Part shown: piece after piece, positions 1 through 61,298 of the stretch
Layout of the letters: each line of letters starts with the position of its first letter
Position numbering within the stretch: the first letter of the stretch is position 1
Position numbers and translations under genes: made by a program
Source of the DNA: Promethearchaeota archaeon Loki_b32
GTDB lineage: Archaea; Asgardarchaeota; Lokiarchaeia; Sigyniarchaeales; SOKP01
Assembly (NCBI GenBank): GCA_005223125.1
Contig: NJBH01000022.1
Location: forward strand, 1-61,298
Reading direction: 5' to 3'
DNA: 61,298 bases
Notes under the pieces: model-generated
The model's database searches: none
What the model was told of the DNA's origin: nothing
The model's input: only the letters and a program-made list of their open reading frames with translations

Positions 1-468
1 CTGTAACTCTTCTTTTCTTTTTATAGAAATACAATAATTTATGCCTATTGTTTTGACTTATTTTGAAGATATCATGAAGGATGTTCTCAAATAATGTTTG
101 CAAGAGAATGGGTAAAATCACGTAGAATTTATCGTGATAAGCGATGCTATTAATTAGATCGAGATGATGATCATATTGCTTCAAGCCAAACCTCTGAAAA
201 TCTTTATTAATAAATTTCTTTTTTGAAGCCGTGAGTTCAGGTTTATCATATAAACTATTGAATTGAGTAATTTTGAAATCTATAATCTCTTGAACCACTT
301 CTGATAAGCCTGGAATTAATCTGTTTTTGATATTAAAGGCCCTATCATAGAGTTTATATCCGTTCGATATCCAATTACTTGAAAATAAATCTAATATAAT
401 CAAGATCCACTTTTTCCATGATGCACTGATTTTCGCTTATAATTTGTAAAAATAAGTGATTCCTCCAT
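1..468 (-). pseudogene. Frameshifted hypothetical gene, cut by window edge
   Basis: Two overlapping minus-strand frames look like one broken gene. A short frame starts at ATG 468 (MEESLIFTNYKRKSVHH...) and hits TGA at 400-402. A second frame is open from about 436 to the left edge, has no start codon of its own, and continues with protein-like sequence (...WILIILDLFSSNW...). A one-base shift near 415-435 would join them. The open part is helix-rich (IAYHDKFYVILPILLQTLFE). I do not recognise the family. It sits beside three HEPN-type genes, so a related origin is possible but not shown. A sequencing or assembly indel would give the same picture. Confidence 0.5.
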
Positions 469-641
469 TTTAGATTTTATTATTAATGGACAAATCAATC
501 AAATTTTCTATTACTTTCTCTTGATCATGTTTTTATTTTATAAAGAACGCATATGCTTCTATTCATTTATGTATATTTTTGATTTTTGCAGGCATTTTAA
601 GAGATCGTATAAAATTATTCTAAGACTATAGGATAAAAATC

Positions 642-2033
642 TTATTCTTCGATATCGCTTGTTTTAACTTTTTCTAATAGTTCCAGAACTTTGAATTCTT
701 TTTTAATAACTCTGAGTGGCTTTCTTAAATTCTGATAGAAAAATTCAAGCATCCCAATATCGTCAAATTCAAGTCTGAAATTTAAAAGAGTTAGAATTAC
801 ATGCTCAACCATGCTTTTCATGAAATCCCTATCATCTGAAGTAATTGTATCTTCGGTTTCATGGACGAAAAGATTTCTTTTATGAAATAATATATTAATA
901 AGATGCTCAAAATCCTTTTTAGCGGGTTCTTTGTTTGGGTAAGTTGATTTCAATCGCTTGGTTACTTCTATGAGGGTGATTCCCCCCTTTTTGAGAAACA
1001 ACTTTTCTAAGATGTTCCAAAACTTTAAAAATGAAATCGAAAAACTTGTAGTCTTTAGAGCGTCATAATAGTTAGCAAAAGCTTCAATCAGGAGTGCATA
1101 TAACTTATTACGTTTTATATCCTGAACAATTGAAATCGTGTCTGCTATTTTGTTTAGTTTCTTTAAAGAGATATCTTTTGGTCTTGATGGTTTCTCATAG
1201 TATGTAAATAAAATACTTTTGCACTTATCGTCTTCTAAAATATATACCAATGGAATACGAATATTTGTGAGACTTCTTTCTGAAGGAAAAGGTCCTATTC
1301 CAAGTGAAATGACCCCCCGTCCCTGATATATAACAAATGCATATACCCCGACATTTACTTCTAAATCGTAGACCGCCTTCTTTACAGCAAAACCTATGTT
1401 TCGAGCATGAACTTTAACTATAAAATAATGAGTACCAAAATCGCTACATGCTCTGAATAGTTCTCTAACCTCTTTATTCTCATCAAAAATAGTGTTTTCG
1501 CTTGGGTATTCCGTATTTATATATTCCCTTATTGTTTGTGAGTAATCATTAATCTGAGGAACTAATTGAATTCTAATATCCTCATATTTCTGTAAAAATT
1601 CAACAGGTATTCCATCTCCAAAATTTAAGTTTAAAGGGAAAATCAACGTATATTCAATTAAAGGTTTATTCTTGATAGTTTCTAAATAGGTATCCAACTT
1701 TTCAAGAAAAATTTTAAGTAAATCACCATCAGATATTTGTTCTCGTTTGATTTCTTTAAGAGCATCATGTAAGGGATTAAAATATCTATTATCTTTTAGC
1801 CCATGTGAGAATTGTAGATTTTTTAATTTTGATTTTAGATTATAGTTACTTTCCTTGTCTAATAATTTCCCAAGTATTATGGTTTTTCTTTCAAATATCG
1901 TGAGATTTAGTTCACCAGTGATATAATTATTAGCTAGTTGTTGATTCGATCCCGTGAATAAATCCAATGAAGTTTTTATTAGTTCATATATTCTCTCTTT
2001 ATCTTCTAGTTTAATTACAATTTCATCACTCAA
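642..2033 (-). CDS. HEPN-domain protein (Apea-like), possible RNase
   Basis: 463-residue protein of no assigned function. The C-terminal third resembles HEPN domains of the Apea type: a long helix around LIEAFANYYDALK is followed, near residues 386-391, by R-N-L-F-V-H, which fits the R-x4-6-H active-site signature of HEPN ribonucleases. The N-terminal 250 residues are unrecognised and contain a mixed alpha/beta region. There is no signal peptide or membrane segment. It is the first of three consecutive HEPN-motif genes on this strand, spaced too far apart to be a tight operon. HEPN RNases commonly act in antiviral defence or toxin-antitoxin systems. That role here is inference. Confidence 0.6.
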   Translation of the reverse strand: MSDEIVIKLEDKERIYELIKTSLDLFTGSNQQLANNYITGELNLTIFERKTIILGKLLDKESNYNLKSKLKNLQFSHGLKDNRYFNPLHDALKEIKREQISDGDLLKIFLEKLDTYLETIKNKPLIEYTLIFPLNLNFGDGIPVEFLQKYEDIRIQLVPQINDYSQTIREYINTEYPSENTIFDENKEVRELFRACSDFGTHYFIVKVHARNIGFAVKKAVYDLEVNVGVYAFVIYQGRGVISLGIGPFPSERSLTNIRIPLVYILEDDKCKSILFTYYEKPSRPKDISLKKLNKIADTISIVQDIKRNKLYALLIEAFANYYDALKTTSFSISFLKFWNILEKLFLKKGGITLIEVTKRLKSTYPNKEPAKKDFEHLINILFHKRNLFVHETEDTITSDDRDFMKSMVEHVILTLLNFRLEFDDIGMLEFFYQNLRKPLRVIKKEFKVLELLEKVKTSDIEE

Positions 2034-2395
2034 TATTATCTAAACCTCTTTCCCTCTCAAAAAAATTACATTTAAAATTAAAAACTCCTAATATTAGAAT
2101 TAATTTCTTCCTATTTAATACCAAAGATTGTTTACTTCTATATGAAAGAATGCTATGGATTAAATTATTTTAAAGTCTTTACTAGCTTTGATTTTATTTG
2201 ATTTTAGAGAAAAAATAACACGATATAATGCAGAAAATAAGGTTAAGGTTCCTGATGAGACAGTAACTGATGTTGTTAATAAAAAAAATTCGATTAAAGA
2301 TAACTCTCCCATATGGCGGCAATATCATCTCACCCCCGTGGTGACCCCTCTTTATTACTTGGGGGGAAATTAATTTGAATTTTGAGAAATTCCAT
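2034..2395. other. Intergenic stretch with two small GC-rich hairpins
   Basis: No convincing gene. A 61-codon plus-strand frame at 2188-2373 looks accidental: it has no clear ribosome binding site and overlaps the hairpins. A locally GC-rich patch stands out from the AT-rich surroundings. TCACC (2330-2334) pairs with GGTGA (2340-2344), and CCCC (2345-2348) pairs with GGGG (2361-2364). On the minus strand these lie just downstream of the 2396-3217 gene and are followed by a T-rich run. They could therefore be a transcript-end structure. Confidence 0.35.
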
Positions 2396-3217
2396 TTACT
2401 CCATATATCTTGGCACATATCTAAGACCATCCTTATTCAAAATCTTACATAATCCTTCAGAAGTTTCATAAAGAAGATTATAGACTTTTTCACCGTTTAT
2501 AATCGCCCCTAATGCAATTCTACTATTCTTTAACAAATCTCTATCCTTTTTTTCAAAAGTAACGGGGAGATTTTCCAATTCCTCTAATATTGAATTGTAA
2601 TAAACAAATTCACTAACCAACTCTGGATTAAATTCTTTTACAACATTATATTTTTGAGCTAATATTTGAATATTGACTCTTAGGGCTTCTTTAATTATAT
2701 AGAAATCTCTTTGTTTTGTAAAATAAATATAAAATGTTTTAGTCCTCGGATCATAACCCCAAAACTCATTAGTATCAGTATATCGGTGAGTTATCATTTT
2801 ATCTCTTATAATTATGATTCTTAATTCTAAAATTTGTTCTTTCTTCAGCAAAAAATTCTTATATTCAATAAATAATTCATCTACTCCCTCAGTTTTCTTC
2901 AGAGTTTTTATATGGTCACGAAATGAATTATTCTTAAGTCCAGATTTCACATAATCTTGAAAAAATGAATGAGAAATATAATTCACTAAATAATCTAAAA
3001 AAGCTGAAGAAAATAAATATAAAGACCTCACATCAAGTTTTAAATATTGTAGGTGCTTAATACTTTCTCTAACATCGCTAACAAGAGTTTGTCCATATTT
3101 CTCTTTTGCTGCGTCAATCCTTTTTAATATTATTTGAAGGAATGATACTAAATCCATCAAATAAAATTGACTTTGAGGTTTCTTTTCAGAATAAACATAG
3201 GGGAATGATTGATACAT
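2396..3217 (-). CDS. HEPN-like protein (RDx4H motif)
   Basis: 273-residue hypothetical protein. Residues 138-144 read R-D-K-M-I-T-H, matching the HEPN/AbiU2-type signature R-[ND]-x4-H. It is preceded by the helix LRIIII and by an earlier long helical segment with SLYLFSSAFLDYL, as expected of a four-helix HEPN bundle. The remainder (residues 150-273) is unassigned. No membrane segments are seen. It lies between two other HEPN-motif genes on the same strand. A ribonuclease or abortive-infection role is inferred from the motif and neighbours only. Confidence 0.5.
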   Translation of the reverse strand: MYQSFPYVYSEKKPQSQFYLMDLVSFLQIILKRIDAAKEKYGQTLVSDVRESIKHLQYLKLDVRSLYLFSSAFLDYLVNYISHSFFQDYVKSGLKNNSFRDHIKTLKKTEGVDELFIEYKNFLLKKEQILELRIIIIRDKMITHRYTDTNEFWGYDPRTKTFYIYFTKQRDFYIIKEALRVNIQILAQKYNVVKEFNPELVSEFVYYNSILEELENLPVTFEKKDRDLLKNSRIALGAIINGEKVYNLLYETSEGLCKILNKDGLRYVPRYME

Positions 3218-3383
3218 ATATATCTACCTTATAAAAAATGTATTCTATTAATTTTTATCTTAAGCTATAATAAATACAATAGGAATATATATTTTTCATT
3301 CAGATTAGATAATTCTTTTTAAATATCATTAGTACTTAACAGACAAAGATTATTAAATCTAGTTAAATGCAAAGTTCTAATTT

Positions 3384-5777
3384 TTATTTAAAATTACGTA
3401 ATAACTCTTTGAATTCTTTTGAATCTCTAATATTTTTTAAATCTGGATCTGATTTAGCATCATCTAATAGATTTTTGTCGATATTTAATGCTACTTTTAA
3501 ATCTTCAACAGCTTCAAGTATGCTAGATTGAACAGATTTTAAGCAAGCTCTAAGATAATATGTCCTAGCATATTTTGTATCTAATTCCAACAAGTTCTCA
3601 ATAATTTTATTTGTTTTATCAAATTGTTTTAATTTAATAAATACAGCTCCTTTATTGTAGAGGGCTAATTTATTTGATGGATTGATTCCAATGATTTTAT
3701 CAAATGTTTCTAAAGCTTCATTAAGTAAATCTAAATTATCGAAGCAAACACCCATATCGTTCAATGCTTCTTGAAAGGTGGGATCTACTGATATTGCATT
3801 ATTATAACATTTTATTGCTTCTTTATACTTTTGTTGTTCAAGTAAAAGATGACCTTTAACAAACCAATAATCTCTGAAATTGAAGTTACATTTACATTCT
3901 GGATTAGGACATTCATTATTAAAATATAATAAATGATGATGAATGGGTATTATATAACCACATTTCTCACAACTTCTGTAATTATAATAATTCGCATTAC
4001 CATTAATATGTAAATTTAATGTTTTATTTTTAATATGTTTTTGAACTTCCTCATGGGAGAAATCAATAGGAAATGACAATACTTTGTATGAGAATGATCC
4101 ATCATCATTTTCTTCTCCCTTTCCAACAAATTCATACCTCCCTCTTTCATAATTAATATTCATATTGATACATTTCCCATCAGTAGTTTCGACTGCTATT
4201 AGAAATCGCTCAGGAGGAACCGCAAGTTTATTTAAGTTAATATTATATGAATTTGTTTCTCTCCAATCCAAATTCATTAAAACTTGAATAATACCTTTGC
4301 CTGTTTTTGCACTTCTAGCTGCAATTTCATTTTTATAAATTGATTTTAGATCCCAATTAATATATGGATAAATTGTGTTTAATAGAATTTTATTAAGATA
4401 ATTATAGACATTCAAAATACTTTGCCAAAGGTCTGAGAATTTTATAGTTTTATTTTGACCTGTTATTTTATTTTTATATGAAATTAAATACTTTTCAATA
4501 AATCCCTTTTCATTATCATAACTGAATTCGATATCACGTTCGAATTTAGCTCTATGTGTAATGTCATTTCTAATCCATCTCGTTACCTTAAGATTTTTTA
4601 AAAAAGTTAGAATCATTTTAATGGAGAGAGAATTATTTGAGTAATTTTTTTTTATTATTTTTGCTAATAAAGGTTGGATGTTTGTATAAAATTCTAAAAA
4701 AACGAAATATTTACTTCCACTTTTATTTCTATATTTATCTAAATTTAGATTTTTATTGTTTAGATCACTTTCCCATTTCTTTTTTAATTTCTTTAAGTTC
4801 TGAAATTCAGGATGATTATCTTCTAATTTGTGGATTAAAGATTCTATGGCAGTAATCGAAATAGTAATAACAGAAGCACCCATATGGATTTTATTAGTCC
4901 TATAAAGCGAACGAGCTAAAAGAAATAATTCTTGATGTGGATAAACAGGATTATTCTTCCGATTTTGTAAAAGCTTATTAAATTCCTCCATTTTACCATT
5001 ATTTCTGAGATAAGTGATATCTGGAATGCCCTTCAAATTGGTTACATCTTGAATTATTGGAATAAAAGGGTAATATTTCTGATTTATTATAAGATGACTA
5101 TTGAAAATGCATTTACTGAATTCATAAATCGAGATGGGTCTTACTTCATGTTGATACATCATATTTATATCGTTTGATGGAAAATACAATGAATAATATG
5201 TTAGAAATTCATTAATATCTTGAAAAAATTGATTTTGAGTCTTATAGATATATGAATTAAAAAATCCTTTTTCAATAAGTTGTTCAATAGTTATATTTTT
5301 ATTTATTAACGATTTCACTGGATATCTTTTAAAAAGTACAGATTTCATTTTTCTTTTAAATTTATATTCTTCAAATTCTTCTTTAATTAAACCAAGCTCA
5401 TTAAATACTTTATCTTGGGGAGCATAAATGGGTTGAAATGTTTGGAAATTTTCTAATTCGTTGCCTTTTTGAAAATGATACATATCTCTTCTTAACATTA
5501 TTTGATTTGGTTTATCAAAAGCATATAATCCTGTTGGAATACTTATATTAAATGGTAACTCTACATAAAATTCTATAAGTCCGTAAACTTCTAAGGCTTC
5601 AATAGGATTCTCTATACCACTTTTATCTTTATAGAATAACCAAACTTTTTTACAATCATTATCTTGACATCTTCCAACTACTTGTTTCTGAACCATCTTT
5701 ATTTTAATATCAGCTTTACACTCTGGACATTTTCGATTTCCATATTTTTTCAATAATTTTTCGTTTACATCTTTCAT
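3384..5777 (-). CDS. Zinc-ribbon / HEPN-like / TPR multidomain protein
   Basis: 797-residue protein. An N-terminal zinc ribbon is formed by C17-x2-C20 and C37-x4-C42. A central region has a helix at about 300-318 (ASVITISITAIESL) and R-N-D-I-T-H at 403-408, matching the HEPN R-x4-H motif. Near residue 600 a second treble-clef-like cluster follows (CEKCG ... CPNPECKC). The last 160 residues are tetratricopeptide repeats (KEAIKCYNNAISVDPTFQEAL and following units), suited to protein contacts. The combination suggests a nucleic-acid-associated HEPN effector with a partner-binding tail. The exact family is unknown to me. It is the upstream member of the HEPN run. Confidence 0.55.
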   Translation of the reverse strand: MKDVNEKLLKKYGNRKCPECKADIKIKMVQKQVVGRCQDNDCKKVWLFYKDKSGIENPIEALEVYGLIEFYVELPFNISIPTGLYAFDKPNQIMLRRDMYHFQKGNELENFQTFQPIYAPQDKVFNELGLIKEEFEEYKFKRKMKSVLFKRYPVKSLINKNITIEQLIEKGFFNSYIYKTQNQFFQDINEFLTYYSLYFPSNDINMMYQHEVRPISIYEFSKCIFNSHLIINQKYYPFIPIIQDVTNLKGIPDITYLRNNGKMEEFNKLLQNRKNNPVYPHQELFLLARSLYRTNKIHMGASVITISITAIESLIHKLEDNHPEFQNLKKLKKKWESDLNNKNLNLDKYRNKSGSKYFVFLEFYTNIQPLLAKIIKKNYSNNSLSIKMILTFLKNLKVTRWIRNDITHRAKFERDIEFSYDNEKGFIEKYLISYKNKITGQNKTIKFSDLWQSILNVYNYLNKILLNTIYPYINWDLKSIYKNEIAARSAKTGKGIIQVLMNLDWRETNSYNINLNKLAVPPERFLIAVETTDGKCINMNINYERGRYEFVGKGEENDDGSFSYKVLSFPIDFSHEEVQKHIKNKTLNLHINGNANYYNYRSCEKCGYIIPIHHHLLYFNNECPNPECKCNFNFRDYWFVKGHLLLEQQKYKEAIKCYNNAISVDPTFQEALNDMGVCFDNLDLLNEALETFDKIIGINPSNKLALYNKGAVFIKLKQFDKTNKIIENLLELDTKYARTYYLRACLKSVQSSILEAVEDLKVALNIDKNLLDDAKSDPDLKNIRDSKEFKELLRNFK

Positions 5778-6244
5778 TAGTAAAATACACTACTTTTACT
5801 TAGTTCTATGATTTATAACACGATTTAGTTATATAAATAAGAGAGATTTAAGGATTAATAATTAATATTGCAATAATAATGAAGAATTTTGACTGTTAGT
5901 ATCCATTTCATGGTACTATATTATGCAATTAAATAGAATTGAGATGACTAATTCATTCTTTGAATAGAATTAGTGGCTGTTATAATTTTTCGATTTTTAA
6001 GAATAACTTAAAAATAATTGCTTTATATCTCACTAACAATAGTATTTTAGCATCTCTACTAAAAGCTATATTTCAATCAATTAGATTTACTTATATTAAT
6101 ATATCCTATTTCAATATACATACATTTAATTCTTAATATTTTCTTAATTTTTATAGATGATTTAAGACAATGTTGCTAAAATCAAGTAATAGTAAATATC
6201 AAAAAGAAACCAATTTTTTATATTTATAGAAGAGAGGAACTAAA
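5778..6244. other. AT-rich intergenic region, no gene seen
   Basis: 467 bases between divergently transcribed genes. I see no open frame of useful length, tRNA or strong inverted repeat. It should contain promoters for the zinc-ribbon/HEPN gene on the left and the winged-helix gene on the right. AGAGAGGAAC just before 6245 is a plausible Shine-Dalgarno site for the right-hand gene. Confidence 0.4.
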
Positions 6245-6760
6245 ATGAATGAATTGACAGTTTTGATGCATTTACTAAGCAAAAAAATTAATAAATCACA
6301 AATAGGAGCTACTAAACAGGAAATTCTTAAAAATTTAAATGTTAAAGATAAGAATAAATCGATTTACTTTCAAACTATGATTAATAACTTATCTAATTAT
6401 CTTGAACCTTTAGGACTTCAAGTTAGATTTAACCCATTAAATTCATATTGGTATATTTCCTTCGATCCAGAAACAACTGAAATAATTTCAGCAAATCCAT
6501 TTGAAGGAAACCCTAGATTAGCCGCAACATTATATTGCACCATGATATGCTGCTTTAATAGTACTGGAGAAGCAACTATTCAAAAAATAAAAGAATTAAG
6601 GAAAAAAAAAGGGGTATTAGAAGATATAAAAGAATTAGATAAAATGGGATTTGTTAATCTTGAAAAAAGTTTGAATAAGGTTAGTCTAACACCTTTAATA
6701 GGATATTTACTTGATTTAGAAAAATTATTTGTAAAAATTGCTCTTAAATTGAAAAATTAA
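6245..6760 (+). CDS. Tandem winged-helix protein, ScpB/MAGE-like (tentative)
   Basis: 171-residue protein. Residues 1-75 look like a winged helix: helices around TVLMHLLSKK and TKQEILKNL, then a recognition helix and a beta wing ending in YWYISFD. Residues 85-140 look like a second winged helix (PRLAATLYCTMICCF ... ATIQKIKELR ... LDKMGFV). Two consecutive winged helices with this spacing recall ScpB and Nse3/MAGE kleisin-binding proteins. A simple DNA-binding regulator would look much the same. No ScpA or SMC gene is nearby to decide. AGAGAGGA precedes the ATG. Confidence 0.4.
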   Translation: MNELTVLMHLLSKKINKSQIGATKQEILKNLNVKDKNKSIYFQTMINNLSNYLEPLGLQVRFNPLNSYWYISFDPETTEIISANPFEGNPRLAATLYCTMICCFNSTGEATIQKIKELRKKKGVLEDIKELDKMGFVNLEKSLNKVSLTPLIGYLLDLEKLFVKIALKLKN

Positions 6761-6798
6761 AAGAGAAACAAAAATCTGAAAATTAAAAGTATAATAAA

Positions 6799-7434
6799 TT
6801 AATTTTTAGTAGTAATTTCGAGAATCATTTCCGCGACTTGGTTATTATATGTTTCAACATCTGCGAAACCTTCTATAGTTTCGCCACATGTTATAAATGT
6901 GTCAGTAATCGCTATTTTTCGTGCTTCAAAAAATTCTGTTATTTTCCCTTTCACTTCCGTAAGTTTTTTCTCCTTATCTCCTTTAACCAAATCGATTTTA
7001 TTTATGCATACATAAATTTTATCTGGAAAAAATCTAACATCATTGAAAAACTCAAATTGAGGATCTAGATCTCTATCGAGCGAGAAGACGGCTATAATCT
7101 TGGTTGCGATACGGGAGATTGTTATAATGCCCATTTTCACAACTGCTCTAGCCCGATCGCCTCCTGGAGCGAAGATAGTGTGCGCTTTGTTTGTTGAGTC
7201 TTCTCTAAACACGATTCGGTTAGGGTGAATTGTTTTTGTTTCTTTTTCGTTAAGAGCATCCTCTTTTTCTCCTCCTGGAACTGTTGCTTCTCCTGAAAAA
7301 TCAGCTTTAACAACAGAACATTTTGTTCCACCTTTAACCTTTTCAATGTCACCCTGTTTTAAATATCGAACAAATAATCGAAGAATACTGGTTTTTCCAA
7401 CACTTATATCCCCCAGAAGTCCTATATTTACCAT
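6799..7434 (-). CDS. Ras-like small GTPase with non-canonical G3 motif
   Basis: 211-residue GTPase. The P-loop is GDISVGKTS (residues 8-16) and G4 is NKID (145-148). In place of the usual DxxG, the G3 position reads APGGD (89-93), so the Walker B aspartate is replaced. A Pro-Gly-Gly at this place is reminiscent of MglA-type GTPases, which often pair with Roadblock regulators. No lipidation cysteine is seen at the C-terminus, which points to a soluble protein. The gene starts three bases after the stop of the upstream gene (7438-8250), so the two are almost certainly cotranscribed and may work together. Confidence 0.8.
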   Translation of the reverse strand: MVNIGLLGDISVGKTSILRLFVRYLKQGDIEKVKGGTKCSVVKADFSGEATVPGGEKEDALNEKETKTIHPNRIVFREDSTNKAHTIFAPGGDRARAVVKMGIITISRIATKIIAVFSLDRDLDPQFEFFNDVRFFPDKIYVCINKIDLVKGDKEKKLTEVKGKITEFFEARKIAITDTFITCGETIEGFADVETYNNQVAEMILEITTKN

Positions 7435-7437
7435 TTA

Positions 7438-8250
7438 TTACGCTTCACCTTCCAATAATTTATTTAATAATAATTCATAATCAGGGATCAAAAATTGCTC
7501 AAGCAATGCGTTATTATGAGCATTTATAAGTGCTATTAGTATTTCTTTAACATTCTTTGCATTTTTTGAATACTTAATTAAATTCTCTGCGGTAGGATCT
7601 CCATTAAATTCTCTTGCGTGTTCCTCAAATCCAAATTTGCTAAGTTCGGGTAGCGCATTAAAAAATCCAAAAGCAGAATAGCCTTGATATTGGTAAAAAA
7701 TGAAAAATCTTGTTTTGATATTTTTTATAATCTGAGATAAATATGCAGAAGGGTAAATTTCTCCTAATGTGAGTTCTTCATCCTGTTTAATTACGAAATA
7801 CGGAGAAATTGGAGATACTTGTATTCCATACATTTCTTTTGGAGGAATAGAAATAAATGGTAACTTTTCTGATACAATTGTCCAGAGATCTTCTCTTTTT
7901 TTTTCTAATAAGATATCTTTAATTTCATCATACGCAAAATAAAAATCTGCTTGAAGTGCTAATAATGAACTTAAATATACTGATAAAGAAGCAAAAGTAG
8001 CTTCCAACACAGGTCTTCTCCCTCCATTAGCTTCTGAAGGTTTAACAGTACCTTTCCAAGCTCTCAATCCAGAATAAGCAAATGATTTCACATCAAAAAA
8101 AGCACCTGAAAGAAATAGAAAAGATATTGCTTCAGCTTTTTCTCCTGTTAAAAAATCTAAAGATTTTGTAATTAATACGCTCTCTAATTTTTCGTCATGA
8201 AACTTCGAGTGGATTATGGGCATTTGTAGCCAAGTTTTTTTCTTTGCCAA
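7438..8250 (-). CDS. Hypothetical protein cotranscribed with small GTPase
   Basis: 270-residue protein that I do not recognise. It appears soluble, with a mixed fold: a central hydrophobic helix (SVYLSSLLALQADFYFAYDE), a beta-rich middle (ISIPPKEMYGIQVSPISPYF) and a helical C-terminus (KEILIALINAHNNALLEQFL). There are no zinc clusters, P-loop or signal peptide. Its stop lies three bases before the start of the small GTPase, a spacing typical of functional partners. An effector or regulator of the GTPase is a reasonable inference but rests only on position. Confidence 0.6.
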   Translation of the reverse strand: MAKKKTWLQMPIIHSKFHDEKLESVLITKSLDFLTGEKAEAISFLFLSGAFFDVKSFAYSGLRAWKGTVKPSEANGGRRPVLEATFASLSVYLSSLLALQADFYFAYDEIKDILLEKKREDLWTIVSEKLPFISIPPKEMYGIQVSPISPYFVIKQDEELTLGEIYPSAYLSQIIKNIKTRFFIFYQYQGYSAFGFFNALPELSKFGFEEHAREFNGDPTAENLIKYSKNAKNVKEILIALINAHNNALLEQFLIPDYELLLNKLLEGEA

Positions 8251-8420
8251 AATTAAAACACTCCTTACGATAATTTCGATAAAAATAATAAGAATTGCTG
8301 TATAATTAATTTTTTTAATTTAAATAAAACAATATATTATCTCAATATAATTTTATGCTTATGAATATAATTAGTTTAAATGACTTTTACTCAATAGTTC
8401 AACTATTTATGAAGTAAAAT

Positions 8421-9050
8421 TTAATTATGAGAGCTGATTTCTTTAGCCAAAAGTTCTCTCATTTTTAATGTAATCATATCATATTCTTTTATAGATCCTA
8501 AATTTGTAATATTAATTTGTTCGATCAGTTCCGTGCTTTTAAAATAATCATAATTCAAACTCATATTTGGATTGTTATCTTTGATTTTAATGAGTGCTCC
8601 TTTTAAAAAAACACGAATGAAATCTTCAGAGGTTTCTTTTATCGCTCTTTTCTCTGGGTCTATAATTTTTATCTCCACCCTATTTAGACCGTAGCAATTT
8701 AAGATGCATAATAACTCATCATCTTTTTGATTACTTTTAGAAAAGATTTTTCTTTTTATATTTGTTCCTTCAACTTTCTCCTTTGGAATTTCTTCTACAA
8801 AATATTGGTCTTCACTGAAAGAATTTGTTTTTTTTAGCACTTTTTGTGAGTAAAGCTCATCTGCACTATAAAACGATTTACCAGATATTAGAGAACTTAG
8901 GAAATTTAAAACCTCTCTTAATTCACTTATTTCTAATTCTAATTCTTTGAGATGTTCTTTTTTTTTGTAGTAGATATCTTGAAGTTTACTGAGCATCTGT
9001 GATAGCTTCTCAATTTCATTTTCGTTGTCTTTAGGATCCATTGATTTCAT
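8421..9050 (-). CDS. Coiled-coil hypothetical protein
   Basis: 209-residue protein. Residues 8-55 form a strongly predicted coiled coil (ENEIEKLSQMLSKLQ... HLKELELEISELRE). A low-complexity linker follows. The C-terminal domain (about residues 110-205) has alternating strands and helices (LLCILNCYGLNRVEIKII, FIRVFLKGALIKIK, LIEQINITNLG). The C-terminal fold is not recognised. It is followed after about 170 bases by the GTPase-linked pair on the same strand and could belong to the same regulon. No function is assigned. Confidence 0.55.
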   Translation of the reverse strand: MKSMDPKDNENEIEKLSQMLSKLQDIYYKKKEHLKELELEISELREVLNFLSSLISGKSFYSADELYSQKVLKKTNSFSEDQYFVEEIPKEKVEGTNIKRKIFSKSNQKDDELLCILNCYGLNRVEIKIIDPEKRAIKETSEDFIRVFLKGALIKIKDNNPNMSLNYDYFKSTELIEQINITNLGSIKEYDMITLKMRELLAKEISSHN

Positions 9051-9131
9051 ATATGTTTTATAAGAACTTAAATTTATTTAAAAATTAGTGCTATAGATTA
9101 ATTAAGTAATTTATTTTTAAGTGAGATTAAA

Positions 9132-10004
9132 ATGGAATCAATGATAATAACTCCTAATTCAAAAGACCCAGAAGTCGAAATCCTTTCAAAAGAATTGAAA
9201 AAACGTGGTTTAAAGGTTCGCTACTTTATTCCATCTACTATTAAAGTAGGGGTTGGTTTTCAAGCAAATTTTTATAAACAATTTGAAACACTTGAACCTA
9301 AAGCAGCACTAGTAAGAGGATTTGGGGCTTCTGCTACTCAAAAGATCTTTTTTAGGCTTGATATTTTAAGAGCAATAGAAGAATATAATATCAAGTTAAT
9401 TAATTCAAGAGAATCATTAGAAATTGCTAGTGATAAATTTTTAACTTCAATATTTTTAGAAAACTATAAAATTCCTACCCCAAAAACGATGGTTTGTGAA
9501 GAGCCACAAAAAGCTTTGGAAGCTTTTGAGGAATTAGGAGGAGATTGTGTATTGAAGCCCCTATATGGTTCAAAAGGAATTGGAATAACAAGATTAAATG
9601 ATCGAGCCTTTGCAGAAAATGTAATTTATTCTCTTGGTCAGTTAAATCATGTTTTCTATTTACAAGAATTTATTGAACATTCCAATCGAGATATTAGGAT
9701 ATTAGTATTAGGAGATAATGTAATTGCTGGGATGTACCGAGTGAGTGATAGTTGGAAAACAAATATTTACTCTGGTGCTAAAGCTGAACCAATAGAAATA
9801 ACCCAGGAATTAAAGGATCTTGCAATAAAAGCAGCTAAAATAACAAAAACAGAAATTGCTGGAATTGACATATTAGAAAGTGAAAAAGGATATTTAGTAC
9901 TAGAAGTTAATTCGATTCCTGGATTCACAGCTCTACAAAAAGTTTCAGATGTAAATATTGCTGAAGAAATTATTAATTATTTTATTGAAAATGCTGATTC
10001 TTAG
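9132..10004 (+). CDS. RimK/MptN-type ATP-grasp glutamate ligase family
   Basis: 290-residue ATP-grasp enzyme. A Rossmann-like N-terminal domain holds NSRESLEIASDK before the ATP-grasp core. The core has the phosphate loop LKPLYGSKGIGI (141-152), the strand FYLQEFIEHSNRDIRI and the metal-binding EVNSIPGFTAL near residues 255-265. This is the RimK/LysX/MptN group, which adds an amino acid, often glutamate, to a carboxyl acceptor such as a cofactor, carrier protein or ribosomal protein. The sequence does not settle the substrate. MptN (tetrahydromethanopterin/F420 glutamylation) and RimK are the main alternatives. It is a single gene with its own promoter region. Confidence 0.8.
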   Translation: MESMIITPNSKDPEVEILSKELKKRGLKVRYFIPSTIKVGVGFQANFYKQFETLEPKAALVRGFGASATQKIFFRLDILRAIEEYNIKLINSRESLEIASDKFLTSIFLENYKIPTPKTMVCEEPQKALEAFEELGGDCVLKPLYGSKGIGITRLNDRAFAENVIYSLGQLNHVFYLQEFIEHSNRDIRILVLGDNVIAGMYRVSDSWKTNIYSGAKAEPIEITQELKDLAIKAAKITKTEIAGIDILESEKGYLVLEVNSIPGFTALQKVSDVNIAEEIINYFIENADS

Positions 10005-10059
10005 AGTTCTCACTTTAAAAACAAGAAAAAAAAAATTGAAATTTATTTAATTGATACGT

Positions 10060-10416
10060 TTATAGTTCTTCAATAATCCCAATCAAGCCAGCTATTAAAA
10101 CTAAAACACATGCCCAAATTCCTGCTCCAAAAACTACTAGTAAAATGGCAAATATGATTAAAATAAGCCAATGAAAAGGAATGGGGTCATTTGGTTTAAA
10201 TCCGACCCAAAATGTTAAAACTACTATAACCAAGCCGATAATGAAAACAATGATACGGTTTACGAGGACTTGAAAATTATTAAATGTTATTAAAGGATCT
10301 ACAAAACCGTAATTTTCCATCTCAGTAAGCCATAAAATTAATGTTACTAATCCCACTAAAGCCCCGAGTATCACTAAAACTTTCATTAGCCCTTCATTTT
10401 TATAATGTTTTGTCAC
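10060..10416 (-). CDS. Small membrane protein, four predicted helices
   Basis: 118-residue hydrophobic protein. Four membrane helices can be seen: VLVILGALVGLVTLILWL, a helix around LVNRIIVFIIGLVIVVLTFWV, one around HWLILIIFAILLVVFGAG and ACVLVLIAGLIGII at the C-terminus. Short charged loops separate them. There is no signal peptide or recognised family motif. It is convergent with the ATP-grasp gene and divergent from the DUF1028 gene, so it is probably monocistronic. Function unknown. Confidence 0.6.
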   Translation of the reverse strand: MTKHYKNEGLMKVLVILGALVGLVTLILWLTEMENYGFVDPLITFNNFQVLVNRIIVFIIGLVIVVLTFWVGFKPNDPIPFHWLILIIFAILLVVFGAGIWACVLVLIAGLIGIIEEL

Positions 10417-10558
10417 TATGCATCATCTTTTTTTGAAATATTATTTTTTTATAAAGATTTAAATTATATAAGATTTTAATGTTTTCCATTTTAAAGTATC
10501 AAAACTTATAGAAAATGATTAATAAAACTTAATTAGAATTTAATCAAATCTAATAAAT

Positions 10559-11503
10559 ATGATTCCAAAATATAATCAATCAAATAGTAAAGTTTTCGCA
10601 CACACATATTCCATAGTTGCAAGAGACTCTAGGACGGGAGAAATGGGTGTTGGGGTGCAAAGTCACTGGTTTTCAGTTGGTAGTGTTGTTTCATGGGGCG
10701 AAGCTGGAGTTGGTGTAGTCGCAACACAGTCACTTGTTAATAAATCTTTTGGTTTACGAGGACTTGAACTTTTAAAGCAAGGAAAATCCCCTCAAGAAGC
10801 AATAGCTATTTTACTTTCTGATGATGAAGGAAGGGATGTTAGGCAGGTTGCTATTCTGGATGCTCAAGGAAGAGTAGCAACCCATACGGGTTCCAAATGT
10901 ATTAAACAAGCTGGGCATATAGTAGGAGAAAGTTTTTCTGTTCAAGCAAATATGATGCTTTCTGATAAAGTATGGCCCGTCATGGCAGAAGCTTTTGAAA
11001 AAAATAATAATATGTTACTACCAGAACGAATTATTAAAAGTTTAGAAGCGGCAGAATCAGTTGGAGGTGATATTAGAGGTAAACAATCTGCTGCTTTATT
11101 AGTTGTAGCTGGCGAACCAACCGAGGAAAAATGGGAAGACCCAATAATAGATCTAAGAGTAGAAGATCACAAAGAGCCATTAAAGGAGCTCAATAGAATA
11201 TTGACAGTTTATCGAGCATACGAACATATGAATAAGGGGGATCTTGCTATAGAAAAGGGTGATATGGATAATGCACTAGAAGAATATGATGCTGCTCAAA
11301 AAATGTTCCCAGAAAATTTAGAAATGACGTATTGGGTGGCTGTTTCTTTAGCTAACCAGAAAAAAATTAAGGACGCATTGGTTTTGTTTGAAAATGTTTT
11401 CAAGAAAGATGAAAATTGGCGTTTACTCACAGAAAGACTCCCTGATTCAGAGCTATTAAACGTAAGTGAAGAAGAAATGAAAAAGATTTTATCTTTAAAA
11501 TAG
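10559..11503 (+). CDS. DUF1028 family Ntn-hydrolase-like protein
   Basis: 314-residue protein. Residues 11-200 match the DUF1028 family: an N-terminal TYSIVARDSRTGEMGVGVQS strand pair, then GVVATQSLVNKSFG, LLKQGKSPQEAI and a long glycine-rich core through SFSVQANMM. The family has an Ntn-hydrolase-like fold, with members suspected to be amidases or peptidases. The C-terminal 90 residues are helical and TPR-like (KGDLAIEKGDMDNALEEYDA...), an extension found in some members. Substrate unknown. There is no secretion signal, so it is probably cytosolic. Confidence 0.8.
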   Translation: MIPKYNQSNSKVFAHTYSIVARDSRTGEMGVGVQSHWFSVGSVVSWGEAGVGVVATQSLVNKSFGLRGLELLKQGKSPQEAIAILLSDDEGRDVRQVAILDAQGRVATHTGSKCIKQAGHIVGESFSVQANMMLSDKVWPVMAEAFEKNNNMLLPERIIKSLEAAESVGGDIRGKQSAALLVVAGEPTEEKWEDPIIDLRVEDHKEPLKELNRILTVYRAYEHMNKGDLAIEKGDMDNALEEYDAAQKMFPENLEMTYWVAVSLANQKKIKDALVLFENVFKKDENWRLLTERLPDSELLNVSEEEMKKILSLK

Positions 11504-11586
11504 CATTATTAATGATTTGATCTTTTTAATTTGATATTACCGTGATATTTTTGTGTTTTAAATAAGATCAAAATTGAAAGAAAAAT

Positions 11587-11757
11587 GTGATTGATGAAAA
11601 AATATCGCGGTATAAAAATGGAATTGTTGCTGCGAAACAGTTATCTAAGAGAATGTATGCTGATCAAGATTATTACAATAATTTAGTTTCTAAATTTGAA
11701 AGGATCTTAAGGTTTTACGAAGATTTAAAAACCTGGAAGGACTTTACTGAAGGCTAA
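11587..11757 (+). CDS. Small 56-residue hypothetical protein (GTG start)
   Basis: An uninterrupted frame runs from GTG at 11587 to TAA ending at 11757. It encodes a lysine- and tyrosine-rich protein (VIDEKISRYKNGIVAAKQLS ... FYEDLKTWKDFTEG). An in-frame TGA at 11575-11577 bounds it upstream. GAAAG just before the GTG is a weak ribosome binding site. It overlaps the last bases of the convergent maf gene by four bases. The amphipathic, protein-like composition supports coding, but no family is recognised and the start is uncertain. Confidence 0.4.
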   Translation: MIDEKISRYKNGIVAAKQLSKRMYADQDYYNNLVSKFERILRFYEDLKTWKDFTEG

Positions 11758-12365
11758 GCTCGTTCGATATGAAATAAATTTAAGCCAAATTCTGTTCTTA
11801 AAATTTTATATAACTTATGCATTGGTAATCCTATTACATTGGAAGATGAGCCATTAATTTTTTTTATAAATAAGCTTGCTTTATCATTTATCGAATATGC
11901 TCCAGCCCGTCCTTTCCATTCATCAGTTTTAATATACTGGATAATTTCTTCATCAGAAAGTTTAAGAAATTGGACGAATGTGGTATCAGAATCAATTACT
12001 ATTTTTGGGTTATTAGTTTCAGTAATGGCTATTCCCGTTATTAGTTCATGGGTTCTTCCTGTTAATTTTTTAATTATTTTGAATGCTTCTTCTTCAGTTT
12101 GTGCTTTCCCGATTATTTCTCCTTCAAGTATTACTAAAGAGTCAGCAGCAACAATTAAAGCATCTAATTCAGACTTTATTAATTTATTTTTTGCAAATAA
12201 TGCTTTTACTTTTGCTAGTTCTTTTACAAGATCATTTCCATGCGAATATTTTGCTTTATACTTTTCTTCATCAATATTTGTAACTGATTTTTCAAATGGA
12301 ATCCCTGCTTTCTTAAGGAGTTCACTTCGATCGATTGATTTTGAAGCTAGAATTATTTTCTTCAT
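11754..12365 (-). CDS. maf: Maf-family nucleoside triphosphate pyrophosphatase
   Basis: About 203 residues. Maf/ASMTL proteins hydrolyse non-canonical or pyrimidine nucleoside triphosphates to monophosphates, a housecleaning role in the cytosol. The N-terminus IILASKSIDRSELLKKAG is the family phosphate-binding signature. The catalytic aspartate is in AADSLV, followed by GKAQTEEEA, TGRTHELITG and EWKGRAGAYSINDKA. ATG 12365 (MKKIILAS) is preferred over an in-frame GTG at 12377 because it places the signature at the usual distance from the N-terminus. It is convergent with the small 56-residue frame. Confidence 0.9.
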   Translation of the reverse strand: MKKIILASKSIDRSELLKKAGIPFEKSVTNIDEEKYKAKYSHGNDLVKELAKVKALFAKNKLIKSELDALIVAADSLVILEGEIIGKAQTEEEAFKIIKKLTGRTHELITGIAITETNNPKIVIDSDTTFVQFLKLSDEEIIQYIKTDEWKGRAGAYSINDKASLFIKKINGSSSNVIGLPMHKLYKILRTEFGLNLFHIERA

Positions 12366-12541
12366 TATAATTTCCACTATTTTAAAAGTTAAAATTTAAC
12401 TTATGATAGGATCATTTTTTTTGTAAATATTTTAACATGATTTATTTTAAAATTAATAATTTCTTTTGTAATAGATTTCCATATATTTAATTAGTTTTAA
12501 TTAATAAATATTTATTAATAACTAAATTAGACACTAAAATT

Positions 12542-13645
12542 ATGGAATACTTTCCTATTTGGTATTTAATAATTGTTATTTCATTTTTCTTCATACTATT
12601 TAGTTATATAAATTATTCACATAAACCAGAAATCCTAAATAATATCTTTGGATTCGGTTCGTTATTTTTTGTATTTGCTCAGATTATAATATTTCTCTTA
12701 TTGATGAATCAAGATATTGGTCTTCGATCATTTTTTGTACCTTTGTTTCTTATGGTCTTAGGGATCCCATTGGCTATTGTAGCGATGTTAATCATTGTTT
12801 CTACATCTGTAGTCTCTTTCAGTAACAGAGTCTTGAAAAAAGATGTCTCTAAGTTAAGTATTAAACTAGAAGAAAAACGTAAGAATTGGAGTAAAGCTAA
12901 AAAAGATACTCTCAGAAAGTTAAATCATGTCTTAATTTTTTTTGGACTTTTACTTGTTTGGTACACTGGATTATTTGTTGTTGACTTTTTTACTAACACT
13001 TCTGCGGGAATGATTCCGGAAGAAAATAACATGTTACTGTTATATATAAGAATCATAAATGAGCCAAATTCTATTAATGACGTTCTTTTTTCATTAGGTT
13101 GGTTTTACTATCTCTTATTCTTCTTTTTTTATACGTTAAGTTTATTTATGCTTGCTAATGAATTTGCGCGAAAATCTCGTAATTTTTCATTTCCTTTTAC
13201 AATTTTCCCAAAGATATATCTTTCTAATGAAGAAAGAGAAAATTATGGAACTTATCTTTATTTTGCGATTGGGCAAATGTTTGCTGCTTTTATTTGTCCT
13301 CCAATGATACTTTTTGCTATATTAGGTATCAGTTCTATTAGTGATTTAATGACAAGTCAGTTTGGGATAAGATTCGGGAAAAATCATATATCATGGAATC
13401 AAAATAAGACCTGGGAAGGAACACTAGCGGGAGTTGTATCAACATTTTTGATATCCTTTCTTTTTGTAGGTTTTTTTTGGGCGTTAATTTTTACTATCAT
13501 TTTTTTGTTATTGGATATTCTTACAAATCAACCATTTAATGTGTCTGATAATCTCCTAATCCCGATTGGCTGTAGTCTGGTTTACATATTTATTAGATTA
13601 ATTTTTGATTTCAATTATTCTTCCATTATCTTACAATGGTTTTAG
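12542..13645 (+). CDS. Dolichol/phytol-kinase-like CTP-dependent membrane kinase 1
   Basis: 367-residue integral membrane protein with about eight hydrophobic helices. The C-terminal third carries the SEC59/VTE5 lipid-kinase signature: SDLMTSQFGIRFGKN followed by K-T-W-E-G-T-L-A-G. These enzymes phosphorylate isoprenoid alcohols (dolichol, phytol, geranylgeraniol) using CTP. In an archaeon the likely role is making or salvaging polyprenyl phosphate for glycosylation or lipid synthesis. The aspartate-alanine pair seen in the next gene is less conserved here, so the two copies may have diverged. The second paralogue starts 46 bases downstream. Confidence 0.7.
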   Translation: MEYFPIWYLIIVISFFFILFSYINYSHKPEILNNIFGFGSLFFVFAQIIIFLLLMNQDIGLRSFFVPLFLMVLGIPLAIVAMLIIVSTSVVSFSNRVLKKDVSKLSIKLEEKRKNWSKAKKDTLRKLNHVLIFFGLLLVWYTGLFVVDFFTNTSAGMIPEENNMLLLYIRIINEPNSINDVLFSLGWFYYLLFFFFYTLSLFMLANEFARKSRNFSFPFTIFPKIYLSNEERENYGTYLYFAIGQMFAAFICPPMILFAILGISSISDLMTSQFGIRFGKNHISWNQNKTWEGTLAGVVSTFLISFLFVGFFWALIFTIIFLLLDILTNQPFNVSDNLLIPIGCSLVYIFIRLIFDFNYSSIILQWF

Positions 13646-13691
13646 AAAGTAGTAAAAATTTTTAAGTCATTCAGCTTTAAAGGTTAACAAT

Positions 13692-14723
13692 ATGTATTTT
13701 TTACCTACAAGCTTAATCTTCATTGGATATTTCATCTTAACTTTAATCTATACTATAAAAAATAGAAAAATAAAAATTGAAAACCATTTGTTTGCCAATG
13801 AATTATTAATTGCTTTTTTGTTTTTACTAGCAGGAATTCTTTATCCTTTTATGTATAGTTTTTATTCACCTACTTTGAGTCGAAATTCATTAAGTTTTCT
13901 ATGGTTTTTTACATCTATTCTTTTTTTAGCTGAAATGGGAGCCTTAATTATTATATTACTACCTAATCTTATTATTTCGAAAAGAGATCCAGAAATTATG
14001 TCACAAAGAGATTATAGTAGATTTTGTGCTGAATTTAATGAAAATTGGATAGATGATTTGAAAAGTGAGCTTGGACGTAAATTTCTTCACCTTTTCGCAT
14101 GTTTTGTGATTTTTTTTTTTTGGACACTAGGGATAATCCTTAATGATCTAGGTGTATTAAGTCAATGGGGATTAGACAATTATAGCTTTTCTTATTGGTT
14201 GATAGTTACTGTAGGTTTGGGATTTATTATAATGGTCCAAGTTGGAGATTTAGCACGATTAAATAAATTTTATATGGTCCCTAATTGGGCGAGACGCTGG
14301 TATCAAGATATGAAACAGAGTGAATTGCACACTTTTGTAGCATCAACTCCTTTAGTTCTTTCTTTTATCCCTTTTCTCTTCGCTCCTTTTCCAATTTTTG
14401 CTTCAGTCGTCTTAATTACAACAGGTGCAGATGCAATAGCCTGTATAATAGGTAAAAAATATGGAAAACATAGCCTAAAAACGAATTCTAAAAAAACAGT
14501 AGAAGGTTTTATTGCAGGGGGGATATCTACTTTTTTAATAGTTTTTATAATTTCAATATTATATTATCCTTGGTTATTAGTTGGTATTGAAAAAATAATT
14601 TTTATGAGTTTGATTGCTACTATGTTGTTTTTATTAGTAGATGCATTTGCAAAGAATATCTCTGATAATATCTTAAATCCTATACTAACTGGTTTTGGAA
14701 TGTGGTTAATCTTTTTAATTTAG
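13692..14723 (+). CDS. Dolichol/phytol-kinase-like CTP-dependent membrane kinase 2
   Basis: 343-residue membrane protein, paralogous in layout to the preceding gene. It has a more canonical signature: TTGADAIACIIGKKYGKHSL, then K-K-T-V-E-G-F-I-A-G-G, and a late LVDAFAKNISDNILNP segment. The GADA...GKKYG...KKTVEG pattern matches CTP-dependent dolichol/phytol kinases and is distantly shared with CDP-diglyceride synthases. About eight membrane helices are predicted. Tandem arrangement 46 bases after the first copy suggests cotranscription. The two may form a heteromer or act on different isoprenoid alcohols; which one is not visible in the sequence. Confidence 0.72.
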   Translation: MYFLPTSLIFIGYFILTLIYTIKNRKIKIENHLFANELLIAFLFLLAGILYPFMYSFYSPTLSRNSLSFLWFFTSILFLAEMGALIIILLPNLIISKRDPEIMSQRDYSRFCAEFNENWIDDLKSELGRKFLHLFACFVIFFFWTLGIILNDLGVLSQWGLDNYSFSYWLIVTVGLGFIIMVQVGDLARLNKFYMVPNWARRWYQDMKQSELHTFVASTPLVLSFIPFLFAPFPIFASVVLITTGADAIACIIGKKYGKHSLKTNSKKTVEGFIAGGISTFLIVFIISILYYPWLLVGIEKIIFMSLIATMLFLLVDAFAKNISDNILNPILTGFGMWLIFLI

Positions 14724-14766
14724 AGTTATTAACTGTTAAAAACTACTAATAAAAAGTTAATAAATA

Positions 14767-15063
14767 TTACCCTCCAAAATAAACATAGATAAAAACAATC
14801 TGATCTTCATCCTTTAGAGTAGTTTCTAAAAAATTATCATCTCGATAACTCCTTCCATTAATAATAATAGAAAGAAGTTTGTTAAAATTTCCCTTCTCTC
14901 CATTTTCCCAGATTAAGTCAATAAATTTATTTCCATACTTTTGCCCAAAAAAATCTATTAATTCATTTAAAGTCAATTCTTTATCGAATTCAAGTATTTC
15001 AAACAGATTTTTAGTTACTTCATTAAAAGGCGGAGAAAATTCGAGATTTAACTTCATTTTCAA
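14767..15063 (-). CDS. MoaD/ThiS-like beta-grasp protein with C-terminal Gly-Gly
   Basis: 98-residue protein that fits the ubiquitin-like MoaD/ThiS fold: an N-terminal strand (KLNLEFSPPF), a helix (LTLNELIDFFGQKYGNKF), a variable loop, LLSIIINGRSY, then DEDQIVFIYVYFGG ending exactly in Gly-Gly. In this family the terminal Gly-Gly is adenylated and carries sulfur (molybdopterin, thiamine, tRNA thiolation) or is conjugated to proteins (archaeal SAMPs). No E1-like or molybdopterin gene is adjacent, so sulfur carrier versus protein modifier is open. It is convergent with the lipid-kinase pair. Confidence 0.75.
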   Translation of the reverse strand: MKMKLNLEFSPPFNEVTKNLFEILEFDKELTLNELIDFFGQKYGNKFIDLIWENGEKGNFNKLLSIIINGRSYRDDNFLETTLKDEDQIVFIYVYFGG

Positions 15064-15177
15064 AGATAAACTCTTCTTTTTATATTTTCTATAAATTTAA
15101 TATGATCTAATAATTAAAAATTTAATTATAATAAAAAATAAAAAGTTTAGATAAGAATTTTAATTTTCAATTTAGAT

Positions 15178-15360
15178 TTAATCGTCTTCTTTTGCTTCTT
15201 TAATTCCTTTTTTAACCCCTTTCTTCACGCTTCCAGATTTTATAGTTTTTTTAACACCTTTACCTGCTGCTTCTGAGCCAGTAACATTTTCTACAATGCC
15301 ACCAGCTGCCTTAGCGAACCCTTTCTTTAATTTTTTTCCAAATCCACCCAAAACAATCAC
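15178..15360 (-). CDS. Small lysine/glycine-rich basic protein
   Basis: 60-residue protein of biased composition: a short hydrophobic start (MIVLGGFGKKLKKGF), AAGGIVENVTG, then repeated basic units (GVKK, VKKGVKKGIKE) and an acidic end. Codon use is richer in G and C than in the neighbours. It could be a small nucleic-acid- or membrane-binding protein. No family is recognised. It has its own intergenic flanks of more than 100 bases on both sides and no obvious operon partner. Confidence 0.45.
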   Translation of the reverse strand: MIVLGGFGKKLKKGFAKAAGGIVENVTGSEAAGKGVKKTIKSGSVKKGVKKGIKEAKEDD

Positions 15361-15617
15361 ACTTAGTATTTATTATTCTTTACAAATTCTGGTAAATTAA
15401 TAGTATATTCTTATATTAACATAATGTAAATTTGGGCATTATAAATGTTTTGAAAATCTTCAATAACCTCTACTTGGGTAACATTGATTAAAGAGAATTA
15501 AAAAATTTATAACCTCAATAGAATTTTATTAAATTTTTAACAAATATATTCTAATATTGTAAATTGTAAATATCCATATCAAAATATATTGAAATAATCT
15601 TTTCAAATTGTTCAAAA

Positions 15618-16619
15618 ATGGCTAAAGTTTTTTTTATATCAAAAAATAATGTTCGAGATGCTTGGTTATCTGCTGTCGGCCAAGTTTTATACAATGGTGA
15701 TGATATTAAAACGGAGTATGATAAGCCAGAAGACCCTCCTTCTAAAGATGCTACAGTTTTAATTGAGGTTAAAGAACCATTAAGTAGTCCTATTATGCGG
15801 AAGGACAAAATATTGAAAATTAAATCAAAATATGGTAATTCTTATGAAATATACGGTTGTATGGCAGATATTTATTTAATAGGTTCTATTCAGAGTGGTT
15901 ATATTGAGGAAATATTCGAAGGAGTAAATGATCATTTCTTATATGATTCAGGTGTAAGTTTTCCATATTCCTATCATGATAGAGTTTTCAACTATGCTCC
16001 TTTCGCTATTGAGGATACTATTCATAAATATTATGATATTGGATTTGTGGATACCGAATTTATCAGAAAGCATCAGAAGTTAGTTAAAGCGGAAAAGATA
16101 AAAACAACAGAAAGCACAGTTATATGGCAACTCAAAGATGGTGTAGAATTTGAATTAGACAAAAAAATATCAGAGAAGATTGGAATAGAAAAAATACCAA
16201 TAGGTATTCTAGATTTTCCAAGAATCAACCAAATTGAATATATAATACAGAAATTAAGAGAAAAGCCATATAGCCGTCGAGCACAAGCAATAACCTGGCG
16301 ACCATTAGTTGATCCTTATCATGTAGATCCTCCCTGTCTCCAGAGAATATATATGCGTATAAAAGATGAGAAATTAATAATGCAAACAACCTGGAGAAGT
16401 AGAGATTTATTCAGAGCATGGGAAGCTAACGTAAATGGGATGATTAAGATTCAAAAATATGTTGCTGACCAATTAAATGTGAGTATAGGCCATTATTTAG
16501 ATTTTAGCAATTCTCTTCATATTTATGGAAATACAATTTCTGAAGTAAAAGATATACTAAATCGTATGAAGACAAGGGGTGAGACATTTCCTCCAGAAAT
16601 TGTCGATCTAATTGATTAA
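15618..16619 (+). CDS. thyA: Thymidylate synthase, ThyA type
   Basis: 333-residue enzyme that methylates dUMP to dTMP with methylenetetrahydrofolate or an archaeal folate analogue. The catalytic cysteine is C240 in VDPPCLQ. The following signatures are RAQAITWRP (221-229), TTWRSRDLFRAWEANVNG (257-274) and GHYLDFSNSLHIY (291-303), with the dUMP-binding arginines and asparagine present. The first 200 residues are divergent, as in archaeal ThyA proteins, and longer than the E. coli enzyme (264 residues). It sits alone, convergent with the TatD gene. Confidence 0.9.
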   Translation: MAKVFFISKNNVRDAWLSAVGQVLYNGDDIKTEYDKPEDPPSKDATVLIEVKEPLSSPIMRKDKILKIKSKYGNSYEIYGCMADIYLIGSIQSGYIEEIFEGVNDHFLYDSGVSFPYSYHDRVFNYAPFAIEDTIHKYYDIGFVDTEFIRKHQKLVKAEKIKTTESTVIWQLKDGVEFELDKKISEKIGIEKIPIGILDFPRINQIEYIIQKLREKPYSRRAQAITWRPLVDPYHVDPPCLQRIYMRIKDEKLIMQTTWRSRDLFRAWEANVNGMIKIQKYVADQLNVSIGHYLDFSNSLHIYGNTISEVKDILNRMKTRGETFPPEIVDLID

Positions 16620-16633
16620 AAAATGGTAATTTC

Positions 16634-17389
16634 TCAAAATATTTTAGGAAAAATAATTTTTGTATTTTCATAGATTTGATTTTCTAATTCTTCGGTGGAG
16701 ATTTCCTTATATTTTGAAACTATTTTTAAAACATCTCTAATCATAGCAGGAGTCCCAATTTTACCTGAGTATTTCACAGGTCCATCACTTTCCAGTAAAA
16801 GATGTTGTTTATCTACTTTTAATACTGTATTTTTAACTGCTGGAGAATAGCTAATAGCAGGAGTAATTGAGAAAAAATAACCTCTATCGATCCCTACATT
16901 CAAAAATTTTTCCGGTCCAGAATACCAGTGGAGATTAACATTGGGAATCTTATATGAAGGAAGCATATCAAAAACAATTTTTTCTGCGCCTTTTGTATGG
17001 AGATTAACAGGTAATTCCAATTCTTGTGCTAATGAAAGCATTTTTTCAAATATTCTCTTTTGAATTGGATATAATTCTTTTTCTTTAACAAAATGATGAT
17101 CCAACCCAATCTCACCTACAGCACAAATATTTTCTTTATTCTTTCTAATCATATCAACCACAGAATCCAATTGTCCTTCAACATCTTTATTCATTTTCAC
17201 TTCTTCAGGATGGATGCCTAATGCTGGATATATAATATCATATATGTTAGAAATTTCTAAAATCCTTTTTTGGCTTAGTACACTCATCCCCACAGAGATT
17301 ATCTTTTGAACCCCTACACTCTTTGCTTCGTTAATAACTTCATCAATAACTAAATAGAGGTTAGCATGACAATGGATATCAATTAGCAT
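16634..17389 (-). CDS. TatD-family metal-dependent hydrolase
   Basis: 251-residue TIM-barrel hydrolase. All the usual metal ligands are visible: H6-x-H8 in DIHCHA, E93 in GEIGLDHH, H131 in NLHTKG, H154 in LHWYSG and D202 in ESDGP. TatD proteins are magnesium-dependent 3'-5' exonucleases or related phosphohydrolases in the cytosol. Length is normal for the family. It is convergent with thyA and separated by only 14 bases. The gene downstream on the genome map (17435-17773) is on the same strand. Confidence 0.87.
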   Translation of the reverse strand: MLIDIHCHANLYLVIDEVINEAKSVGVQKIISVGMSVLSQKRILEISNIYDIIYPALGIHPEEVKMNKDVEGQLDSVVDMIRKNKENICAVGEIGLDHHFVKEKELYPIQKRIFEKMLSLAQELELPVNLHTKGAEKIVFDMLPSYKIPNVNLHWYSGPEKFLNVGIDRGYFFSITPAISYSPAVKNTVLKVDKQHLLLESDGPVKYSGKIGTPAMIRDVLKIVSKYKEISTEELENQIYENTKIIFPKIF

Positions 17390-17434
17390 TTTCTAAATCC
17401 TCAAAAATTCTTTAAAATTTAAAAAATAAGAAGT

Positions 17435-17773
17435 TTACATATGATTTACTTGTTCTCGTACCAGAGCGATTTTTTTTACTAATTCAAACTTTCTTCTCCG
17501 ATTATAATCAGCGGAATCTAAATGATTTTGTAAAGACTCTAGTTCTTTTAACAATAATTTTTTAAGATCTTCTTTAGTAAATCGGCCTATATGTTTCGGA
17601 AGAGGTTCAATTTTTGCTGCTCTTTTTAACCTTAAATCTGAAATAGCTTTAGCCATTTGTGCTTGAAAACCCTTTGCTTGCGTTGGATCTATATTCTCTA
17701 ATGTATCAAATGAAACCTTCAACCCATCAATGAAAGCTTCTAAATCTTCAATATCTACTGTATCTTTTGCCAT
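17435..17773 (-). CDS. Hypothetical helical protein
   Basis: 112-residue, highly charged and almost entirely helical protein: IEDLEAFIDGLKVSFDTL, FQAQMAKAISDLRLKRAA, then KEDLKKLLLKELESLQNHL and FELVKKIALVREQVNHM. It looks like a two- or three-helix bundle or short coiled coil. No known family is recognised. It precedes the TatD gene on the same strand by 45 bases, so cotranscription is likely. Confidence 0.5.
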   Translation of the reverse strand: MAKDTVDIEDLEAFIDGLKVSFDTLENIDPTQAKGFQAQMAKAISDLRLKRAAKIEPLPKHIGRFTKEDLKKLLLKELESLQNHLDSADYNRRRKFELVKKIALVREQVNHM

Positions 17774-17940
17774 TTAAAATCTCAGAAAATCTTTTTTTAT
17801 AAAAATATAAGTTCTAGAAGGAAATCAAATATTTATTATTGATTATTTATCTTAAAAATGAAATGTAGACTTATAAAAACAATATTTATGAATAAAAGTT
17901 TAATTAAAATATAAAAAAAAAAATTTTAAAATTTACATGT

Positions 17941-19680
17941 TTATGCTTCGTCAGTTGAATAGCTTTGCCGTGCTTTTTTTAAAACTGCTAATTTTTTCTT
18001 AAAGCCTGCTTTTGGCTTTTCGGTTGGAGTCTCTTTAGGCTGTTCTTTCTGCATTTTTCCGTTGTTTCCACCAGATTTGGTTAATTCACTTTTTAAATCT
18101 TCTGCTAATACTCCTAACTTATTTGCCGTAGAAGTAATTTCTTCTATTGAGGCTGTCTGCTGCTCTGATGAAGCACTGATCCCTTCTAATGCTCGAGAAT
18201 TCTCTTCTCCTGCTGCTGTCGTGGATTCTATATCCTGTGTTATAGCACCTATTAATTCGACGGTACTTTGGATACGACTTGTTATTTCTTTTACTTCTGC
18301 ACCTGTTTCGTCAGTAGCGCCTTTAGATTCCTCGGCAAGTTTGCGTACTTCGTCTGCTACTACCGCAAATCCTCGACCATGCTCCCCAGCTCTTCCCGCC
18401 TCAATACTAGCATTAAGTGCTAATAAGTTTGTCTGGTCTGAAATATTTGTAATTAGTTCCATGATTCTAGTAATATCGTTATTTGACTTCATAATTTCAT
18501 GGGAGAGATCGCTGATATTATTTGACATCTTGCTGATTTCTACGAGTGAATTCACTTGACTTTGGGTATTCATAGAAACTTCTTGTGTCGTAGAGGCAAT
18601 TTCTTCTGAGGCCGCATTTACTTCACTAGAACTCGCAGCTAATTCAGTCGCCATGTTTGAAACATTTATACTTGCTTTTGTGCCTGCCTTTAACACATTT
18701 TCCATGTTTTTAGTGACCCTTATAATTCCTCTAACTGTAGGAACAGCTATTATCATCCCAATAACTATTGCTATAACAATTACAGTAATTATAATAATAT
18801 AAGATGTCATAATTGCAGACCTCGCACCTGCTTTATTTTGTTCAATATGAAGATCTACTTCAGAATTCAAACCATCTAATTCTTCCACCAGGCATTCGAA
18901 AGTTGTATTAATTGTAGCAATTTGTTCATCTAAGTGATCGTGATCAGCAAAAATCCCGTCATTTGGATCGTTTACTAAGTTTGAAAAATTTACGTGATGA
19001 AGTTCTATCAAATTGATTATGTTTTCTACAGTGGTATTTCCAGAATAAAATGCTTCTATGGTCGTAATACACGAGTCAAATAAAGTCTCGGATGCGTTAA
19101 ATTCCATCTTAGTCTCAGGGTCTGGGTTTGCGATGTATTCATATACATAAAGCATTTGTTCAACAACAGCCATCTTCATCAGTGAGGCATTCAAGTCCAT
19201 TAAAGGATCTTCAATTACACCCAATAATGTATCTATATCCCCATCTACTTCTTCATGTAGAGAATAAACTATATCTACGTGTTCTAAGATCTCATCTTGA
19301 TGAGCCAATATACCTGTACTATTAACAATTAATGCTAAAATAAGGTCATGATCTTCCATTATCTCCTCAAGTTCTTCGGTATATTCAGGAAGTAAATTTA
19401 CAAGAACTTCCGCATGTTCATCAAATTCTTGAGCAATTGCTATAATTTCTTCTCGTTGATGAGAAGTATCTCCGTCTAAGTATTCCCACATTTCACGTAA
19501 TACGTAATCTACGTCATACTGCAGATCCATCATTAACTCCATGGCTATCGAGTCTACATCAGCTAAATCTGTATATTCTTGATCTAAATTGTTTAGTTGA
19601 ATGAAACTAATAACTCCTAAAACGACAGAAATGACCATTAGACATGCAAATCCAAATGTCATTCTTCTTCCTATATTCAT
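17941..19680 (-). CDS. Methyl-accepting chemotaxis protein
   Basis: 579-residue transmembrane chemoreceptor. TM1 is at residues 8-28 ([18 protein letters not shown]). A long helical extracellular sensor (about 30-285) follows, then TM2 ([17 protein letters not shown]) and a cytoplasmic coiled coil. The signalling tip is conserved ([20 protein letters not shown], then [17 protein letters not shown]). No CheA, CheW, CheR or archaellum gene lies in the window, so it must couple to a system elsewhere. It shares [20 protein letters not shown] with the chemoreceptor-like protein at 30648-31478, suggesting a common origin. GGGATTTAAG precedes the ATG. Confidence 0.9.
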
Positions 19681-20119
19681 TTCTTAAATCCCTTCTTTTG
19701 TAAATTAAGATATTCAATTTTTGTAAAAAATTTAAATGCAAATCCTTTTTTGTCATACAAAATATTTTTTTGTATAACGAATCTTATAGATAACTAATTT
19801 TTGAATTATTATTTAAACTTTTTTATTCAGAAATTGTACGAGATTATTGTAGTATGTAAAAAAAGTTGTGAAAATTAATTATTTTTTATGTAAAAATTCT
19901 ATTTTTATACAAAAAGTGAATTTTTTTGAAAGAATTTACTTAATAAAAACTTATGTATAAAGTAATTATAAGATAAATCATCTCTACATTTCAATAAAGA
20001 GTATCAATTCTAGTTTTTTTAGAAGATATATAAAATCATATTGTTAATGAATTTCTCGTAAATATTTAAAATTCTATAAGAATTAATTTACATATATTTA
20101 AAGCCTATAAGGTGATTTA
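19681..20119. promoter_or_regulatory. Intergenic region with TGTA/TACA inverted repeats
   Basis: 439 bases without a gene, between the chemoreceptor (leftwards) and the CoA-transferase (rightwards). A perfect 8-base inverted repeat ATACAAAA-tattt-TTTTGTAT lies at 19755-19775, and an imperfect one of the same style (TGTAAAAAT ... ATTTTTATACA) at about 19889-19911. A similar TGCAAAA...TATACAAAAA string occurs at about 30202-30230, upstream of the second chemoreceptor-type locus. These could be binding sites of a shared regulator, but the region is so AT-rich that chance similarity is possible. Confidence 0.3.
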
Positions 20120-22027
20120 TTGCCGCTACACACGAATCATGATAATTCTGAAATATTGAAAAAATATAATAAAAAACAAGTATCTTTAGAAGATGCTATC
20201 AAAAAATATGTAAAACCAGGAAATCGTATTTTTATCGATTCTGGTTGCTCTGAACCAATTGATCTTACAAAAAAATTAATTGAAATGGGGTTGAATCTTC
20301 CAGATGTAGAGATATTGCATTTTCTTAGCCTTAGCGATCTAGATTATTATGAGACTGCAGGTGGTATTGAAGATTTATTTAGACATAATGCATTTTTTAT
20401 TGGAAAATCATTACGGCAGTATGTTGAGGTTGGTCAAGCTGATTATACTCCAATGCTTCTTTCAGAAATTCCTAAATTATTTAAATCTGGAAAGATGCAT
20501 TTAGATACAGCATTAATTCAAGTTAGTCCTCCAGATAGGTACGGATTTTGTAGTTTTGGGATTAATATTGATATTGTTAAACCAATAGCAGAATCCGCTG
20601 ACTATGTTATAGCAGAAATTAATCCAAAAATGCCTCGTACTTTAGGCGATTCTTTTATTCATATGGATGATATTGACGCATTTGTTCTGAGCAATCATGA
20701 TATTATAGAATTTACATATGGTGAGCTTGATGAAGTTTCTATAAAAATAGCTAAATTTGTTGCTTCTCTAATTGAAGATGAATCTACAATTCAAATGGGA
20801 ATAGGGCAAATTCCTAATGCGGTCACCAAAGAATTAACGGAAAAAAAAGATTTAGGGGTTCATAGCGAAGTATTTTCTGATGGTATCGTGGATCTTGTAG
20901 AAAAGGGCGTTGTAACATGTAAAAAAAAGACACTCCATAAAGATAAGATCATTTGTTCTTTTGTTATGGGTTCCAAAAAGTTATATGATTTTGTTGATGA
21001 TAATCCTATGGTAGAATTCCATCCTTGTGATTATACAAATGATCCTTTTATAATTAGTCGAAATAAAAAACAGGTAGCTATAAATGCTGCCTTAAGTGTT
21101 GATTTGACGGGGCAAGTGAATTCAGATTCTTTAGGTCATCGTTTTTATAGTGGAATTGGAGGTCAAGTAGATTTTGTAAGAGGCGCTGGTAGATCAATAG
21201 AGGGAAAACCAATTATGACTCTACCCTCTACTGCCACTTTAAAAGATGGAACTATTGTATCTCGAATAGTTCCTTACCTTCAACCTGGTTCAGGTGTAGT
21301 AATCACAAGAGGAGAAGTACATTATGTTGTAACTGAATGGGGTATTGCATATCTCTATGGGAAAAGTGTGAGAGAAAGGGTTCTTGAAATGATAAATATC
21401 GCACATCCCGATTTTCGAGAAGAATTACTCGAACACGCAAAAAAATGGAAGTATGTGTATTCAGACCAAAAGTTGCCCATTTCTATTGATGGAAGAATTA
21501 GCGTTTATCCAGAGAAATATAAGACATTATTAAAACTCAAAAATGGAAAAACATTAAAAATCCGTCCTGTAAAACCAACCGATGAGAGAATGATTCAAGA
21601 ACTTCATTATTCTTTAGATGATCAAGATCGGTATTTAAGATTTTTTATTCCTGTAAAGGATTTTCGTCATAAAAAAATCCAACCTATGGTTAATATTGAC
21701 TATTCAACAGATATGATTTTAGTAGGTGAAGTTAGTGAAAAAGGAGAAGAGCAAATTATAGGTTTAGGTGCTTTTTTCAAAACAGTTCAACCTTCTGTTG
21801 CAGAGATAGCATTTGTAGTTCATAAAGATTGGAGAGGGTTAGGAATAACCAAGTTTTTATTAAATTACTTAGTACAAATAGGGAAAGAACTTAATTATAG
21901 GTCGTTTACTGGTTCGATTTTGCTTCAGAACAAACCAATGCTTCATATTATTAATAGTTCGGGATACTTGCTAAAACTTAAGAGAATAGAGGGTGGAGTC
22001 ACCATATTCGCCTTTGATCTTTCTTAA
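20120..22027 (+). CDS. Acetyl-CoA hydrolase/CoA-transferase fused to GNAT
   Basis: 635-residue two-domain protein. Residues 15-445 are an acetyl-CoA hydrolase/4-hydroxybutyrate CoA-transferase-type enzyme (AVTKELTEKKDLGVHSEVFSDG, SGIGGQVDFVRGAG, VVTEWGIAYLYGK). Residues 465-635 are a GNAT acetyltransferase (LKIRPVKPTDERMIQ, IAFVVHKDWRGLGITKFLL with the acetyl-CoA loop). It probably moves CoA between acetate and other acyl groups, with the GNAT part sensing or using acetyl-CoA. The start is TTG, supported by AAGGTGAT a few bases upstream and a TAA just before it in frame. No ATG is available near the conserved N-terminus. Confidence 0.85.
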   Translation: MPLHTNHDNSEILKKYNKKQVSLEDAIKKYVKPGNRIFIDSGCSEPIDLTKKLIEMGLNLPDVEILHFLSLSDLDYYETAGGIEDLFRHNAFFIGKSLRQYVEVGQADYTPMLLSEIPKLFKSGKMHLDTALIQVSPPDRYGFCSFGINIDIVKPIAESADYVIAEINPKMPRTLGDSFIHMDDIDAFVLSNHDIIEFTYGELDEVSIKIAKFVASLIEDESTIQMGIGQIPNAVTKELTEKKDLGVHSEVFSDGIVDLVEKGVVTCKKKTLHKDKIICSFVMGSKKLYDFVDDNPMVEFHPCDYTNDPFIISRNKKQVAINAALSVDLTGQVNSDSLGHRFYSGIGGQVDFVRGAGRSIEGKPIMTLPSTATLKDGTIVSRIVPYLQPGSGVVITRGEVHYVVTEWGIAYLYGKSVRERVLEMINIAHPDFREELLEHAKKWKYVYSDQKLPISIDGRISVYPEKYKTLLKLKNGKTLKIRPVKPTDERMIQELHYSLDDQDRYLRFFIPVKDFRHKKIQPMVNIDYSTDMILVGEVSEKGEEQIIGLGAFFKTVQPSVAEIAFVVHKDWRGLGITKFLLNYLVQIGKELNYRSFTGSILLQNKPMLHIINSSGYLLKLKRIEGGVTIFAFDLS

Positions 22028-22168
22028 TTATTAAATACCAAGAATTAATTATATTCTAAAATACATAATTTCATTTTCATTGCGTTTTTCTTCTAACTAA
22101 TGAATTGTCTTTAAAAATTTCTATGTCAAAAATTAGTGAAGGGTTATTGCTGACTTTCATAAAAAATT

Positions 22169-23455
22169 TTATTTCAATTTCTTGGTCTTTAAATATTCTG
22201 CAATTTTAATTGCTAATCTTTCTTGCTTCTTCCATTCTCCAAATGCGCTTCCTTTTGAGATGAGGGACTTAATTTCCCTCTTATAAATATCTTTTATTCT
22301 TGTGACAGAAGCCATAGCAAAGGGGGTTTGAGGTAAAGGAATAAATGAGTGAGCATGTACTCGCGCCCCCTTATTTGATAATTCTTTCATCATTCCTATT
22401 GTAAGTTTTATATCTTCTTCATTTTCTCCGGGTAAGCCGAAAATAAAGTCTATATTTATTTTTAAATCGTTTTTTAAAGTTAAATCTACAGCATTATATA
22501 TATCTTCGACTGAATGACCTCTATGGCATGAATCCAATATGCTTTGACTACCTGATTGCGCTCCGATAGTGATATTATCATTATTCGCATATTTTAAAAC
22601 TAAATCTAAGGTATCATTACTGACATGTTCTGGTCGTACTTCTGATGGAAATGTCCCCAAAAATATTCTAGCATTTTTACCGATTATTTCTCTGATATTA
22701 ATGAGTAGGTCTTCAAGTTTTTTTAAATCCAAATTCTTTCCATCTTTAGAACCATAGGAAAAAGCATTTGGAGTAATAAACCTTATATCTGTATTATCTC
22801 CATAATGAGTTGCTAATACTTGAACGTACTTACAAATAGATTCGATACTTCTATGTCGAGGAGAAGTCCCTAAAATGTAGGGTGTTTGACAAAAATAACA
22901 AACATAGGGGCATCCTCTAGTTATTTCAATTGCCCCAAATCTAGTATTTTTAACAGGGAATGGCGGATATTCATCTAAATTAATTAAGTCGCGCTTACCA
23001 GTAAATTTATATTCAGTAACATCATTTATATAGGCAATTCCTTTAACCATAGAATAATTTTCATTGTTAGCGATTTTTTGCATAATATCTACTATTGTTC
23101 CCTCACCTTCACCCACTATAACAATATCAAAACCCATTCTCAAAGTTCCAAAAGGATCTCCTGTTGGGTGAGAACCACCTGCAACAATCAAACACTTCTC
23201 GGGGAATAGATTTTTCAATTTCTGAACCAAGTCATATGTTTCAAAAAGCTGAATAGTGGAAAATGAAATTCCTAATACAATTTTTTTGTAGGTCTTAATA
23301 GCTTCTTCGAGGCCCATTAAAAGTTTATCCTGGGATCGAGCGAAATAAAAATCAATACTATCAAACACCTCGTCTGTCTCAAGTGCTCCAGCAATAGCAT
23401 TTAAACTGTAAAAATTCTGTTTATGATAATAAATAATAAATGCGATTTTATTCAA
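22169..23455 (-). CDS. B12-binding-domain radical SAM protein (MJ1487-like)
   Basis: 428-residue protein. Residues 1-130 form a cobalamin-binding-like Rossmann domain (VLGISFSTIQLFETYDLVQKL, LIVAGGSHPTGDP, IVIVGEGEGTI). The radical SAM domain follows, with C182-x3-C186-x2-C189 in TRGCPYVCYFC for the iron-sulfur cluster, then FIFGLPGENEEDI and a helical end. The pattern fits the MJ_1487 family of B12/radical SAM proteins, whose reaction is not established. It lies alone on the minus strand, 140 bases from the end of the convergent CoA-transferase. Confidence 0.82.
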   Translation of the reverse strand: MNKIAFIIYYHKQNFYSLNAIAGALETDEVFDSIDFYFARSQDKLLMGLEEAIKTYKKIVLGISFSTIQLFETYDLVQKLKNLFPEKCLIVAGGSHPTGDPFGTLRMGFDIVIVGEGEGTIVDIMQKIANNENYSMVKGIAYINDVTEYKFTGKRDLINLDEYPPFPVKNTRFGAIEITRGCPYVCYFCQTPYILGTSPRHRSIESICKYVQVLATHYGDNTDIRFITPNAFSYGSKDGKNLDLKKLEDLLINIREIIGKNARIFLGTFPSEVRPEHVSNDTLDLVLKYANNDNITIGAQSGSQSILDSCHRGHSVEDIYNAVDLTLKNDLKINIDFIFGLPGENEEDIKLTIGMMKELSNKGARVHAHSFIPLPQTPFAMASVTRIKDIYKREIKSLISKGSAFGEWKKQERLAIKIAEYLKTKKLK

Positions 23456-23660
23456 GTAGGAATTACCTAACTTTATTATTCCATCAATCAGATATTATAT
23501 AATACACTATTTTTTAAATTAAATTTATGATTCTTTATTTTATAAAAACGATTTTTTTACGCTTTAGATTTAGTCTCCCATGATTATTTATATTCTATTT
23601 TTTATTATTAATTTAAAAATCAAATTAACAAAAATATAAAAGAGGAAAAAGGAGTTCTCG

Positions 23661-24125
23661 ATGTTTTTTAATGATTTTATAGCAACTATTGTTGATGAAG
23701 TTGGGATTTCATGGTTTGACTTCTATTCAATAGGGCATATTTGTTTAGGTGTCGGTTTGTTTTTATTCTGGTCATTATTTTACACCATTCCAAAGAAGAA
23801 AGGAAGGGTCCCAGTATTCTCGTTGCTCTTTGTTTTTATACTTACAATTGTATGCGCAATACTCTGGGAAATCATTGAAAATATGGTATTCCTTGAATTA
23901 GGGTGGAAATTTGAAAACCGACCAGATAGTTGGCAGAATATGTCTACAGATGTTTTACTATGCGCAGTTGGCGGACTTGGAACTTGGCTTTTTGCATATT
24001 TAATTTTTGAAAAGGAAAGGAGTGCATTCGGATATTATACATTTGGAATAATTGGGTTTGGAGTTTGGATTGGTATCTTCATAATACTTCGCTATTTAAC
24101 ATTACATAATTCTCCAATTATCTAA
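23661..24125 (+). CDS. Membrane protein, four helices
   Basis: 154-residue integral membrane protein with helices around IGHICLGVGLFLFWSLFYT, VFSLLFVFILTIVCAILWEI, LLCAVGGLGTWLFAYLIF and YTFGIIGFGVWIGIFIILRY. Conserved-looking polar residues (WEIIEN, RPDSWQNMSTDV) lie at the membrane face between helices 2 and 3, the kind of pattern seen in small membrane enzymes or transport proteins of unknown function. GGAG eight bases before the ATG is a good ribosome binding site. The next gene starts 36 bases downstream on the same strand. Confidence 0.6.
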   Translation: MFFNDFIATIVDEVGISWFDFYSIGHICLGVGLFLFWSLFYTIPKKKGRVPVFSLLFVFILTIVCAILWEIIENMVFLELGWKFENRPDSWQNMSTDVLLCAVGGLGTWLFAYLIFEKERSAFGYYTFGIIGFGVWIGIFIILRYLTLHNSPII

Positions 24126-24161
24126 TCTATTTTTTATTTTTTAATTTGAGTTCTAAGAGAA

Positions 24162-24929
24162 ATGTCTGAACTTCGAGATTTCGTTGAGTTTGAAGAAGGA
24201 AATATTCCTTTAATTATTTCTGTACCACATGGGGGAATTTTAGAGTGCAGTTCTATACCTGAAAGAACAAAAGGAGTTTTGGGTATTGATAAAGGAACAT
24301 TCGAATTTTCGAAGAATTTAATTGAACAAATTAGTTTAAAATTCAAAGCTAAAACAATATTACACAAAGCTCCTTTTTATATTTTCTCAAAAGTCCGGCG
24401 AAGCAAAATTGATTTAAATCGTGAGAAAAGTGAAGCATATAATCAAAATTCATTTCTTGCTAGAGAAATTTATAAATTTTACCACACTAAAATCCAGGAA
24501 TGGGTATTTAACAATCTCAAGAGGTATGGTCGCTCTTTAATGATAGATATCCATGGCTTTGAAAAAGGTAGACGCCCTCCAGGGTTTCGAGATGTTGATG
24601 TGATTTTAGGAACAAACAATTTAGAATCTTTCTTTCCTGAACCAATCCCAAAAAAAAATTGGGGAAAAAACCTCCGTGGAAAATTAATTCAAAAATTTCT
24701 TCAATTAGATATACCAATCGCTCCGGGTCATCCAAGAAGGAGAGAATATGTCTTGAGTGGAGGGTACATAACGCGAAAATATGGCGCATCTCATGTTCCA
24801 AAAAGTCAGACAATTCAGATTGAGTTTTCTGATAGAATAAGAATAGATGATAAAGAATTAAGAGAAAATGTTATAAGAGTAATTACAGATATTCTTTTTA
24901 AGGATTTAACACATGTTTATGATTATTGA
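24162..24929 (+). CDS. N-formylglutamate amidohydrolase-like hydrolase
   Basis: 255-residue protein of the N-formylglutamate amidohydrolase superfamily, zinc-dependent amidases that release formate or split similar amides. The signature VPHGG is at residues 21-25, followed by KIDLNRE (shared arginine/asparagine region), the metal-binding MIDIHGFEKG and a late YVLSGGYITRKYG. The family is used in histidine degradation, but no hut genes are adjacent, so the substrate is open. It follows the membrane protein by 36 bases and may be cotranscribed. It is convergent with, and abuts, the next minus-strand gene. Confidence 0.75.
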   Translation: MSELRDFVEFEEGNIPLIISVPHGGILECSSIPERTKGVLGIDKGTFEFSKNLIEQISLKFKAKTILHKAPFYIFSKVRRSKIDLNREKSEAYNQNSFLAREIYKFYHTKIQEWVFNNLKRYGRSLMIDIHGFEKGRRPPGFRDVDVILGTNNLESFFPEPIPKKNWGKNLRGKLIQKFLQLDIPIAPGHPRRREYVLSGGYITRKYGASHVPKSQTIQIEFSDRIRIDDKELRENVIRVITDILFKDLTHVYDY

Positions 24930-25553
24930 TTAAACTTTATTTAGTGAAAATAATATTTTTCGTACGATTCGATTTATAAATTTGCTTTTTTGAATCTTAC
25001 AAATGTGAGCAACTTTCTTGTAATTAAACGATTCTGCTAATGTGTCAAGATAAGAGATATTATATAAAATTGAGATATTATGATCGTTTCTCATGAATAA
25101 TTTATCAAGTTCTTCTTGAATCTTATTTTCATTAATTTTTGATTTTCTTAATATCCGTTTTTTTATCTCTTTAATTGAGTCTCCAAAATTAAGGTCTCTG
25201 ATGCTTGAAATAAGAGAATTTAAAACTAGGGAGTAAATAATAATTGTATTAATATTTTCAGCCTCCTTTAACGTTTCAAACTTAAGCTGAAGGTCTTGAT
25301 AGATTTCTCTAATATAATTTTCATCCATTCCCTTTATTCTTTTAAAGAGATTGAGAAATTCTAAATATTTTCCATCTAAAAATAAATCTAAATTTTGATT
25401 GAAAAGATCTTTAAACTTCCTTATTATTTGCCCAGAATTGCTTATCTTTAGAGAAATTTCAGGTGTTCTCCCAATAATTATATCATGACCACCCTTATAG
25501 AATTGTTGGTTTATTAAATTATCAGTCGCATCATATAAACGTTCTAAAACCAT
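24930..25553 (-). CDS. Hypothetical helical protein
   Basis: 207-residue protein rich in Ile, Asn and Lys, predicted mostly helical (FKDLFNQNLDLFLDGKYLEFLNLFKRI, SLVLNSLISSIRDL, NISILYNISYLDTLAES). A basic C-terminus (KSKFINRIVRKILFSLNKV) could contact membrane or nucleic acid. No recognised motif is seen. Its stop codon touches the stop of the convergent amidohydrolase-like gene. A single gene with its own upstream region; function unknown. Confidence 0.5.
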   Translation of the reverse strand: MVLERLYDATDNLINQQFYKGGHDIIIGRTPEISLKISNSGQIIRKFKDLFNQNLDLFLDGKYLEFLNLFKRIKGMDENYIREIYQDLQLKFETLKEAENINTIIIYSLVLNSLISSIRDLNFGDSIKEIKKRILRKSKINENKIQEELDKLFMRNDHNISILYNISYLDTLAESFNYKKVAHICKIQKSKFINRIVRKILFSLNKV

Positions 25554-25876
25554 TCTTATTGTAAAACACCTAATACCAAATTTTGTCGATATTTATTCTA
25601 TTCAAATTATAAAAATACACTGATTTAATTTTTTGCATTATCTAATTAAATTCTTGAAAATGCTGTTTTAAGGCAAAATAATATAAGTATAATACACTAT
25701 AAGGTTTTAATCTCGACTTTCTTATATATTTCTGCGTTTTTTATCCATTAAACTAAAAAAAAGAAATAAAACCTTTTTATATAATTATAACCTTTTAATA
25801 TTGTTATTTATGTAATATATTTTTAAACAATTTTCAAAAATAAGAATAAAATTACAAAAGAAGGTTGAAAATTAAA
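25554..25876. other. AT-rich divergent intergenic region
   Basis: 323 bases between a minus-strand hypothetical gene and the SCP2 gene. There is no open frame of note. TTTTTATATAA around 25775-25785 and TAATATATTTTTA around 25814-25826 are plausible archaeal TATA boxes for the SCP2 gene. GAAGG before ATG 25877 is its ribosome binding site. Confidence 0.35.
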
Positions 25877-26311
25877 ATGGTTGACGAATCATTATTAAAA
25901 GATATGAAGGCTGCTCAAGATGCTGGTGCAGCTTCTGCTTCACCAGAAGTTATGATGAAGGTTTTTAGTTTCATCAAGCAGATCTCTACAGAGAACGAAG
26001 ATCTTAAAGAAGAATTAGAGGATATGGACATAGCCATTCAGATGGTCATCACGGATGCAGATAAGAAGCATTGGTTAACAGTAAAAGAAGGTGCTTTAGA
26101 ATTTGGTGAAGGAAATGTGGATAATCCTTCATTCACGATGTCTTCGACGCTCGAAGTTGGTGCAGGAATACTTATGGGAGAGGTGGATGCTACTTCTGCA
26201 TATATGGCTGGCGATATTACAGTAGAAGGTAATCTACAGGACGCGATGGCCTTTCAAGAGATTATTGAGCTCGCACTCGAAGCATATGAAGATTTAATAG
26301 AAGATTTATAA
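25877..26311 (+). CDS. SCP2 sterol-carrier-like protein
   Basis: About 144 residues in the SCP2 fold, a small domain that binds lipids or other hydrophobic ligands in a tunnel. Visible landmarks are an N-terminal helix region, MVITDADKKHWLTVKEGALEFGEG (paired strands), FTMSSTLEVGAGILMGEVDATSAYMAGDITVEGNL and a closing amphipathic helix. The GDITVEGNL motif is the classic end of the SCP2 domain. ATG 25877 is chosen over an in-frame TTG at 25865 because GAAGG lies about ten bases before the ATG and overlaps the TTG. Codons are more GC-rich than in the neighbours, as in a well-expressed gene. A paralogue lies just beyond the tRNA-Asp gene. Confidence 0.85.
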   Translation: MVDESLLKDMKAAQDAGAASASPEVMMKVFSFIKQISTENEDLKEELEDMDIAIQMVITDADKKHWLTVKEGALEFGEGNVDNPSFTMSSTLEVGAGILMGEVDATSAYMAGDITVEGNLQDAMAFQEIIELALEAYEDLIEDL

Positions 26312-26470
26312 ATTTAACCTCTCTATTCACTATATTCTTTATTACAATCTCTTTTTTTTTATTAATTTAGTTTATTTAAACCTATTCAGTTTTAATTCTG
26401 TCTAATTATATTAGATCTAGATTTTCTAAAAAAGATTTTACTTTATAAGAGTAATATTAATTTAGAATGG

Positions 26471-26545
26471 CGCGGCTAGCGGGATTTGAACCCGCGTCGC
26501 AGGAGTGACAGTCCCGAATGCTAGACCGGGCTACACTATAGCCGC
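26471..26545 (-). tRNA. tRNA-Asp (GUC)
   Basis: A complete 75-base cloverleaf on the minus strand with no intron. Acceptor GCGGCTA pairs with TAGCCGC and the discriminator is G. Anticodon stem CGGGA/TCCTG encloses loop CTGTCAC with anticodon GTC (26507-26509). The T arm is GCGGG-TTCAAAT-CCCGC. CCA is not encoded. Extra GC pairs beyond the acceptor may help processing. Confidence 0.93.
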
Positions 26546-26582
26546 GCGTGTAAAAACTTTAGGAAATTTTAAAACAGATGAG

Positions 26583-26591
26583 GATATAAAA
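26583..26591 (-). promoter_or_regulatory. Candidate TATA box of tRNA-Asp
   Basis: On the minus strand the sequence CTTTTATATCC lies about 38-46 bases upstream of the mature tRNA-Asp 5' end. This is a reasonable archaeal TATA position if transcription starts some 12 bases before the tRNA. Seen by eye only. Confidence 0.35.
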
Positions 26592-26755
26592 GTTATATTC
26601 TATAAATTTATATTCTCAGAATAGAAAATATATGAAAATATAAAAATTTTATTCTGAATAGCACTTATAACACTCACTAGAAAGATTTATATTGTTAAAA
26701 GGCGATGAAGATTATAAGGAATATTTAGGTATAACAATATAATATATTTGAATTA

Positions 26756-27211
26756 GTGTCAAGTCTATATACTATGCTTAATTCGAAGAGTTTCAATTCT
26801 GTCATCCATGATTTGGAGAACCATGATGGGGAATTTATCGCGGTCTTAGATAGAATCATAAAGTTTATTGTGAATAGATTCAAAAATATTGAAGAACTAC
26901 GCGAGGAGATACTAGAGTATGATGATACATACCAAATTATCATTACAGATATGAACTTTAACTTTTGGTTAAAATTATCTAATGGTTCGATTATTTACAA
27001 AAAAGGAGTTAATAGAAGCGCGTCATTTAGAGTTATATATACTAAGGATATAATGGTTAAAATTCTAAAACGTGAGATGTATGGAACCGATGCTTTTATG
27101 AAAGGAATTATAAAGGTTGATGGAGATCTTTCACAAGGTTTACGATTTATAAAATTATTTCGCTTGTTTATAAAATACTTAAATAATGGTTTTAAAAAGG
27201 AAAATATCTAA
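26756..27211 (+). CDS. Second SCP2-like protein
   Basis: 151-residue paralogue of the SCP2 protein upstream. The shared frame is IEELREEILEYDDTYQIIITDMNFNFWLKLSNGSIIYKKG, then SFRVIYTKDIMVKILKREMYGTDAFMKGIIKVDGDLSQGL and a basic helical tail. The ligand-tunnel residues differ strongly from the first copy, and the tail is basic (FIKYLNNGFKKENI) rather than acidic, suggesting membrane contact or another ligand. The start is GTG 26756 or ATG 26774; both keep the domain intact. The tRNA-Asp gene on the other strand separates the two paralogues. Confidence 0.7.
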   Translation: MSSLYTMLNSKSFNSVIHDLENHDGEFIAVLDRIIKFIVNRFKNIEELREEILEYDDTYQIIITDMNFNFWLKLSNGSIIYKKGVNRSASFRVIYTKDIMVKILKREMYGTDAFMKGIIKVDGDLSQGLRFIKLFRLFIKYLNNGFKKENI

Positions 27212-27327
27212 AATTATTCTATTTTTCATTAATTAATTTCAAGAAATTATTGAGTTATTCTTTAATCTAATTCAATAAGATTTTTTAGAAATAGAGAATG
27301 AAAATAATATAACGTGCTTTTTTATAA

Positions 27328-27353
27328 GGGCTTGTAATCTAGTCTGGATAGGT
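27328..27353 (+). pseudogene. Orphan tRNA 5' fragment (acceptor strand plus D arm)
   Basis: GGGCTTG-TA-ATCT-loop-AGGT matches the first 21 or so bases of the tRNA-Arg gene 192 bases downstream, with two transitions, and forms a D arm (ATCT with AGGT). No anticodon stem or T arm follows. Instead there is a small hairpin (TTCT-gctct-AGAA) and a T-rich run. It is most simply a decayed partial duplication. A separately transcribed 5' half of a split tRNA is a less likely alternative. Confidence 0.5.
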
Positions 27354-27519
27354 AGAAAATTCTGCTCTAGAAAGGGTTCTTATTTTTTTTATTTATTTAT
27401 TTGTGATCTCGAATTTAAAGCAAATATTTTTTTGAAATAATAGATGATAATATTATAACTTGAATTATTTTAGTTTTTAAGAAATGCATTTAAGAAAATA
27501 TCAAATTTAGACTAATTAA

Positions 27520-27653
27520 GGGCCTGTAATCTAGCCTGGATTTCTATTTCCAATACGGAAAGTACCAGTAAGGGTGCCCGGCTTCGGACAAATTCGGCGG
27601 TTTTCGGCGAGCTTCGTTTTGGGATGTCGCAGGTTCAAATCCTGCCTGGCCCA
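27520..27653 (+). tRNA. tRNA-Arg (UCG) with two introns
   Basis: 134-base gene; removing two insertions of about 30 bases each gives a normal 74-base tRNA. Acceptor GGGCCTG/CTGGCCC has one T-T mismatch; discriminator A. T arm is GCAGG-TTCAAAT-CCTGC, variable loop ATGTC. The anticodon stem is CCCGG (27577-27581) pairing with TTGGG across an intron; anticodon TCG is at 27584-27586 followed by G37. The first insertion lies in the D loop, between AGCCTGGAT and GGGT, and contains the hairpin TTTCC-aatac-GGAAA flanked by CTGG/CCAG. The second is in the anticodon loop. CCA is not encoded. Splice points are estimated. Confidence 0.72.
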
Positions 27654-27785
27654 CTCTTAAGACTTTAAAATAATCTAGTTCTAGATTATAATCTCTTTTT
27701 AGTTTTTCTAGTCAAAAATCCACACGATCAGCCCATTCTATAAGTTTTAGAATAAAAATCGATTTAAGCTATTTTTAGTAATAAT

Positions 27786-29744
27786 TTATTTATTGAATAA
27801 GCTTACAATAAATATGGCTCCCTTATGTCTTCCTTCAGATTTTACGAGAATTTTACCACCATGTAATTCGATTATTTCTTTCGAGATATATAACCCAAGA
27901 CCAGATCCTTCAATATCAACACCTAAGTCCATACCATATCTTTCAATCTTACCGAATTTTTCAAATAATAATCCTTTTTCTTCATCTGTTATTCCGATAC
28001 CATTATCTCTAATTTGAATATCAGTGTAATCTTGTTTTTCAATGATGTTAACATGTATTTCACCATTTTTTGGTGTATTTTTAATAGCGTTTGATAGGAG
28101 GTTTGTGATTACTTGTTGGAGTCTAATTTTATCAATATTCAAATATACAGCATCTGGAAGTATCACATTTATAGTTTGATTACGATTATTTGTGAGGTAA
28201 GTCATTTCCTCAACACATTCCCTTATTAGTTTTGAGATATTTTGATTCCTTATTTTTAATTCTAATTTACCTGTTTCGATTCTTGAAGCATCAATTAAAT
28301 TTCCTACTAATTTCTTTAATCTCAGAGCCCCTCTATGAAGAATTTCAACGAAGTTCAATACATCATCATCTAATTTTTCTTTGAGATGTTTTAAGAGTAT
28401 TTGAGAAGCACCATAGATAGATGTTAAAGGAGTCTTTAATTTATGTGAAACTCGTATAATAATATCTCTTCTCATTTTGTTGAGTTCTAATAATTTTTTA
28501 TTTTCTTCAAGAATAATTCTTTCTGCCTTAATTTTTTCAGTAATATCTAATGTGGCAACAAGATCTGCTAATTTTCCTTTGTAATTTATTGTTTTGGATA
28601 TAATCTCTAGCCATATGATTTCACCGGATTTTTTAATGACCTTAAATTGTAGATTAGCTATCACGCCATTTGAATTAAAATATTTTTCATTAGCAATTTC
28701 TTTAACCATTTGTCTATCTTCAGGATGTATATGTAGAAAAAACTCTTTTGGCTCCCAATTTAAAATTTCATTAGAAGAATAACCTAAAGTTTTTGTAAAT
28801 TGTTGATTAACATACATAAACTTGAAATCTTGTAGGATTGCAATTCCTATAAAGGACTGTTCTGTAATAGTTCTGAATTTTTCTTCTGATTCTATTATTT
28901 TATGATCAGCAAGCTTACGATCTGTTATATCTTCAACTATAACTTAAATTAAATTCCTGTTACTTAATTTAACTAAAGATGAATGTAAAAATACCCATAT
29001 TAAACTTCTATCTTTCTTATAGAGTTGAATTTCTTTTGGAGTAGGAGTTTCTTCTTTAGATAAAGTTCTGAATCCATTCAAAACTATGGGTAAGAATTCT
29101 TTGGGAACAAGTTTTAGATTAATGAAATTTTTCCCTATCAGTTCTTCTTTTTTATAATTAAACACTCTTTCCACAGACGAGTTACATTTGAGAATTTTTC
29201 CATTAAAATCCATTAAAGCCACAGCAAAAGGAGAATCTTCAAATAATTGTCGATAATTTTCTTCTGATTCTATTAATTTTTGTTCTGAGACCTTTGATTC
29301 AGTTATATCATCAAATACGGTAATAAATTCCCCTTTATTTGGAGATCTTGTAGAAATTTTAAAGTAAGTATCCATTGGTGGAAAATAAGTTTCAAATGAG
29401 AGTGATTCTTGGGTTTCAGCTACTTTTGAATATAATTCTAAATACGGTGCTTGCTCAACATTATATACTTCAGTGGCTGTTTTATTTTTTACATCCTCTC
29501 TTTTAATTGAAAGAATTTTTTCATATTGGGGATTTACATCTGTAATTACATAATTAATAGGATATCCCCTGGCATCATAAACAATTTTATGAAAAGCTAT
29601 CCCACTCGTTGAACTCTTAAATAGAAAGTCATATTTAGTTTTCAACTTTTTAATATCTTCTTCTAATTCTAGGTTTTCATTAGAATTAGTTAAGCTGACT
29701 TTTTTATACTTGTCTCTCTCAATTTTTTGTTCTAGTTTTTCCAT
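27786..29744 (-). pseudogene. PAS-sensor histidine kinase interrupted by in-frame TAA
   Basis: A single 653-codon reading frame broken once. The upstream part (28944-29744, 266 residues) has a coiled start and two PAS domains (FLFKSSTSGIAFHK..., YRQLFEDSPFAVALMDFNG...). It ends at TAA directly after SNRNLI. The same frame continues without shift (VIVEDITDRKL... FRTITEQSFIGIAIL) into a third PAS domain, the phosphoacceptor H-box SHKLKTPLTSI, the N-box NLLSNAIKNTP, DNGIGIT and GSGLGLYISKEI (HATPase_c). Conserved sequence on both sides of the stop argues for a recent nonsense change of one gene. Internal restart at ATG 28817 would give a 343-residue kinase lacking the first sensors. Soluble; no response regulator is adjacent. 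Confidence 0.75.
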
Positions 29745-30328
29745 TTAATAACCCTTACCCATATTCTGCCGAATTAAAAAAAAATTTATAGATTATTATC
29801 AAAATCATTAATTCTCCTAAAGAACTCATTTTAAACGACTTTTACATATATACTTAGAAGTTTTTTAATATTATGTTAAAAGAAATATTATTCCATAAAG
29901 CCTAATTAATGTGTAATTTTTTATTAACTGTTTTAAGACTGATAAGATTTAAAAGAAAATTATCAAATTTTAATAATTTTACATAAAGATATAATATTTG
30001 GTTATTTAAATCTTTTTCTTTTTCTGATTTTTGCCTTACACAGAAACATTGAATTCTATTAAAATTTTATAGTTTTTAGCATTGTAGAGTGTTAAATCTC
30101 AAATTTTTAATTGCGATTAATTACTTATTTAAATTTAATAACTAGAAATTTAATAAAAATGTGTAATAAGATAAATTTTTTATATGCTTTATCTCGTAAT
30201 TTTATGCAAAAAAGAATGTTTATATACAAAAATCTTTATTAATTATAAAAAACATTTTAAAGTAAAAAAATACGGAAGTATAGAATTTTACTTTAAAGAC
30301 TGTATATATATAAAAAAGTGATTAATAA
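29745..30328. other. Long AT-rich intergenic region
   Basis: 584 bases between the divergent histidine kinase and the membrane protein. No tRNA, open frame or strong hairpin is seen. TATGCAAAAAA...TATATACAAAAA at about 30200-30231 resembles strings upstream of the other chemoreceptor gene (19755-19918). The downstream gene's ATG at 30329 has no strong Shine-Dalgarno site. Confidence 0.35.
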
Positions 30329-30637
30329 ATGCCAAGTTTGGAAATAAATGAATTGATGGTTCTAATAATCTTATCAATTCCAGTAGCTTTTTCACCTTAT
30401 CTTTTAAAAAAGAGAAGGGATATAATAAAATGGTTTCCAGGTTATTACGCTCTATTTATGGTGTTTCTATCAACAAACCTAGAAGCCTTTGTGGCACCTG
30501 ATACTTTTAATTTCATGGAGCACTTTTTTGCGATGATGGCGGGGATCCTAATGTGTGTTGCTGCTCTCTATGAATCCTACAGTAAGATCTTAAAAGGAAA
30601 ACCAATCAAATTAAATATAAAAAAGGTTGAACGGTGA
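30329..30637 (+). CDS. Small membrane protein upstream of chemoreceptor-like gene
   Basis: 102-residue protein with three hydrophobic helices ([18 protein letters not shown], a helix around [20 protein letters not shown] and [19 protein letters not shown]) and a basic cytoplasmic tail ([17 protein letters not shown]). The next gene's ATG is ten bases after its stop, and that gene's ribosome binding site GGTGAG overlaps this stop codon, so translation is probably coupled. It may be a membrane sensor subunit working with the chemoreceptor-like signalling protein. No family is recognised. Confidence 0.65.
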
Positions 30638-30647
30638 GAAAATAAAA

Positions 30648-31478
30648 ATGTTATTACAAATTGATCCTACCGATCTCCTTGATGGAGGTTTTAATTTAGT
30701 TGGAATGATTTTCTTTATAATTGCTGTGTTTATTTCGGTTTTTATTTATTTTAAAAGAAGAACACCAACTAATGCAATATATGTCTTTTCTGTAATTGGA
30801 GGTACATTATATACCTTAGGAAATCTTCTTGACAAGTGGCAACTATGGGATTCTGATTATGCTGACGCTTTTGGTGAGAGTTTTGGATTGTTTATTGGAA
30901 CAGTAGCCTTATTTTTTGCTGTGATTCCTTTCTTAGAGCAAAAACTTGAAAAATCAAGTAATAAAATGAAAGGAGTTATAGAAGCAGCATCCAATGCTAG
31001 TATAAATGTAGCCAATATTGCTAATGAATTAGCAGCTAGTGCCAGTGAAGTAAATGCAGCATCCGAGGAAATTGCATCTTCAACTCAAGAAATGACAACT
31101 AATACTGAGGATGTTATACGCTCCACTAATGAGATAAATAATGTAATGAGCATTATAACTAATATTTCTGATCAAACAAACCTCTTAGCTTTGAATGCCA
31201 GTATTGAGGCAGGAAGAGCAGGTGAACAAGGAAGAGGTTTTGCAGTGGTTGCAGATGAGGTCAGAAAATTAGCTGAAGAATCAAAAGCCGCTGTAAGAAA
31301 CACTAATGATAAGATAAGGGATGTAATTAATAAGATTAACAACTCATTTGGTGCAATGGAAGGAATAAGTGTTTCTGCAGAACAGCAGACAGCATCAATG
31401 GAAGAAGTTTCATCTACTGCTCATAAGTTAGGCACTTTAGCAGAAGATTTAAAGACTTCATTAGCATTAGATGAATAA
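30648..31478 (+). CDS. Membrane-anchored chemoreceptor signalling protein
   Basis: About 276 residues. Three N-terminal hydrophobic helices ([51 protein letters not shown]) lead straight into a short methyl-accepting signalling domain: [20 protein letters not shown], the tip [21 protein letters not shown] and [17 protein letters not shown]. It lacks an extracellular sensor and a HAMP domain, so input must come through the membrane helices or the small membrane protein encoded just upstream. ATG 30648 is preferred over TTG 30627 because GGTGAG lies ten bases before it. A strong hairpin terminator follows at 31590. Confidence 0.82.
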
Positions 31479-31589
31479 TTCAATTTTAGAGGTGTAGAAG
31501 TATAACTCTAAATTATTTTTTTTTTCATTTTTTTTTATTATAATTTATGCTTATAAATGCAAATCCTAGACTATTCTGAATTCAATAAC

Positions 31590-31624
31590 AAGGGGCTTAT
31601 CTTTAATAGATAAGCCTCTTTTTT
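31590..31624 (+). terminator. Hairpin and T-run terminator
   Basis: AAGGGGCTTATC (31590-31601) pairs with GATAAGCCTCTT (31609-31620) around a seven-base loop, with one G-T pair. It is followed directly by six Ts. It lies about 110 bases after the chemoreceptor-like gene and looks like an intrinsic terminator. This is the clearest hairpin-plus-T-run in the window; archaea often terminate on T-runs alone. Confidence 0.7.
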
Positions 31625-31723
31625 CACTTTTTTTAAAAATTTAAATATTAGTGTAAAAGAAAATTTATATATGTAAAACCTCATAAATATGTATAAAAAG
31701 AAATATTTATTTTCTAATTAGAG

Positions 31724-32617
31724 GTGGGCACCATCCCAGATGATTTGAAAAAAACAAAAGAAATGGAGAATTTTGAGAAAGAGACAGGAAAGAGGGCCAT
31801 TTGGCGGGGAAGTATTACAGAGACTTTTAAAAAATGGCAAAAAGGAGAAGATGATTTCGACATAGATAAAGAAAGAATATCATTATATGTGTCTAAGGAT
31901 ATTAAAGATGAATGGTTAAACTTTGCGAGTAATAACGAGTATTCAACTTTATCTAAATTGATTAGAGAAGCTTTGAAGTTCTTTATTGAGTATAGATCAA
32001 AAATCATTATTAAATATAAAAATGTGGATATTGACCTTCTATCAAGTTTGTCACATGATTTAAAGGAACCTTTGACTTCAATTAAAGGATATTTACAATT
32101 AATTATTGAAGCGCATGGAAATACTTTAGAAGATAAGGTTATATCAATTATAAAGAATGTTTTAGGCCAATGCTCAATCCTTGAGAACAAGATCATTGAT
32201 TATTTAGATAAATTTGAAACTGAAAAAGAAGAGGAAACTAATGGATTGAGTGAGTATGATCTGTTGTTAATTGAGGACGACGTTGAAACAGTGAATTTGT
32301 TAACCAGTTATTTCGACTCATTAGGATTTTCTTGCAAAGGGGTTTTGAGTGGTTTTAAAGGTCTTAAGGAACTCAAGAGACATATTCCAAAACTAATCCT
32401 ACTTGATATAATTTTACCAGATATTAATGGTTATGAAGTTTTGAAAAGAATTAGAGCTGACAGTAAGTTGAAAGATATACCAGTGTTTTTCTTAACTGCA
32501 ATTCCAAATATTGAAGTTGAAAAGAAGATCACCAAATTAGGTGCTACAGGTGCAATCTTAAAGCCTTTTAATTTATCTGATTTTGATACATTACATAAGT
32601 ATTTGAATAGTAAATAA
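31724..32617 (+). CDS. RHH / HisKA / receiver hybrid regulator
   Basis: 297-residue protein with an unusual domain order. Residues 14-45 are a basic segment (EKETGKRAIWRGSITETF). Residues 51-91 resemble a ribbon-helix-helix DNA-binding domain (RISLYVSKDIKDEW ... STLSKLIREALKFF). Residues 104-160 are a HisKA dimerisation helix pair with H111 in SSLSHDLKEPLTSIKGY but no HATPase domain. Residues 178-297 are a receiver with the acidic pocket E184-D185-D186, phosphoacceptor D228 in LILLDIILPDINGYE and a lysine in LKPFN. It could receive phosphate from a separate kinase and bind DNA directly. The start is GTG 31724, or ATG 31763 if GAGGTGGG serves as a distant ribosome site. Confidence 0.75.
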   Translation: MGTIPDDLKKTKEMENFEKETGKRAIWRGSITETFKKWQKGEDDFDIDKERISLYVSKDIKDEWLNFASNNEYSTLSKLIREALKFFIEYRSKIIIKYKNVDIDLLSSLSHDLKEPLTSIKGYLQLIIEAHGNTLEDKVISIIKNVLGQCSILENKIIDYLDKFETEKEEETNGLSEYDLLLIEDDVETVNLLTSYFDSLGFSCKGVLSGFKGLKELKRHIPKLILLDIILPDINGYEVLKRIRADSKLKDIPVFFLTAIPNIEVEKKITKLGATGAILKPFNLSDFDTLHKYLNSK

Positions 32618-32764
32618 AGATCAAATTTATGGGATCAATATTCATTCAAACTTTTTGTTGTCAAAAATTATAATATTGATCAAAAATTAAATTTAAATAC
32701 TTGGAATATGATTATTTTATTAACACAAAAGATTTCTTGAGCACAAAAATTTTAAAATAAATCA

Positions 32765-33583
32765 ATGATAACCGTAAATGAAAACTACCAAAATTTAGTG
32801 GAAAATACCCAGATTTTCCAATTACGTGGTTTTTCTATCTCAGAAATAAATATAGAGGGAAATCTCGAGATTATTTTTCAAAAAGGGATTGGGATCACGC
32901 TTACAGGGAGAATTATTGATATATATAAAGAGGAATTACTAATTAAAAGACAGGGATACATTAGAGACATCGTAGGAACTCTTACTGTATATATGCATTT
33001 CTTTGAAAGAGAGGAAGAGAACAAGCTAATTTTCATGTATATTGATAATATTGAGAATCCCATGAAATACACTGAACTTTATCAGCTATCAAAAAGAGTA
33101 TATAAATGCATTATTTCTAACACCTCAAAAACCGAGATAAGCAAATTTTGTAATAAGATGATCAAAATTCCAAAAGCTCAAGGAATAGTTGGAGTCTTTA
33201 TTATCGATAAAGCAGGGTTCTTATATTATTCAAAGATAAGAAAAAATAGACCAAATATGGCGAATAATAATTTCCAAATCGCTGGTTTTATTTCCGCTAT
33301 ATTAATATATTCACAAGATTTTATTGCTGGAGAAGAATATGGATTAAAACTTGAAGATATTGATCTAGGCGATCAACATTTTTATGTTAAAACTAAAAAA
33401 GGAGTAATCTTTGCATATCTGGTCGACAAAACTAAATGTACAGAAAATATTAAAAGATATATGCAATTGATAATGGAAGAATTTTTAGAAAAGTACTATT
33501 CTTCCCATATTGTGGAGTTTAAAGGTGATTTAGCACCTTTTCATAGTTTTGAAGAAGTGATTGATCAATATTTTGAAATATGA
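32765..33583 (+). CDS. Hypothetical protein with longin/Roadblock-like C-terminal half
   Basis: 272-residue protein. The first 120 residues form a beta-rich domain (IGITLTGRIIDIYKEELLIKRQGYIRDI). Residues 145-250 have the strand-helix order of longin/Roadblock domains: VGVFIIDKAGFLYYSKI, QIAGFISAILIYSQDFI, LGDQHFYVKTKKGVIFAYLVDK and a long terminal helix. Such domains bind small GTPases in Asgard archaea and eukaryotes. The following gene encodes a canonical Roadblock protein, supporting a shared GTPase-regulation theme. The assignment is by fold pattern only. Confidence 0.45.
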   Translation: MITVNENYQNLVENTQIFQLRGFSISEINIEGNLEIIFQKGIGITLTGRIIDIYKEELLIKRQGYIRDIVGTLTVYMHFFEREEENKLIFMYIDNIENPMKYTELYQLSKRVYKCIISNTSKTEISKFCNKMIKIPKAQGIVGVFIIDKAGFLYYSKIRKNRPNMANNNFQIAGFISAILIYSQDFIAGEEYGLKLEDIDLGDQHFYVKTKKGVIFAYLVDKTKCTENIKRYMQLIMEEFLEKYYSSHIVEFKGDLAPFHSFEEVIDQYFEI

Positions 33584-33805
33584 CTGATTATTTTTTGGTT
33601 TTCGAAACATATTTCAGAATAAAAATATCAATTTCTCTTAAACTATTTATCTGGATACTTTTTATTTTATCAAGATTTAAAGATAAAACGACAAATTATA
33701 TCCAAAATTATATATAATTATTAATAACGCAATAAATAATATCATAGCGTCAATCATAAAATTTATTAAATTTATTTATTAATACCAAAGGTTATATATA
33801 ACATA

Positions 33806-34159
33806 ATGACCGCAACACTTCAGCTTGACCTTGTTCTCGACAGTTTAATAAAGACATTGGGAGCTAAAGTTTATTTTGTCATAATAACATCTGAAAATGG
33901 AGCTGTGATTAAGTCTTATATAAATCAAGAATTCAATAAATCTTCAATTGGGTTAAATATGTCGCAATTATATGAACTCGCTGAAGAAATAACCTCTGAA
34001 ATCGGTGTTCATGACCCTGATTTCAATGTAATTCATTCAGATAATTTTTATATCTTGTCCATTAAAATACTTGGGAAAATAGTAATTGTACTTACAGAAG
34101 ATCAAGTAGAATTTTCATCTATTTTTGAAATTATAAATAAGTGTATAGTTACAAATTAA
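33806..34159 (+). CDS. Roadblock/LC7-domain protein
   Basis: 117-residue single-domain protein. The pattern fits Roadblock/LC7: an N-terminal helix (LDLVLDSLIKTLGA), strand KVYFVIITSENGAVIKSY, a central helix (MSQLYELAEEITSEIG), then FNVIHSDNFYILSIKIL and KIVIVLTEDQVEFSSIFEII. These proteins bind or activate Ras-like and MglA-like GTPases and are abundant in Asgard genomes. The nearest GTPase in the window is at 6799-7434, far away, so the partner is unknown. Its stop codon lies inside the first copy of a 21-base tandem repeat. Confidence 0.75.
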   Translation: MTATLQLDLVLDSLIKTLGAKVYFVIITSENGAVIKSYINQEFNKSSIGLNMSQLYELAEEITSEIGVHDPDFNVIHSDNFYILSIKILGKIVIVLTEDQVEFSSIFEIINKCIVTN

Positions 34160-34194
34160 ATAATATTGATTTTAAATTAAATAATATTGATTTT
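34153..34194. repeat. Perfect 21-base tandem repeat, two copies
   Basis: AAATTAAATAATATTGATTTT occurs at 34153-34173 and again, unchanged, at 34174-34194. The first copy contains the Roadblock gene's stop codon. It is probably a recent slippage or duplication event at the gene end. Confidence 0.85.
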
Positions 34195-34308
34195 ATCATA
34201 GGTTAATAGACATTTAAATTAAAAGCTAAACATTTATAAAATTCCCTAACTAATAACTTATCAATTCAATCTAAGTATAAACATCATAAGAAAAATAAGT
34301 GTATTAAT

Positions 34309-34794
34309 GTGAAATATGAAAAAAATCAATATTCTGAAGGATTTTCAATTTGTGCTTTGATTATTGCGGGAGCATTCTTGTATTGGGGGATAAATAGTTT
34401 TATTAATTGGGGAGATGGTTTTGAATGGTGGGGTTTTATATCAACTGGAATTGGAATAGCTATTTTACTTAGTCAAATATTTGCAATAACTAATAGAAGT
34501 AAACTAAGGAATGTAGTTTTATCAGAATTCCAAGAAAATCCAGAGGCAACAGTAGACGATATTAGTAAGAGTACTGGAATTACTCAAAAAGATATTCAGG
34601 CAATAATTTTAGATTTAAAAGCTTCAGGTCAATTACGAGGTAAATTTAATACAACCACAGGACAAATTAAGCATTTATCAATACCTGAAAAAGAAGTTCC
34701 TGCTGAAGAACGAGCAAAATATTGTTCTAATTGTGGAACCCCTATAACAAAAGATGCCGCACAATTTTGTTCATATTGTGGAGCTCAAATATAA
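34309..34794 (+). CDS. Membrane, winged-helix and zinc-ribbon protein
   Basis: 161-residue protein. Two membrane helices (ICALIIAGAFLYWGINSF and WWGFISTGIGIAILLSQIFA) are followed by a short winged-helix-like segment (LSEFQENPEATVDDISKSTGITQKDIQAIILDLKASGQLRG). The protein ends in a zinc ribbon of the CSNCGTPIT ... CSYCGAQI type. The layout suggests a membrane-bound DNA- or protein-binding regulator. The start is GTG 34309; no better codon keeps both helices. It is convergent with the inositol gene cluster. Confidence 0.65.
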   Translation: MKYEKNQYSEGFSICALIIAGAFLYWGINSFINWGDGFEWWGFISTGIGIAILLSQIFAITNRSKLRNVVLSEFQENPEATVDDISKSTGITQKDIQAIILDLKASGQLRGKFNTTTGQIKHLSIPEKEVPAEERAKYCSNCGTPITKDAAQFCSYCGAQI

Positions 34795-34844
34795 TCAAAA
34801 CATATTTTTTTTACTTATACTTATAAAGGAAAACAAGAGATATT

Positions 34845-35816
34845 TTAAGGAGGATATCTCAATTCGTAAATACTTTTACCACCATTAAGCGGTCCTTTAA
34901 TATATGGTTCAATTTCTTTTGGATCTCGTTGAGTAATTCCTTCGATAGGGGGTAACTTTCCTGGTGGAAACATTTTTAATATATCATTAACGAGGCTTTC
35001 CAAATAATCTAGAAATGCTTCAATACCTGGTTTTCCTTTTTCAAATGTAGCTTTACTAGGACATCCAACATGGCCCTCAGGATAAGCAGAAACTTCAATA
35101 GGTCCAAATCCCACTTGACCATACCATTTGATTGGGCGTTGATAAATATTTCCTGCTTTATCTACATGACCTTCTGGCATCCAACCTACATGAGTATTAT
35201 CTTCACATGAATCTATCTTCTTCACCATCTCAGGGAAAAGTGTCATTGAAAAAGAAGTTTCAGCTTCATCTGCATGAATAAAAGGTGTTTCAAATGGACC
35301 TCCATGCTCTTGATCCATACAATGTTGAGGAATTGCGTGATACCAATTGACATTGCATATTACCATAGGTAATTGATAGTTTTTAGCAAATTCGTGTATT
35401 GCACTCGGAATTACATATTCTTGACCATGACCGTTTAATAGTATCATTTTCCTAAAGCCCATATTCCAGCATCCAGCCATCACTGATCTTAATAGAGATT
35501 TAAAAGTCTCTTCGGGAACAATGATAGTCCCTGGCATTCCTAAATGATGATATGGATGCGAACCATACCAAGTTGGTTGAGCAACAGTGCATCCAGTTTT
35601 TTGTGCTACTAATTCCGCCATTCGTGTTACCAAGAAAGTGTCTTCTCCAATACAAGCTGCAGGTCCATGATTTTCAGTTGATCCACAGGGAATGATAATA
35701 ACATCATTCTTTTTTAAGCGTTCATTGATTTCACGAATGGACATTGTTTGAAGATATATACCACTCGGTTTATCCATGTGACCAAATTCTTTGGGAGGTA
35801 AATTCCAGTCTGTCAT
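34845..35816 (-). CDS. iolN: Creatininase-family hydrolase, probable IolN
   Basis: 323-residue enzyme of the creatininase superfamily. Metal-binding motifs are PCGSTENHGPAACIGEDTF, NGHGQE and HADEAETSF, in the family's spacing. In Thermotoga maritima a protein of this superfamily (IolN) opens the ring of the diketo-inositol made by IolM, giving 5-keto-L-gluconate. Here it sits with clear IolM, IolO and IolG homologues, so the same step is likely. A generic creatinine amidohydrolase is the alternative but has no supporting context. It is divergent from iolO across a region with an inverted repeat. Confidence 0.72.
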   Translation of the reverse strand: MTDWNLPPKEFGHMDKPSGIYLQTMSIREINERLKKNDVIIIPCGSTENHGPAACIGEDTFLVTRMAELVAQKTGCTVAQPTWYGSHPYHHLGMPGTIIVPEETFKSLLRSVMAGCWNMGFRKMILLNGHGQEYVIPSAIHEFAKNYQLPMVICNVNWYHAIPQHCMDQEHGGPFETPFIHADEAETSFSMTLFPEMVKKIDSCEDNTHVGWMPEGHVDKAGNIYQRPIKWYGQVGFGPIEVSAYPEGHVGCPSKATFEKGKPGIEAFLDYLESLVNDILKMFPPGKLPPIEGITQRDPKEIEPYIKGPLNGGKSIYELRYPP

Positions 35817-36137
35817 ATTTCTATATCATCATTCAGAAAATTTAAATTTATTATTACTATTTGCTTAAATTAAATATGAACTAATTATGTAAGCTTTTTT
35901 TTATTTTTTAATTTAAACGGCATACCCGTTTAGTTTAAATTATTATATATGGTTTTTGAATCAGTACGCAAAACTCTCTTATTGAATAAACCTCTTTTTA
36001 GGAGGTAATTCCCATTTACTCATTTTATTTCACATGAAAAAATCTATATATAAATAAATGATCCATTAGTTTAAACTCTTAAAGTATTAAATTAATATTG
36101 TTATATTAGTAAATTTCTATTCTATAAGGAAAAGACG
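35817..36137. other. iolN-iolO divergent intergenic region
   Basis: 321 bases with no gene. It contains the inverted repeat described at 35911-35940 and an isolated palindrome GTTTAAAC at 36069-36076. Both promoters should lie here. TAAGGAAAAGACG before ATG 36138 is the likely ribosome binding region of iolO. Confidence 0.4.
35911..35940. promoter_or_regulatory. Candidate operator between iolN and iolO
   Basis: ATTTAAAC and GTTTAAAT form perfect 8-base arms around 14 bases. A second inner pair (AAACGG at 35915-35920, CCGTTT at 35926-35931) overlaps them. The dense two-fold symmetry in a divergent catabolic promoter region suggests a repressor or activator site. GTTTAAAC recurs at 36069-36076, nearer to iolO. 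No regulator gene is adjacent. Confidence 0.45.
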
Positions 36138-36950
36138 ATGAAATTAAGCATTGTTTCTGAATTAAATGAAACCAGAAATTCCCAAGATGAGATAATAAAG
36201 AATTTTTCAAGGTTATGTGAATTTTTAAAGTCTTTAAACTATGATGGAATTGAACTTTCGCTACTGGAACCGGAAAAAATTGATGCCAAAAGGTTAAATG
36301 AAATTAGAGATTCATACAACTTAGAAATCTCTGCTATTGGAACAGGAAGTACTTATATTCGTTTTGGTTATTCTTTAGGACATCAAAACGAACAGATAAG
36401 GAATAAAGCAATTAAAAGGATTGAGACATATATAGATTTTGCTCAAGAACTCCAATCCAAAGTTATTATTGGTTTAATTCGAGGACGGTATAATTATGAC
36501 AGTAGTTATAAAAAGGAAAAGTATAATATCAAAAGTTCCTTAAGAGAGTGTTGCCAGTTAGCAGAAAAAAATGGAGTTATGTTGTTATTTGAACCAATTA
36601 ATAGATTTGAAATCGATTCATATAATACAATTTCCGAATCAGTAAATTTAATAGAAGAAATTGACTCAAATTATTTAAAATTGTTAATCGATTCTTACCA
36701 TACGTATTTAGAAGAAGATCCCGGTTTTATTTGGGATTATTTAAAAGAGATTACTCAACATGTTGCTCATTTACATTTAGCAGATTGTACTCGTCGAGCT
36801 CCGGGCACAGGTCATTTTGATTTTAGAACTTTTTTGAATATCTTTAAAAATGCTGGCTATAATGGATTTGCTTCAATAGAAACTATAATGAAACCATCTT
36901 TTGAAGAAGTTGCTAAACAAACGTCAGAATATTTAAGACTAATTTTGTAA
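36138..36950 (+). CDS. iolO: IolO-like sugar acid epimerase (TIM barrel)
   Basis: 270-residue TIM-barrel protein of the xylose-isomerase-like sugar isomerase/epimerase group. From memory it matches T. maritima TM0416 closely (SAIGTGSTYI, HQNEQIRNKAIKR, VIIGLIRGR, then ADCTRRAPGTGHFDFR). TM0416 (IolO) converts 5-keto-L-gluconate to D-tagaturonate. Visible ligands include the glutamate of LFEPINR, D and H of LIDSYH, HLADC and the final SIETI glutamate. It is divergent from iolN and convergent with iolM. It is the epimerase of the inositol cluster. Confidence 0.82.
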   Translation: MKLSIVSELNETRNSQDEIIKNFSRLCEFLKSLNYDGIELSLLEPEKIDAKRLNEIRDSYNLEISAIGTGSTYIRFGYSLGHQNEQIRNKAIKRIETYIDFAQELQSKVIIGLIRGRYNYDSSYKKEKYNIKSSLRECCQLAEKNGVMLLFEPINRFEIDSYNTISESVNLIEEIDSNYLKLLIDSYHTYLEEDPGFIWDYLKEITQHVAHLHLADCTRRAPGTGHFDFRTFLNIFKNAGYNGFASIETIMKPSFEEVAKQTSEYLRLIL

Positions 36951-37039
36951 AATAAAAAGAATAAAATATGAGTTATTTAATATCGATTACTTGCTTTTCA
37001 TTAAGTTTTACTGTTTTTTTAGGAACAATCTGTACTAAT

Positions 37040-38218
37040 TTAATCAATTTTAACTGAGATTTTACAGTTTTCTTTGTCAGTTTGTAAAAGTTTAAGGTAT
37101 TCAGGAACCTCATCAAGTAAGATTTCTTTTGTGATCATTGGAGTCATATCCATTTCTGCTGCCATGCAATTAATAACATTAGGAAAATTGCCGTGACCAG
37201 AATGACCTTGAGATCCGATAATGCGTGCTCTCCTTACTTGGAAATATTCACCACAAACGGGCATATTTTGTTCTGCTCTTGCTACGATAACTACAGTGCT
37301 ATTAACTGCCTTACATTCCCATATAGCATTTTGTATATCATCTGTTACAATATCTGGTAAACCTGTAGCTTCAAGATATAAAGCAGCTCCTTCATTATCA
37401 GTATATTCTTTAATTTTTTCAAGGAAATTGTCTTTTAGTGGATTTATCACATAATCAGCACCCATTTCTTTAGCTAGTGATGCTCGGCTATCTTCAGGTT
37501 CTGAAACAATACATAGAGCTGCTCCAGCCATCTTTAGAATTTTAACTGCTGCTAAACCAATAGGCCCATTCCCCAGAATTACTACATTTTCCCCTGGTCG
37601 AATTCCACCACCTCTTTCAATAACCGCATTATATGCCACTGAAGTTGGTTCTACTAAACTCCCTATCTTAAAAATATCATCATACTTATCTTTCAATTTC
37701 TTTAAACTCCAGCATAATTTGGCTGGAACTGCAATATATTCAGCATAAGCACCATCAATAGAAAAACCAATTTCTTGTAATCTTTCACAATGATTTGGGT
37801 AACCATCACAACAAGGTTTACATTCTCCGCACCAGACCATTTCTTCAACTGTTACAGGTTCTCCTTTTTCATATAGCATTCCAGTTCTTTTATTAATTGC
37901 TTGACTTCCAACTTCAACAACTTCGCCAGCAAACTCATGTCCAAGGGTTACTGGAAAGGCTGTTAATCCTGGATAATATATATATCCGTCTTCATGTGTT
38001 TGGAGCATATGCACATCGGATCCACATATTCCGCATCTTTTTAACTTGATCAATACTTCATTTGGTTTAATATGGGGTTTTGGTTTCTCTACTATTTCAA
38101 CAACAGGATTACGCCAAACTTGTGAACCTAAGTAAGTCAGTTTTCCTTCTGAATCTTTAGAACCTAAAGTAAATTCTGGTTTAGGGTCCCATTTAGCTTT
38201 AATTTGTACAGTTTTCAT
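37040..38218 (-). CDS. iolM: scyllo-Inosose 3-dehydrogenase (zinc alcohol dehydrogenase family)
   Basis: 392-residue medium-chain dehydrogenase. The catalytic zinc site begins at CGICGSDVH, the structural zinc site is CGECKPCCDGYPNHC, and NAD binds at GNGPIGLAAVKILKMAGA. Long stretches resemble T. maritima TM0412 (IolM): the N-terminal KWDPKPEF, YPGLTAFPVTLGHEFAGEV, GSLVEPTSVAYNAVIERGGGIRPG and QVRRARIIGSQGHSGHG. IolM oxidises scyllo-inosose, the product of IolG, at carbon 3. Cofactor NAD is inferred from the family. It lies downstream of the transporter gene on the same strand. Confidence 0.88.
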   Translation of the reverse strand: MKTVQIKAKWDPKPEFTLGSKDSEGKLTYLGSQVWRNPVVEIVEKPKPHIKPNEVLIKLKRCGICGSDVHMLQTHEDGYIYYPGLTAFPVTLGHEFAGEVVEVGSQAINKRTGMLYEKGEPVTVEEMVWCGECKPCCDGYPNHCERLQEIGFSIDGAYAEYIAVPAKLCWSLKKLKDKYDDIFKIGSLVEPTSVAYNAVIERGGGIRPGENVVILGNGPIGLAAVKILKMAGAALCIVSEPEDSRASLAKEMGADYVINPLKDNFLEKIKEYTDNEGAALYLEATGLPDIVTDDIQNAIWECKAVNSTVVIVARAEQNMPVCGEYFQVRRARIIGSQGHSGHGNFPNVINCMAAEMDMTPMITKEILLDEVPEYLKLLQTDKENCKISVKID

Positions 38219-38334
38219 TTTACTTATATTTATAAAAAGAAATAATTAACTTATTTAGTGTAATTAAAGAAAGAAAAAAATTTTTTTTAAATTTCTTGGA
38301 AAAAAAAATATTGAGAAAAATTTTTAGATATTGG

Positions 38335-39735
38335 TTATGTTGTACTACTTTTCTTTATATTGTGCAATTCAGTTAATTTTTTTCTGTTTTCTCTAAGTCT
38401 TTCTCCTTTAATTGGATAGAAATACATACCCACCAGAGAAATCGCTAAGACAATTGCTGGGTAAATTCCCATTAAAATTCGAAGTCCTAAAATGGGGTCT
38501 GCACCCGGATTTGGTTCATAGTTCATCCAATCTGACGCTGTAAAAACCAAACTAATAATTACGAAATTAAGGATCATTGATAATCTAATAAGAAAATTAA
38601 GAACTGCATAGTAAATACCAGATCGTCGAACTCCGTATGTGATTTCATCCTCATCGATTATTTCTGCAATACATTGATCGTAAAAGTAAAGTCCTCCTCC
38701 TAATCCTATTCCAAGGAAAATCATACAGATTAAGGCCATTTCAAAATTAATTGAATATGCAAAAAACAATACCGATACTAAAAATACCACAATTCCTATC
38801 AAGCCACACATTCGAGCACCTTTCTTAACTCTTATCCTCTCCCATAAAGGAGTAGCTGCAGCAGAAACAAGAAACATAATTAAAAGTAGTATTCCTATTA
38901 ATTCTGTATCCTTAATCCCAACAGCATAGGTAAAAAAAAGTGGCGATAATGTTGGTAAAATATTTATTACAAGCCAGGTACCGAGAGCAGGGAATAAAAA
39001 TAGTAAAAACGATTTGTGTTTAAATGTAAATTTTAATGTATTTGTGAAAGACATAGCAGATTCTGCATCCTTTGAAATATGTTTAGGATCTCTGACTCCC
39101 CATTTAAGAATTATAAAATAAAAAATAAAGATAATAATTGCTGCTACGACCCCAGAAATTAGATATTGAGTTAAAGTAGATGGATCGTTGTTTATATTAG
39201 TAATATCCTCAATTACTAAAGTGGGTAAAACCAGAGCGAGCATTGTTGCAAGCAATACAAAAATTATACGTATTCTTCCAGTTGCACTACGCTCTCTCAT
39301 ATCAACAAACATTTCAGAAAAAAGTGCATTGTAGTTCAAATTAAATGAAGTATATGCTATATCAAATAGTATCATTATTATGAAGAAGTAAATAAAAACA
39401 GATTCATCTTGACTATAAGTGGACGGGGGAGTAAATAATAATATCATTAGAACACCAAGTGGGATAGTAGCACCTAGCATCCATGGAATCCTACGTCCCC
39501 ATCTACTTTTTGTTCTATCAGAAAGATACCCAATTAAGGGATCATTAAAAGCATTCCATAGAGCCCATAGTATAAATCCTAAAGTCATTAAGGGAGTAGG
39601 TATCCTCACCACAGTGAAGTAAAAAGTAAAAATTAAAAAAGTAAACGTGTTTAAAGCCATATTATCTCCAACTTCTCCACATGCAAAAGCTAATTTCGTT
39701 CGCAGAGATATTTTTCTGGATTCATTTTCATTCAT
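38335..39735 (-). CDS. GPH-family cation/sugar symporter, probable inositol transporter
   Basis: About 466 residues with twelve membrane helices. The loop SDRTKSRWGRRIPWM after helix 2 is diagnostic of the glycoside-pentoside-hexuronide (MelB/GPH) family, which imports sugars with sodium or protons. The location between iolM and iolG points to inositol or a related polyol as substrate. ATG 39735 is chosen over an in-frame GTG at 39750 because GGAAGTGA, close to the consensus, lies 11 bases before the ATG. It is divergent from iolG and shares a promoter region of about 180 bases with it. Confidence 0.85.
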   Translation of the reverse strand: MNENESRKISLRTKLAFACGEVGDNMALNTFTFLIFTFYFTVVRIPTPLMTLGFILWALWNAFNDPLIGYLSDRTKSRWGRRIPWMLGATIPLGVLMILLFTPPSTYSQDESVFIYFFIIMILFDIAYTSFNLNYNALFSEMFVDMRERSATGRIRIIFVLLATMLALVLPTLVIEDITNINNDPSTLTQYLISGVVAAIIIFIFYFIILKWGVRDPKHISKDAESAMSFTNTLKFTFKHKSFLLFLFPALGTWLVINILPTLSPLFFTYAVGIKDTELIGILLLIMFLVSAAATPLWERIRVKKGARMCGLIGIVVFLVSVLFFAYSINFEMALICMIFLGIGLGGGLYFYDQCIAEIIDEDEITYGVRRSGIYYAVLNFLIRLSMILNFVIISLVFTASDWMNYEPNPGADPILGLRILMGIYPAIVLAISLVGMYFYPIKGERLRENRKKLTELHNIKKSSTT

Positions 39736-39912
39736 AAAATCATTTCTCACTTCCTATAGATTTTTATTTTAAAACCATTTTTTTTTTATGTGAAATGCTA
39801 AAATTAAATATGATTAAATATTTGATATTTCACTTTAAATAAATTTCGTTAATTAGGTTTTTTTTCTAAATTTTTGAAATTTAAATAATTAAAAGTTTGT
39901 GTGGGATAAATA

Positions 39913-40938
39913 ATGACAAATTTTTTCACAGTTGGAGTAATTGGAGCCGGTAGAATTGGAAAAATACATATCGAAAATCTATTAAGCAAAATAGCTTATG
40001 TTAATTTAAAAATTGTGGCTGATATTAATATAAACGATAAATTAAGACAATGGGCAGAAGAAAAAGGTGTACCAAAACTCACTACCGATGCATATGAAAT
40101 CTTGAATGATCCTGAAATTGAAATAGTAATAATTTGCTCGCCTACAGATACTCACGCTAAATTTATTCAGGAAGCTGCCAAGGCGAAAAAACATGTCTTT
40201 TGTGAGAAACCAATTGATACGGATATAATGCGGATTAAAGAAACACTTTCAGTTGTTAAAGAAACAGAGGTAAAACTCATGGTGGGATTTAATCGACGTT
40301 TTGATCGTAATTTTATGAGATGTTATGAATCAGTCGCTTCTGGTCAAATAGGTGAACCTCAAATTGTTAAAATTACTTCTCGAGACCCCGCTCCCCCTCC
40401 CATAGAGTATATAAAAGTATCGGGAGGTATTTTTCTTGATATGACTATTCATGATTGGGATATGGCAAGATTCCAAGCTGGAAGTGAGGTGGAAGAAGTC
40501 TATGCAACAGGAGCGGTACTTATCGATCCTGAAATTGGGAAAGCAGGAGATATAGATACGGCTGTATCTGTTTTAAAATTTAAAAACGGAGCAATGGGAA
40601 TAATTGATAACACTCGTCAAGCAGTTTATGGATATGATCAACGTGTTGAAGTATTTGGTTCTAAAGGATGTGTTGTTGCTGATAATGAGGCTACTAATAC
40701 TGTCCGTATTTATACTGCTGAATGTATTAAAATTGACAAGATTCCATACTTTTTCATGGAAAGATATTTAGAATCTTATTCCACTGAATTGGAATATTTC
40801 TTTGAATGCTTGCGTAAAAATATAGATCCTAAGCCTGACGGGGAAGATGGTTTACAAAATGTTCTAGTAGCATTAGCCGCTCAGAAATCTTATGAAGAAA
40901 ATCGTCCTGTAAAGATTTCTGAGGTCGAAAAGTATTAA
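39913..40938 (+). CDS. iolG: myo-Inositol 2-dehydrogenase
   Basis: 341-residue Gfo/Idh/MocA-family oxidoreductase. The Rossmann motif GVIGAGRIGKIHIENL is at the N-terminus, the catalytic lysine is in CEKPID, and DMTIHDWDMARF carries the histidine and aspartate typical of inositol 2-dehydrogenases. The enzyme oxidises myo-inositol to scyllo-inosose with NAD, the first step of the pathway served by the neighbouring genes. Length matches family members. It is divergent from the transporter gene. Confidence 0.88.
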   Translation: MTNFFTVGVIGAGRIGKIHIENLLSKIAYVNLKIVADININDKLRQWAEEKGVPKLTTDAYEILNDPEIEIVIICSPTDTHAKFIQEAAKAKKHVFCEKPIDTDIMRIKETLSVVKETEVKLMVGFNRRFDRNFMRCYESVASGQIGEPQIVKITSRDPAPPPIEYIKVSGGIFLDMTIHDWDMARFQAGSEVEEVYATGAVLIDPEIGKAGDIDTAVSVLKFKNGAMGIIDNTRQAVYGYDQRVEVFGSKGCVVADNEATNTVRIYTAECIKIDKIPYFFMERYLESYSTELEYFFECLRKNIDPKPDGEDGLQNVLVALAAQKSYEENRPVKISEVEKY

Positions 40939-40986
40939 TATTTAGATTTATAAATCAATTATGTAAAAATAGTAGAGTGATTATTT

Positions 40987-41529
40987 ATGCCGTACGACTT
41001 ATCAGCATTTAAAGTACTCATAAAAAGACTTTTCCCACCAAAAGAAAGTGTCTTCATTGTAGACACAAATGGTGATGGAAAAACCGATTCAATTCAAATA
41101 AAATTCATTAATCTCCTTTTACCCTTTGTAATTCCTGATAAAATTGAAATTGGAGATTTTAATTTAAATAATTTTGATCCTGATAGTTTTGATTTATCTC
41201 AATATGGGAAATTTTATTTGGATGACACGCAATTAAATTTTTCTATAGAAAGTGTTAATTTAGATATTGTAAAGAATCGCGTTTTGATCTACCATAAAGG
41301 AGAGTCCTTTAATTTAAATGATATTATGGAAGGAAAATTGCGTGGAAGAACAATTAACTTAAATGACACCATTAGTATTATAATAAAATTAGAAGAGGAT
41401 ACTTTGAAGAAATTTACTGAAGGTACACATTATTTTAAAATAGAAAGTGATTTAATATCAAATTTAGAGATTAAATTTGAATTGGATAAAAGTAACATGA
41501 ATATAAGATTTGATCCTGGTAATACCTAA
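40987..41529 (+). CDS. Hypothetical protein with EF-hand-like calcium loop
   Basis: 180-residue beta-rich protein. Residues 21-31 read DTNGDGKTDSI, a calcium-binding loop of the D-x-N-x-D-G-x-x-D type, found in dockerins and EF-hands. The rest alternates short strands with Asn-Leu-rich turns (FNLNNFDPDSFDLSQYG, SVNLDIVKNRVLIYHKG). There is no signal peptide, so it is probably cytosolic. It follows iolG by 48 bases on the same strand, but nothing else links it to inositol use. Family unknown. Confidence 0.55.
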   Translation: MPYDLSAFKVLIKRLFPPKESVFIVDTNGDGKTDSIQIKFINLLLPFVIPDKIEIGDFNLNNFDPDSFDLSQYGKFYLDDTQLNFSIESVNLDIVKNRVLIYHKGESFNLNDIMEGKLRGRTINLNDTISIIIKLEEDTLKKFTEGTHYFKIESDLISNLEIKFELDKSNMNIRFDPGNT

Positions 41530-41649
41530 AAGATGCTATTAATAAATTACTTAATAGGTAATGTCCCTATTCTTAAATCTCATCCTTTTCTTGAAGAAAT
41601 AAATGGGGTTTTTATTTTTATTTTTAGATGAATTCAAGAAGGTGTGACT

Positions 41650-42177
41650 ATGGCAATAACAGAAGCTAAGAATAATGTAAATATCAGCACTACTAAAATT
41701 GATTTTATATGTCCGGTTTGTAAGTCTAGAAAAGCTTTAGATGTTCCTAAATCTGTTATTGAAGACGCAAAACAATTAACTACTATGTCAATAGCACGAG
41801 GTTTAGTATGTGAACATCAATTTCAAGCATTTGTGGATAAGAATTATCAGGTTCGAGGATATCAAAGAGTTGATTTTGAATTTGAACCTAATGTAAATCA
41901 TGAAAAACCTTCAGATTTCAACAATTTTAAACAAGATGATAATGAGCTTTTCGAAAATTTAGTTTTAGAGGGTAATTATCTTGAATATAAACCTAAAAAT
42001 ACTGAATATAAAATAAATAAAAGCTTAAAAAAACAAAAAATTCCTACTCAAGAAAAGAAAATAAGTCTTGGAGAAATTTATAATGAATTCAGGGAATTAA
42101 TAGATGAAGATAATGAAAAATTCAGAGATTTTATAGAAAATGATTCGAGAAGAAATCAAATCTCTTTAATCTATTAA
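41650..42177 (+). CDS. Zinc-ribbon-like hypothetical protein
   Basis: About 175 residues. The N-terminal half has CPVCKSRKALDVPKSV, a helix, then LVCEHQFQAFVDKNYQVRGYQRVDFEF. The CPxC pair with a later C and H makes a plausible zinc site. The C-terminal half is charged, probably disordered, with a terminal helix (LGEIYNEFRELID). A similar domain, as I recall, recurs in Asgard genomes. ATG 41650 is preferred over GTG 41644 because AAGGTGTG ends just before it. No function is assigned. Confidence 0.5.
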   Translation: MAITEAKNNVNISTTKIDFICPVCKSRKALDVPKSVIEDAKQLTTMSIARGLVCEHQFQAFVDKNYQVRGYQRVDFEFEPNVNHEKPSDFNNFKQDDNELFENLVLEGNYLEYKPKNTEYKINKSLKKQKIPTQEKKISLGEIYNEFRELIDEDNEKFRDFIENDSRRNQISLIY

Positions 42178-42203
42178 ATATATTTAATTATTTTTGAAGA
42201 TAA

Positions 42204-43397
42204 TTACAGAGACTCTTCTTTCAATGCAGTAACTATTCTTGTCATGCACTCTTTTAATATTGATCTTGGACATGCTACATTTATTCTCTGAAATCCTTCT
42301 CCGCCAGGACCAAATATTTTCCCATCATCTAATGCAACTTTTGCTTTTTTAAGCATAAATTTACTAAGAGATTCATCATCCATTCCTATTTTGTTAAAAT
42401 CTAACCACGCTAGATAAGTGCCTTCAGGATCAATAAAATCAACATCAGGAAGATTTTCACTTACAAATTCTTTTAGAAATTTAAAATTGGCTTCGATGTA
42501 TTTTAAAACCTGTTCCAACCATTCTTCTCCTTCATCATAACCTGTTATTAAAGCAACTATGCCAAAAACATTAGGAATCATAATACCATTTATATTCATA
42601 ATAGTATTTGTAAAAGCTTCTCTCTTCTTTTTATTGGGAATAATAATATTAGAAGTTTGTAAGCCAGCTATGTTGAAGGTTTTATTTGGAGCCGTGCATA
42701 CAAAAGTGTTTTGTTCAAATTCTTTAGAGAGGGTAGAAAATAAAGTGTGTTTATGTCCTGAGAGAATTAAATCGTGATGTATCTCGTCTGAAACTATTAA
42801 AATTTCATTTTCTAAACAGATATCTCCAAGTCTTCTAAGTTCTTTTTCAGTCCACACACGCCCTATAGGGTTATGAGGACTACAGAGAATAAACATTTTA
42901 GTTAAAGGATCTTTAGCTTTTTCTTCAAAATCTTCGAAATCAATAGAATATTTCTTATTTTCATACAATAACTGGTTTGTTAATACTTGACGTCCATTAT
43001 TTACTATTGCTGTAAAGAATGGTTGATATACTGGTGGCTGGATAATTACTTTTTCTCCTGTATTCACAAAGGTTTGTATTAACATATATATTGCTGGAAC
43101 AATACCAGGACTATATACAATCCAATCATTCTCAACTTCCCAGCTATGTCTTCGTTTCATCCAATTTGTTACGGAATCTAAATAAGCAGGGATTTTATGC
43201 CAACTGTATCCATAAATTTCTTCAGTTGTTCTCTTTTTTAATGCATCAATAACCTGTTGTGGACATTGGAAATCCATATCAGCAACCCAAAGAGGCAAAA
43301 CATCATCAGTTTCAAAACGTTCTTTAAGAAAATGCTTATTCCACTTCATTGAATTGGTTCTTGTACGATCAATTACTCGATCAAAATCGTATTTCAT
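42204..43397 (-). CDS. MalY/PatB-type aminotransferase or C-S lyase
   Basis: About 397 residues, fold-type I PLP enzyme. The N-terminus YDFDRVIDRTRTNSMKWN and LPLWVADMDF are typical of the MalY/PatB cystathionine beta-lyase group. CSPHNPIGRVWT, VSDEIHHDLI and the PLP lysine in APNKTFNIAGLQ follow, and the C-terminal arginine region is RINVACPRSIL. It probably cleaves C-S bonds of cystathionine or cysteine conjugates, or transaminates. The substrate is not fixed by sequence. ATG 43397 is preferred over ATG 43412 as it matches the usual N-terminus. Confidence 0.85.
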   Translation of the reverse strand: MKYDFDRVIDRTRTNSMKWNKHFLKERFETDDVLPLWVADMDFQCPQQVIDALKKRTTEEIYGYSWHKIPAYLDSVTNWMKRRHSWEVENDWIVYSPGIVPAIYMLIQTFVNTGEKVIIQPPVYQPFFTAIVNNGRQVLTNQLLYENKKYSIDFEDFEEKAKDPLTKMFILCSPHNPIGRVWTEKELRRLGDICLENEILIVSDEIHHDLILSGHKHTLFSTLSKEFEQNTFVCTAPNKTFNIAGLQTSNIIIPNKKKREAFTNTIMNINGIMIPNVFGIVALITGYDEGEEWLEQVLKYIEANFKFLKEFVSENLPDVDFIDPEGTYLAWLDFNKIGMDDESLSKFMLKKAKVALDDGKIFGPGGEGFQRINVACPRSILKECMTRIVTALKEESL

Positions 43398-43537
43398 TGT
43401 GAATCTAAACATGTAAATTAAAAATCTTTTTTAAATGTTTATTAGAAAGTAATTTATGATATAAGGATAAAGAACAGAAGATATATATGGTGCCAAGGCA
43501 AAACCTGATTATTATCGTAGTTAAATGGGAAGAATTA

Positions 43538-43678
43538 TGCCAAGGGAGAGATTCTCTATAAAACTCGAAAAGGGTTTTATTTTTGAACTCTCGATACCTA
43601 GATCTTCAGTCTAGTGCGTTCCTACCCGTCATCGGGAATGCTCCAACGTATTCTGACACCAGGCTACGCCACCTTGGC
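43538..43678 (-). tRNA. tRNA-Phe (GAA) with D-loop and T-loop introns
   Basis: 141-base gene on the minus strand. Acceptor GCCAAGG pairs perfectly with CCTTGGC, discriminator A. The anticodon arm CTAGA-CTGAAGA-TCTAG is uninterrupted; anticodon GAA is at 43604-43606. D stem GCGT/ACGC encloses 46 bases instead of about 9, so there is an insertion of about 37 with a CCCG-atga-CGGG hairpin. The T stem GAGAG/CTCTC encloses 37 bases instead of 7, an insertion of about 30 with the hairpin ATAAAAC...GTTTTAT. Removing both gives a 74-base tRNA. CCA is not encoded. Confidence 0.83.
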
Positions 43679-43816
43679 GATACTGATTTTTCTTATTTTT
43701 TGATAAAATCTAAATTATAATCACATATAAGATACGAATTAAAGTATAGAATCTCATAAAAATATTTTTAGTCCTTTAATGGAAAAATGAAAAAGTAAGA
43801 AAAAAGAACATAAAGT

Positions 43817-44026
43817 TTATATTTTTTCACACACACGATTTAATCTGCCTTTGAGAGCTGTTAAGAATCCGATTAAATAGGCTAACTGATTCATTTTATC
43901 GTTCTCATCCATTACTGTGCTGTACACAGTATTGGTTCTATCGCATAAATCTTCTATTATTTCTTCGGGAGTATTTAGATCTTCTCCAAAAAAGTCTCTT
44001 CTCCTTTTATATTCAAAGCAATCACT
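43817..44026 (-). pseudogene. Possible degenerate small gene
   Basis: A minus-strand frame reads like real protein for about 70 codons (LNTPEEIIEDLCDRTNTVYS ... LAYLIGFLTALKGRL, TAA at 43817-43819). It has no ATG, GTG or TTG in its first 35 codons. The first ATG (43912) would leave only 31 residues. A frameshift from a GTG-started frame at about 44021 is possible. I read this as a decayed or mis-sequenced small gene. No family is recognised. The remaining bases up to 44216 hold nothing else. Confidence 0.3.
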
Positions 44027-44216
44027 TCTTTTTAATATTATTTTATTTTTAAAAATTTAAAACCATATAATTTTATTGGTATTTAAACAAAAAATTTCAG
44101 TCTTTTAATCTGAATTGATGCAGATAATTTTATCATTAAATTAGACGAGAAGGAGTATGTTCATGAGCAGAGTTTAAAGGTAAAAATATCATTTAAAGTT
44201 TTTTCATGTGAATCTT

Positions 44217-44921
44217 TTACTTTTCTAAAATTTGTGCCCTTTCTTCTTTTGATAATTTTTCGCTTGCGTATCTTAGAATTAAACGTGGTAATCTTTCTTT
44301 GTTATTCATTAAGTACTTGAAAATTAAATCCGGTTTAAATTTTGAACAGGTTTTTAGAAGCCAACCGATTCCTTTTTGAATATAATCTTCTAAATATTCA
44401 TGCATTTTTTCAACAAATTCAAATACATAAATCTCATCAAATTCTCTTTTTATCATTATAATTTTAAGTAGAATTACCAATGAAGCTCGTCTAACCCATA
44501 GATTTTCAGATTTTGACCAATTATTAATAATTTTTTCAGCTAATTGCTTGTTATTCTTTTTTCCGAGAAATGGTCCAATAACTCTTATACAACTAGTATC
44601 ACAAAAAGCCCATGTATCACAGTATTTAGATAACTGATGCTCAAACATATCTATAGTCGCTTGATTGAAATTGCTTTTAAAGTGATTGAGAAAAAATATA
44701 CCAGAAAATTTCTCCTCATGAACATTGGAGCTAACTAAATTTTTACAAACATTGAGAGCGTCCTCATAACTACATTGATATTTCATATGCACGGTTTTAG
44801 TAATTTTTTCTATATCAGAAATCTTATGACCATATCCAAAAAAGTTTGGATTATTAGAATTCAATATTTTGTTTCTTCGAACAATCTGTTCGGGAGTTAA
44901 TTTAGGAGCAGTATTTTTCAA
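44217..44921 (-). CDS. AlkD-like DNA alkylation repair protein
   Basis: 234-residue HEAT-repeat protein of the AlkD-like DNA glycosylase family, which removes alkylated bases. Signatures seen are FSGIFFLNHF, DTWAFCDTSC (aspartate of the active cleft), WSKSENLWVRRASLVILL and EDYIQKGIGWLLKTCSK, in the usual order and spacing. Length fits the family. It lies 32 bases after the radical SAM gene on the same strand, so the pair is likely cotranscribed, perhaps for DNA repair. Confidence 0.85.
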   Translation of the reverse strand: MKNTAPKLTPEQIVRRNKILNSNNPNFFGYGHKISDIEKITKTVHMKYQCSYEDALNVCKNLVSSNVHEEKFSGIFFLNHFKSNFNQATIDMFEHQLSKYCDTWAFCDTSCIRVIGPFLGKKNNKQLAEKIINNWSKSENLWVRRASLVILLKIIMIKREFDEIYVFEFVEKMHEYLEDYIQKGIGWLLKTCSKFKPDLIFKYLMNNKERLPRLILRYASEKLSKEERAQILEK

Positions 44922-44953
44922 TTCTTCAATGATTTCTTGGGTTATTCCTGTGA

Positions 44954-46090
44954 TTATAGAAATTTTTCTAACCCCTTTTTTTGTTTTAATTCTTTACTTT
45001 TTTCTAAGTAAGGGTTGACAATTTCAATTATTTTAGGATTAAAGTTTTTTATAGTGTGCAATTCACCTCTCTTATAAACATCTAAAATCGATTCTTCTAG
45101 ATTATTAAGGTTCAAACCTGCCCACATTAGAGTTTTATTCGATTTACCTGTTTTTAATGCATCTATATACTCTTTATTTAAGAGTAATTCTGATAGTTTA
45201 TAATTCCATTTACGGAAATCTGAAGGAATCCAACGTTTTACTCGGACATTAACTTTATATTTTTGACATAAATTCCATAATTTATGATTAATTTCTTTAC
45301 AATAATCAGCAGGTGGATGTATCTCACCTTTATATAGATTTAAAAGTGGTTTAACAATTTGAGTATACTTACTTTTTTTTAATTTATTAATAAAATATTG
45401 AGCTTGAGAATCCCTCATGGTCAAGCCAGGTGAAAATAATACAAAATCAGCACCAGCTTCTTTAGATTTTTTTATTATGTCCTCTAAGTTTTCATCATTA
45501 TCCTCTAAAAATGGGATTATTGGAATGAAATATATGCCAACTTGTATATTGGGAGACTCTTTTTTAATGGTTTTTAAAGCTTCAAATCTTTCAGAAGGTG
45601 CTGATGAATATGGTTCTAAGAAACTAGCAAGTTCTTCATCAGTTGTACTAACTGAAAATCCTACAGTACACCAAGTATCATTAGCGATTGTTTTAAGTAT
45701 TTCCATATCCCGAGTGATTAAATTTGATTTAGTTGCTATATTAATGGGGAATTTATATTTTGCTATGACTTCTAAAACTTTTCTAGTATGTTCAATCTTT
45801 TTTTCTATTTGTTGATAAGCATCATTTACACCGCCAGGAGCAATTACGTCAGGCAATAATGTGCGAGCTCTTTTAAGTCTCTGATCCAGTTTTTTGTCAA
45901 AATTAGTCTTTATAATCACTTCATTTTCGAAATCCTCTATGTAATATCGTTCACTTCGAGCATCACAGTATATACAGGCATGAGCACATCCTGAATATGT
46001 ATTTAAAGTATAACGCGACCAAAACCATGAATCGGGATATTTTAACTTATTTATAACCGACTTAAACTCTTTATAAATGTATTTAACCAT
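44954..46090 (-). CDS. Radical SAM protein (Rv2578c/SPL-like)
   Basis: About 378 residues. TLNTYSGCAHACIYCDARSE holds the CxxxCxxC iron-sulfur motif. VGFSVSTTDEELASFLEPYSSAPSERF and GADFVLFSPGLTMRD are typical of the Rv2578c group, related to spore photoproduct lyase. The reaction is unknown; the adjacent AlkD-like gene hints at a nucleic acid repair role. ATG 46090 is preferred over an in-frame TTG at 46120 since it directly precedes the conserved KYIYKEFKS start. Confidence 0.8.
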   Translation of the reverse strand: MVKYIYKEFKSVINKLKYPDSWFWSRYTLNTYSGCAHACIYCDARSERYYIEDFENEVIIKTNFDKKLDQRLKRARTLLPDVIAPGGVNDAYQQIEKKIEHTRKVLEVIAKYKFPINIATKSNLITRDMEILKTIANDTWCTVGFSVSTTDEELASFLEPYSSAPSERFEALKTIKKESPNIQVGIYFIPIIPFLEDNDENLEDIIKKSKEAGADFVLFSPGLTMRDSQAQYFINKLKKSKYTQIVKPLLNLYKGEIHPPADYCKEINHKLWNLCQKYKVNVRVKRWIPSDFRKWNYKLSELLLNKEYIDALKTGKSNKTLMWAGLNLNNLEESILDVYKRGELHTIKNFNPKIIEIVNPYLEKSKELKQKKGLEKFL

Positions 46091-46177
46091 TATTATGATT
46101 GTTAATTCAGTATTGGTCAATAATAAAATAAAAAATTTAAGATTGATCCAAGAGAAGAATATTTAGTTTAAAAGAAG

Positions 46178-46256
46178 TGAAAAAACGCCTTTTTAATACA
46201 AATTTAGAAGTGATCTAATATATGGAAATGGAATATAATTTGCGGGCGTTTTTTCA
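46178..46256. repeat. 12-base inverted repeat around 55 bases
   Basis: TGAAAAAACGCC (46178-46189) and GGCGTTTTTTCA (46245-46256) are exact reverse complements, enclosing 55 AT-rich bases. It lies upstream of the radical SAM gene. It could be a structured RNA, an operator pair or the ends of a very small non-autonomous element. No flanking target duplication was seen. Confidence 0.5.
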
Positions 46257-46340
46257 ACTATATCATACGAATTTGTTAATTTAACTTTTTGCCTTTTAAA
46301 TTATTGAAAAAAAGGTGTTTCTTTTCTATTAATCAAAACT

Positions 46341-46362
46341 TCGTGAAACCATCCTTTCACGA
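46341..46362. terminator. Perfect 8-bp hairpin followed by T-run
   Basis: TCGTGAAA and TTTCACGA pair around CCATCC, followed on the plus strand by TGATTTTTTTAT. It resembles an intrinsic terminator, but no plus-strand gene precedes it. On the minus strand it lies just past the end of the tRNA-Gly gene. It may end that transcript or belong to an unannotated RNA. Confidence 0.4.
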
Positions 46363-46412
46363 TGATTTTTTTATATAAATTTTACCCCGAAATGATTTTA
46401 AGAGATAATAGA

Positions 46413-46514
46413 TGCGCGATCCGGGAATTGAAATCCCGAACAACCCCGAAATGGAGCGGCTACCCGGGTCATCGGCTTGGAAGGCCGAGATCCTAACCAC
46501 TAGACTAATCGCGC
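46413..46514 (-). tRNA. tRNA-Gly (UCC) with T-arm intron
   Basis: 102-base gene on the minus strand. Acceptor GCGCGAT pairs with ATCGCGC, discriminator A. The D arm is GTCT-AGTGGTTA-GGAT. Anticodon arm TCGGC-CTTCCAA-GCCGA is uninterrupted, with anticodon TCC at 46479-46481. The T arm reads CCGGG, then about 30 extra bases, then TTCAATT-CCCGG. Removing the insertion restores a normal 7-base T loop and a tRNA of about 72 bases. CCA is not encoded. Confidence 0.85.
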
Positions 46515-46576
46515 TTGAAAATTTTAGAAATTAGTGTGAGATAAAAAATTTATCATTTCTTTTAACTTTAGCGATT

Positions 46577-47251
46577 TTAAAGGATGCCATAAGTTAGTTC
46601 ATAATAGGTTATAATTCTATTAGTAGCAACCCAAGCATCTAATGGGTGTTTGGAAATAGAAATTAATTTATTTGAAAGAGTTATAATGTCTTTTGAGAAA
46701 CTACTTTTTTGAAATCCACCTACTAATGCGAAATAGTTTTTAGCAATATCCTTAGGAAATAACTCCTCATAATTATTGACCAATTTCCCTTTACTTGAAA
46801 AGATATATATTTCAGGATTTTCAAATTTTGCTATAAGGTCCTTTAAGCTTCCGTCAAATGGGGTTATTAATTTTGATGTTTCTGTCTCGATACTTCCATC
46901 TATAAACAATTTAGCTATTAAACCTTTAAACCGGTTATAATTTCTCGCGATTCTAATTTCTGGGTTGAATTTAAAAATCTTATTATTAATTGTATGAATA
47001 TATATTATTAAATTACCATTAATATTTAGTGGTGATCCTAAAGCATTAAGTAAACAAACGTGAGTTATATCTGGTCTTCCTCTTTTTTGGAAGTTTTTCA
47101 GATTTTTCATAGCCGAAAAATGTAATGTGTTATCTAGGAGTTGTGAAGAATAAATTCTTGATGAAAAATTTTTCTTAACAGCAGGATGAGATCTAATTTG
47201 TTTTGGAATTAATTCTAATCCGCATTCAGCAAAAACCATAATTAATGGCAT
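46577..47251 (-). CDS. nep1: Nep1/Emg1 rRNA pseudouridine N1-methyltransferase
   Basis: 224-residue SPOUT-class methyltransferase that N1-methylates a pseudouridine in small-subunit rRNA and helps ribosome assembly. Signatures are FAECGLELIP at the N-terminus, KRGRPDITHVCLLNALGSPLN (RNA and dimer interface) and the knot region YFALVGGFQK with LISISKHPLDAWVATNRIITYYE. Length is typical for archaeal Nep1. It heads a minus-strand ribosome-biogenesis group with the RNase P and YhbY-like genes. Confidence 0.92.
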   Translation of the reverse strand: MPLIMVFAECGLELIPKQIRSHPAVKKNFSSRIYSSQLLDNTLHFSAMKNLKNFQKRGRPDITHVCLLNALGSPLNINGNLIIYIHTINNKIFKFNPEIRIARNYNRFKGLIAKLFIDGSIETETSKLITPFDGSLKDLIAKFENPEIYIFSSKGKLVNNYEELFPKDIAKNYFALVGGFQKSSFSKDIITLSNKLISISKHPLDAWVATNRIITYYELTYGIL

Positions 47252-47285
47252 AAGAAACTTCCGATAATTTAATCAAATAAATATA

Positions 47286-47630
47286 TTATTTCTTTTTATT
47301 GTTTAACTTAATGAAATATCTTGTGGTTTTATTGCACTCAAAACACGTTAAAGAGACATGAGACCCTTTTCCTTTCTGTGAATGCAATCTAATCCTATAA
47401 TTTACCCCAGGATAAAGAAACATTTTGCATTTATGACAAATACGTTTTTTCCACTCATGAGGTATTCTTATCTTGGTTCTTTGAGCATAACGCCTTGCTA
47501 AATAAGTATAACGATTTGCTAAAGTTTTATTTTCAGGAAAAATCTCGTGAGCTTTTTGAAATAAATAAATCATCCTGGAATTTGCAATTTTTTTTACGAT
47601 ATATTTTGAATTTTTATTCCTTTTCGGCAT
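47286..47630 (-). CDS. rnp4: RNase P protein component 4 (Rpp21)
   Basis: 114-residue zinc protein of the archaeal/eukaryotic RNase P complex, which trims tRNA 5' leaders. N-terminal helices (KKIANSRMIYLFQKAHEIF, ANRYTYLARRYAQRT) are followed by a zinc ribbon of two CxxC pairs, ICHKCKMFLYPG and TCFECNKTTRY. It lies between the YhbY-like gene and nep1 on the same strand with short gaps, forming an RNA-processing operon. Its product would act on the tRNAs of this window. Confidence 0.92.
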   Translation of the reverse strand: MPKRNKNSKYIVKKIANSRMIYLFQKAHEIFPENKTLANRYTYLARRYAQRTKIRIPHEWKKRICHKCKMFLYPGVNYRIRLHSQKGKGSHVSLTCFECNKTTRYFIKLNNKKK

Positions 47631-47652
47631 CTAAATTATCTTTAAAGCATTT

Positions 47653-47925
47653 TTAATTAAACTTATTAAAATCATGTAAGGAAAGTATGAAAATTTTTCC
47701 TCTAACATCTATTAAATAAGAGTTTGTTAAATTTGAGATTTTATTAGCTAATTCTTTTACATTTGATTTTGTGGCAACAGATCTTAATGCCTTGATTTTT
47801 ATTACTTTATATCTTTTTAATAATTTATTTACGTGGTTGACAAACTCATTAGTAATCCCATTTTTACCCAAAATACAATTTGGTTGCGATGATAAAGCAT
47901 TCTTAAATTTTTTTACATAATCCAT
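47653..47925 (-). CDS. YhbY/CRM-domain RNA-binding protein
   Basis: 90-residue CRM-domain protein (CRS1-YhbY type), an RNA-binding fold tied to ribosome assembly. The motif LGKNGITNEFVNHVNKLLKRYKVIKIKAL is the classic GxxGxT/x-loop with following helix and strand, and YLIDVRGKIFILSL ends the sheet. It is 22 bases upstream of rnp4 on the same strand and divergent from rps19e. Confidence 0.88.
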   Translation of the reverse strand: MDYVKKFKNALSSQPNCILGKNGITNEFVNHVNKLLKRYKVIKIKALRSVATKSNVKELANKISNLTNSYLIDVRGKIFILSLHDFNKFN

Positions 47926-48017
47926 TGTCTTAGAACTTAAAAAATAGGAAAAATTTTTAATTTATTCTGACTTTTTAAACGTATTATATTTAATAATGAA
48001 GTATAGAATTAAAGATC

Positions 48018-48443
48018 ATGTCTATATATGTTGTTCAACCAGAAAAACTTCTCGAAGCAATAGCAGAAAAACTTAGAGAATATCCAGAAATTACACCTCC
48101 AAAAGGTTCAGAATTTTGGAAAACCGCATTTTTTAAAGAATTAGCACCACAGGATTCTGAGAAATTCTGGTACATCAGATGTGCTTCACTTCTAAGAAAA
48201 GTCAAAAAATATGGACCTATCGGAGTAAATAAACTTAGAAAATTTTATGGAGGAAAAAATAGAAAAGGTCCTGGACGAAGTCACTCTGCAAAGGGAAGTG
48301 GGAAAATTATAAGAGTGGCATTGCAACAATTAGCAAATGCAAAGTTAGTTGAGAGGGTAGAAAAAAAAGGAAGAGTTGTTTCCGCTGAAGGTACAAGTTT
48401 ATTAGAACGAACAGCATATGCAATTTTAAGACATAAAACCTAA
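48018..48443 (+). CDS. rps19e: Ribosomal protein S19e
   Basis: 141-residue small-subunit protein found in archaea and eukaryotes. Family features: VVQPEKLLEAIAEKLREYPEI, FWYIRCASLLRKVKKYGPIGVNKLRKFYGGKNRKGPGR and the winged-helix end ALQQLANAKLVERVEKKGRVVS. It opens the plus-strand block S19e-PDCD5-L39e-L31e-aIF6-L18Ae-prefoldin-FtsY-SecE, an order widely conserved in archaea. Confidence 0.95.
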   Translation: MSIYVVQPEKLLEAIAEKLREYPEITPPKGSEFWKTAFFKELAPQDSEKFWYIRCASLLRKVKKYGPIGVNKLRKFYGGKNRKGPGRSHSAKGSGKIIRVALQQLANAKLVERVEKKGRVVSAEGTSLLERTAYAILRHKT

Positions 48444-48468
48444 AAATTGTATTATTTAGGGATTTAAA

Positions 48469-48810
48469 TTGAGTAATGACGAAGAATTAGACAGTATTAG
48501 AAGAAGAAGATTAGAAGAATTAAAGCAGCAAGCTGCTCAACAACAGATCGCAGAAGATCAACAAAATGAATTTGAATCGAAAAAATATCAACTAATGAGA
48601 AAGATTTTAAGTCAAGAAGGAAGGCAAAGATTAGAAAATATTCGGATGGTCAAACCAGAATTCGCGGAACAAATAGAATTACAATTGATTCAATTATTAA
48701 AGTCGGGACAACTAAGAGGATCAATTCCCCTACCAGATGATGCATTTAAAAAACTTTTAGAACAAATTTCTTCAATGGGAAGGAAAAAAGAATTTAATAT
48801 CAAAAAATAG
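48469..48810 (+). CDS. PDCD5-family DNA-binding protein
   Basis: 113-residue helical protein of the PDCD5/TFAR19 family. It shows the family's RRRRLEELKQQAAQQQ N-terminal helix, a core helix RKILSQEGRQRLENIRMVKPEFAEQIE and LIQLLKSGQLRGSIPLPDDAFKKLLEQI. Archaeal members bind DNA non-specifically and appear linked to translation gene clusters. The start is TTG at 48469, 25 bases after the S19e stop, with AGGGA upstream. No ATG is in range. Confidence 0.9.
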   Translation: MSNDEELDSIRRRRLEELKQQAAQQQIAEDQQNEFESKKYQLMRKILSQEGRQRLENIRMVKPEFAEQIELQLIQLLKSGQLRGSIPLPDDAFKKLLEQISSMGRKKEFNIKK

Positions 48811-48847
48811 AAAAGTATAAAGAAAAATTTTAAAGAGATCAGGGTTT

Positions 48848-49009
48848 ATGGCAAGAAATAAAGATTTACCTTCTAAATTACGAAGAGCAAAGAAATATAA
48901 ACAAAGTCAATCAATACCAAGCTGGGTTACTATAAAAACAAATCGTAGAGTGAGAAGTAACCCTTACTCGAGAAGATCTTGGAGGAATGCAAGATTAAAA
49001 CGAGATTAA
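48848..49009 (+). CDS. rpl39e: Ribosomal protein L39e
   Basis: A 53-residue, very basic protein starting MARNKDLPSKLRRAKKYKQS, with the family's IPSWVTIKTNRRVRSNPYSRRSWRNARLK continuing to the end. L39e lines the ribosome exit tunnel. It is too short for a 60-codon cut-off but its position between PDCD5 and L31e and its sequence are unmistakable. Start ATG 48848, TAA ends at 49009. Confidence 0.95.
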   Translation: MARNKDLPSKLRRAKKYKQSQSIPSWVTIKTNRRVRSNPYSRRSWRNARLKRD

Positions 49010-49037
49010 AATTTATTAATTATAAAATTGAAGAATA

Positions 49038-49487
49038 ATGGCAAAAAAGGAAAAGGAAATTAATCTAGATGATTTAGAGGAAGAATTAGCAGATTCTGAA
49101 GAACCTGTTGAAGAGATTGAAGAGATCGAAGAATTTAGCTTAGATGAAATCTCTGAAGAAGAAGAAATAAGTGAAATCTTTGAAGAAGAGGCGTTAGAAG
49201 GGGAAGAAGTAGAGGAAATAGAAGAACCAAAAGAGGAAATAATTGATGAAAGGATTTATATTATTCCACTTGCTAAAGCACGTAAAGGCCCAAGAAATAA
49301 ACGAGCTAAAAAAGCAATTAGATATTTAAAAGAATATATGACTCGTCATTTTAAACCAGAATCTTTAGTAATTACTCAAGAAGTTAATCAGGCTATATGG
49401 CAACGCGGAATTCAGAAACCTCCAAGAAAATTAAAGGTAAGAGCAACTAAAAACATTGATGGATTAGTTGTTGTCTATTTGGGTTAA
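49038..49487 (+). CDS. rpl31e: Ribosomal protein L31e with acidic N-terminal extension
   Basis: 149-residue protein. Residues 70-149 are a normal L31e domain (RIYIIPLAKARKGPRNKRA, KAIRYLKEYMTRHF, NQAIWQRGIQKPPRKLKVRA). Residues 1-68 form an extremely acidic, low-complexity tail (runs such as EEIEEIEEFSLDEISEEEE), whereas L31e is usually 80-95 residues. The tail could bind basic proteins, ions or a partner near the exit tunnel. The ATG at 49038 follows the L39e stop by 28 bases. No internal ATG precedes the conserved domain closely, so the extension looks real. Confidence 0.9.
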   Translation: MAKKEKEINLDDLEEELADSEEPVEEIEEIEEFSLDEISEEEEISEIFEEEALEGEEVEEIEEPKEEIIDERIYIIPLAKARKGPRNKRAKKAIRYLKEYMTRHFKPESLVITQEVNQAIWQRGIQKPPRKLKVRATKNIDGLVVVYLG

Positions 49488-49511
49488 TATATTAAAAATA
49501 TACTTGTTTTT

Positions 49512-50180
49512 ATGATTATTAGAGCTCAAATTTTTGGTAGGAGTTTAGTAGGAGCATTTTTAATTGTGAATAATTCATATATTCTTTATCCGCCAACATT
49601 AATAAAACCACAACTAAAAAAGTTCAAAACGGTTTTTGAAGAACCTCTTTATCCTCTCACAATTAATAATTCCAATTTATTAGGTATCTATTCAGCATCA
49701 AATAAATACGGAATAATAGTACCTTATATTATAAGAGAAGACGAGTTAAATAATTTAAAATCATATGTGAATGATTCGAGTAATATAGGAGTTTTAAAAT
49801 CAATTGATAATGCTTTTGGAAATTTAATATTATGTAACGATAAGGGGGCAATAATTAGCTCATTATTAGAAAATTACAAATCTGAGATTGAAGATATTCT
49901 AAATGTTGAGACTGTTATTTACGAATTCGCGAATTATTACCTTCCAGGTTCAATATCATTAGCTAATAATTATGGTTGTTTAGTCCATCCGCTATCAACT
50001 GATGAGGAGATTGAAGATATATCTTCAATTTTAAAGGTTGATGAGGTTGATGTCTCAACAGTAAATCGGGGAGTACCATATTTAAGGTCAGGAGCAAGCG
50101 TAAATGATAAAAGTGGAATTTTTGGAATTGATTGTACAGGCCCTGAAATGATGCGAATTACTAATGTTTTACATTTATAA
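49512..50180 (+). CDS. eif6: Translation initiation factor aIF6
   Basis: 222-residue anti-association factor that binds the large subunit and keeps subunits apart. It shows the five-fold repeated alpha-beta units of the family: SLVGAFLIVNNSYILYPP, LLGIYSASNKYGIIVPYII, DNAFGNLILCNDKGAIIS, GSISLANNYGCLVHPL and GASVNDKSGIFGIDCTGPEMMRI. Length is standard. It begins 24 bases after rpl31e. Confidence 0.94.
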   Translation: MIIRAQIFGRSLVGAFLIVNNSYILYPPTLIKPQLKKFKTVFEEPLYPLTINNSNLLGIYSASNKYGIIVPYIIREDELNNLKSYVNDSSNIGVLKSIDNAFGNLILCNDKGAIISSLLENYKSEIEDILNVETVIYEFANYYLPGSISLANNYGCLVHPLSTDEEIEDISSILKVDEVDVSTVNRGVPYLRSGASVNDKSGIFGIDCTGPEMMRITNVLHL

Positions 50181-50318
50181 AGAGAGCCTAAAAAAGTGTG
50201 ATTCCTTCTTAAATTCTTAAGTAGCTTTAAAATCCAACAAGAAGTAAAATACAAAATTTAATATTTTTAGAAATATTATCCTATTTTAAAAACTTTGATA
50301 CAGTGGTTTTATTTAGTT

Positions 50319-50546
50319 ATGTCAGAGATAAAAATTTTCAGAATTATTGGCAACTACAAAAAGAATCATAAAAAGTATTTATTTAGAAAAGAAGTACGCG
50401 CCTTAAGGGAAGAAGATGCTCTTGAAAAGGTATTAAGCCAAATTACATCAATTGGGATAATAAGACGCCAAATCAACATTCAGGAAGTAAAACAAATATC
50501 TCTGGAAGAATCTCAAGATTATCTTATACGAGAATTATCAGAATAA
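50319..50546 (+). CDS. rplX: Ribosomal protein L18Ae (LX)
   Basis: 75 residues from ATG 50319. The archaeal L18Ae/LX domain is seen as IKIFRIIGNYKKNHKKYLF, KEVRALREEDALEKVLS and IRRQINIQEVKQIS. An in-frame upstream ATG at 50295 would add eight residues unlike the family, so the inner start is preferred. It is located, as usual, between aIF6 and prefoldin alpha. Confidence 0.92.
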   Translation: MSEIKIFRIIGNYKKNHKKYLFRKEVRALREEDALEKVLSQITSIGIIRRQINIQEVKQISLEESQDYLIRELSE

Positions 50547-50578
50547 ATAAAAATTAATCTTTAAATAGTTTGATAGAG

Positions 50579-50989
50579 ATGGAACCTCCTCAAGAATACC
50601 AAGAACAGCTTATAAAAATTCGATATTTAAGAGAACAGTATAATATGTTTCAAGGGCAGTTAGAAATCATTAACGCTTCTCTCGGGAATATTATGAATAC
50701 TAAAAGAACTGTAGAAAATTTAAAAGAGGGAGTAAAACAAGATGATGAAATTCTATTACCTATTGGAGGTTTAGTTAATATAAAAGCATCAATTAAAGAA
50801 CCAGAGAAGGTTCTATTAGCTGTTACTCAAGATGTTATAATTGAGAAGGATTTAGATGGTGCTCTCGAATTTCTTAATAGATTGATTGAGCAACATAATA
50901 AACAAACTCAATTTTTAAGAACTCAATTACAAAATATAGAAATGACCCTTCAAGAAATTTCTCAAAATGTTCAAAGAGGGGATACATAA
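50579..50989 (+). CDS. pfdA: Prefoldin subunit alpha
   Basis: 136 residues from ATG 50579 (a TTG nine bases earlier is the alternative). Two long coiled-coil helices flank a beta hairpin (EILLPIGGLVNIKASIKEPEKVLLAVTQDVIIEKD), the prefoldin alpha pattern. With beta subunits it forms the jellyfish-like chaperone that holds unfolded proteins for the chaperonin. The beta subunit is not in this window. Confidence 0.92.
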   Translation: MEPPQEYQEQLIKIRYLREQYNMFQGQLEIINASLGNIMNTKRTVENLKEGVKQDDEILLPIGGLVNIKASIKEPEKVLLAVTQDVIIEKDLDGALEFLNRLIEQHNKQTQFLRTQLQNIEMTLQEISQNVQRGDT

Positions 50990-51055
50990 TATTAGAGTTC
51001 TTGTATTAATCTCGTTAGAATTTTAATTATAGCTTAAATATTTATGGTGAAATAA

Positions 51056-51949
51056 ATGCTTGAAAAATTAAAAAACACTTTTTCATCATTTGTTAAAAAA
51101 ACTTTAACAGAAAAAAAGTTAGATGATGCTATCAATGATTTAAAATTACTTCTTTTAAGTAACGATGTAGCTATTGACACTGCTGAAGAGATTTGTAATA
51201 AGATTATTAAGTCCTTCGAAGGAGAACAAATAGGACGCTTAACATCAATCCAAAAAATGTTATTCGATACTTTAAAAGAAACTTTATCTGAAATCTTAAC
51301 ACCTGAAGAAGATTTAGATCTACTCTTAGAAATTAATAAAAAAAAAAGTAAACCTTATGTAATTGTGTTTCTCGGAGTTAATGGAACGGGAAAAACAACA
51401 ACTATGGCTAAAATTGCTTATTTTTTAAAAAAAAATGGATTATCAATTGTAGCAGCAGCAGCAGATACATTTCGAGCAGCAGCAATTGAACAATTATCCT
51501 ATCACATGGATAATGTAGGAATAAGAGTTATAAAACATGAATATAAATCAGATCCTGCTTCAGTTGCGTATGATGCTATTGAACATGCTAAAGCTAAAAA
51601 AATTGAGGTGGTTATGGTTGACACAAGTGGGAGGCAAACGACAAACAAAAACTTAATGTTAGAGATGCAGAAGATAGTCCGTGTGGCAAAACCAGATTTA
51701 ATTGTATTTGTTGGTGATTCTTTAGCTGGTAACGATGCGGTTTACCAAGCTAGAGAATTCAAGAAAAACGTCGGGATTGATGCAAATATTTTAACTAAAT
51801 TAGATGCTGATGCAAAAGGGGGTGCTGCTTTGTCTATCTCATTTGAAACTAAAAAACCTATTATTTTTGTTGGAGTGGGTCAAGGTTACGAGGATTTAAA
51901 ACCATTCGATAGAGAAATGTTTATATCAAATATACTTGAGCTTGTTTAA
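51056..51949 (+). CDS. ftsY: Signal recognition particle receptor FtsY
   Basis: 297-residue SRP GTPase. An N domain (1-95) is followed by a G domain with the P-loop GVNGTGKTTT (107-116), the DTFRAAAIEQL insertion-box start, DTSGRQTTN, TKLDADAKGGAAL and the closing GVGQGYEDLKPFD. There is no long acidic A domain, as in many archaea. It docks ribosome-SRP complexes at the membrane and is encoded next to secE. GGTGA lies eight bases before the ATG. Confidence 0.95.
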   Translation: MLEKLKNTFSSFVKKTLTEKKLDDAINDLKLLLLSNDVAIDTAEEICNKIIKSFEGEQIGRLTSIQKMLFDTLKETLSEILTPEEDLDLLLEINKKKSKPYVIVFLGVNGTGKTTTMAKIAYFLKKNGLSIVAAAADTFRAAAIEQLSYHMDNVGIRVIKHEYKSDPASVAYDAIEHAKAKKIEVVMVDTSGRQTTNKNLMLEMQKIVRVAKPDLIVFVGDSLAGNDAVYQAREFKKNVGIDANILTKLDADAKGGAALSISFETKKPIIFVGVGQGYEDLKPFDREMFISNILELV

Positions 51950-52010
51950 TTTAGTGTTATAAGATAATCTTAACAGATAACTTTTTATCTAACAAATCTT
52001 TTTTTTTAAT

Positions 52011-52250
52011 GTGTCAAATTACCCGAAATATGATAAGTATACTCAAGCCAATAAGAAAAAAAAGCCAGGCTATTATGAAAGAATAGCTACTTTTTTTCAA
52101 AATACAAAGAGAATAATAAAAATAGCAAATAAGCCTAACCGTAAAGATTATTTCTTAGTATTCAAAATTTGTGCTATAGGGATAGTGCTTTTAGGTGCTG
52201 TTTCATATGTATTACAATTGATTTTTTCTGTAGCAATGCCTATTGGATAA
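52011..52250 (+). CDS. secE: SecE/Sec61-gamma translocon subunit
   Basis: 79-residue protein with an amphipathic helix (ERIATFFQNTKRIIKIANKPNRKDYFLVF) followed by one membrane helix (KICAIGIVLLGAVSYVLQLIF), the standard archaeal SecE layout. The start is GTG 52011. It follows ftsY by 61 bases and is convergent with dnaG. Confidence 0.92.
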   Translation: MSNYPKYDKYTQANKKKKPGYYERIATFFQNTKRIIKIANKPNRKDYFLVFKICAIGIVLLGAVSYVLQLIFSVAMPIG

Positions 52251-52273
52251 CTTTTTTTGAATTAAATTACTAT

Positions 52274-53494
52274 TTAGAAAAAATGTACTAAGATATTCTC
52301 TGGAATATTTAATTCTCCCTCTTTATTTTTACATCCAATGAATTTAATTTTCATATTGAGGGAAAGGGAAAGTAATCTTTTTGTTAATATGCCATCAATC
52401 ATTAAAATTTGAGTATCTTTGAAATCTCTTATTTTTTCAAAAATTTCACCTACGGGAATATCAAACAACTTTTCGAGACTCTTATTAAAGCCAATAGCAT
52501 AACCTGCTTTAATACTCTTAGTTGCTTCTATAATTATGTTATCATCTTTAATTTTAAGTTTCTTTAAGATTTTCTGAAAACTATCCTTAGTGTCATCGTA
52601 TCCCTTCTCTATTATACTTTTATCTTTAATTTTTTTAATTGATTTTGCAGGTTTTTTATTTTGTAAGGCTTTTATCAATTGTTTTCTAGTTAATTCTTCA
52701 ACTTCAAATCCTTCAGGAGCTCTAGCTACATTATCAATCTTAGTGACTTGTAAAAGTTCATTAAGAATAATCGTTCCACCACGATCTCCATCTACAAATG
52801 CAGTTACTGATTTTTTTTGTTTAGCTAGTTTAATGACGGATTTAGGTACATGAGTTCCTTGAACAGAAATGGTATTTTTTACACTAACTCTTAATAGATT
52901 TAAAACATCAGCTCGACCTTCTACAATTATCAATTCTGGATTAGATTCTACATCTGGACCAGCTGGAAGTTTTTCTGGACCCCATGAGATAATTTCTCCA
53001 AGTTTGATATCTGTATCTATTTTTTCTTCTATTTCACTCTGATCTAATGATTTTTGATCCCACTCTTTTAAAAGCTCGGCTGCTCTTTCTATAATTCTTT
53101 GTCGTTTAGTTTCACGAACATCTCGAATTTCAGTTAGAGTAATTTCAGCTTCGCAAGGGCCGACCCGAGAAACAGTCTCAACTGTGGCTGCTAATAATGC
53201 AGTCTCCTTTCTCGTTAGTGATGATGGAATTTTAATGATGCCTTCGGAAATTCCCTCTTTAGATTCGTTTTCTACTTCTATTCTTCCGATCCGTCCTGAT
53301 TTCTGTAGGTCTCTCAAATCAAGGTCTAACAGTAATCCCTCTGTTTGTCCAAAAATTGCCCCTACGACATCCGACTTCTCAACTACACCTTTAATTTTAA
53401 ATTTAACTTCTATAATGTATTTAGTTGTAAATTCACTTTGGCTTGTAATCTTATCCACTTCCTTTTTTATTTTATTTTTTTTATATATGTTCAA
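52274..53494 (-). CDS. dnaG: Archaeal DnaG-type primase (TOPRIM, exosome-associated)
   Basis: 406-residue protein. The N-terminal KYIIEVKFKIKGVVEKSDVVGAIFGQTEGLL is the archaeal DnaG signature. The TOPRIM domain has the glutamate of LIIVEGRADVLNLL and the DGDRGG acidic pair, with PEGFEVEELTRKQLIKAL after it. Archaeal DnaG is a minor primase and an exosome subunit guiding poly(A)-rich RNA decay. The start is TTG 53494 or GTG 53458; no ATG is in frame nearby. Promoters must lie in the long gap to the right. Confidence 0.93.
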   Translation of the reverse strand: MNIYKKNKIKKEVDKITSQSEFTTKYIIEVKFKIKGVVEKSDVVGAIFGQTEGLLLDLDLRDLQKSGRIGRIEVENESKEGISEGIIKIPSSLTRKETALLAATVETVSRVGPCEAEITLTEIRDVRETKRQRIIERAAELLKEWDQKSLDQSEIEEKIDTDIKLGEIISWGPEKLPAGPDVESNPELIIVEGRADVLNLLRVSVKNTISVQGTHVPKSVIKLAKQKKSVTAFVDGDRGGTIILNELLQVTKIDNVARAPEGFEVEELTRKQLIKALQNKKPAKSIKKIKDKSIIEKGYDDTKDSFQKILKKLKIKDDNIIIEATKSIKAGYAIGFNKSLEKLFDIPVGEIFEKIRDFKDTQILMIDGILTKRLLSLSLNMKIKFIGCKNKEGELNIPENILVHFF

Positions 53495-54004
53495 AAAATC
53501 AAAATCTAAAGGAAGTCTTATGAAATAGAAGTAGAATCTAGCCCGTTGAATTAGAAATTATGTTAAATTAATTTTTTCTAATTAAATTCTTAAATATATT
53601 GTCTATTAATATAATATTGTAAATTGTTATTAAGCGTGAATTATGAACCTACTTCTCATTTTTAATTATAAGTTTGACCAATAGTTTTGATTTACTGAAC
53701 TAATTATAATTTTAGTTATTTTTTGTTAATTTTTTTATTGATTTGTTTAATTGGTTAAAAATTTTAATTTTTTTATTTATAAATTTAATATTTTGAAAGT
53801 ATTATTATGATTGGTTAACTACTTGGTAATATAATAAATAATTTTGATAATAATTATTATTATATCTTCATAAAATTATTCAATCAATTTATTTTTTGCT
53901 AATTAAAAGAATAAAATTGTAATAATCTAATCTATTCAGTTAGTTTTTTATGTTATTTTTATTTTTGATATTATAAATTATAGGTTTTAAAACAATATTT
54001 AATC
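53495..54004. other. Extremely AT-rich intergenic region
   Basis: 510 bases between the divergent dnaG and ArsA/Get3 genes, with hardly any G or C. ATTGGTTAA-type words recur (ATTGGTTAAAAATT near 53750, GATTGGTTAACTACTTGG near 53810). I see no gene, tRNA or clear hairpin. An unwinding element or promoter-rich spacer is possible. I find no convincing origin-recognition boxes or cdc6 gene. Confidence 0.3.
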
Positions 54005-55027
54005 ATGGAGAAAATTATTGTTTTAGGGGGAAAAGGAGGAGTAGGGAAGAGTTCCATCAGTGCAGCTACAGCAGTGCTGCTTTCAGAATTACTCCCTAAC
54101 AAAAAAATTCTTCTTATATCCTTTGATATGGCACATAATCTAAGTGACTTATTCAAATTGGAGATAGGTAATAAAGTAACATCATTAACAAAAAATCTTT
54201 GGTGTATTGAGCCAGACGCTAATAGTTATGCCAAGAAATACACTAAAGATTTAATAGAAAAAATGAAAACCCTTACAAAGCAAATGCCTTTTGTGGGGAG
54301 GATTCCTCAAATAGAAAAATTTATAGATACAACATTTACAGCTGATTCAATTCCGCTTGCGTTAAAAAATGCCATGTTTTTTCAAAAAATTTTAGATGCA
54401 GAAGACATTAATACTCAGGATATTCAATATGATATAATAATTGCAGATTTCCCTCCCACGGCAAATATGATTACTCTTTTTGAGATTCCCGAAGACCAAG
54501 TAAAAGTAGTACTAAAGTATTCATTAAATTTTTATAATTCTATTAAGGGGGCAATTCGAAATGTTTCAAAAATGTGGAGAAATATAGTTAAACCTTTTGA
54601 TAATTATGAAGAAAGAAGAGAATTGGGAAAAGATATATTTAATATGATTGTTGAATTAGAAAAGCGCGGAGAACGAATTTCAGATCTAATTCACGATATT
54701 GGTTCACTTAGATTGGTAACTATAGCTGAAAAACCAAGCTTTGAAGAAATTAAAAGAGCTAGAGATTTAACAAAAAGATATATTAAATTAGAGGGAGTTC
54801 ACATAAATATGATTATACCTGAACCAAAGAAATGTGATTTTTGTCATAAAATTAGATCACTTCAACTTAATTATGCTACAGAAATCAAAAAAGAATTTAA
54901 AAAGTTAAAAATTTGGCAATCAGAGAAGCTTGAAGAAGAACCTATTGGATTAGATGGTCTAAGAACTCTTGCTTATGAAATTTATGGAGATGCTACTTCT
55001 GATGAAATATTAAAACCAAAACCATAA
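54005..55027 (+). CDS. Get3/ArsA-family ATPase
   Basis: 340-residue SIMIBI ATPase. The deviant Walker A GGKGGVGKSS is at residues 8-17, the A-loop is FDMAHNLSDLF and the switch II is ADFPPTANMITLF. A CxxC pair (KCDFCHK) near residue 280 matches the zinc-binding motif that dimerises Get3/TRC40. In eukaryotes Get3 delivers tail-anchored proteins to the membrane. Archaeal members bind such proteins too, and arsenite-pump ArsA is the bacterial relative. No arsenic genes are near, so a targeting role is more likely. There is a single copy here, acting as a dimer. Confidence 0.85.
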   Translation: MEKIIVLGGKGGVGKSSISAATAVLLSELLPNKKILLISFDMAHNLSDLFKLEIGNKVTSLTKNLWCIEPDANSYAKKYTKDLIEKMKTLTKQMPFVGRIPQIEKFIDTTFTADSIPLALKNAMFFQKILDAEDINTQDIQYDIIIADFPPTANMITLFEIPEDQVKVVLKYSLNFYNSIKGAIRNVSKMWRNIVKPFDNYEERRELGKDIFNMIVELEKRGERISDLIHDIGSLRLVTIAEKPSFEEIKRARDLTKRYIKLEGVHINMIIPEPKKCDFCHKIRSLQLNYATEIKKEFKKLKIWQSEKLEEEPIGLDGLRTLAYEIYGDATSDEILKPKP

Positions 55028-55116
55028 TTAAGGCGATAATGTAGAACAAATAATACTTAAAATATTTTTTTAAGAAAAAATAAGAAAAAAATATGAAAAA
55101 GTGAGTTGCTAAATTA

Positions 55117-55830
55117 TTATTTTCGTATACTATCCGTATATTTATTCGATTGATTAATTAACATTTCTAATTGATCCTTTTCAATTGGAAGTTCTTCAAA
55201 CTCCTTTTGAGCTTCTATAATTAAGTCATCAAGAGAAGGAAGAGTTCCTTTATCCTCTATCATCCATTTGGTCATAGTGTTTAAATCATTTTCACCATCC
55301 CAATCTATTGTTGGAATATCTTCTTTAGTGTGAATACTTTTCTTATAAATACCTTCAGTTAATGCTTTATCTAATAGAGTGTCACAAGAGATCCATTTTT
55401 CAGAAAGATAACACTCACACCAAGGATGATGTCGTATTATATCTGGGGACAACTTGTAAAATGATTTTGAAACTATGCCTTTAATACATTCTTTACGCAA
55501 AGAAGCAATATGATATCTAGCTGGGATATTGACAGCACGTAACAATGCAACTTGAAGATTTGTTTTGGTACCACAATCACCAAATCTTTTTTAAAGAGTT
55601 TCAGATGCTTTGTCAAATTCACACATCATGAATTTTATCTGATCTCTTACAAAATGAAAAATACTTAACGCCATCTCTTTAGGAATTTTGTCATTCTTAG
55701 TAAATTCTTTTGCCTTAGCAATTATTGCTTGATTGTTACAATCACAAAATTCTGTGGATTCAAAAAATCTTCCATACCTTCCATTGACTGTAAATTCATT
55801 CTAAATTTCAACCTCATAAAAATTTAAAAA
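55117..55830 (-). pseudogene. Transglutaminase-like protein, broken by stop and frameshift
   Basis: The C-terminal 142 codons (55117-55545) read as a transglutaminase-like domain, with HHPWCECYLSEKWISCD holding the catalytic histidine region. The same frame continues upstream through RFGDCGTKTNLQVALL, which has the catalytic cysteine, to an in-frame TAA at 55591-55593. Beyond that it runs on as EFTVNGRYGRFFESTEFCD... . This upstream part has no start; the plausible start codons (ATGAGGTTGAAA..., near 55820) lie in another frame. At least one nonsense and one frameshift change separate it from a full enzyme. The intact gene would have been about 235 residues. Confidence 0.7.
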
Positions 55831-55951
55831 TTGACAAATTTGTTATATTATACTTAATTTAAATAATTTATTTATACCACAAAATTAGAAGGATTTAGGA
55901 TAATTACAAAAATAAACAAAAATAAGAAATTTATTGCAAAATTTTTCTAAA

Positions 55952-56133
55952 TTAAGTTCCCTCTTCATATCCATGAATATAATTGTATTGTTCTTCTGTT
56001 AAAGTATCTATTTTAACTCCCATTGCTTTTAATTTGAGAAATCCAACCTTGTCGTCAATGTCAATTGGGACGTCAACCATACCTGGCTTTAGAGAATCTT
56101 TATTTTTTACAATATATTCTGAAATTAAGGATT
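55952..56133 (-). pseudogene. Orphan duplicate of ahcY 3' end
   Basis: 182 bases align with the 3' end of ahcY (57022-57203) with about 19 mismatches and no gaps. In the same frame it encodes the last 60 or so residues of adenosylhomocysteinase, ending HGYEEGT and a stop. Only about four residues differ; most mismatches are synonymous. Homology stops abruptly at 56133. The piece has no start. Together with the intact gene it forms direct repeats around the toxin-antitoxin pair. Confidence 0.9.
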
Positions 56134-56206
56134 AAAAATATTAATTAAACATAGGAGTTTTTCAGATATAGTCATCTTTATATATGATAGAATCATATAA
56201 TATCAT

Positions 56207-56704
56207 ATGGTAATATCTAATTCAAGTCCATTAATACATCTAACCAGATTAGGAAAGATAAACTACTTGTTTAAATTGGTGAAATATATAAACATCCCTA
56301 AAGCTGTATTCGATGAGGTCGTGGTAAAAGGAAAATTTAAGAATTACTCAGAAGCTTTTACCATTGAAAGTTTTATTAAAGAAGAAAAAATTATAGTCAC
56401 TAATTTAAATTCATTTGATGAATCATTTTATCCCCCAATAGGTAGAGGAGAACTAGAATCACTTGAATTAGCTAAACAGAAAAATGAATTGTTATTAATT
56501 GATGAAAAAAAAACTCGAAATTTAGCTCAAATCCTTCAGATTGAACATCAAACAACTATAGCAACTATTTTTGAGCTTTTAATTTCAAATAATATTGATT
56601 TTTCTGAATATAAATCAAACTTAAAAAAATATGCAGAAAATAGTTGGGTTTCAGCAGATATTATCCAAGAATATATTGAGAAAGGTGAGGATTATGGGAA
56701 ATAA
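56207..56704 (+). CDS. PIN-like toxin, DUF3368 family
   Basis: 165-residue protein of the DUF3368 PIN-like group, predicted ribonuclease toxins. The first strand carries VISNSSPLIHLTRLG, with SNSSPLI in the place of the usual PIN aspartate motif. FDEVVVKG and GRGELESLELAKQKNELLLIDEKKTRNLA supply the acidic glutamate and aspartates of the active site. The gene overlaps the downstream antitoxin gene by 11 bases, a typical toxin-antitoxin arrangement, here with the toxin first. The module is flanked by ahcY 3'-end repeats. Confidence 0.85.
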   Translation: MVISNSSPLIHLTRLGKINYLFKLVKYINIPKAVFDEVVVKGKFKNYSEAFTIESFIKEEKIIVTNLNSFDESFYPPIGRGELESLELAKQKNELLLIDEKKTRNLAQILQIEHQTTIATIFELLISNNIDFSEYKSNLKKYAENSWVSADIIQEYIEKGEDYGK

Positions 56705-57014
56705 AATATCTATCATATTACTAGATGATTTGAAAGAAGAAATTGATAAGTTAAAGGAAATATATAAGGAGGAGCAATCCTCGTATATAAGAAAGTTATT
56801 ATGGAAAAGTGTTGCTCAGGAAAAATTAGATTATGCTTTAAATCAATTCATCGATGATAAAACATCTTTAGGAAAATCTGCCGAAATTGCGGGGATTTCC
56901 ATTTGGGAAATGCTCGATGAATTACATAAAAGGAATATTACATTAAAATATAAAATTTCGGAAGCAGAATTAGAAATTGAAAAGATATTAAAAAAATATA
57001 AAAAAATAGAATAA
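56694..57014 (+). CDS. UPF0175-family antitoxin
   Basis: 106 residues from ATG 56694. The N-terminal part is ribbon-helix-helix-like (ISIILLDDLKEEIDKLKEIYKEEQSSYIRKLLWKS), followed by the UPF0175 helix-turn-helix ALNQFIDDKTSLGKSAEIAGISIWEMLDEL. UPF0175 proteins pair with DUF3368 toxins, and the two genes overlap. A longer frame starting at 56631 lies within the toxin gene and is not used, since GGTGAGG precedes ATG 56694. It is convergent with ahcY, separated by seven bases. Confidence 0.85.
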   Translation: MGNKISIILLDDLKEEIDKLKEIYKEEQSSYIRKLLWKSVAQEKLDYALNQFIDDKTSLGKSAEIAGISIWEMLDELHKRNITLKYKISEAELEIEKILKKYKKIE

Positions 57015-57021
57015 ATATAGA

Positions 57022-58290
57022 TTAGGTTCCTTCTTCGTAGCCGTGGATGTAGTTATATTGCTCCTCTGTTAAAGTATCAATTTCAACTCCCATTGATTTT
57101 AATTTGAGAAATCCAACCTTGTCGTCAATGTCAATTGGAACGTCAACCATACCTGGCTTTAGGAAATCTTTATTTTTTACAATATATTCTGACATTAAAG
57201 ATTGTAAAGCGAAGGACATATCCATTACTTCACTTGGGTGCCCTTCTGATAAGACTAAATTAGCTAATCGTCCTTTTGCTAAGAGATAAACTTTCTTACC
57301 ACTAGGAAAGATTAATTCTTCTACATTCTGTCGAATTGGTTTAATTTCTTTTGAATATTCATAGAGTTCTTTTGTAGGAATTTCAATATCAAAGTGTCCA
57401 AGATTTCCAAGGATAACTCCATCCTTTAATTTATCAAATAGTTCTGTTTTAGGAGGAATAACATGCTTACATCCCGTAGCTGTTAAGATAATATCCGCAT
57501 AAGTTAGAGTATCTTCAATTGGTTTAACTGAAAATCCAGCAAATATAGCTTGTAACGCTTTTATAGAGTCAACTTCTGTGACAGTTACATTAGCACCCAA
57601 TCCCCGCGCTCTGAGTGCCATACCTGAACTACAATGCCCATATCCCGCTATAACTACATTCTTACCTGCAAAAAGAACATGCATTCCGTAAATTGCTGAA
57701 ACTATACCCTGTCCTGTTCCTAATTCATTATCAAATTGATTTTTACATCGAGCATCATTAACGGGGAAAAGTGGCACTTTCAACAGACCTTGGCTATCCA
57801 TCGCTTTAAATCTCTTAACACCTGTGGTGGTTTCTTCTTGACACGCCATAATAGTACCTGATTTTATAAGATCTTCATATTCCTGATGAGCAGTTACAAT
57901 CATATCAGCACCATCATCAATTAAGATATTAGGTTTGGCATTTAAGCACTGTCTTATACACCAATAGAATTCTTCATCCGTATTTCCGTGCCAAGCAAAA
58001 ACATTAATCCCTTCTTGTGTTAATGCTGCTGCCACATCATCTTGTGTTGATAATGGATTACTACCACAGAGATAAACTTCAGCTCCACCAGCTTTCAGAG
58101 TTCGAGCAAGATTACCAGTTTCTTTTGTTATATGCAAACAGCCGGCGATTGTTATACCTTTTAATGGTTTTTCTTTCTGAAATCTTTCACGAATTACCTT
58201 TGCAGTGACAGGCATTTTATTTTCTGCAATATATAGTGCTTCTTTTCCTTGATCAGCTAAACTTTCATCCGCTACTTTATAATTAACCAT
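57022..58290 (-). CDS. ahcY: Adenosylhomocysteinase
   Basis: 422-residue NAD-dependent enzyme that splits S-adenosylhomocysteine into adenosine and homocysteine, clearing the by-product of methylation. Features: GITIAGCLHITKETGNLARTLKAGGAEV, IDDGADMI, QEETTTGVKRF, NAD site VIAGYGHCSSGMALRARGLGANV and the ending GYEEGT. It is full length. The last 182 bases have a diverged duplicate about 1.07 kb away across the toxin-antitoxin pair, so the present 3' end may have been acquired by recombination. It is divergent from the Lrp-TBP regulator. Confidence 0.95.
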   Translation of the reverse strand: MVNYKVADESLADQGKEALYIAENKMPVTAKVIRERFQKEKPLKGITIAGCLHITKETGNLARTLKAGGAEVYLCGSNPLSTQDDVAAALTQEGINVFAWHGNTDEEFYWCIRQCLNAKPNILIDDGADMIVTAHQEYEDLIKSGTIMACQEETTTGVKRFKAMDSQGLLKVPLFPVNDARCKNQFDNELGTGQGIVSAIYGMHVLFAGKNVVIAGYGHCSSGMALRARGLGANVTVTEVDSIKALQAIFAGFSVKPIEDTLTYADIILTATGCKHVIPPKTELFDKLKDGVILGNLGHFDIEIPTKELYEYSKEIKPIRQNVEELIFPSGKKVYLLAKGRLANLVLSEGHPSEVMDMSFALQSLMSEYIVKNKDFLKPGMVDVPIDIDDKVGFLKLKSMGVEIDTLTEEQYNYIHGYEEGT

Positions 58291-58428
58291 TTCAATTTCA
58301 CTTTCTTTTTTGTAAGAATATTAATTTTAATTAATTAATAAACCTTTTTTTGGTTAGATGCAAATATTTATATATAAAATTTAACAATTAATTAATAACA
58401 ATTAAAAAATTTGCAAAATTGTAATAAT

Positions 58429-59703
58429 ATGAGTATTATTAAAGATCAGGCAGAAGTCCAAAGATTTATAAAAAATTTAAGTGGAAAAACCAAATTTATT
58501 GTTTCAAAAAATTCACGTGCGATAGGACTCTCTAGACAAACATATCAAAACAAACTTGATGGTTTGAGAGATCAAAAAATAATTACAAATTTCACTATAA
58601 ACATAAATCCAAATATTCGGCCAAATAATTTGAAATATGTGATGCTTGAAATTAAAACTAACCCAAAAGAACCTGAGTTAGTCAAAAGATTGTTAGAAAT
58701 ACCCCAATTGAGAACGTTGGATGGAATAATTGGGGACTTTTCTTTATTCGCCTTATTTATCTTTAAATCTCCTGAAGAATACTATCAGATATTAAACACA
58801 ATAGACAAAATAATGGCAAAATCATATTTTAAAAAATATCAAATTATTGAAACTATTAAGGTGTTTAAGACAAATGGAATTAGCTTGAGGAAATCAAGAA
58901 TATCATTTGAAGAAGAAATAATGGATAAATTAAAAGAAAGAAAGGTTGATGATAGCGAGAATATAGAAATCGAAATTCAAAATAAAATTGATTTAAATCA
59001 AATTGCTCAAAAAAATGCAGAAATCGAATACAATCCTGAGAAATTTCCAGGTATTGTTATGAAAATTGAAAATACTCCCACTAAAATTTTAGTTTTTTCA
59101 AATGGTAGAATTGTTCTTACTGATTTAAAGAATATAAAAAAACCCGAATTATTAATAGAGAAAATAATTATGAATATAAGGAAAACTGGGATAAAATTGG
59201 ATAAGAAAAACATTAATCAAGATTTTGAAGTAGACAATATTGATTATATAATTTTAAATATATTAAGAGATGGTCAAGGACTTAAACCAATATCCACATA
59301 TGAAATTAGAAAGATCTTTAAAGATCAACTTAAATTGGAAATTTCACAATCAACTATTCATAACAGAATTAAAAAACTTGAAAGTGAAGGTGTGATCTTG
59401 AACTATACTGTAAATTTTCATCCAAAAAAAATAGATTTTAAAGGAAAATATCTTCTTCGAATTAAACCGAAAGATCCGTCAAAATATAACGAGCTTGCTC
59501 TTAGATTGGATATGAACAAAAATATTACTGATTTATTTCGAATAGGTGAACAATATGGACTATTTGCAATAGTTAGAGTAAAGAAAATTGAAGATTATGC
59601 AACTTTTATTAGAGATCTATATAGTTCAGAAGAAATCGAAGATACTTACACAAATTTTGTTTTGGATGAGTTAAAACCATACACTAATTTCTCAGTCTTT
59701 TAA
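58429..59703 (+). CDS. Lrp/AsnC-TBP-repeat-Lrp/AsnC fusion regulator
   Basis: 424 residues from ATG 58429 (a TTG 18 bases earlier is possible). Residues 1-60 are an Lrp-type winged helix (SRQTYQNKLDGLRDQKIITN) and 65-145 the matching RAM ligand domain. Residues 178-258 read as one TATA-binding-protein repeat: IDLNQIAQ, YNPEKFPG (201-208), LVFSNGRIVLTDLKN (221-235) and a long helix. Residues 268-330 are a second winged helix (STIHNRIKKLESEGVI) and 335-424 a second RAM domain. TBP normally has two such repeats. The protein may bind DNA in an AT-rich context and respond to a small molecule. The gene is divergent from ahcY, which may be its target. Confidence 0.78.
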   Translation: MSIIKDQAEVQRFIKNLSGKTKFIVSKNSRAIGLSRQTYQNKLDGLRDQKIITNFTININPNIRPNNLKYVMLEIKTNPKEPELVKRLLEIPQLRTLDGIIGDFSLFALFIFKSPEEYYQILNTIDKIMAKSYFKKYQIIETIKVFKTNGISLRKSRISFEEEIMDKLKERKVDDSENIEIEIQNKIDLNQIAQKNAEIEYNPEKFPGIVMKIENTPTKILVFSNGRIVLTDLKNIKKPELLIEKIIMNIRKTGIKLDKKNINQDFEVDNIDYIILNILRDGQGLKPISTYEIRKIFKDQLKLEISQSTIHNRIKKLESEGVILNYTVNFHPKKIDFKGKYLLRIKPKDPSKYNELALRLDMNKNITDLFRIGEQYGLFAIVRVKKIEDYATFIRDLYSSEEIEDTYTNFVLDELKPYTNFSVF

Positions 59704-59853
59704 TTAGTAGTTTTATAACAGAAATCGTTCTAATTTTTATTAAGTATTACATATGAATTTAAAATTATTTGACTAAATTCTTAATAACTTTGAGAAATTT
59801 CATAATTTAAAGTTAAAGATTTATACAAACAATTAATACCTATTATTCAAAGT

Positions 59854-61298
59854 ATGACATATTTCTTTGAAGTTTTAGCCAGTAAGATCGGTTATTCAAG
59901 AATAGGGAGAATCATTTTTTCTAAAGAACGAAAATTATTTATTACTACTCCTAACTTAATCGTCCCTATAAAAAGCTCATTGATGAAACAATTTAATTTT
60001 ATTCAAGAATTTGAGAATCATGATCTATTCACAATTTCTAAAGAATTTTTTTTGAAAATTAGTTTTATACGAGATAAATTTAAAAATACTGGATTTATTT
60101 TCAACTATCCCGGGACAATTCAGAAATTCCAAGAAATATTGATAAAAAATAATAACATATTTTCTAAAGATAATATAATATCAATTGTTCCATTTAATGT
60201 TCCGACAACTAGTATTAGTAAAGATTTTGCTATAAAAGAGATAAAAAATTATCTTCTAAATGTAGAAACAATTTTAAAAAATTACCCACATCTAAATTTC
60301 GGTTTATCATTAAAAATTTTTGATTATACGGAATTATTTGATTTTTATACTCCAATAGTAAAACAATTTGAAAATATAAAAATCGTAAATTTAGTTGACC
60401 TCTTTGATAATTTAAGTAACTTTAGAAATATTCTTAAAATAATCTTCAAAATAAAAAATAATTTGGATAATAATGTAATTATTATGGTTTCTGGTAGAAT
60501 CATCCCGAAATATTATCCGTTATTAATCTACTTGGGAATAGATTTAATTGATTGTTCTTATTCCATGTTTTTATCCGCCGAAAACTTCTATGATACAATA
60601 GAATATCTATTACCAATATATAAGGTTAAATATTTCCCATGTTCCTGCGTAGCTTGTAAGGGTAAATTAAATTATCTATCAAATAATAAACATTCTGGTG
60701 AAAAAATTGATTTATTAAGTCTACATAATTTAATTACAGCATCAAATTATATGAAAAAGATCAAACAATATTTAAATTATGAAGATTATCGAGCTTTTGT
60801 AGAAAAATCATCCTTGGATGAAACAAATTTAATTTCGATTTTAAAGATATTAGATAAAGAATATTTTAATTATCTTAAATATGAAACACCGATAATACAA
60901 AAAAGTAAAAAAGTAAGATGTCTTGGTCCTTCTTCATATAATAGGCCAGATTTCCAGCATTTCAGGGAAAATACTATTAAAAATTTTGAACCTGAATCAT
61001 GGACAAGATTAATTATTTTACTACCATGTTCTTCTAAAAAACCTTATTCAAAATCAAAATCACATAAAGCATTTTATAGTGTTATAAGAAAATTTTCAGA
61101 GTTTCCAGATTTTCAAGAGTTTATTTTAACATCACCATTAGGAGTCATACCAAGACAATTAGAGAATATTTATCCGGCAAATTCTTATGATATATCCGTA
61201 ACGGGTGAATGGGACAATGAAGAAATAAATATTACCGCAGAAATGCTTATTAGAATGGTAGAAAAATACGAACCTGAGATTCCAATTCTATGTCATTT
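59854..61298 (+). CDS. arcS: Archaeosine synthase ArcS/TgtA2 (partial)
   Basis: Frame open from ATG 59854 to the window end, 481 codons visible, 3' end missing. It is related to the tRNA-guanine transglycosylase fold: FNYPGTIQKFQ, IIMVSGRIIPKYYPLLIYLGIDLIDCS and the cysteine pair FPCSCVACKGKL. The DUF5591 region holds LIILLPCSSKKPYSKSKSHKAF and LTSPLGVIPRQLENIYPANSYDI, diagnostic of ArcS. ArcS converts preQ0 at position 15 in the tRNA D loop into archaeosine. Several tRNAs in this window have D-loop insertions, so splicing would have to come before, or avoid, this step. It is too long for a plain TGT. Confidence 0.88.
   Translation, partial: MTYFFEVLASKIGYSRIGRIIFSKERKLFITTPNLIVPIKSSLMKQFNFIQEFENHDLFTISKEFFLKISFIRDKFKNTGFIFNYPGTIQKFQEILIKNNNIFSKDNIISIVPFNVPTTSISKDFAIKEIKNYLLNVETILKNYPHLNFGLSLKIFDYTELFDFYTPIVKQFENIKIVNLVDLFDNLSNFRNILKIIFKIKNNLDNNVIIMVSGRIIPKYYPLLIYLGIDLIDCSYSMFLSAENFYDTIEYLLPIYKVKYFPCSCVACKGKLNYLSNNKHSGEKIDLLSLHNLITASNYMKKIKQYLNYEDYRAFVEKSSLDETNLISILKILDKEYFNYLKYETPIIQKSKKVRCLGPSSYNRPDFQHFRENTIKNFEPESWTRLIILLPCSSKKPYSKSKSHKAFYSVIRKFSEFPDFQEFILTSPLGVIPRQLENIYPANSYDISVTGEWDNEEINITAEMLIRMVEKYEPEIPILCH

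Follow-up and report, generated by a model that had tools for sequence, protein, structure and literature searches.

A Lokiarchaeal tRNA-Arg(UCG) gene with two probable archaeal BHB-type introns and a likely history of gene replacement

In Thermoproteales, it is established that a single tRNA can hold several bulge-helix-bulge (BHB)-type introns at non-canonical positions, among which a review lists 20/21, 45/46, and 59/60 (PMC4090602). Multiple non-canonical tRNA introns have already been published for the Asgard archaea Atabeyarchaeia and Freyarchaeia (PMC11291895), and the layout of the Caldiarchaeum tRNA-Thr(GGU) locus has been explained by mobile element integration (PMC3293823). Here, we present an analysis of the tRNA-Arg(UCG) gene at 27520-27653 (+) of a 61,298-nt stretch of DNA from a Lokiarchaeon (the window), which is interrupted by two small inserts. 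We conclude, with a probability of about 0.86, that this tRNA-Arg(UCG) gene is functional and single-copy and carries two introns of the archaeal BHB type. It belongs to an already known kind, the multi-intron archaeal tRNAs, and its interest lies in the likely history of replacement at the locus. The original prediction had described such introns as known mainly from Thermoproteota; the host, however, is a Lokiarchaeon, and other Asgard cases are already in print (PMC11291895).

Rfam recognized a tRNA at 27520-27653 on the forward strand with 30.7 bits (gathering score, 29), while ARAGORN did not report a gene there; the inserts disrupt the fit to the Rfam model, which is why its score barely passes the cutoff. 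Using a script that ran through paired excisions and gave every resulting sequence a cloverleaf score, we found in this unbiased search that the best score was 48 with two excisions and 40 for any single excision. Among the ties at 48, intron 2 was identical throughout and the D-loop cut alone shifted; the top-ranked pair, which had the best splice-motif score, removes 29 and 30 nt (Table 1) and leaves a 75-nt tRNA with the anticodon TCG (GGGCCTG TA ATCT AGCCTGGATA GGGT G CCCGG CTTCGGA CTGGG ATGTC GCAGG TTCAAAT CCTGC CTGGCCC A). Thereby, the two inserts of about 30 nt each that had been proposed for the D loop and the anticodon loop were recovered, as was the proposed tRNA-Arg(UCG) identity, and orthologues with empty sites agree with the inserts. 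Except for a few substitutions, the 75-nt exon sequence is that of intronless orthologues (e.g., L037/L060 and L074), and ARAGORN called L037 and L074 as tRNA-Arg(TCG). Because intronless and one-intron Lokiarchaeota orthologues show the empty sites, we regard both inserts as introns.

Table 1. Features of the tRNA-Arg(UCG) locus in window coordinates
Feature	Position	Strand	Remarks
Truncated tRNA-Arg copy (positions 1-25), interrupted at 20a/21 by a 23-nt insert of its own (27350-27372) and followed by TCTTATTTTTTTT	27328..27377	+	
Gapless block, promoter region and gene, 241 bp	27418..27658	+	About 90% identical to G006
Exon 1, tRNA positions 1-20a	27520..27541	+	Conserved in orthologues with and without introns
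Intron 1, 29 nt, D loop, 20a/21	27542..27570	+	Central helix CTGG 27536-27539 / CCAG 27565-27568; bulges AT↓T, TA↓A (↓, cut)
Exon 2, positions 21-39, anticodon TCG	27571..27589	+	Identical to empty-site orthologue sequence
Intron 2, 30 nt, 39/40 by parsimony (38/39 possible), relaxed BHB	27590..27619	+	Absent in intronless orthologues (CTTCGGACTGGG)
Exon 3, positions 40-73	27620..27653	+	Rfam match, cloverleaf search

Intron 1 lies in a motif of the form CTGG AT↓T ... CCAG TA↓A, in which all four central pairs form and the cuts fall two bases past each strand of the 4-bp central helix, within 3-nt bulges; the outer and inner helices are imperfect. Its excision restores a standard tRNA that is intact in relatives. 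An insert at 20a/21 is present in ten relatives, namely, G006, seven genomes with the D-loop insert alone at 29-30 nt (G007, G019, G025, G030, G031, G033, and G035), and two in which it measures 18 nt (G005 and G017). Thus, the insert ranges from 18 to 30 nt across genes, and the 3' flank retains its ability to pair with CTGG, with 4/4 pairs to the exon CTGG in 7 of the 11 genes and 3/4 in the other four. The probability of full 4/4 pairing for a random insert is 0.014, a value that we did not multiply across the eleven genes, as these copies are homologous and non-independent; the pairing across the 11 related copies supports a motif that has been kept. The CTGG/CCAG helix and the TTTCC/GGAAA hairpin named in the original prediction both form when the D-loop segment is folded by itself in silico, and the BHB-like splice site suggested there is borne out by the 4/4 motif. 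Because this segment is no more stable than its shuffles (z -0.9), the evidence for intron 1 is comparative, not thermodynamic.

Intron 2 was found in only one other genome, G006, where it is identical at 28 of 30 positions. Based on exon parsimony, it is placed at 39/40, since CTTCGGAC↓AAATTCGG...CGTTT↓TGGG gives back the intronless sequence exactly; excision restores a standard tRNA, as in relatives. With a symmetric two-nucleotide cutting rule, the 39/40 site has three of four central pairs, with a T-T mismatch in the central helix. The minimum free energy fold is the same in the window and G006: a CGGA/TTCG helix forms immediately inside the anticodon stem, and between the two a T-G pair of the inner helix changes to T-A; the isolated intron folds are no more stable than shuffles. 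The predicted motif is a relaxed BHB at best, and because it is relaxed, the exact cut is not settled. Two further placements were ruled out: the canonical 37/38 site sets CTTC opposite CTTC, and at 35/36 (GGCT/AGCT, 4 pairs) one of the pairs is broken in G006 and position 37 of the product would be a T. This intron, at the foot of the anticodon loop, thus probably lies off the canonical 37/38 site, a point that the original prediction had missed.

When the gene served as a DNA query, 41 of 58 related genomes yielded matches, with other tRNAs among the weaker ones. The tRNA-Arg gene is also carried by named Lokiarchaeota records. Five genomes (G012, G003, G009, G002, and G036) and record L074 read straight through both sites, and G006 has both inserts. 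As judged by eye, other relatives carry introns elsewhere: G014 at 37/38, with a perfect CTTC/GAAG helix, G018, G015, G001, G029, and the record pair L056/L071 at 45/46 (TGGG/CCCA or a near match), L068 at 59/60 (TTCG/CGAA), and G016 and G010 at 17/17a (CTAG/CTAG), with G010 having a 45/46 intron as well. Altogether, six intron sites are used in this one tRNA across related Lokiarchaeota (17/17a, 20a/21, 37/38, 39/40, 45/46, and 59/60). Thus, the intron content of the tRNA-Arg gene changes quickly, and the six sites form a natural series in which the gain and loss of Asgard tRNA introns can be followed. Inserts also occur in other tRNA genes: the window tRNA-Gly(UCC) at 46413-46514 (-) has a 30-nt T-arm insert near 53/54 with a 4/4 CCCG/CGGG motif; the host tRNA-Thr(CGU), tRNA-Val(CAC), tRNA-Ala(CGC), and tRNA-Lys(UUU) (L013, L015, L007, and L011) each have an insert of ~30 nt, apparently off 37/38; and a 138-nt host tRNA, probably tRNA-Met(CAU), at L018 1501-1638 needs two excisions, the cut sites of which are not settled.

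The host genome has two splicing endonuclease genes at PF01974 and encodes an RtcB ligase (E 1e-170). The best solved relative of the 202-aa alpha subunit is 3p1z_B (E 2.4e-35), and K60 of the subunit (SKPR) aligns with Lys44 (EKPR) of that chain, which, from the residue number, we take to be the A. pernix endonuclease. The 205-aa beta subunit has an Asp in place of the catalytic His. As judged from the genes, catalytic and structural subunits are separate and the specific-loop lysine is present. Relaxed-BHB cleavage has been assigned to alpha-beta type endonucleases and linked to A. pernix Lys44, which is reported to be needed for broad specificity (PMC6379350); the two host genes fit this type, which cuts relaxed motifs. 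We infer that both introns are spliced by host enzymes: the two-subunit endonuclease would cut the pre-tRNA at both introns, at CTGG AT↓T and CCAG TA↓A for the D-loop intron and through the relaxed motif for intron 2, and RtcB would join the exons to a 75-nt tRNA reading CGA codons. Among about 10,000 codons, 62 are CGA.

A truncated tRNA-Arg copy, the stump, lies 192 bp upstream of the intact gene and ends in a T-rich tail. Its upstream region (157 aligned nt) is 83-84% identical to the upstream regions of G001/G015 and only 49% identical to that of G006. The similarity of the 241-bp block to G006 spans promoter, exons, and introns and stops abruptly at both ends; G014 and G016 have upstream sequences similar to that of the block. 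Neither a recombinase nor a viral match turned up at the locus. When viral contigs were scanned for the 5' half of the tRNA, the only two matches were due to chance and had no tRNA close by, so that no viral attachment site was found. In the RtcB tree, the host (G000) is sister to G001 (100/99) and G006 falls in another group (99/97), and forcing G000 and G006 together is rejected (p-AU 8.4e-39). Neighbouring proteins point the same way: the adjacent SCP2 protein is 82.7% identical to that of G001 and 71.0% to that of G006; the SCP2 tree places the window with the G001/G015 clade, and forcing G000 with G006 is not rejected (p 0.094). A V-ATPase marker, which has paralogues, was used for identity only. 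Two SCP2-like small proteins of the window (25865-26311 and 26756-27211, +) flank a tRNA-Asp without insert (26468-26545, -), which lies before an SCP2 gene and on the other strand than tRNA-Arg, and homologues of both proteins occur near tRNA-Arg in many Lokiarchaeota. G006 (L067) has a tRNA-Asp with a T-loop insert directly upstream of tRNA-Arg and in the same direction.

The best and simplest reading of the block and the stump appears to be that a gene from another lineage replaced the resident one. From these sequence comparisons, we consider it likely that the gene was acquired with its promoter from a G006-like Lokiarchaeon; on recombining into the resident gene for tRNA-Arg, this unit would have truncated it, and the native promoter with positions 1-25 would remain upstream as the stump. 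The last exon may be native, as the junction on the right falls at some point within the conserved 3' exon. More broadly, we favor, with somewhat less assurance, the idea that the two-intron gene moved between Lokiarchaeota as a minimal promoter-plus-gene unit that displaced the resident gene by internal recombination, so that introns would spread by whole-gene swaps with 5' stumps as footprints. The original prediction looks to have missed this likely horizontal acquisition beside a truncated native copy.

This acquisition has to be weighed against descent from ancient tandem duplicates with different introns, of which G006 kept one, most relatives the other, and the window both, one of them truncated; it would require no horizontal transfer and bears only on where the gene came from, which leaves the two-intron reading untouched. 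The two copies do stand in tandem, and the block-like upstream sequences of G014 and G016 imply two promoter types in the genus. However, non-coding promoter and intron sequence is about 90% identical to that of G006, whereas the closest promoters of the host's own clade reach only 83-84%, although G006 is far more distant by RtcB, and stump and intact gene together were seen in no other genome searched. We therefore regard tandem duplication as unlikely. With the host assembly still a draft of 71 contigs and its contamination estimated at 4.6%, a local misassembly at the locus is possible; it would not readily explain the stump.

Decay of the gene itself, with the inserts as junk and the acceptor mismatch as a mark of drift, could draw on the low Rfam score, the ARAGORN miss, and the truncated copy upstream. 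However, the exons match those of functional orthologues, the insert sites are also filled in relatives, with splice motifs, and this is the sole UCG gene found: searches of the host genome with the mature sequence and a 5' pattern found no second one, nor did a narrow pattern, which also missed the present gene. The T-T mismatch, at 6:67, is real, but the suggestion that it indicates drift does not stand; it is also present in G006, G014, G015, and G002, in otherwise intact genes, and is therefore a shared variant and not decay. Thus, a pseudogene is very unlikely. We give hardly any credence to an unspliced D-loop insert that would stay in the mature tRNA for good as a long extension of the D arm, the anticodon intron alone being removed. 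The insert is able to fold as a hairpin; however, orthologues without it are normal, its length varies while the CTGG-complementary flank stays, and the cloverleaf score drops to 40 if one intron alone is removed. A functional gene from which both introns are spliced remains our preferred reading.

Like the Thermoproteales multi-intron tRNAs, e.g., Pyrobaculum islandicum tRNA-Pro(UGG) (PMC4090602), the tRNA-Arg gene has several BHB-type introns at non-canonical sites; it differs from them in phylum, in that a single tRNA has introns at six sites that alternate among related Lokiarchaeota, and in the placement of the second intron at 39/40 or 38/39. The Atabeyarchaeia and Freyarchaeia cases (PMC11291895) come from other Asgard classes, whereas here one gene is compared across species of Lokiarchaeota. 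With its nameable donor-like lineage, sharp block ends, and native stump, the locus suggests one route by which introns may move, namely, arrival with a whole gene. It is also a second case resembling the Caldiarchaeum tRNA-Thr(GGU) locus (PMC3293823), in which an intact two-intron gene likewise lies downstream of a 5' fragment of another version, comprising positions 1-27 there and 1-25 here. In Caldiarchaeum, gene and fragment are 1.8 kb apart with a putative recombinase gene between them, whereas here the gap is about 140 bp with no recombinase, and the donor-like lineage can be named.

Follow-up and report, generated by a model that had tools for sequence, protein, structure and literature searches.

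Does the lokiarchaeon Loki_b32 carry the myo-inositol pathway of Thermotoga maritima and, if so, how far does that pathway run? The question was raised by five neighbouring genes in the window, that is, the whole 61,298-nucleotide stretch of DNA that we analysed, which a preliminary description had called a complete Thermotoga-type inositol cluster in an archaeal genome. The T. maritima pathway and its TM0411-TM0416 operon are attributed to Rodionova et al. 2013 (Environ. Microbiol., as cited in PMC3750489 and PMC5931981).

The window corresponds to contig C29 of a metagenome-assembled genome (MAG) of the Lokiarchaeia (4.13 Mb, 95.5% complete). Gene-by-gene comparison showed that its flanking genes are up to 97% identical to those of same-genus genomes and stand in the same order, and the nearest IolN proteins among named genomes were those of Lokiarchaeota MAGs. 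The archaeal attribution was thus borne out, and a contaminant origin of the cluster was rejected because both flanks are syntenic with congeners. A gene at positions 20120-22024 of the window, encoding an acetyl-CoA hydrolase/transferase fused to a GNAT domain, is also kept in the congeners.

The five-gene cluster

Equivalog calls were made from NCBIfam profile scores against the NCBI cut-offs, with Pfam profiles in addition. Between positions 34845 and 40938, all five open reading frames are intact and run in the order IolN, IolO, IolM, GPH-type symporter, IolG (Table 1); together with the family scores, this upholds the earlier view that these five genes stand together.

Table 1. Positions, strands and supporting evidence of the features discussed, in window coordinates
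Feature	Positions	Strand	Evidence
Thymidylate synthase (+) and TatD (-) genes, adjacent; site of UxuA-UxuB in G010 and G015, empty here	15618..17389		Gene-by-gene comparison, congener order
IolN, 3-dehydro-scyllo-inosose (diketo-inositol) hydrolase, creatininase fold, 323 aa	34845..35816	-	NF041098 514 bits, cut-off 245
IolO, 5-keto-L-gluconate 4-epimerase candidate, 270 aa	36138..36950	+	NF041099 235 bits, below cut-off 300
IolM, scyllo-inosose 3-dehydrogenase, zinc MDR, 392 aa	37040..38218	-	NF041097 503 bits, cut-off 450
GPH/MFS-type sugar symporter, candidate inositol importer, 471 aa	38335..39750	-	Pfam MFS_2 202 bits; TIGR00792 181 bits
IolG, myo-inositol 2-dehydrogenase, 341 aa	39913..40938	+	TIGR04380 459 bits, cut-off 355

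The search of solved structures gave 3ip1 as the top match of IolM (570 bits, 63% identity) and 3ezy as that of IolG (377 bits, 53% identity), which we take to be T. maritima TM0412 (IolM) and TM0414 (IolG), respectively, while IolN matched creatininase-family chains only. In alignments of homologues, the zinc motifs of IolM and residues K99, D176 and H180 of IolG were conserved. Among 102 IolN homologues, the metal ligands E48, H50, D59 and H130 were conserved, as was the HADEAETS motif, in which A185 alone is clearly variable. Residues E152, D185, H213 and E248 of IolO were invariant in 77 aligned rows. The conserved residues of these four enzymes have established catalytic or metal-binding roles in their folds. 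For the transporter, the top NCBIfam family was the GPH subfamily TIGR00792, at a score below its cut-off of 231.35 bits.

The top solved structure for IolO was 2zvr, T. maritima TM0416 (155 bits, 37% identity), and the next-best NCBIfam family after NF041099 was D-psicose 3-epimerase, at 101 bits against 235. The 300-bit cut-off was missed by eight of the ten other cluster-linked IolO proteins tested and reached by two; a sub-threshold score is common in this family. Long matches to TM0412 and TM0416 had been proposed for IolM and IolO. The first agrees with the 63% identity of IolM to 3ip1; for IolO the match does span most of the protein, at an identity of 37%. A protein 35% identical to T. 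maritima IolO has been shown to have the epimerase activity (PMC12632266).

Taken together, the family scores, the best solved relatives, the conserved catalytic residues, the recurrent clustering and the co-occurrence of UxaE, UxuA and UxuB with IolN (both described below) make it likely, with a probability of about 0.8, that these genes represent a Thermotoga-type myo-inositol catabolic module that has long been held in the Lokiarchaeia.

Distribution and history of the gene set

IolN scored above its cut-off in 34 of the 97 related genomes that were sampled for presence and absence. A scan of one genome per species over 84,980 species found 265 stretches with IolN relatives, the best 80 of which came from Lokiarchaeota, Njordarchaeum, Bathyarchaeota, a Nitrososphaeria archaeon, Bacillota, Armatimonadetes, Chloroflexi and others; IolN relatives are also present in many anaerobic bacteria. 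With IolN in a third of the relatives and spread among archaea and bacteria, the set is neither confined to Thermotoga nor peculiar to the Loki_b32 genome. The iol genes cluster recurrently in Lokiarchaeia, Bathyarchaeota and bacteria, and IolN adjoins UxaE, or sits within one or two genes of it, in Lokiarchaea, Aerophobetes, Anaerolineae and Bacillota. Since many independent loci show these genes side by side, their clustering is not due to chance.

Quick trees were built for IolM, IolN and IolO, with SH-aLRT as the sole measure of support. The Lokiarchaeal IolM proteins formed one clade (14 rows, SH-aLRT 100), which grouped with those of T. maritima, Bacillota and Aerophobetes (SH-aLRT 100), while Bathyarchaeal, Njordarchaeal and Chloroflexi IolM fell apart from this group. 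On this evidence the Loki_b32 IolM is of the Thermotoga type. Most Lokiarchaeal IolN proteins also formed one clade (25 rows, SH-aLRT 99), with deeper branches unresolved and with a divergent type, represented in G034, and a distant copy from Zod (L089) outside it; Lokiarchaeal IolO formed one clade of 20 rows (SH-aLRT 99). At the level of the genus, the gene order is c7, Roadblock-like c5 and c4, followed by IolN, IolO, IolM, transporter, IolG, c9, c15 and PatB. From the single IolM clade, the mostly single IolN clade and the gene order common to the genus, we infer that the set is old in the Lokiarchaeia. The proposal that it was gained and rearranged, understood as a gain private to Loki_b32, is not supported in view of the same clades and the same genus-wide order. 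The simplest reading would be an old transfer, for IolM probably from a bacterial source, after which the genes descended vertically and were lost repeatedly.

At this locus, six genomes (G002, G004, G006, G009, G014 and G018) retain IolG and the transporter within largely preserved flanks but lack IolM, IolO and IolN, and none of the six had an IolN above the cut-off anywhere in the genome. Loci L141, L142, L143, L144, L147 and L150 are congener loci of this composition. As IolG and the transporter remain paired in congeners without IolN, they may have another role. Mapped onto the IolG tree, IolN changes between presence and absence at least five times. Several relatives have the transporter between IolM and IolG, whereas others have a different MFS type there. 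Among side observations on cluster content, LAGLIDADG-type endonuclease-like reading frames, recognised by eye, are inserted within the iol cluster at L040:6020-7432 (G007) and L054:8066-9727 (G057), and very long proteins lie beside IolO at L046:6051-8978 (G030, 976 aa) and L145:13251-16238 (G022, 996 aa), the latter with no Pfam match.

The presence of IolG, which is shared with the classical Bacillus-type pathway (IolE, IolD, IolB), could also mean that the cluster belongs to that pathway, and classical IolE (TIGR04379) does occur in four genomes of the same order (G063, G065, G069 and G072). In two of these, at L148 (G063) and L149 (G065), it adjoins IolG, as in a classical IolE-type inositol pathway. 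None of the four has IolN, and IolE was found neither in Loki_b32 nor in any IolN-containing genome. The Bacillus-type pathway is refuted in Loki_b32 for the tested marker, IolE, and we consider this explanation extremely improbable.

A proposed route from inositol to tagaturonate and beyond

Family membership and conserved active sites suggest the following route. After predicted uptake by the symporter, myo-inositol would be oxidised to scyllo-inosose by IolG and further to diketo-inositol by IolM; IolN would open the ring by hydrolysis to give 5-keto-L-gluconate, which IolO would epimerise to D-tagaturonate. Down to tagaturonate, the enzyme set probably works as it does in T. maritima.

The first enzyme may vary among relatives. 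IolG above the cut-off was absent from 20 of the 34 IolN-positive genomes, and several clusters elsewhere have a zinc dehydrogenase of roughly 350 aa at its position, which makes this protein a candidate for an alternative first enzyme. Bathyarchaeota, the Asgard MAG LC30 and Bacillota have IolM, the same kind of zinc dehydrogenase, IolN and IolO without IolG. Such dehydrogenases lie near IolM at L042:2772-3827 (G005), where IolG's place is occupied, L052:6805-7860 and L058:2725-3789.

The Loki_b32 genome also holds, at C22:66000-70000 (L177 28-3157), a full-length homologue of inositol-3-phosphate synthase (MIPS) between two ITPK-like (Ins134_P3_kin) genes. Profile PF07994 gave weak matches, and the real homologue was revealed by PF01658 and by reading of the open reading frames; its top PDB match was 1gr0 (274 bits). 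The three genes form a possible small inositol-phosphate cluster; ITPKs are already known in Lokiarchaeota (PMC8024741). Given the MIPS gene, the cell may produce inositol itself in addition to importing it. Eukaryotic debris or phytate, named in the preliminary description, would be a possible external source. The iol cluster could accordingly serve another cyclitol, or recycle the cell's own inositol, instead of supporting growth on external inositol; the kinase genes beside MIPS and the many IolN-positive genomes without IolG, whose entry substrate may vary, are in line with this. In Loki_b32, however, IolG exceeds its equivalog cut-off and has a sugar symporter beside it, and we regard this alternative as unlikely.

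In T. maritima, tagaturonate is processed by UxaE, UxuB and UxuA. The same enzymes are found mainly where IolN is present: among the 97 relatives, UxaE (PF16257) was found in 12 (10 IolN-positive and 2 IolN-negative; Fisher p 4e-4), Lokiarchaeal-type UxuA in 11 IolN-positive and 1 IolN-negative (p 3e-5) and SDR-type UxuB in 9 IolN-positive and 1 IolN-negative (p 3e-4), all three tests being uncorrected for kinship. PF04295, a family that includes altronate dehydratase, was present in 25 of 34 IolN-positive genomes and 24 of 63 others (p 0.001 overall, 0.07 within the family). In G059 and G054, IolN, UxaE, UxaC, UxuA, UxuB, IolM and IolO lie in one cluster. Relatives would thus carry tagaturonate through UxaE, SDR-type UxuB and UxuA to 2-keto-3-deoxygluconate or, perhaps, reduce it to altronate for dehydration by a PF04295 enzyme to the same product; judged by their gene content, other Lokiarchaeia do complete the route. 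At L048:1491-6172 (G013), bzd-type benzoyl-CoA reductase genes (N, O, Q) lie beside UxaE, UxuA and UxuB.

In the Loki_b32 genome, profile searches did not find UxaE (PF16257), which could be missed in a MAG that is 95.5% complete, nor SDR-type UxuB (NF006132), mannitol-dehydrogenase-type UxuB/UxaB (PF08125) or the altronate dehydratase family PF04295. A search for tagaturonate and fructuronate enzymes had been proposed as a check, with the lack of any onward route as grounds for refutation; the known enzymes searched for were not found here, though relatives have them. Two congeners, G010 and G015, carry UxuA-UxuB between a TatD gene and a thymidylate synthase gene. The corresponding pair in the window (15618-16616 and 16637-17389) stands about 20 bases apart with nothing in between, so missing data are an unlikely reason for the absence of UxuA-UxuB. 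The description of the pathway as complete is therefore sustained as far as tagaturonate and fails beyond it, where UxaE, the UxuB forms and PF04295 were not found; for the Loki_b32 genome, "complete" goes beyond the evidence. Because the known enzymes after tagaturonate were not found, growth of Loki_b32 on inositol is plausible and we put it no higher. One study saw no growth of T. maritima itself on inositol (PMC3750489).

Two leads, and leads only, to substitutes in the onward route were obtained. A divergent UxuA-like protein of 298 aa, below both mannonate dehydratase cut-offs, is encoded on C13 (L039:313-1206), a putative contig of this organism (GC 32% against 29%), and C36 encodes one enolase-superfamily acid-sugar dehydratase (L167:7713-8807), closest to archaeal arabinonate dehydratase and far below the cut-off of that family. 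The IlvD/EDD family was rejected as a source of a sugar-acid dehydratase, the sole copy being a true dihydroxy-acid dehydratase above the cut-offs, near a TPP-enzyme gene.

Four further IolN-positive genomes (G007, G026, G050 and G064) are without a known onward enzyme. One explanation is that the enzymes work as in Thermotoga on a route that can no longer be completed, the downstream genes having been lost, so that the cluster is a decaying remnant or makes tagaturonate for export or another use. The lack of UxaE, UxuB and PF04295 in the genome, the empty UxuA-UxuB site and the absence of IolM, IolO and IolN at the syntenic locus of six congeners fit such loss, which we nevertheless judge somewhat unlikely: none of the five reading frames is disrupted and the active sites are conserved, a MAG of this completeness may lack single genes, and the gap shared by the four other genomes agrees better with a common unknown route than with independent decay. 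Tentatively, we consider it possible that tagaturonate or 5-keto-L-gluconate is consumed in Loki_b32 and these four genomes by unrecognised enzymes, such as a zinc or SDR dehydrogenase combined with the C36 dehydratase. If true, the lower half of this inositol pathway would be new.

Comparison with known systems

We found no paper on inositol catabolism in the Lokiarchaeia in a literature search that covered few subscription journals. The Lokiarchaeia, close kin of eukaryotes, would gain from the Thermotoga-type module a defined anaerobic route from inositol to sugar-acid metabolism, beside their known inositol-phosphate kinases. Its lower half is a testable gap, given the patchy losses and swaps: IolG is replaced, IolM, IolO and IolN go missing where IolG and the transporter are kept, and UxaE and UxuAB vary.

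Comparison with T. maritima showed that IolG, IolM and IolN, and probably IolO, are shared, with 63% identity for IolM and 53% for IolG. As the preliminary description had said, order and strands are unlike those of Thermotoga: the Loki_b32 genes stand in a different order and on mixed strands. The Loki_b32 cluster has a GPH symporter whereas Thermotoga has the InoEFGK ABC transporter, and neither InoEFGK nor the ROK regulator IolR nor the PPi-dependent kinase (TM0415) was seen among the genes between 34309 and 43412. UxaE and UxuB were not found in the Loki_b32 genome, and UxuA is represented by the divergent C13 homologue alone.

The clusters of G059 (L043/L114) and G054 (L064) share with Loki_b32 the same IolM, IolN and IolO clades, but differ in the addition of UxaE, UxaC, UxuA and SDR-type UxuB and in the absence of any IolG above the cut-off from their genomes. 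The L-glucose/L-galactose pathway of Luteolibacter LG18 (PMC12632266) shares the step from 5-keto-L-gluconate to D-tagaturonate and an IolO homologue, but it is entered from L-gluconate and left by altronate, and is not an inositol pathway.

What the first reader, a model, noticed from the sequence alone, without database searches (positions are those of the whole stretch)
58429..59703. Regulator with a single TBP repeat between two Lrp/AsnC modules
The middle 80 residues carry hallmark TBP words (YNPEKFPG, then LVFSNGRIVLTDLKN and a long helix), while both flanks are winged-helix plus RAM units. A half-TBP fused to feast/famine regulators would join promoter recognition with ligand sensing in one chain. 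Two copies in an Lrp-like dimer could recreate a full TBP saddle. I know of no described family with this layout.
Basis: partly seen in the sequence, partly recalled or inferred. Interest (0 to 1): 0.82.

Follow-up and report, generated by a model that had tools for sequence, protein, structure and literature searches.

The report
Half-TBP inside a double Lrp regulator
In some Lokiarchaeia, half of the TATA-binding protein that starts transcription has been captured in the middle of a two-module metabolic gene regulator next to the SAH-hydrolase gene; this is real and selectively maintained, has apparently been lost again at least twice, and I found no earlier description of such a regulator layout.

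Summary
The ORF at 58429-59703 (424 aa) is two complete Lrp/AsnC modules (winged helix + RAM) around one TBP lobe (Pfam TBP, E 2e-16, far above cut-off). AlphaFold plus Foldseek of the middle 85 residues returns only TBP chains in the top 44 hits. The same layout occurs in 13 Lokiarchaeal genomes of one family. About 46 relatives have the same double-Lrp gene without the lobe, at the same place (ahcY | regulator | TGT-DUF5591 gene) where checked. The tree needs three changes, best read as one capture and two losses. The lobe descends from the N-terminal lobe of the canonical Lokiarchaeal TBP. It is under purifying but relaxed selection (dN/dS 0.3-0.5 in most pairs, versus about 0.1 in the Lrp modules). 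It keeps the stirrup Phe F206 in 13/13 and F223 in 10/13. It has lost the start of strand S1 (Asn69/Val71 equivalents) and lacks the C-lobe TFB-binding glutamate pair. A rebuilt TBP saddle that recruits TFB is therefore unlikely; an accessory lobe touching AT-rich DNA or the initiation complex is more likely. A second, separate capture of the same lobe exists in genus g8. Single-lobe archaeal TBPs were known; I found no description of this fusion.

The parts
58429..59703 (+). CDS of the Lrp - TBP N-lobe - Lrp regulator, 424 aa
   Evidence: ORF; domains; 12 further orthologues with the same layout
58429..58884 (+). Lrp/AsnC module 1: winged helix (about residues 2-60) and RAM (about 74-147)
   Evidence: profile A4 vs PDB: 2cyy E 1e-8 across HTH and RAM; AsnC_trans_reg in 11 of 12 members; AF2 secondary structure
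58885..58959 (+). variable, charged linker (residues 153-177), length varies widely in orthologues
   Evidence: alignment; AF2 confidence under 50 for residues 141-157
58960..59202 (+). single TBP lobe (residues 178-258), derived from the N-terminal lobe of TBP; stirrup phenylalanines F206 and F223
   Evidence: Pfam TBP E 2.4e-16; AF2 pLDDT 84 and Foldseek TBP only; lobe tree
59227..59700 (+). Lrp/AsnC module 2: winged helix (residues 267-330) and RAM (about 344-415)
   Evidence: AsnC_trans_reg 47.1 bits, weak HTH_24/HTH_AsnC; 2cyy, 1ri7, 1i1g
58291..58428 (.). divergent promoter region shared with ahcY; conserved AT-rich block with TTAATTAATTAATAAA (about 58327-58342) and TATA-like TTTATATATAAAA (about 58367-58379); candidate operator
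   Evidence: alignment of 27 intergenic regions; role inferred
57022..58290 (-). ahcY, S-adenosylhomocysteine hydrolase, divergent neighbour, conserved in the loci whose flank reaches it
   Evidence: Pfam, synteny
59854..61298 (+). TGT/DUF5591 (ArcS-like archaeosine) gene downstream, conserved neighbour, runs off the window
   Evidence: Pfam, synteny

Best explanation
The gene encodes a local transcription regulator of the ahcY locus built as two Lrp/AsnC modules in one chain. In one lineage of one Lokiarchaeal family it captured the N-terminal lobe of the organism's own TBP, in frame, between the two modules (architecture and origin shown). The Lrp modules most likely give specific DNA binding in the ahcY-regulator intergenic region and sense an amino acid or methyl-cycle metabolite (inferred). 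The TBP lobe most likely works as an accessory DNA-contact lobe: held next to the promoter by the Lrp modules, its stirrup phenylalanines wedge into AT-rich minor groove near the TATA element. That changes whether real TBP can bind, without recruiting TFB itself (inferred). It is a tuning domain, not essential to the regulator, since it appears to have been lost twice (losses inferred from the tree). The identity as an Lrp - TBP N-lobe - Lrp fusion is near certain (about 0.97); the confidence below is for the mechanism.
For: Identity. Origin from the TBP N-lobe: all captured lobes group with N-lobes, 100/100 against C-lobes; the lobe profile hits the first repeat of canonical TBPs at about 1e-37. 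One gain and two losses: tree with three changes, forced by starred branches; a TBP-only clade is rejected, p-AU 1.4e-4. Conserved gene order ahcY | regulator | TGT-DUF5591 with and without the lobe. Selection: dN/dS 0.29-0.42 in the lobe for the window against L007, L008, L009 and L016, all four bootstrap intervals below 1. Exposed DNA-wedge residues kept: F206 13/13, Leu/Ile at the L114 position 13/13, F223 10/13, Val/Ile at V122 12/13. In other archaea, Lrp-type regulators act at TBP/TFB-bound promoters and Ptr2 touches TBP directly (PMC2995911).
Against: The start of strand S1 with Asn69 and Val71 is missing. The Thr124 position is conserved in 6 of 13 only. L015 has Glu and Lys, and L011 and L016 have Ser and Leu, at DNA-facing positions, so DNA contact cannot be universal in the family. 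Selection is weaker than on the Lrp modules, and for some closer pairs the interval includes 1. There are no binding data, and the ligand and the operator are not known.
Confidence: 0.42

Rival explanations
1. Protein-interaction or decoy lobe: the captured N-lobe no longer binds DNA and instead presents a TBP-like surface to, or competes with TBP for, a partner in the initiation complex or another regulator, or helps the regulator to oligomerise.
For: Loss of part of S1 and variation at DNA-contact positions; Lrp-family activators contact TBP directly (PMC2995911); in eukaryotes the N-lobe binds many regulators such as TFIIA, Mot1 and TAF1 (PMC7221094).
Against: The exposed stirrup Phe F206 is invariant and F223 mostly kept, which a purely protein-binding lobe would not obviously need; no partner is known.
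Confidence: 0.27
2. Dispensable passenger: a neutral in-frame insertion that is tolerated because the regulator works without it, and is now decaying and being lost.
For: Two apparent losses with intact double-Lrp genes; lobe dN/dS about 3-5 times that of the flanks; weak conservation of the DNA face.
Against: dN/dS is below 1 with intervals that exclude 1 for several pairs; the fold words and F206 persist in 13 genomes down to 41% identity; a second capture of the same lobe on an unrelated protein in genus g8 argues that the lobe is useful.
Confidence: 0.19
3. One reading: two half-TBPs from an Lrp dimer come together as a complete TBP saddle that recognises a TATA box, joining promoter recognition with ligand sensing.
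For: Fold is a TBP lobe; Lrp proteins dimerise and multimerise (PMC2995911); the window copy keeps F206, F223 and the L114, V122 and T124 positions.
Against: S1, which makes the central lobe-lobe junction and holds Asn69/Val71 (own knowledge), is truncated and replaced by an acidic linker; only one lobe per two Lrp modules; no C-lobe Glu pair for TFB (Asn, Ser or Asp at L3.2); several orthologues have polar or charged residues on the concave face.
Confidence: 0.1

Closest known systems
Archaeal Lrp/AsnC feast/famine regulators (PH1519/FL11, LrpA, Ptr2, Ss-LrpB)
   Same: Both flanks are full wHTH+RAM modules and score to these structures; gene lies divergent to a metabolic gene
   Different: Two modules in one chain, and an inserted TBP lobe
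TATA-binding protein, archaeal/eukaryotic
   Same: The insert has the TBP lobe sequence and fold and descends from the N-lobe of Lokiarchaeal TBP
   Different: One lobe, truncated S1, no TFB-binding C-lobe, embedded in a regulator; the genome keeps an ordinary TBP (C49) and a diverged second TBP (C39) besides
Single-lobe TBP versions in archaea (noted in PMC7221094, consistent with an earlier study cited there)
   Same: One TBP lobe in an archaeal protein
   Different: No described case found of a lobe between two Lrp modules
Bacterial RNase HIII N-domain (DUF3378) and archaeal AlkA-type TBP-like domains
   Same: Single TBP-fold lobe attached to another function
   Different: Only weak Foldseek hits (E 0.5-0.9); ancient and very divergent, whereas this lobe is a recent derivative of true TBP

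Membership tests
TBP lobe (Pfam PF00352) | Profile match above the curated cut-off | tested here: met
   59.8 bits vs 22.9, E 2.4e-16
TBP lobe (Pfam PF00352) | TBP lobe fold | tested here: met
   AF2 pLDDT 83.9; Foldseek hits 1-44 all TBP-containing, TMq 0.53-0.76
TATA-binding protein (general factor) | Two lobes in one chain | tested here: not met
   One lobe only in 13 of 13 orthologues
TATA-binding protein (general factor) | Stirrup intercalating Phe pair | tested here: inconclusive
   F206 in 13/13, F223 in 10/13; both present in the window protein
TATA-binding protein (general factor) | C-lobe Glu at L3.2 and L3.4 for TFB binding | tested here: not met
   Asn, Ser or Asp at L3.2; Glu, Asp, Lys or Gln at L3.4; signature defined in PMC7221094
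TATA-binding protein (general factor) | Binds and bends TATA DNA | not testable with these tools
   needs a binding assay
Lrp/AsnC regulators | Winged HTH plus RAM domain | tested here: met
   Both modules
Lrp/AsnC regulators | RAM-mediated dimer or multimer, amino-acid ligand | not testable with these tools
   full-length AF2 pTM 0.32, no inter-domain information
Lrp/AsnC regulators (typical layout) | Single module of about 150 aa (typical, not strictly defining) | tested here: not met
   Tandem two-module chain, about 320 aa without the lobe

The most novel reading that the evidence does not exclude
A new kind of ligand-responsive archaeal regulator in which a domesticated lobe of the general factor TBP contacts TATA-region DNA or the initiation machinery directly, so that a metabolite sensor competes with or guides TBP within one molecule; and single TBP lobes have repeatedly been captured as modules in Lokiarchaeia.
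Probability: 0.4. Interest if true: 0.8.

Novelty: new variant of a known kind. Interest (0 to 1): 0.64.

Why it matters
TBP is one of the most conserved proteins of archaea and eukaryotes and is normally used only as a two-lobe general factor. Finding its N-lobe domesticated inside a specific regulator in the archaea close to eukaryotes, captured at least twice on different proteins and apparently lost again, gives a recent and traceable case of a general transcription factor being turned into a regulatory module. With-lobe and lobe-less orthologues sit at the same locus, which makes the lobe's contribution directly testable by domain deletion.

Tried and rejected
Chance match or chimeric assembly: rejected by E-values and 13 independent MAGs. 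Different fold for 178-258: rejected. Lobe from the C-terminal repeat: rejected, all captured lobes group with N-lobes, 100/100 against C-lobes; the place of the long-branched C39 N-lobe within that group is unsure. TBP-bearing proteins as one clade: rejected, p-AU 1.4e-4. Viral or phage origin of the lobe: no relative in viral contigs or phages. Clear operator palindrome: conserved AT-rich blocks found, but base composition makes them uninformative and lobe-less loci share them, so no lobe-specific DNA site is claimed. Inter-domain arrangement from AF2: not interpretable (pTM 0.32). Literature searches for the layout found none; only open-licence papers were searched, and the paper I recall as the main TBP-superfamily survey was not held.

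Full report
The observation. The ORF 58429-59703 (+) encodes 424 aa. Pfam finds one TBP match (59.8 bits, cut-off 22.9, E 2.4e-16) and two AsnC_trans_reg stretches, and NCBIfam shows LysM/Lrp and TBP families at significant E-values though below their equivalog cut-offs. phmmer against PDB gives archaeal TBPs at 2e-18 and PH1519 (FL11) Lrp at 4e-10. The N-terminal module is weak in single-sequence scans. As a profile it covers HTH and RAM of PH1519 at 1e-8 and aligns with the C-terminal module.

Structure. AlphaFold2 of the full chain with 29 sequences in the alignment is only fair (pLDDT 64.8, pTM 0.32), but the middle segment is its best part (74-87 per block) and has the strand-helix-strands-helix order of a TBP lobe. 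Folded alone with 12 orthologues it reaches pLDDT 83.9 and pTM 0.72. Foldseek then returns only TBP-containing chains in ranks 1-44, TMq up to 0.76. The full-length model hits Lrp/AsnC structures first and TBPs next.

Relatives and origin. A scan of one genome per GTDB species with patterns from this protein returned only Lokiarchaeia. Among 79 genomes of the order, 59 carry the double-Lrp protein, all in the window's family f1 (65 genomes); 13 have the lobe and the rest lack it (alignment). The second refutation test, TBP words absent in orthologues, is met for most of the family but not for a well-defined group of 13. The locus is the same in both forms: divergent ahcY upstream and a TGT-DUF5591 (ArcS-like) gene downstream, wherever the contig reaches that far (L013 shows no matching downstream gene and L033 ends near the gene). 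A tree of the Lrp parts needs three changes of state; the five lobe-less rows L018-L022 are nested in two places inside the lobe-bearing group (starred branches). Holding all lobe-bearing rows as one clade is rejected with p-AU 1.4e-4. With many lobe-less outgroups the simplest history is one capture and two clean losses; recombination with lobe-less alleles at the same locus is an alternative to the losses. The branch uniting the 18 rows has support 89/95, so a single capture is likely but not proven. The carriers fall in genera g1, g2, g3, g6 and g8, which suggests some transfer between genera (inference).

A tree of TBP lobes puts every captured lobe with N-terminal lobes, 100/100 against C-lobes. 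The closest sequences are canonical Lokiarchaeal TBPs (for example EITEKIDLNQIARRHADVEYNPERFPGLVMRIEKPRATILIFSTGKMVVTGLR). The captured piece starts inside strand S1, so the NVVAT segment is missing.

Selection and DNA-contact residues. dN/dS in the lobe is 0.29-0.42 for the window against L007, L008, L009 and L016, with bootstrap intervals below 1. It is 0.15-0.70 over all eight pairs tested, with wide intervals for the closest pairs, against 0.06-0.20 in the Lrp modules (one search also has L010). So the lobe is kept, under weaker constraint. Using yeast TBP numbering from own knowledge, F99 is kept in 13/13 (F206 here), L114 as Leu/Ile in 13/13, F116 in 10/13 (F223 here), V122 as Val/Ile in 12/13 and T124 in 6/13; Asn69 and Val71 are gone. 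PMC7221094 names F116 (L5.1) as the near-universal DNA-binding residue and Glu at C.L3.2 and C.L3.4 as the TFB contacts. The captured lobe has the first in most members and lacks the second pair.

Mechanism. Shown: architecture, origin, conserved locus, selection, three changes of state in the tree. Inferred: the Lrp modules bind the ahcY-regulator intergenic region (58291-58428), which is conserved among near relatives and contains AT-rich blocks and a TATA-like element, and sense a methyl-cycle or amino-acid ligand. The lobe most likely adds a minor-groove contact next to the TATA element and so tunes TBP access. The main rivals are a protein-contact role, a tolerated passenger, and the full saddle. 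The saddle is least favoured because S1 is truncated, there is one lobe per two Lrp modules, and some orthologues have charged residues on the concave face.

Second capture. In genus g8, seven genomes (G132, G134, G135, G143, G146, G147, G150) carry a protein of about 320 aa with a 225-aa Lokiarchaeal N-terminal domain of unknown function and the same kind of TBP N-lobe at its C-terminus; TBP-less homologues of about 228 aa exist in G111, G118, G119, G133 and G137. N-lobe capture thus appears to have happened at least twice.

Known or new. Single-lobe TBPs in archaea were noted in PMC7221094, and Lrp regulators that act with TBP are well known (PMC2995911). I found no description of an Lrp-TBP-Lrp chain in the open literature held here; most subscription papers were not searchable. 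I file it as a new variant of a known kind.

Noticed in passing
L127:1309-2271 (-), L128, L129, L130, L131, L132, L146: Second, separate fusion of a single TBP N-lobe, at the C-terminus of a ~225-aa Lokiarchaeal domain without Pfam match, in seven genomes of genus g8; TBP-less homologues in other genomes.
   Followed up: partly
G000:C2:88418-88552 (L006:1516-1695): 59-aa ORF holding only the end of a TBP C-lobe with nearly the same C-terminal tail as the canonical TBP; looks like a relic of a third TBP gene copy.
   Followed up: partly
G000:C39:40722-41246 (L135:3693-4292, -): Very diverged second full-length TBP paralogue in addition to the ordinary one on C49.
   Followed up: no
window 56207-57014 (+): PIN-like/UPF0175 pair (toxin-antitoxin type) lying between the ArsA-type ATPase gene and ahcY; in L007 and L012 these two genes are nearly adjacent, so it looks like an insertion in this genome.
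   Followed up: partly
window 58411-59703 and orthologues: Even without the lobe, the double Lrp (two modules in one chain) divergent to ahcY is a near-universal regulator of this Lokiarchaeal family (59 of 65 genomes); I found no description of it.
   Followed up: partly
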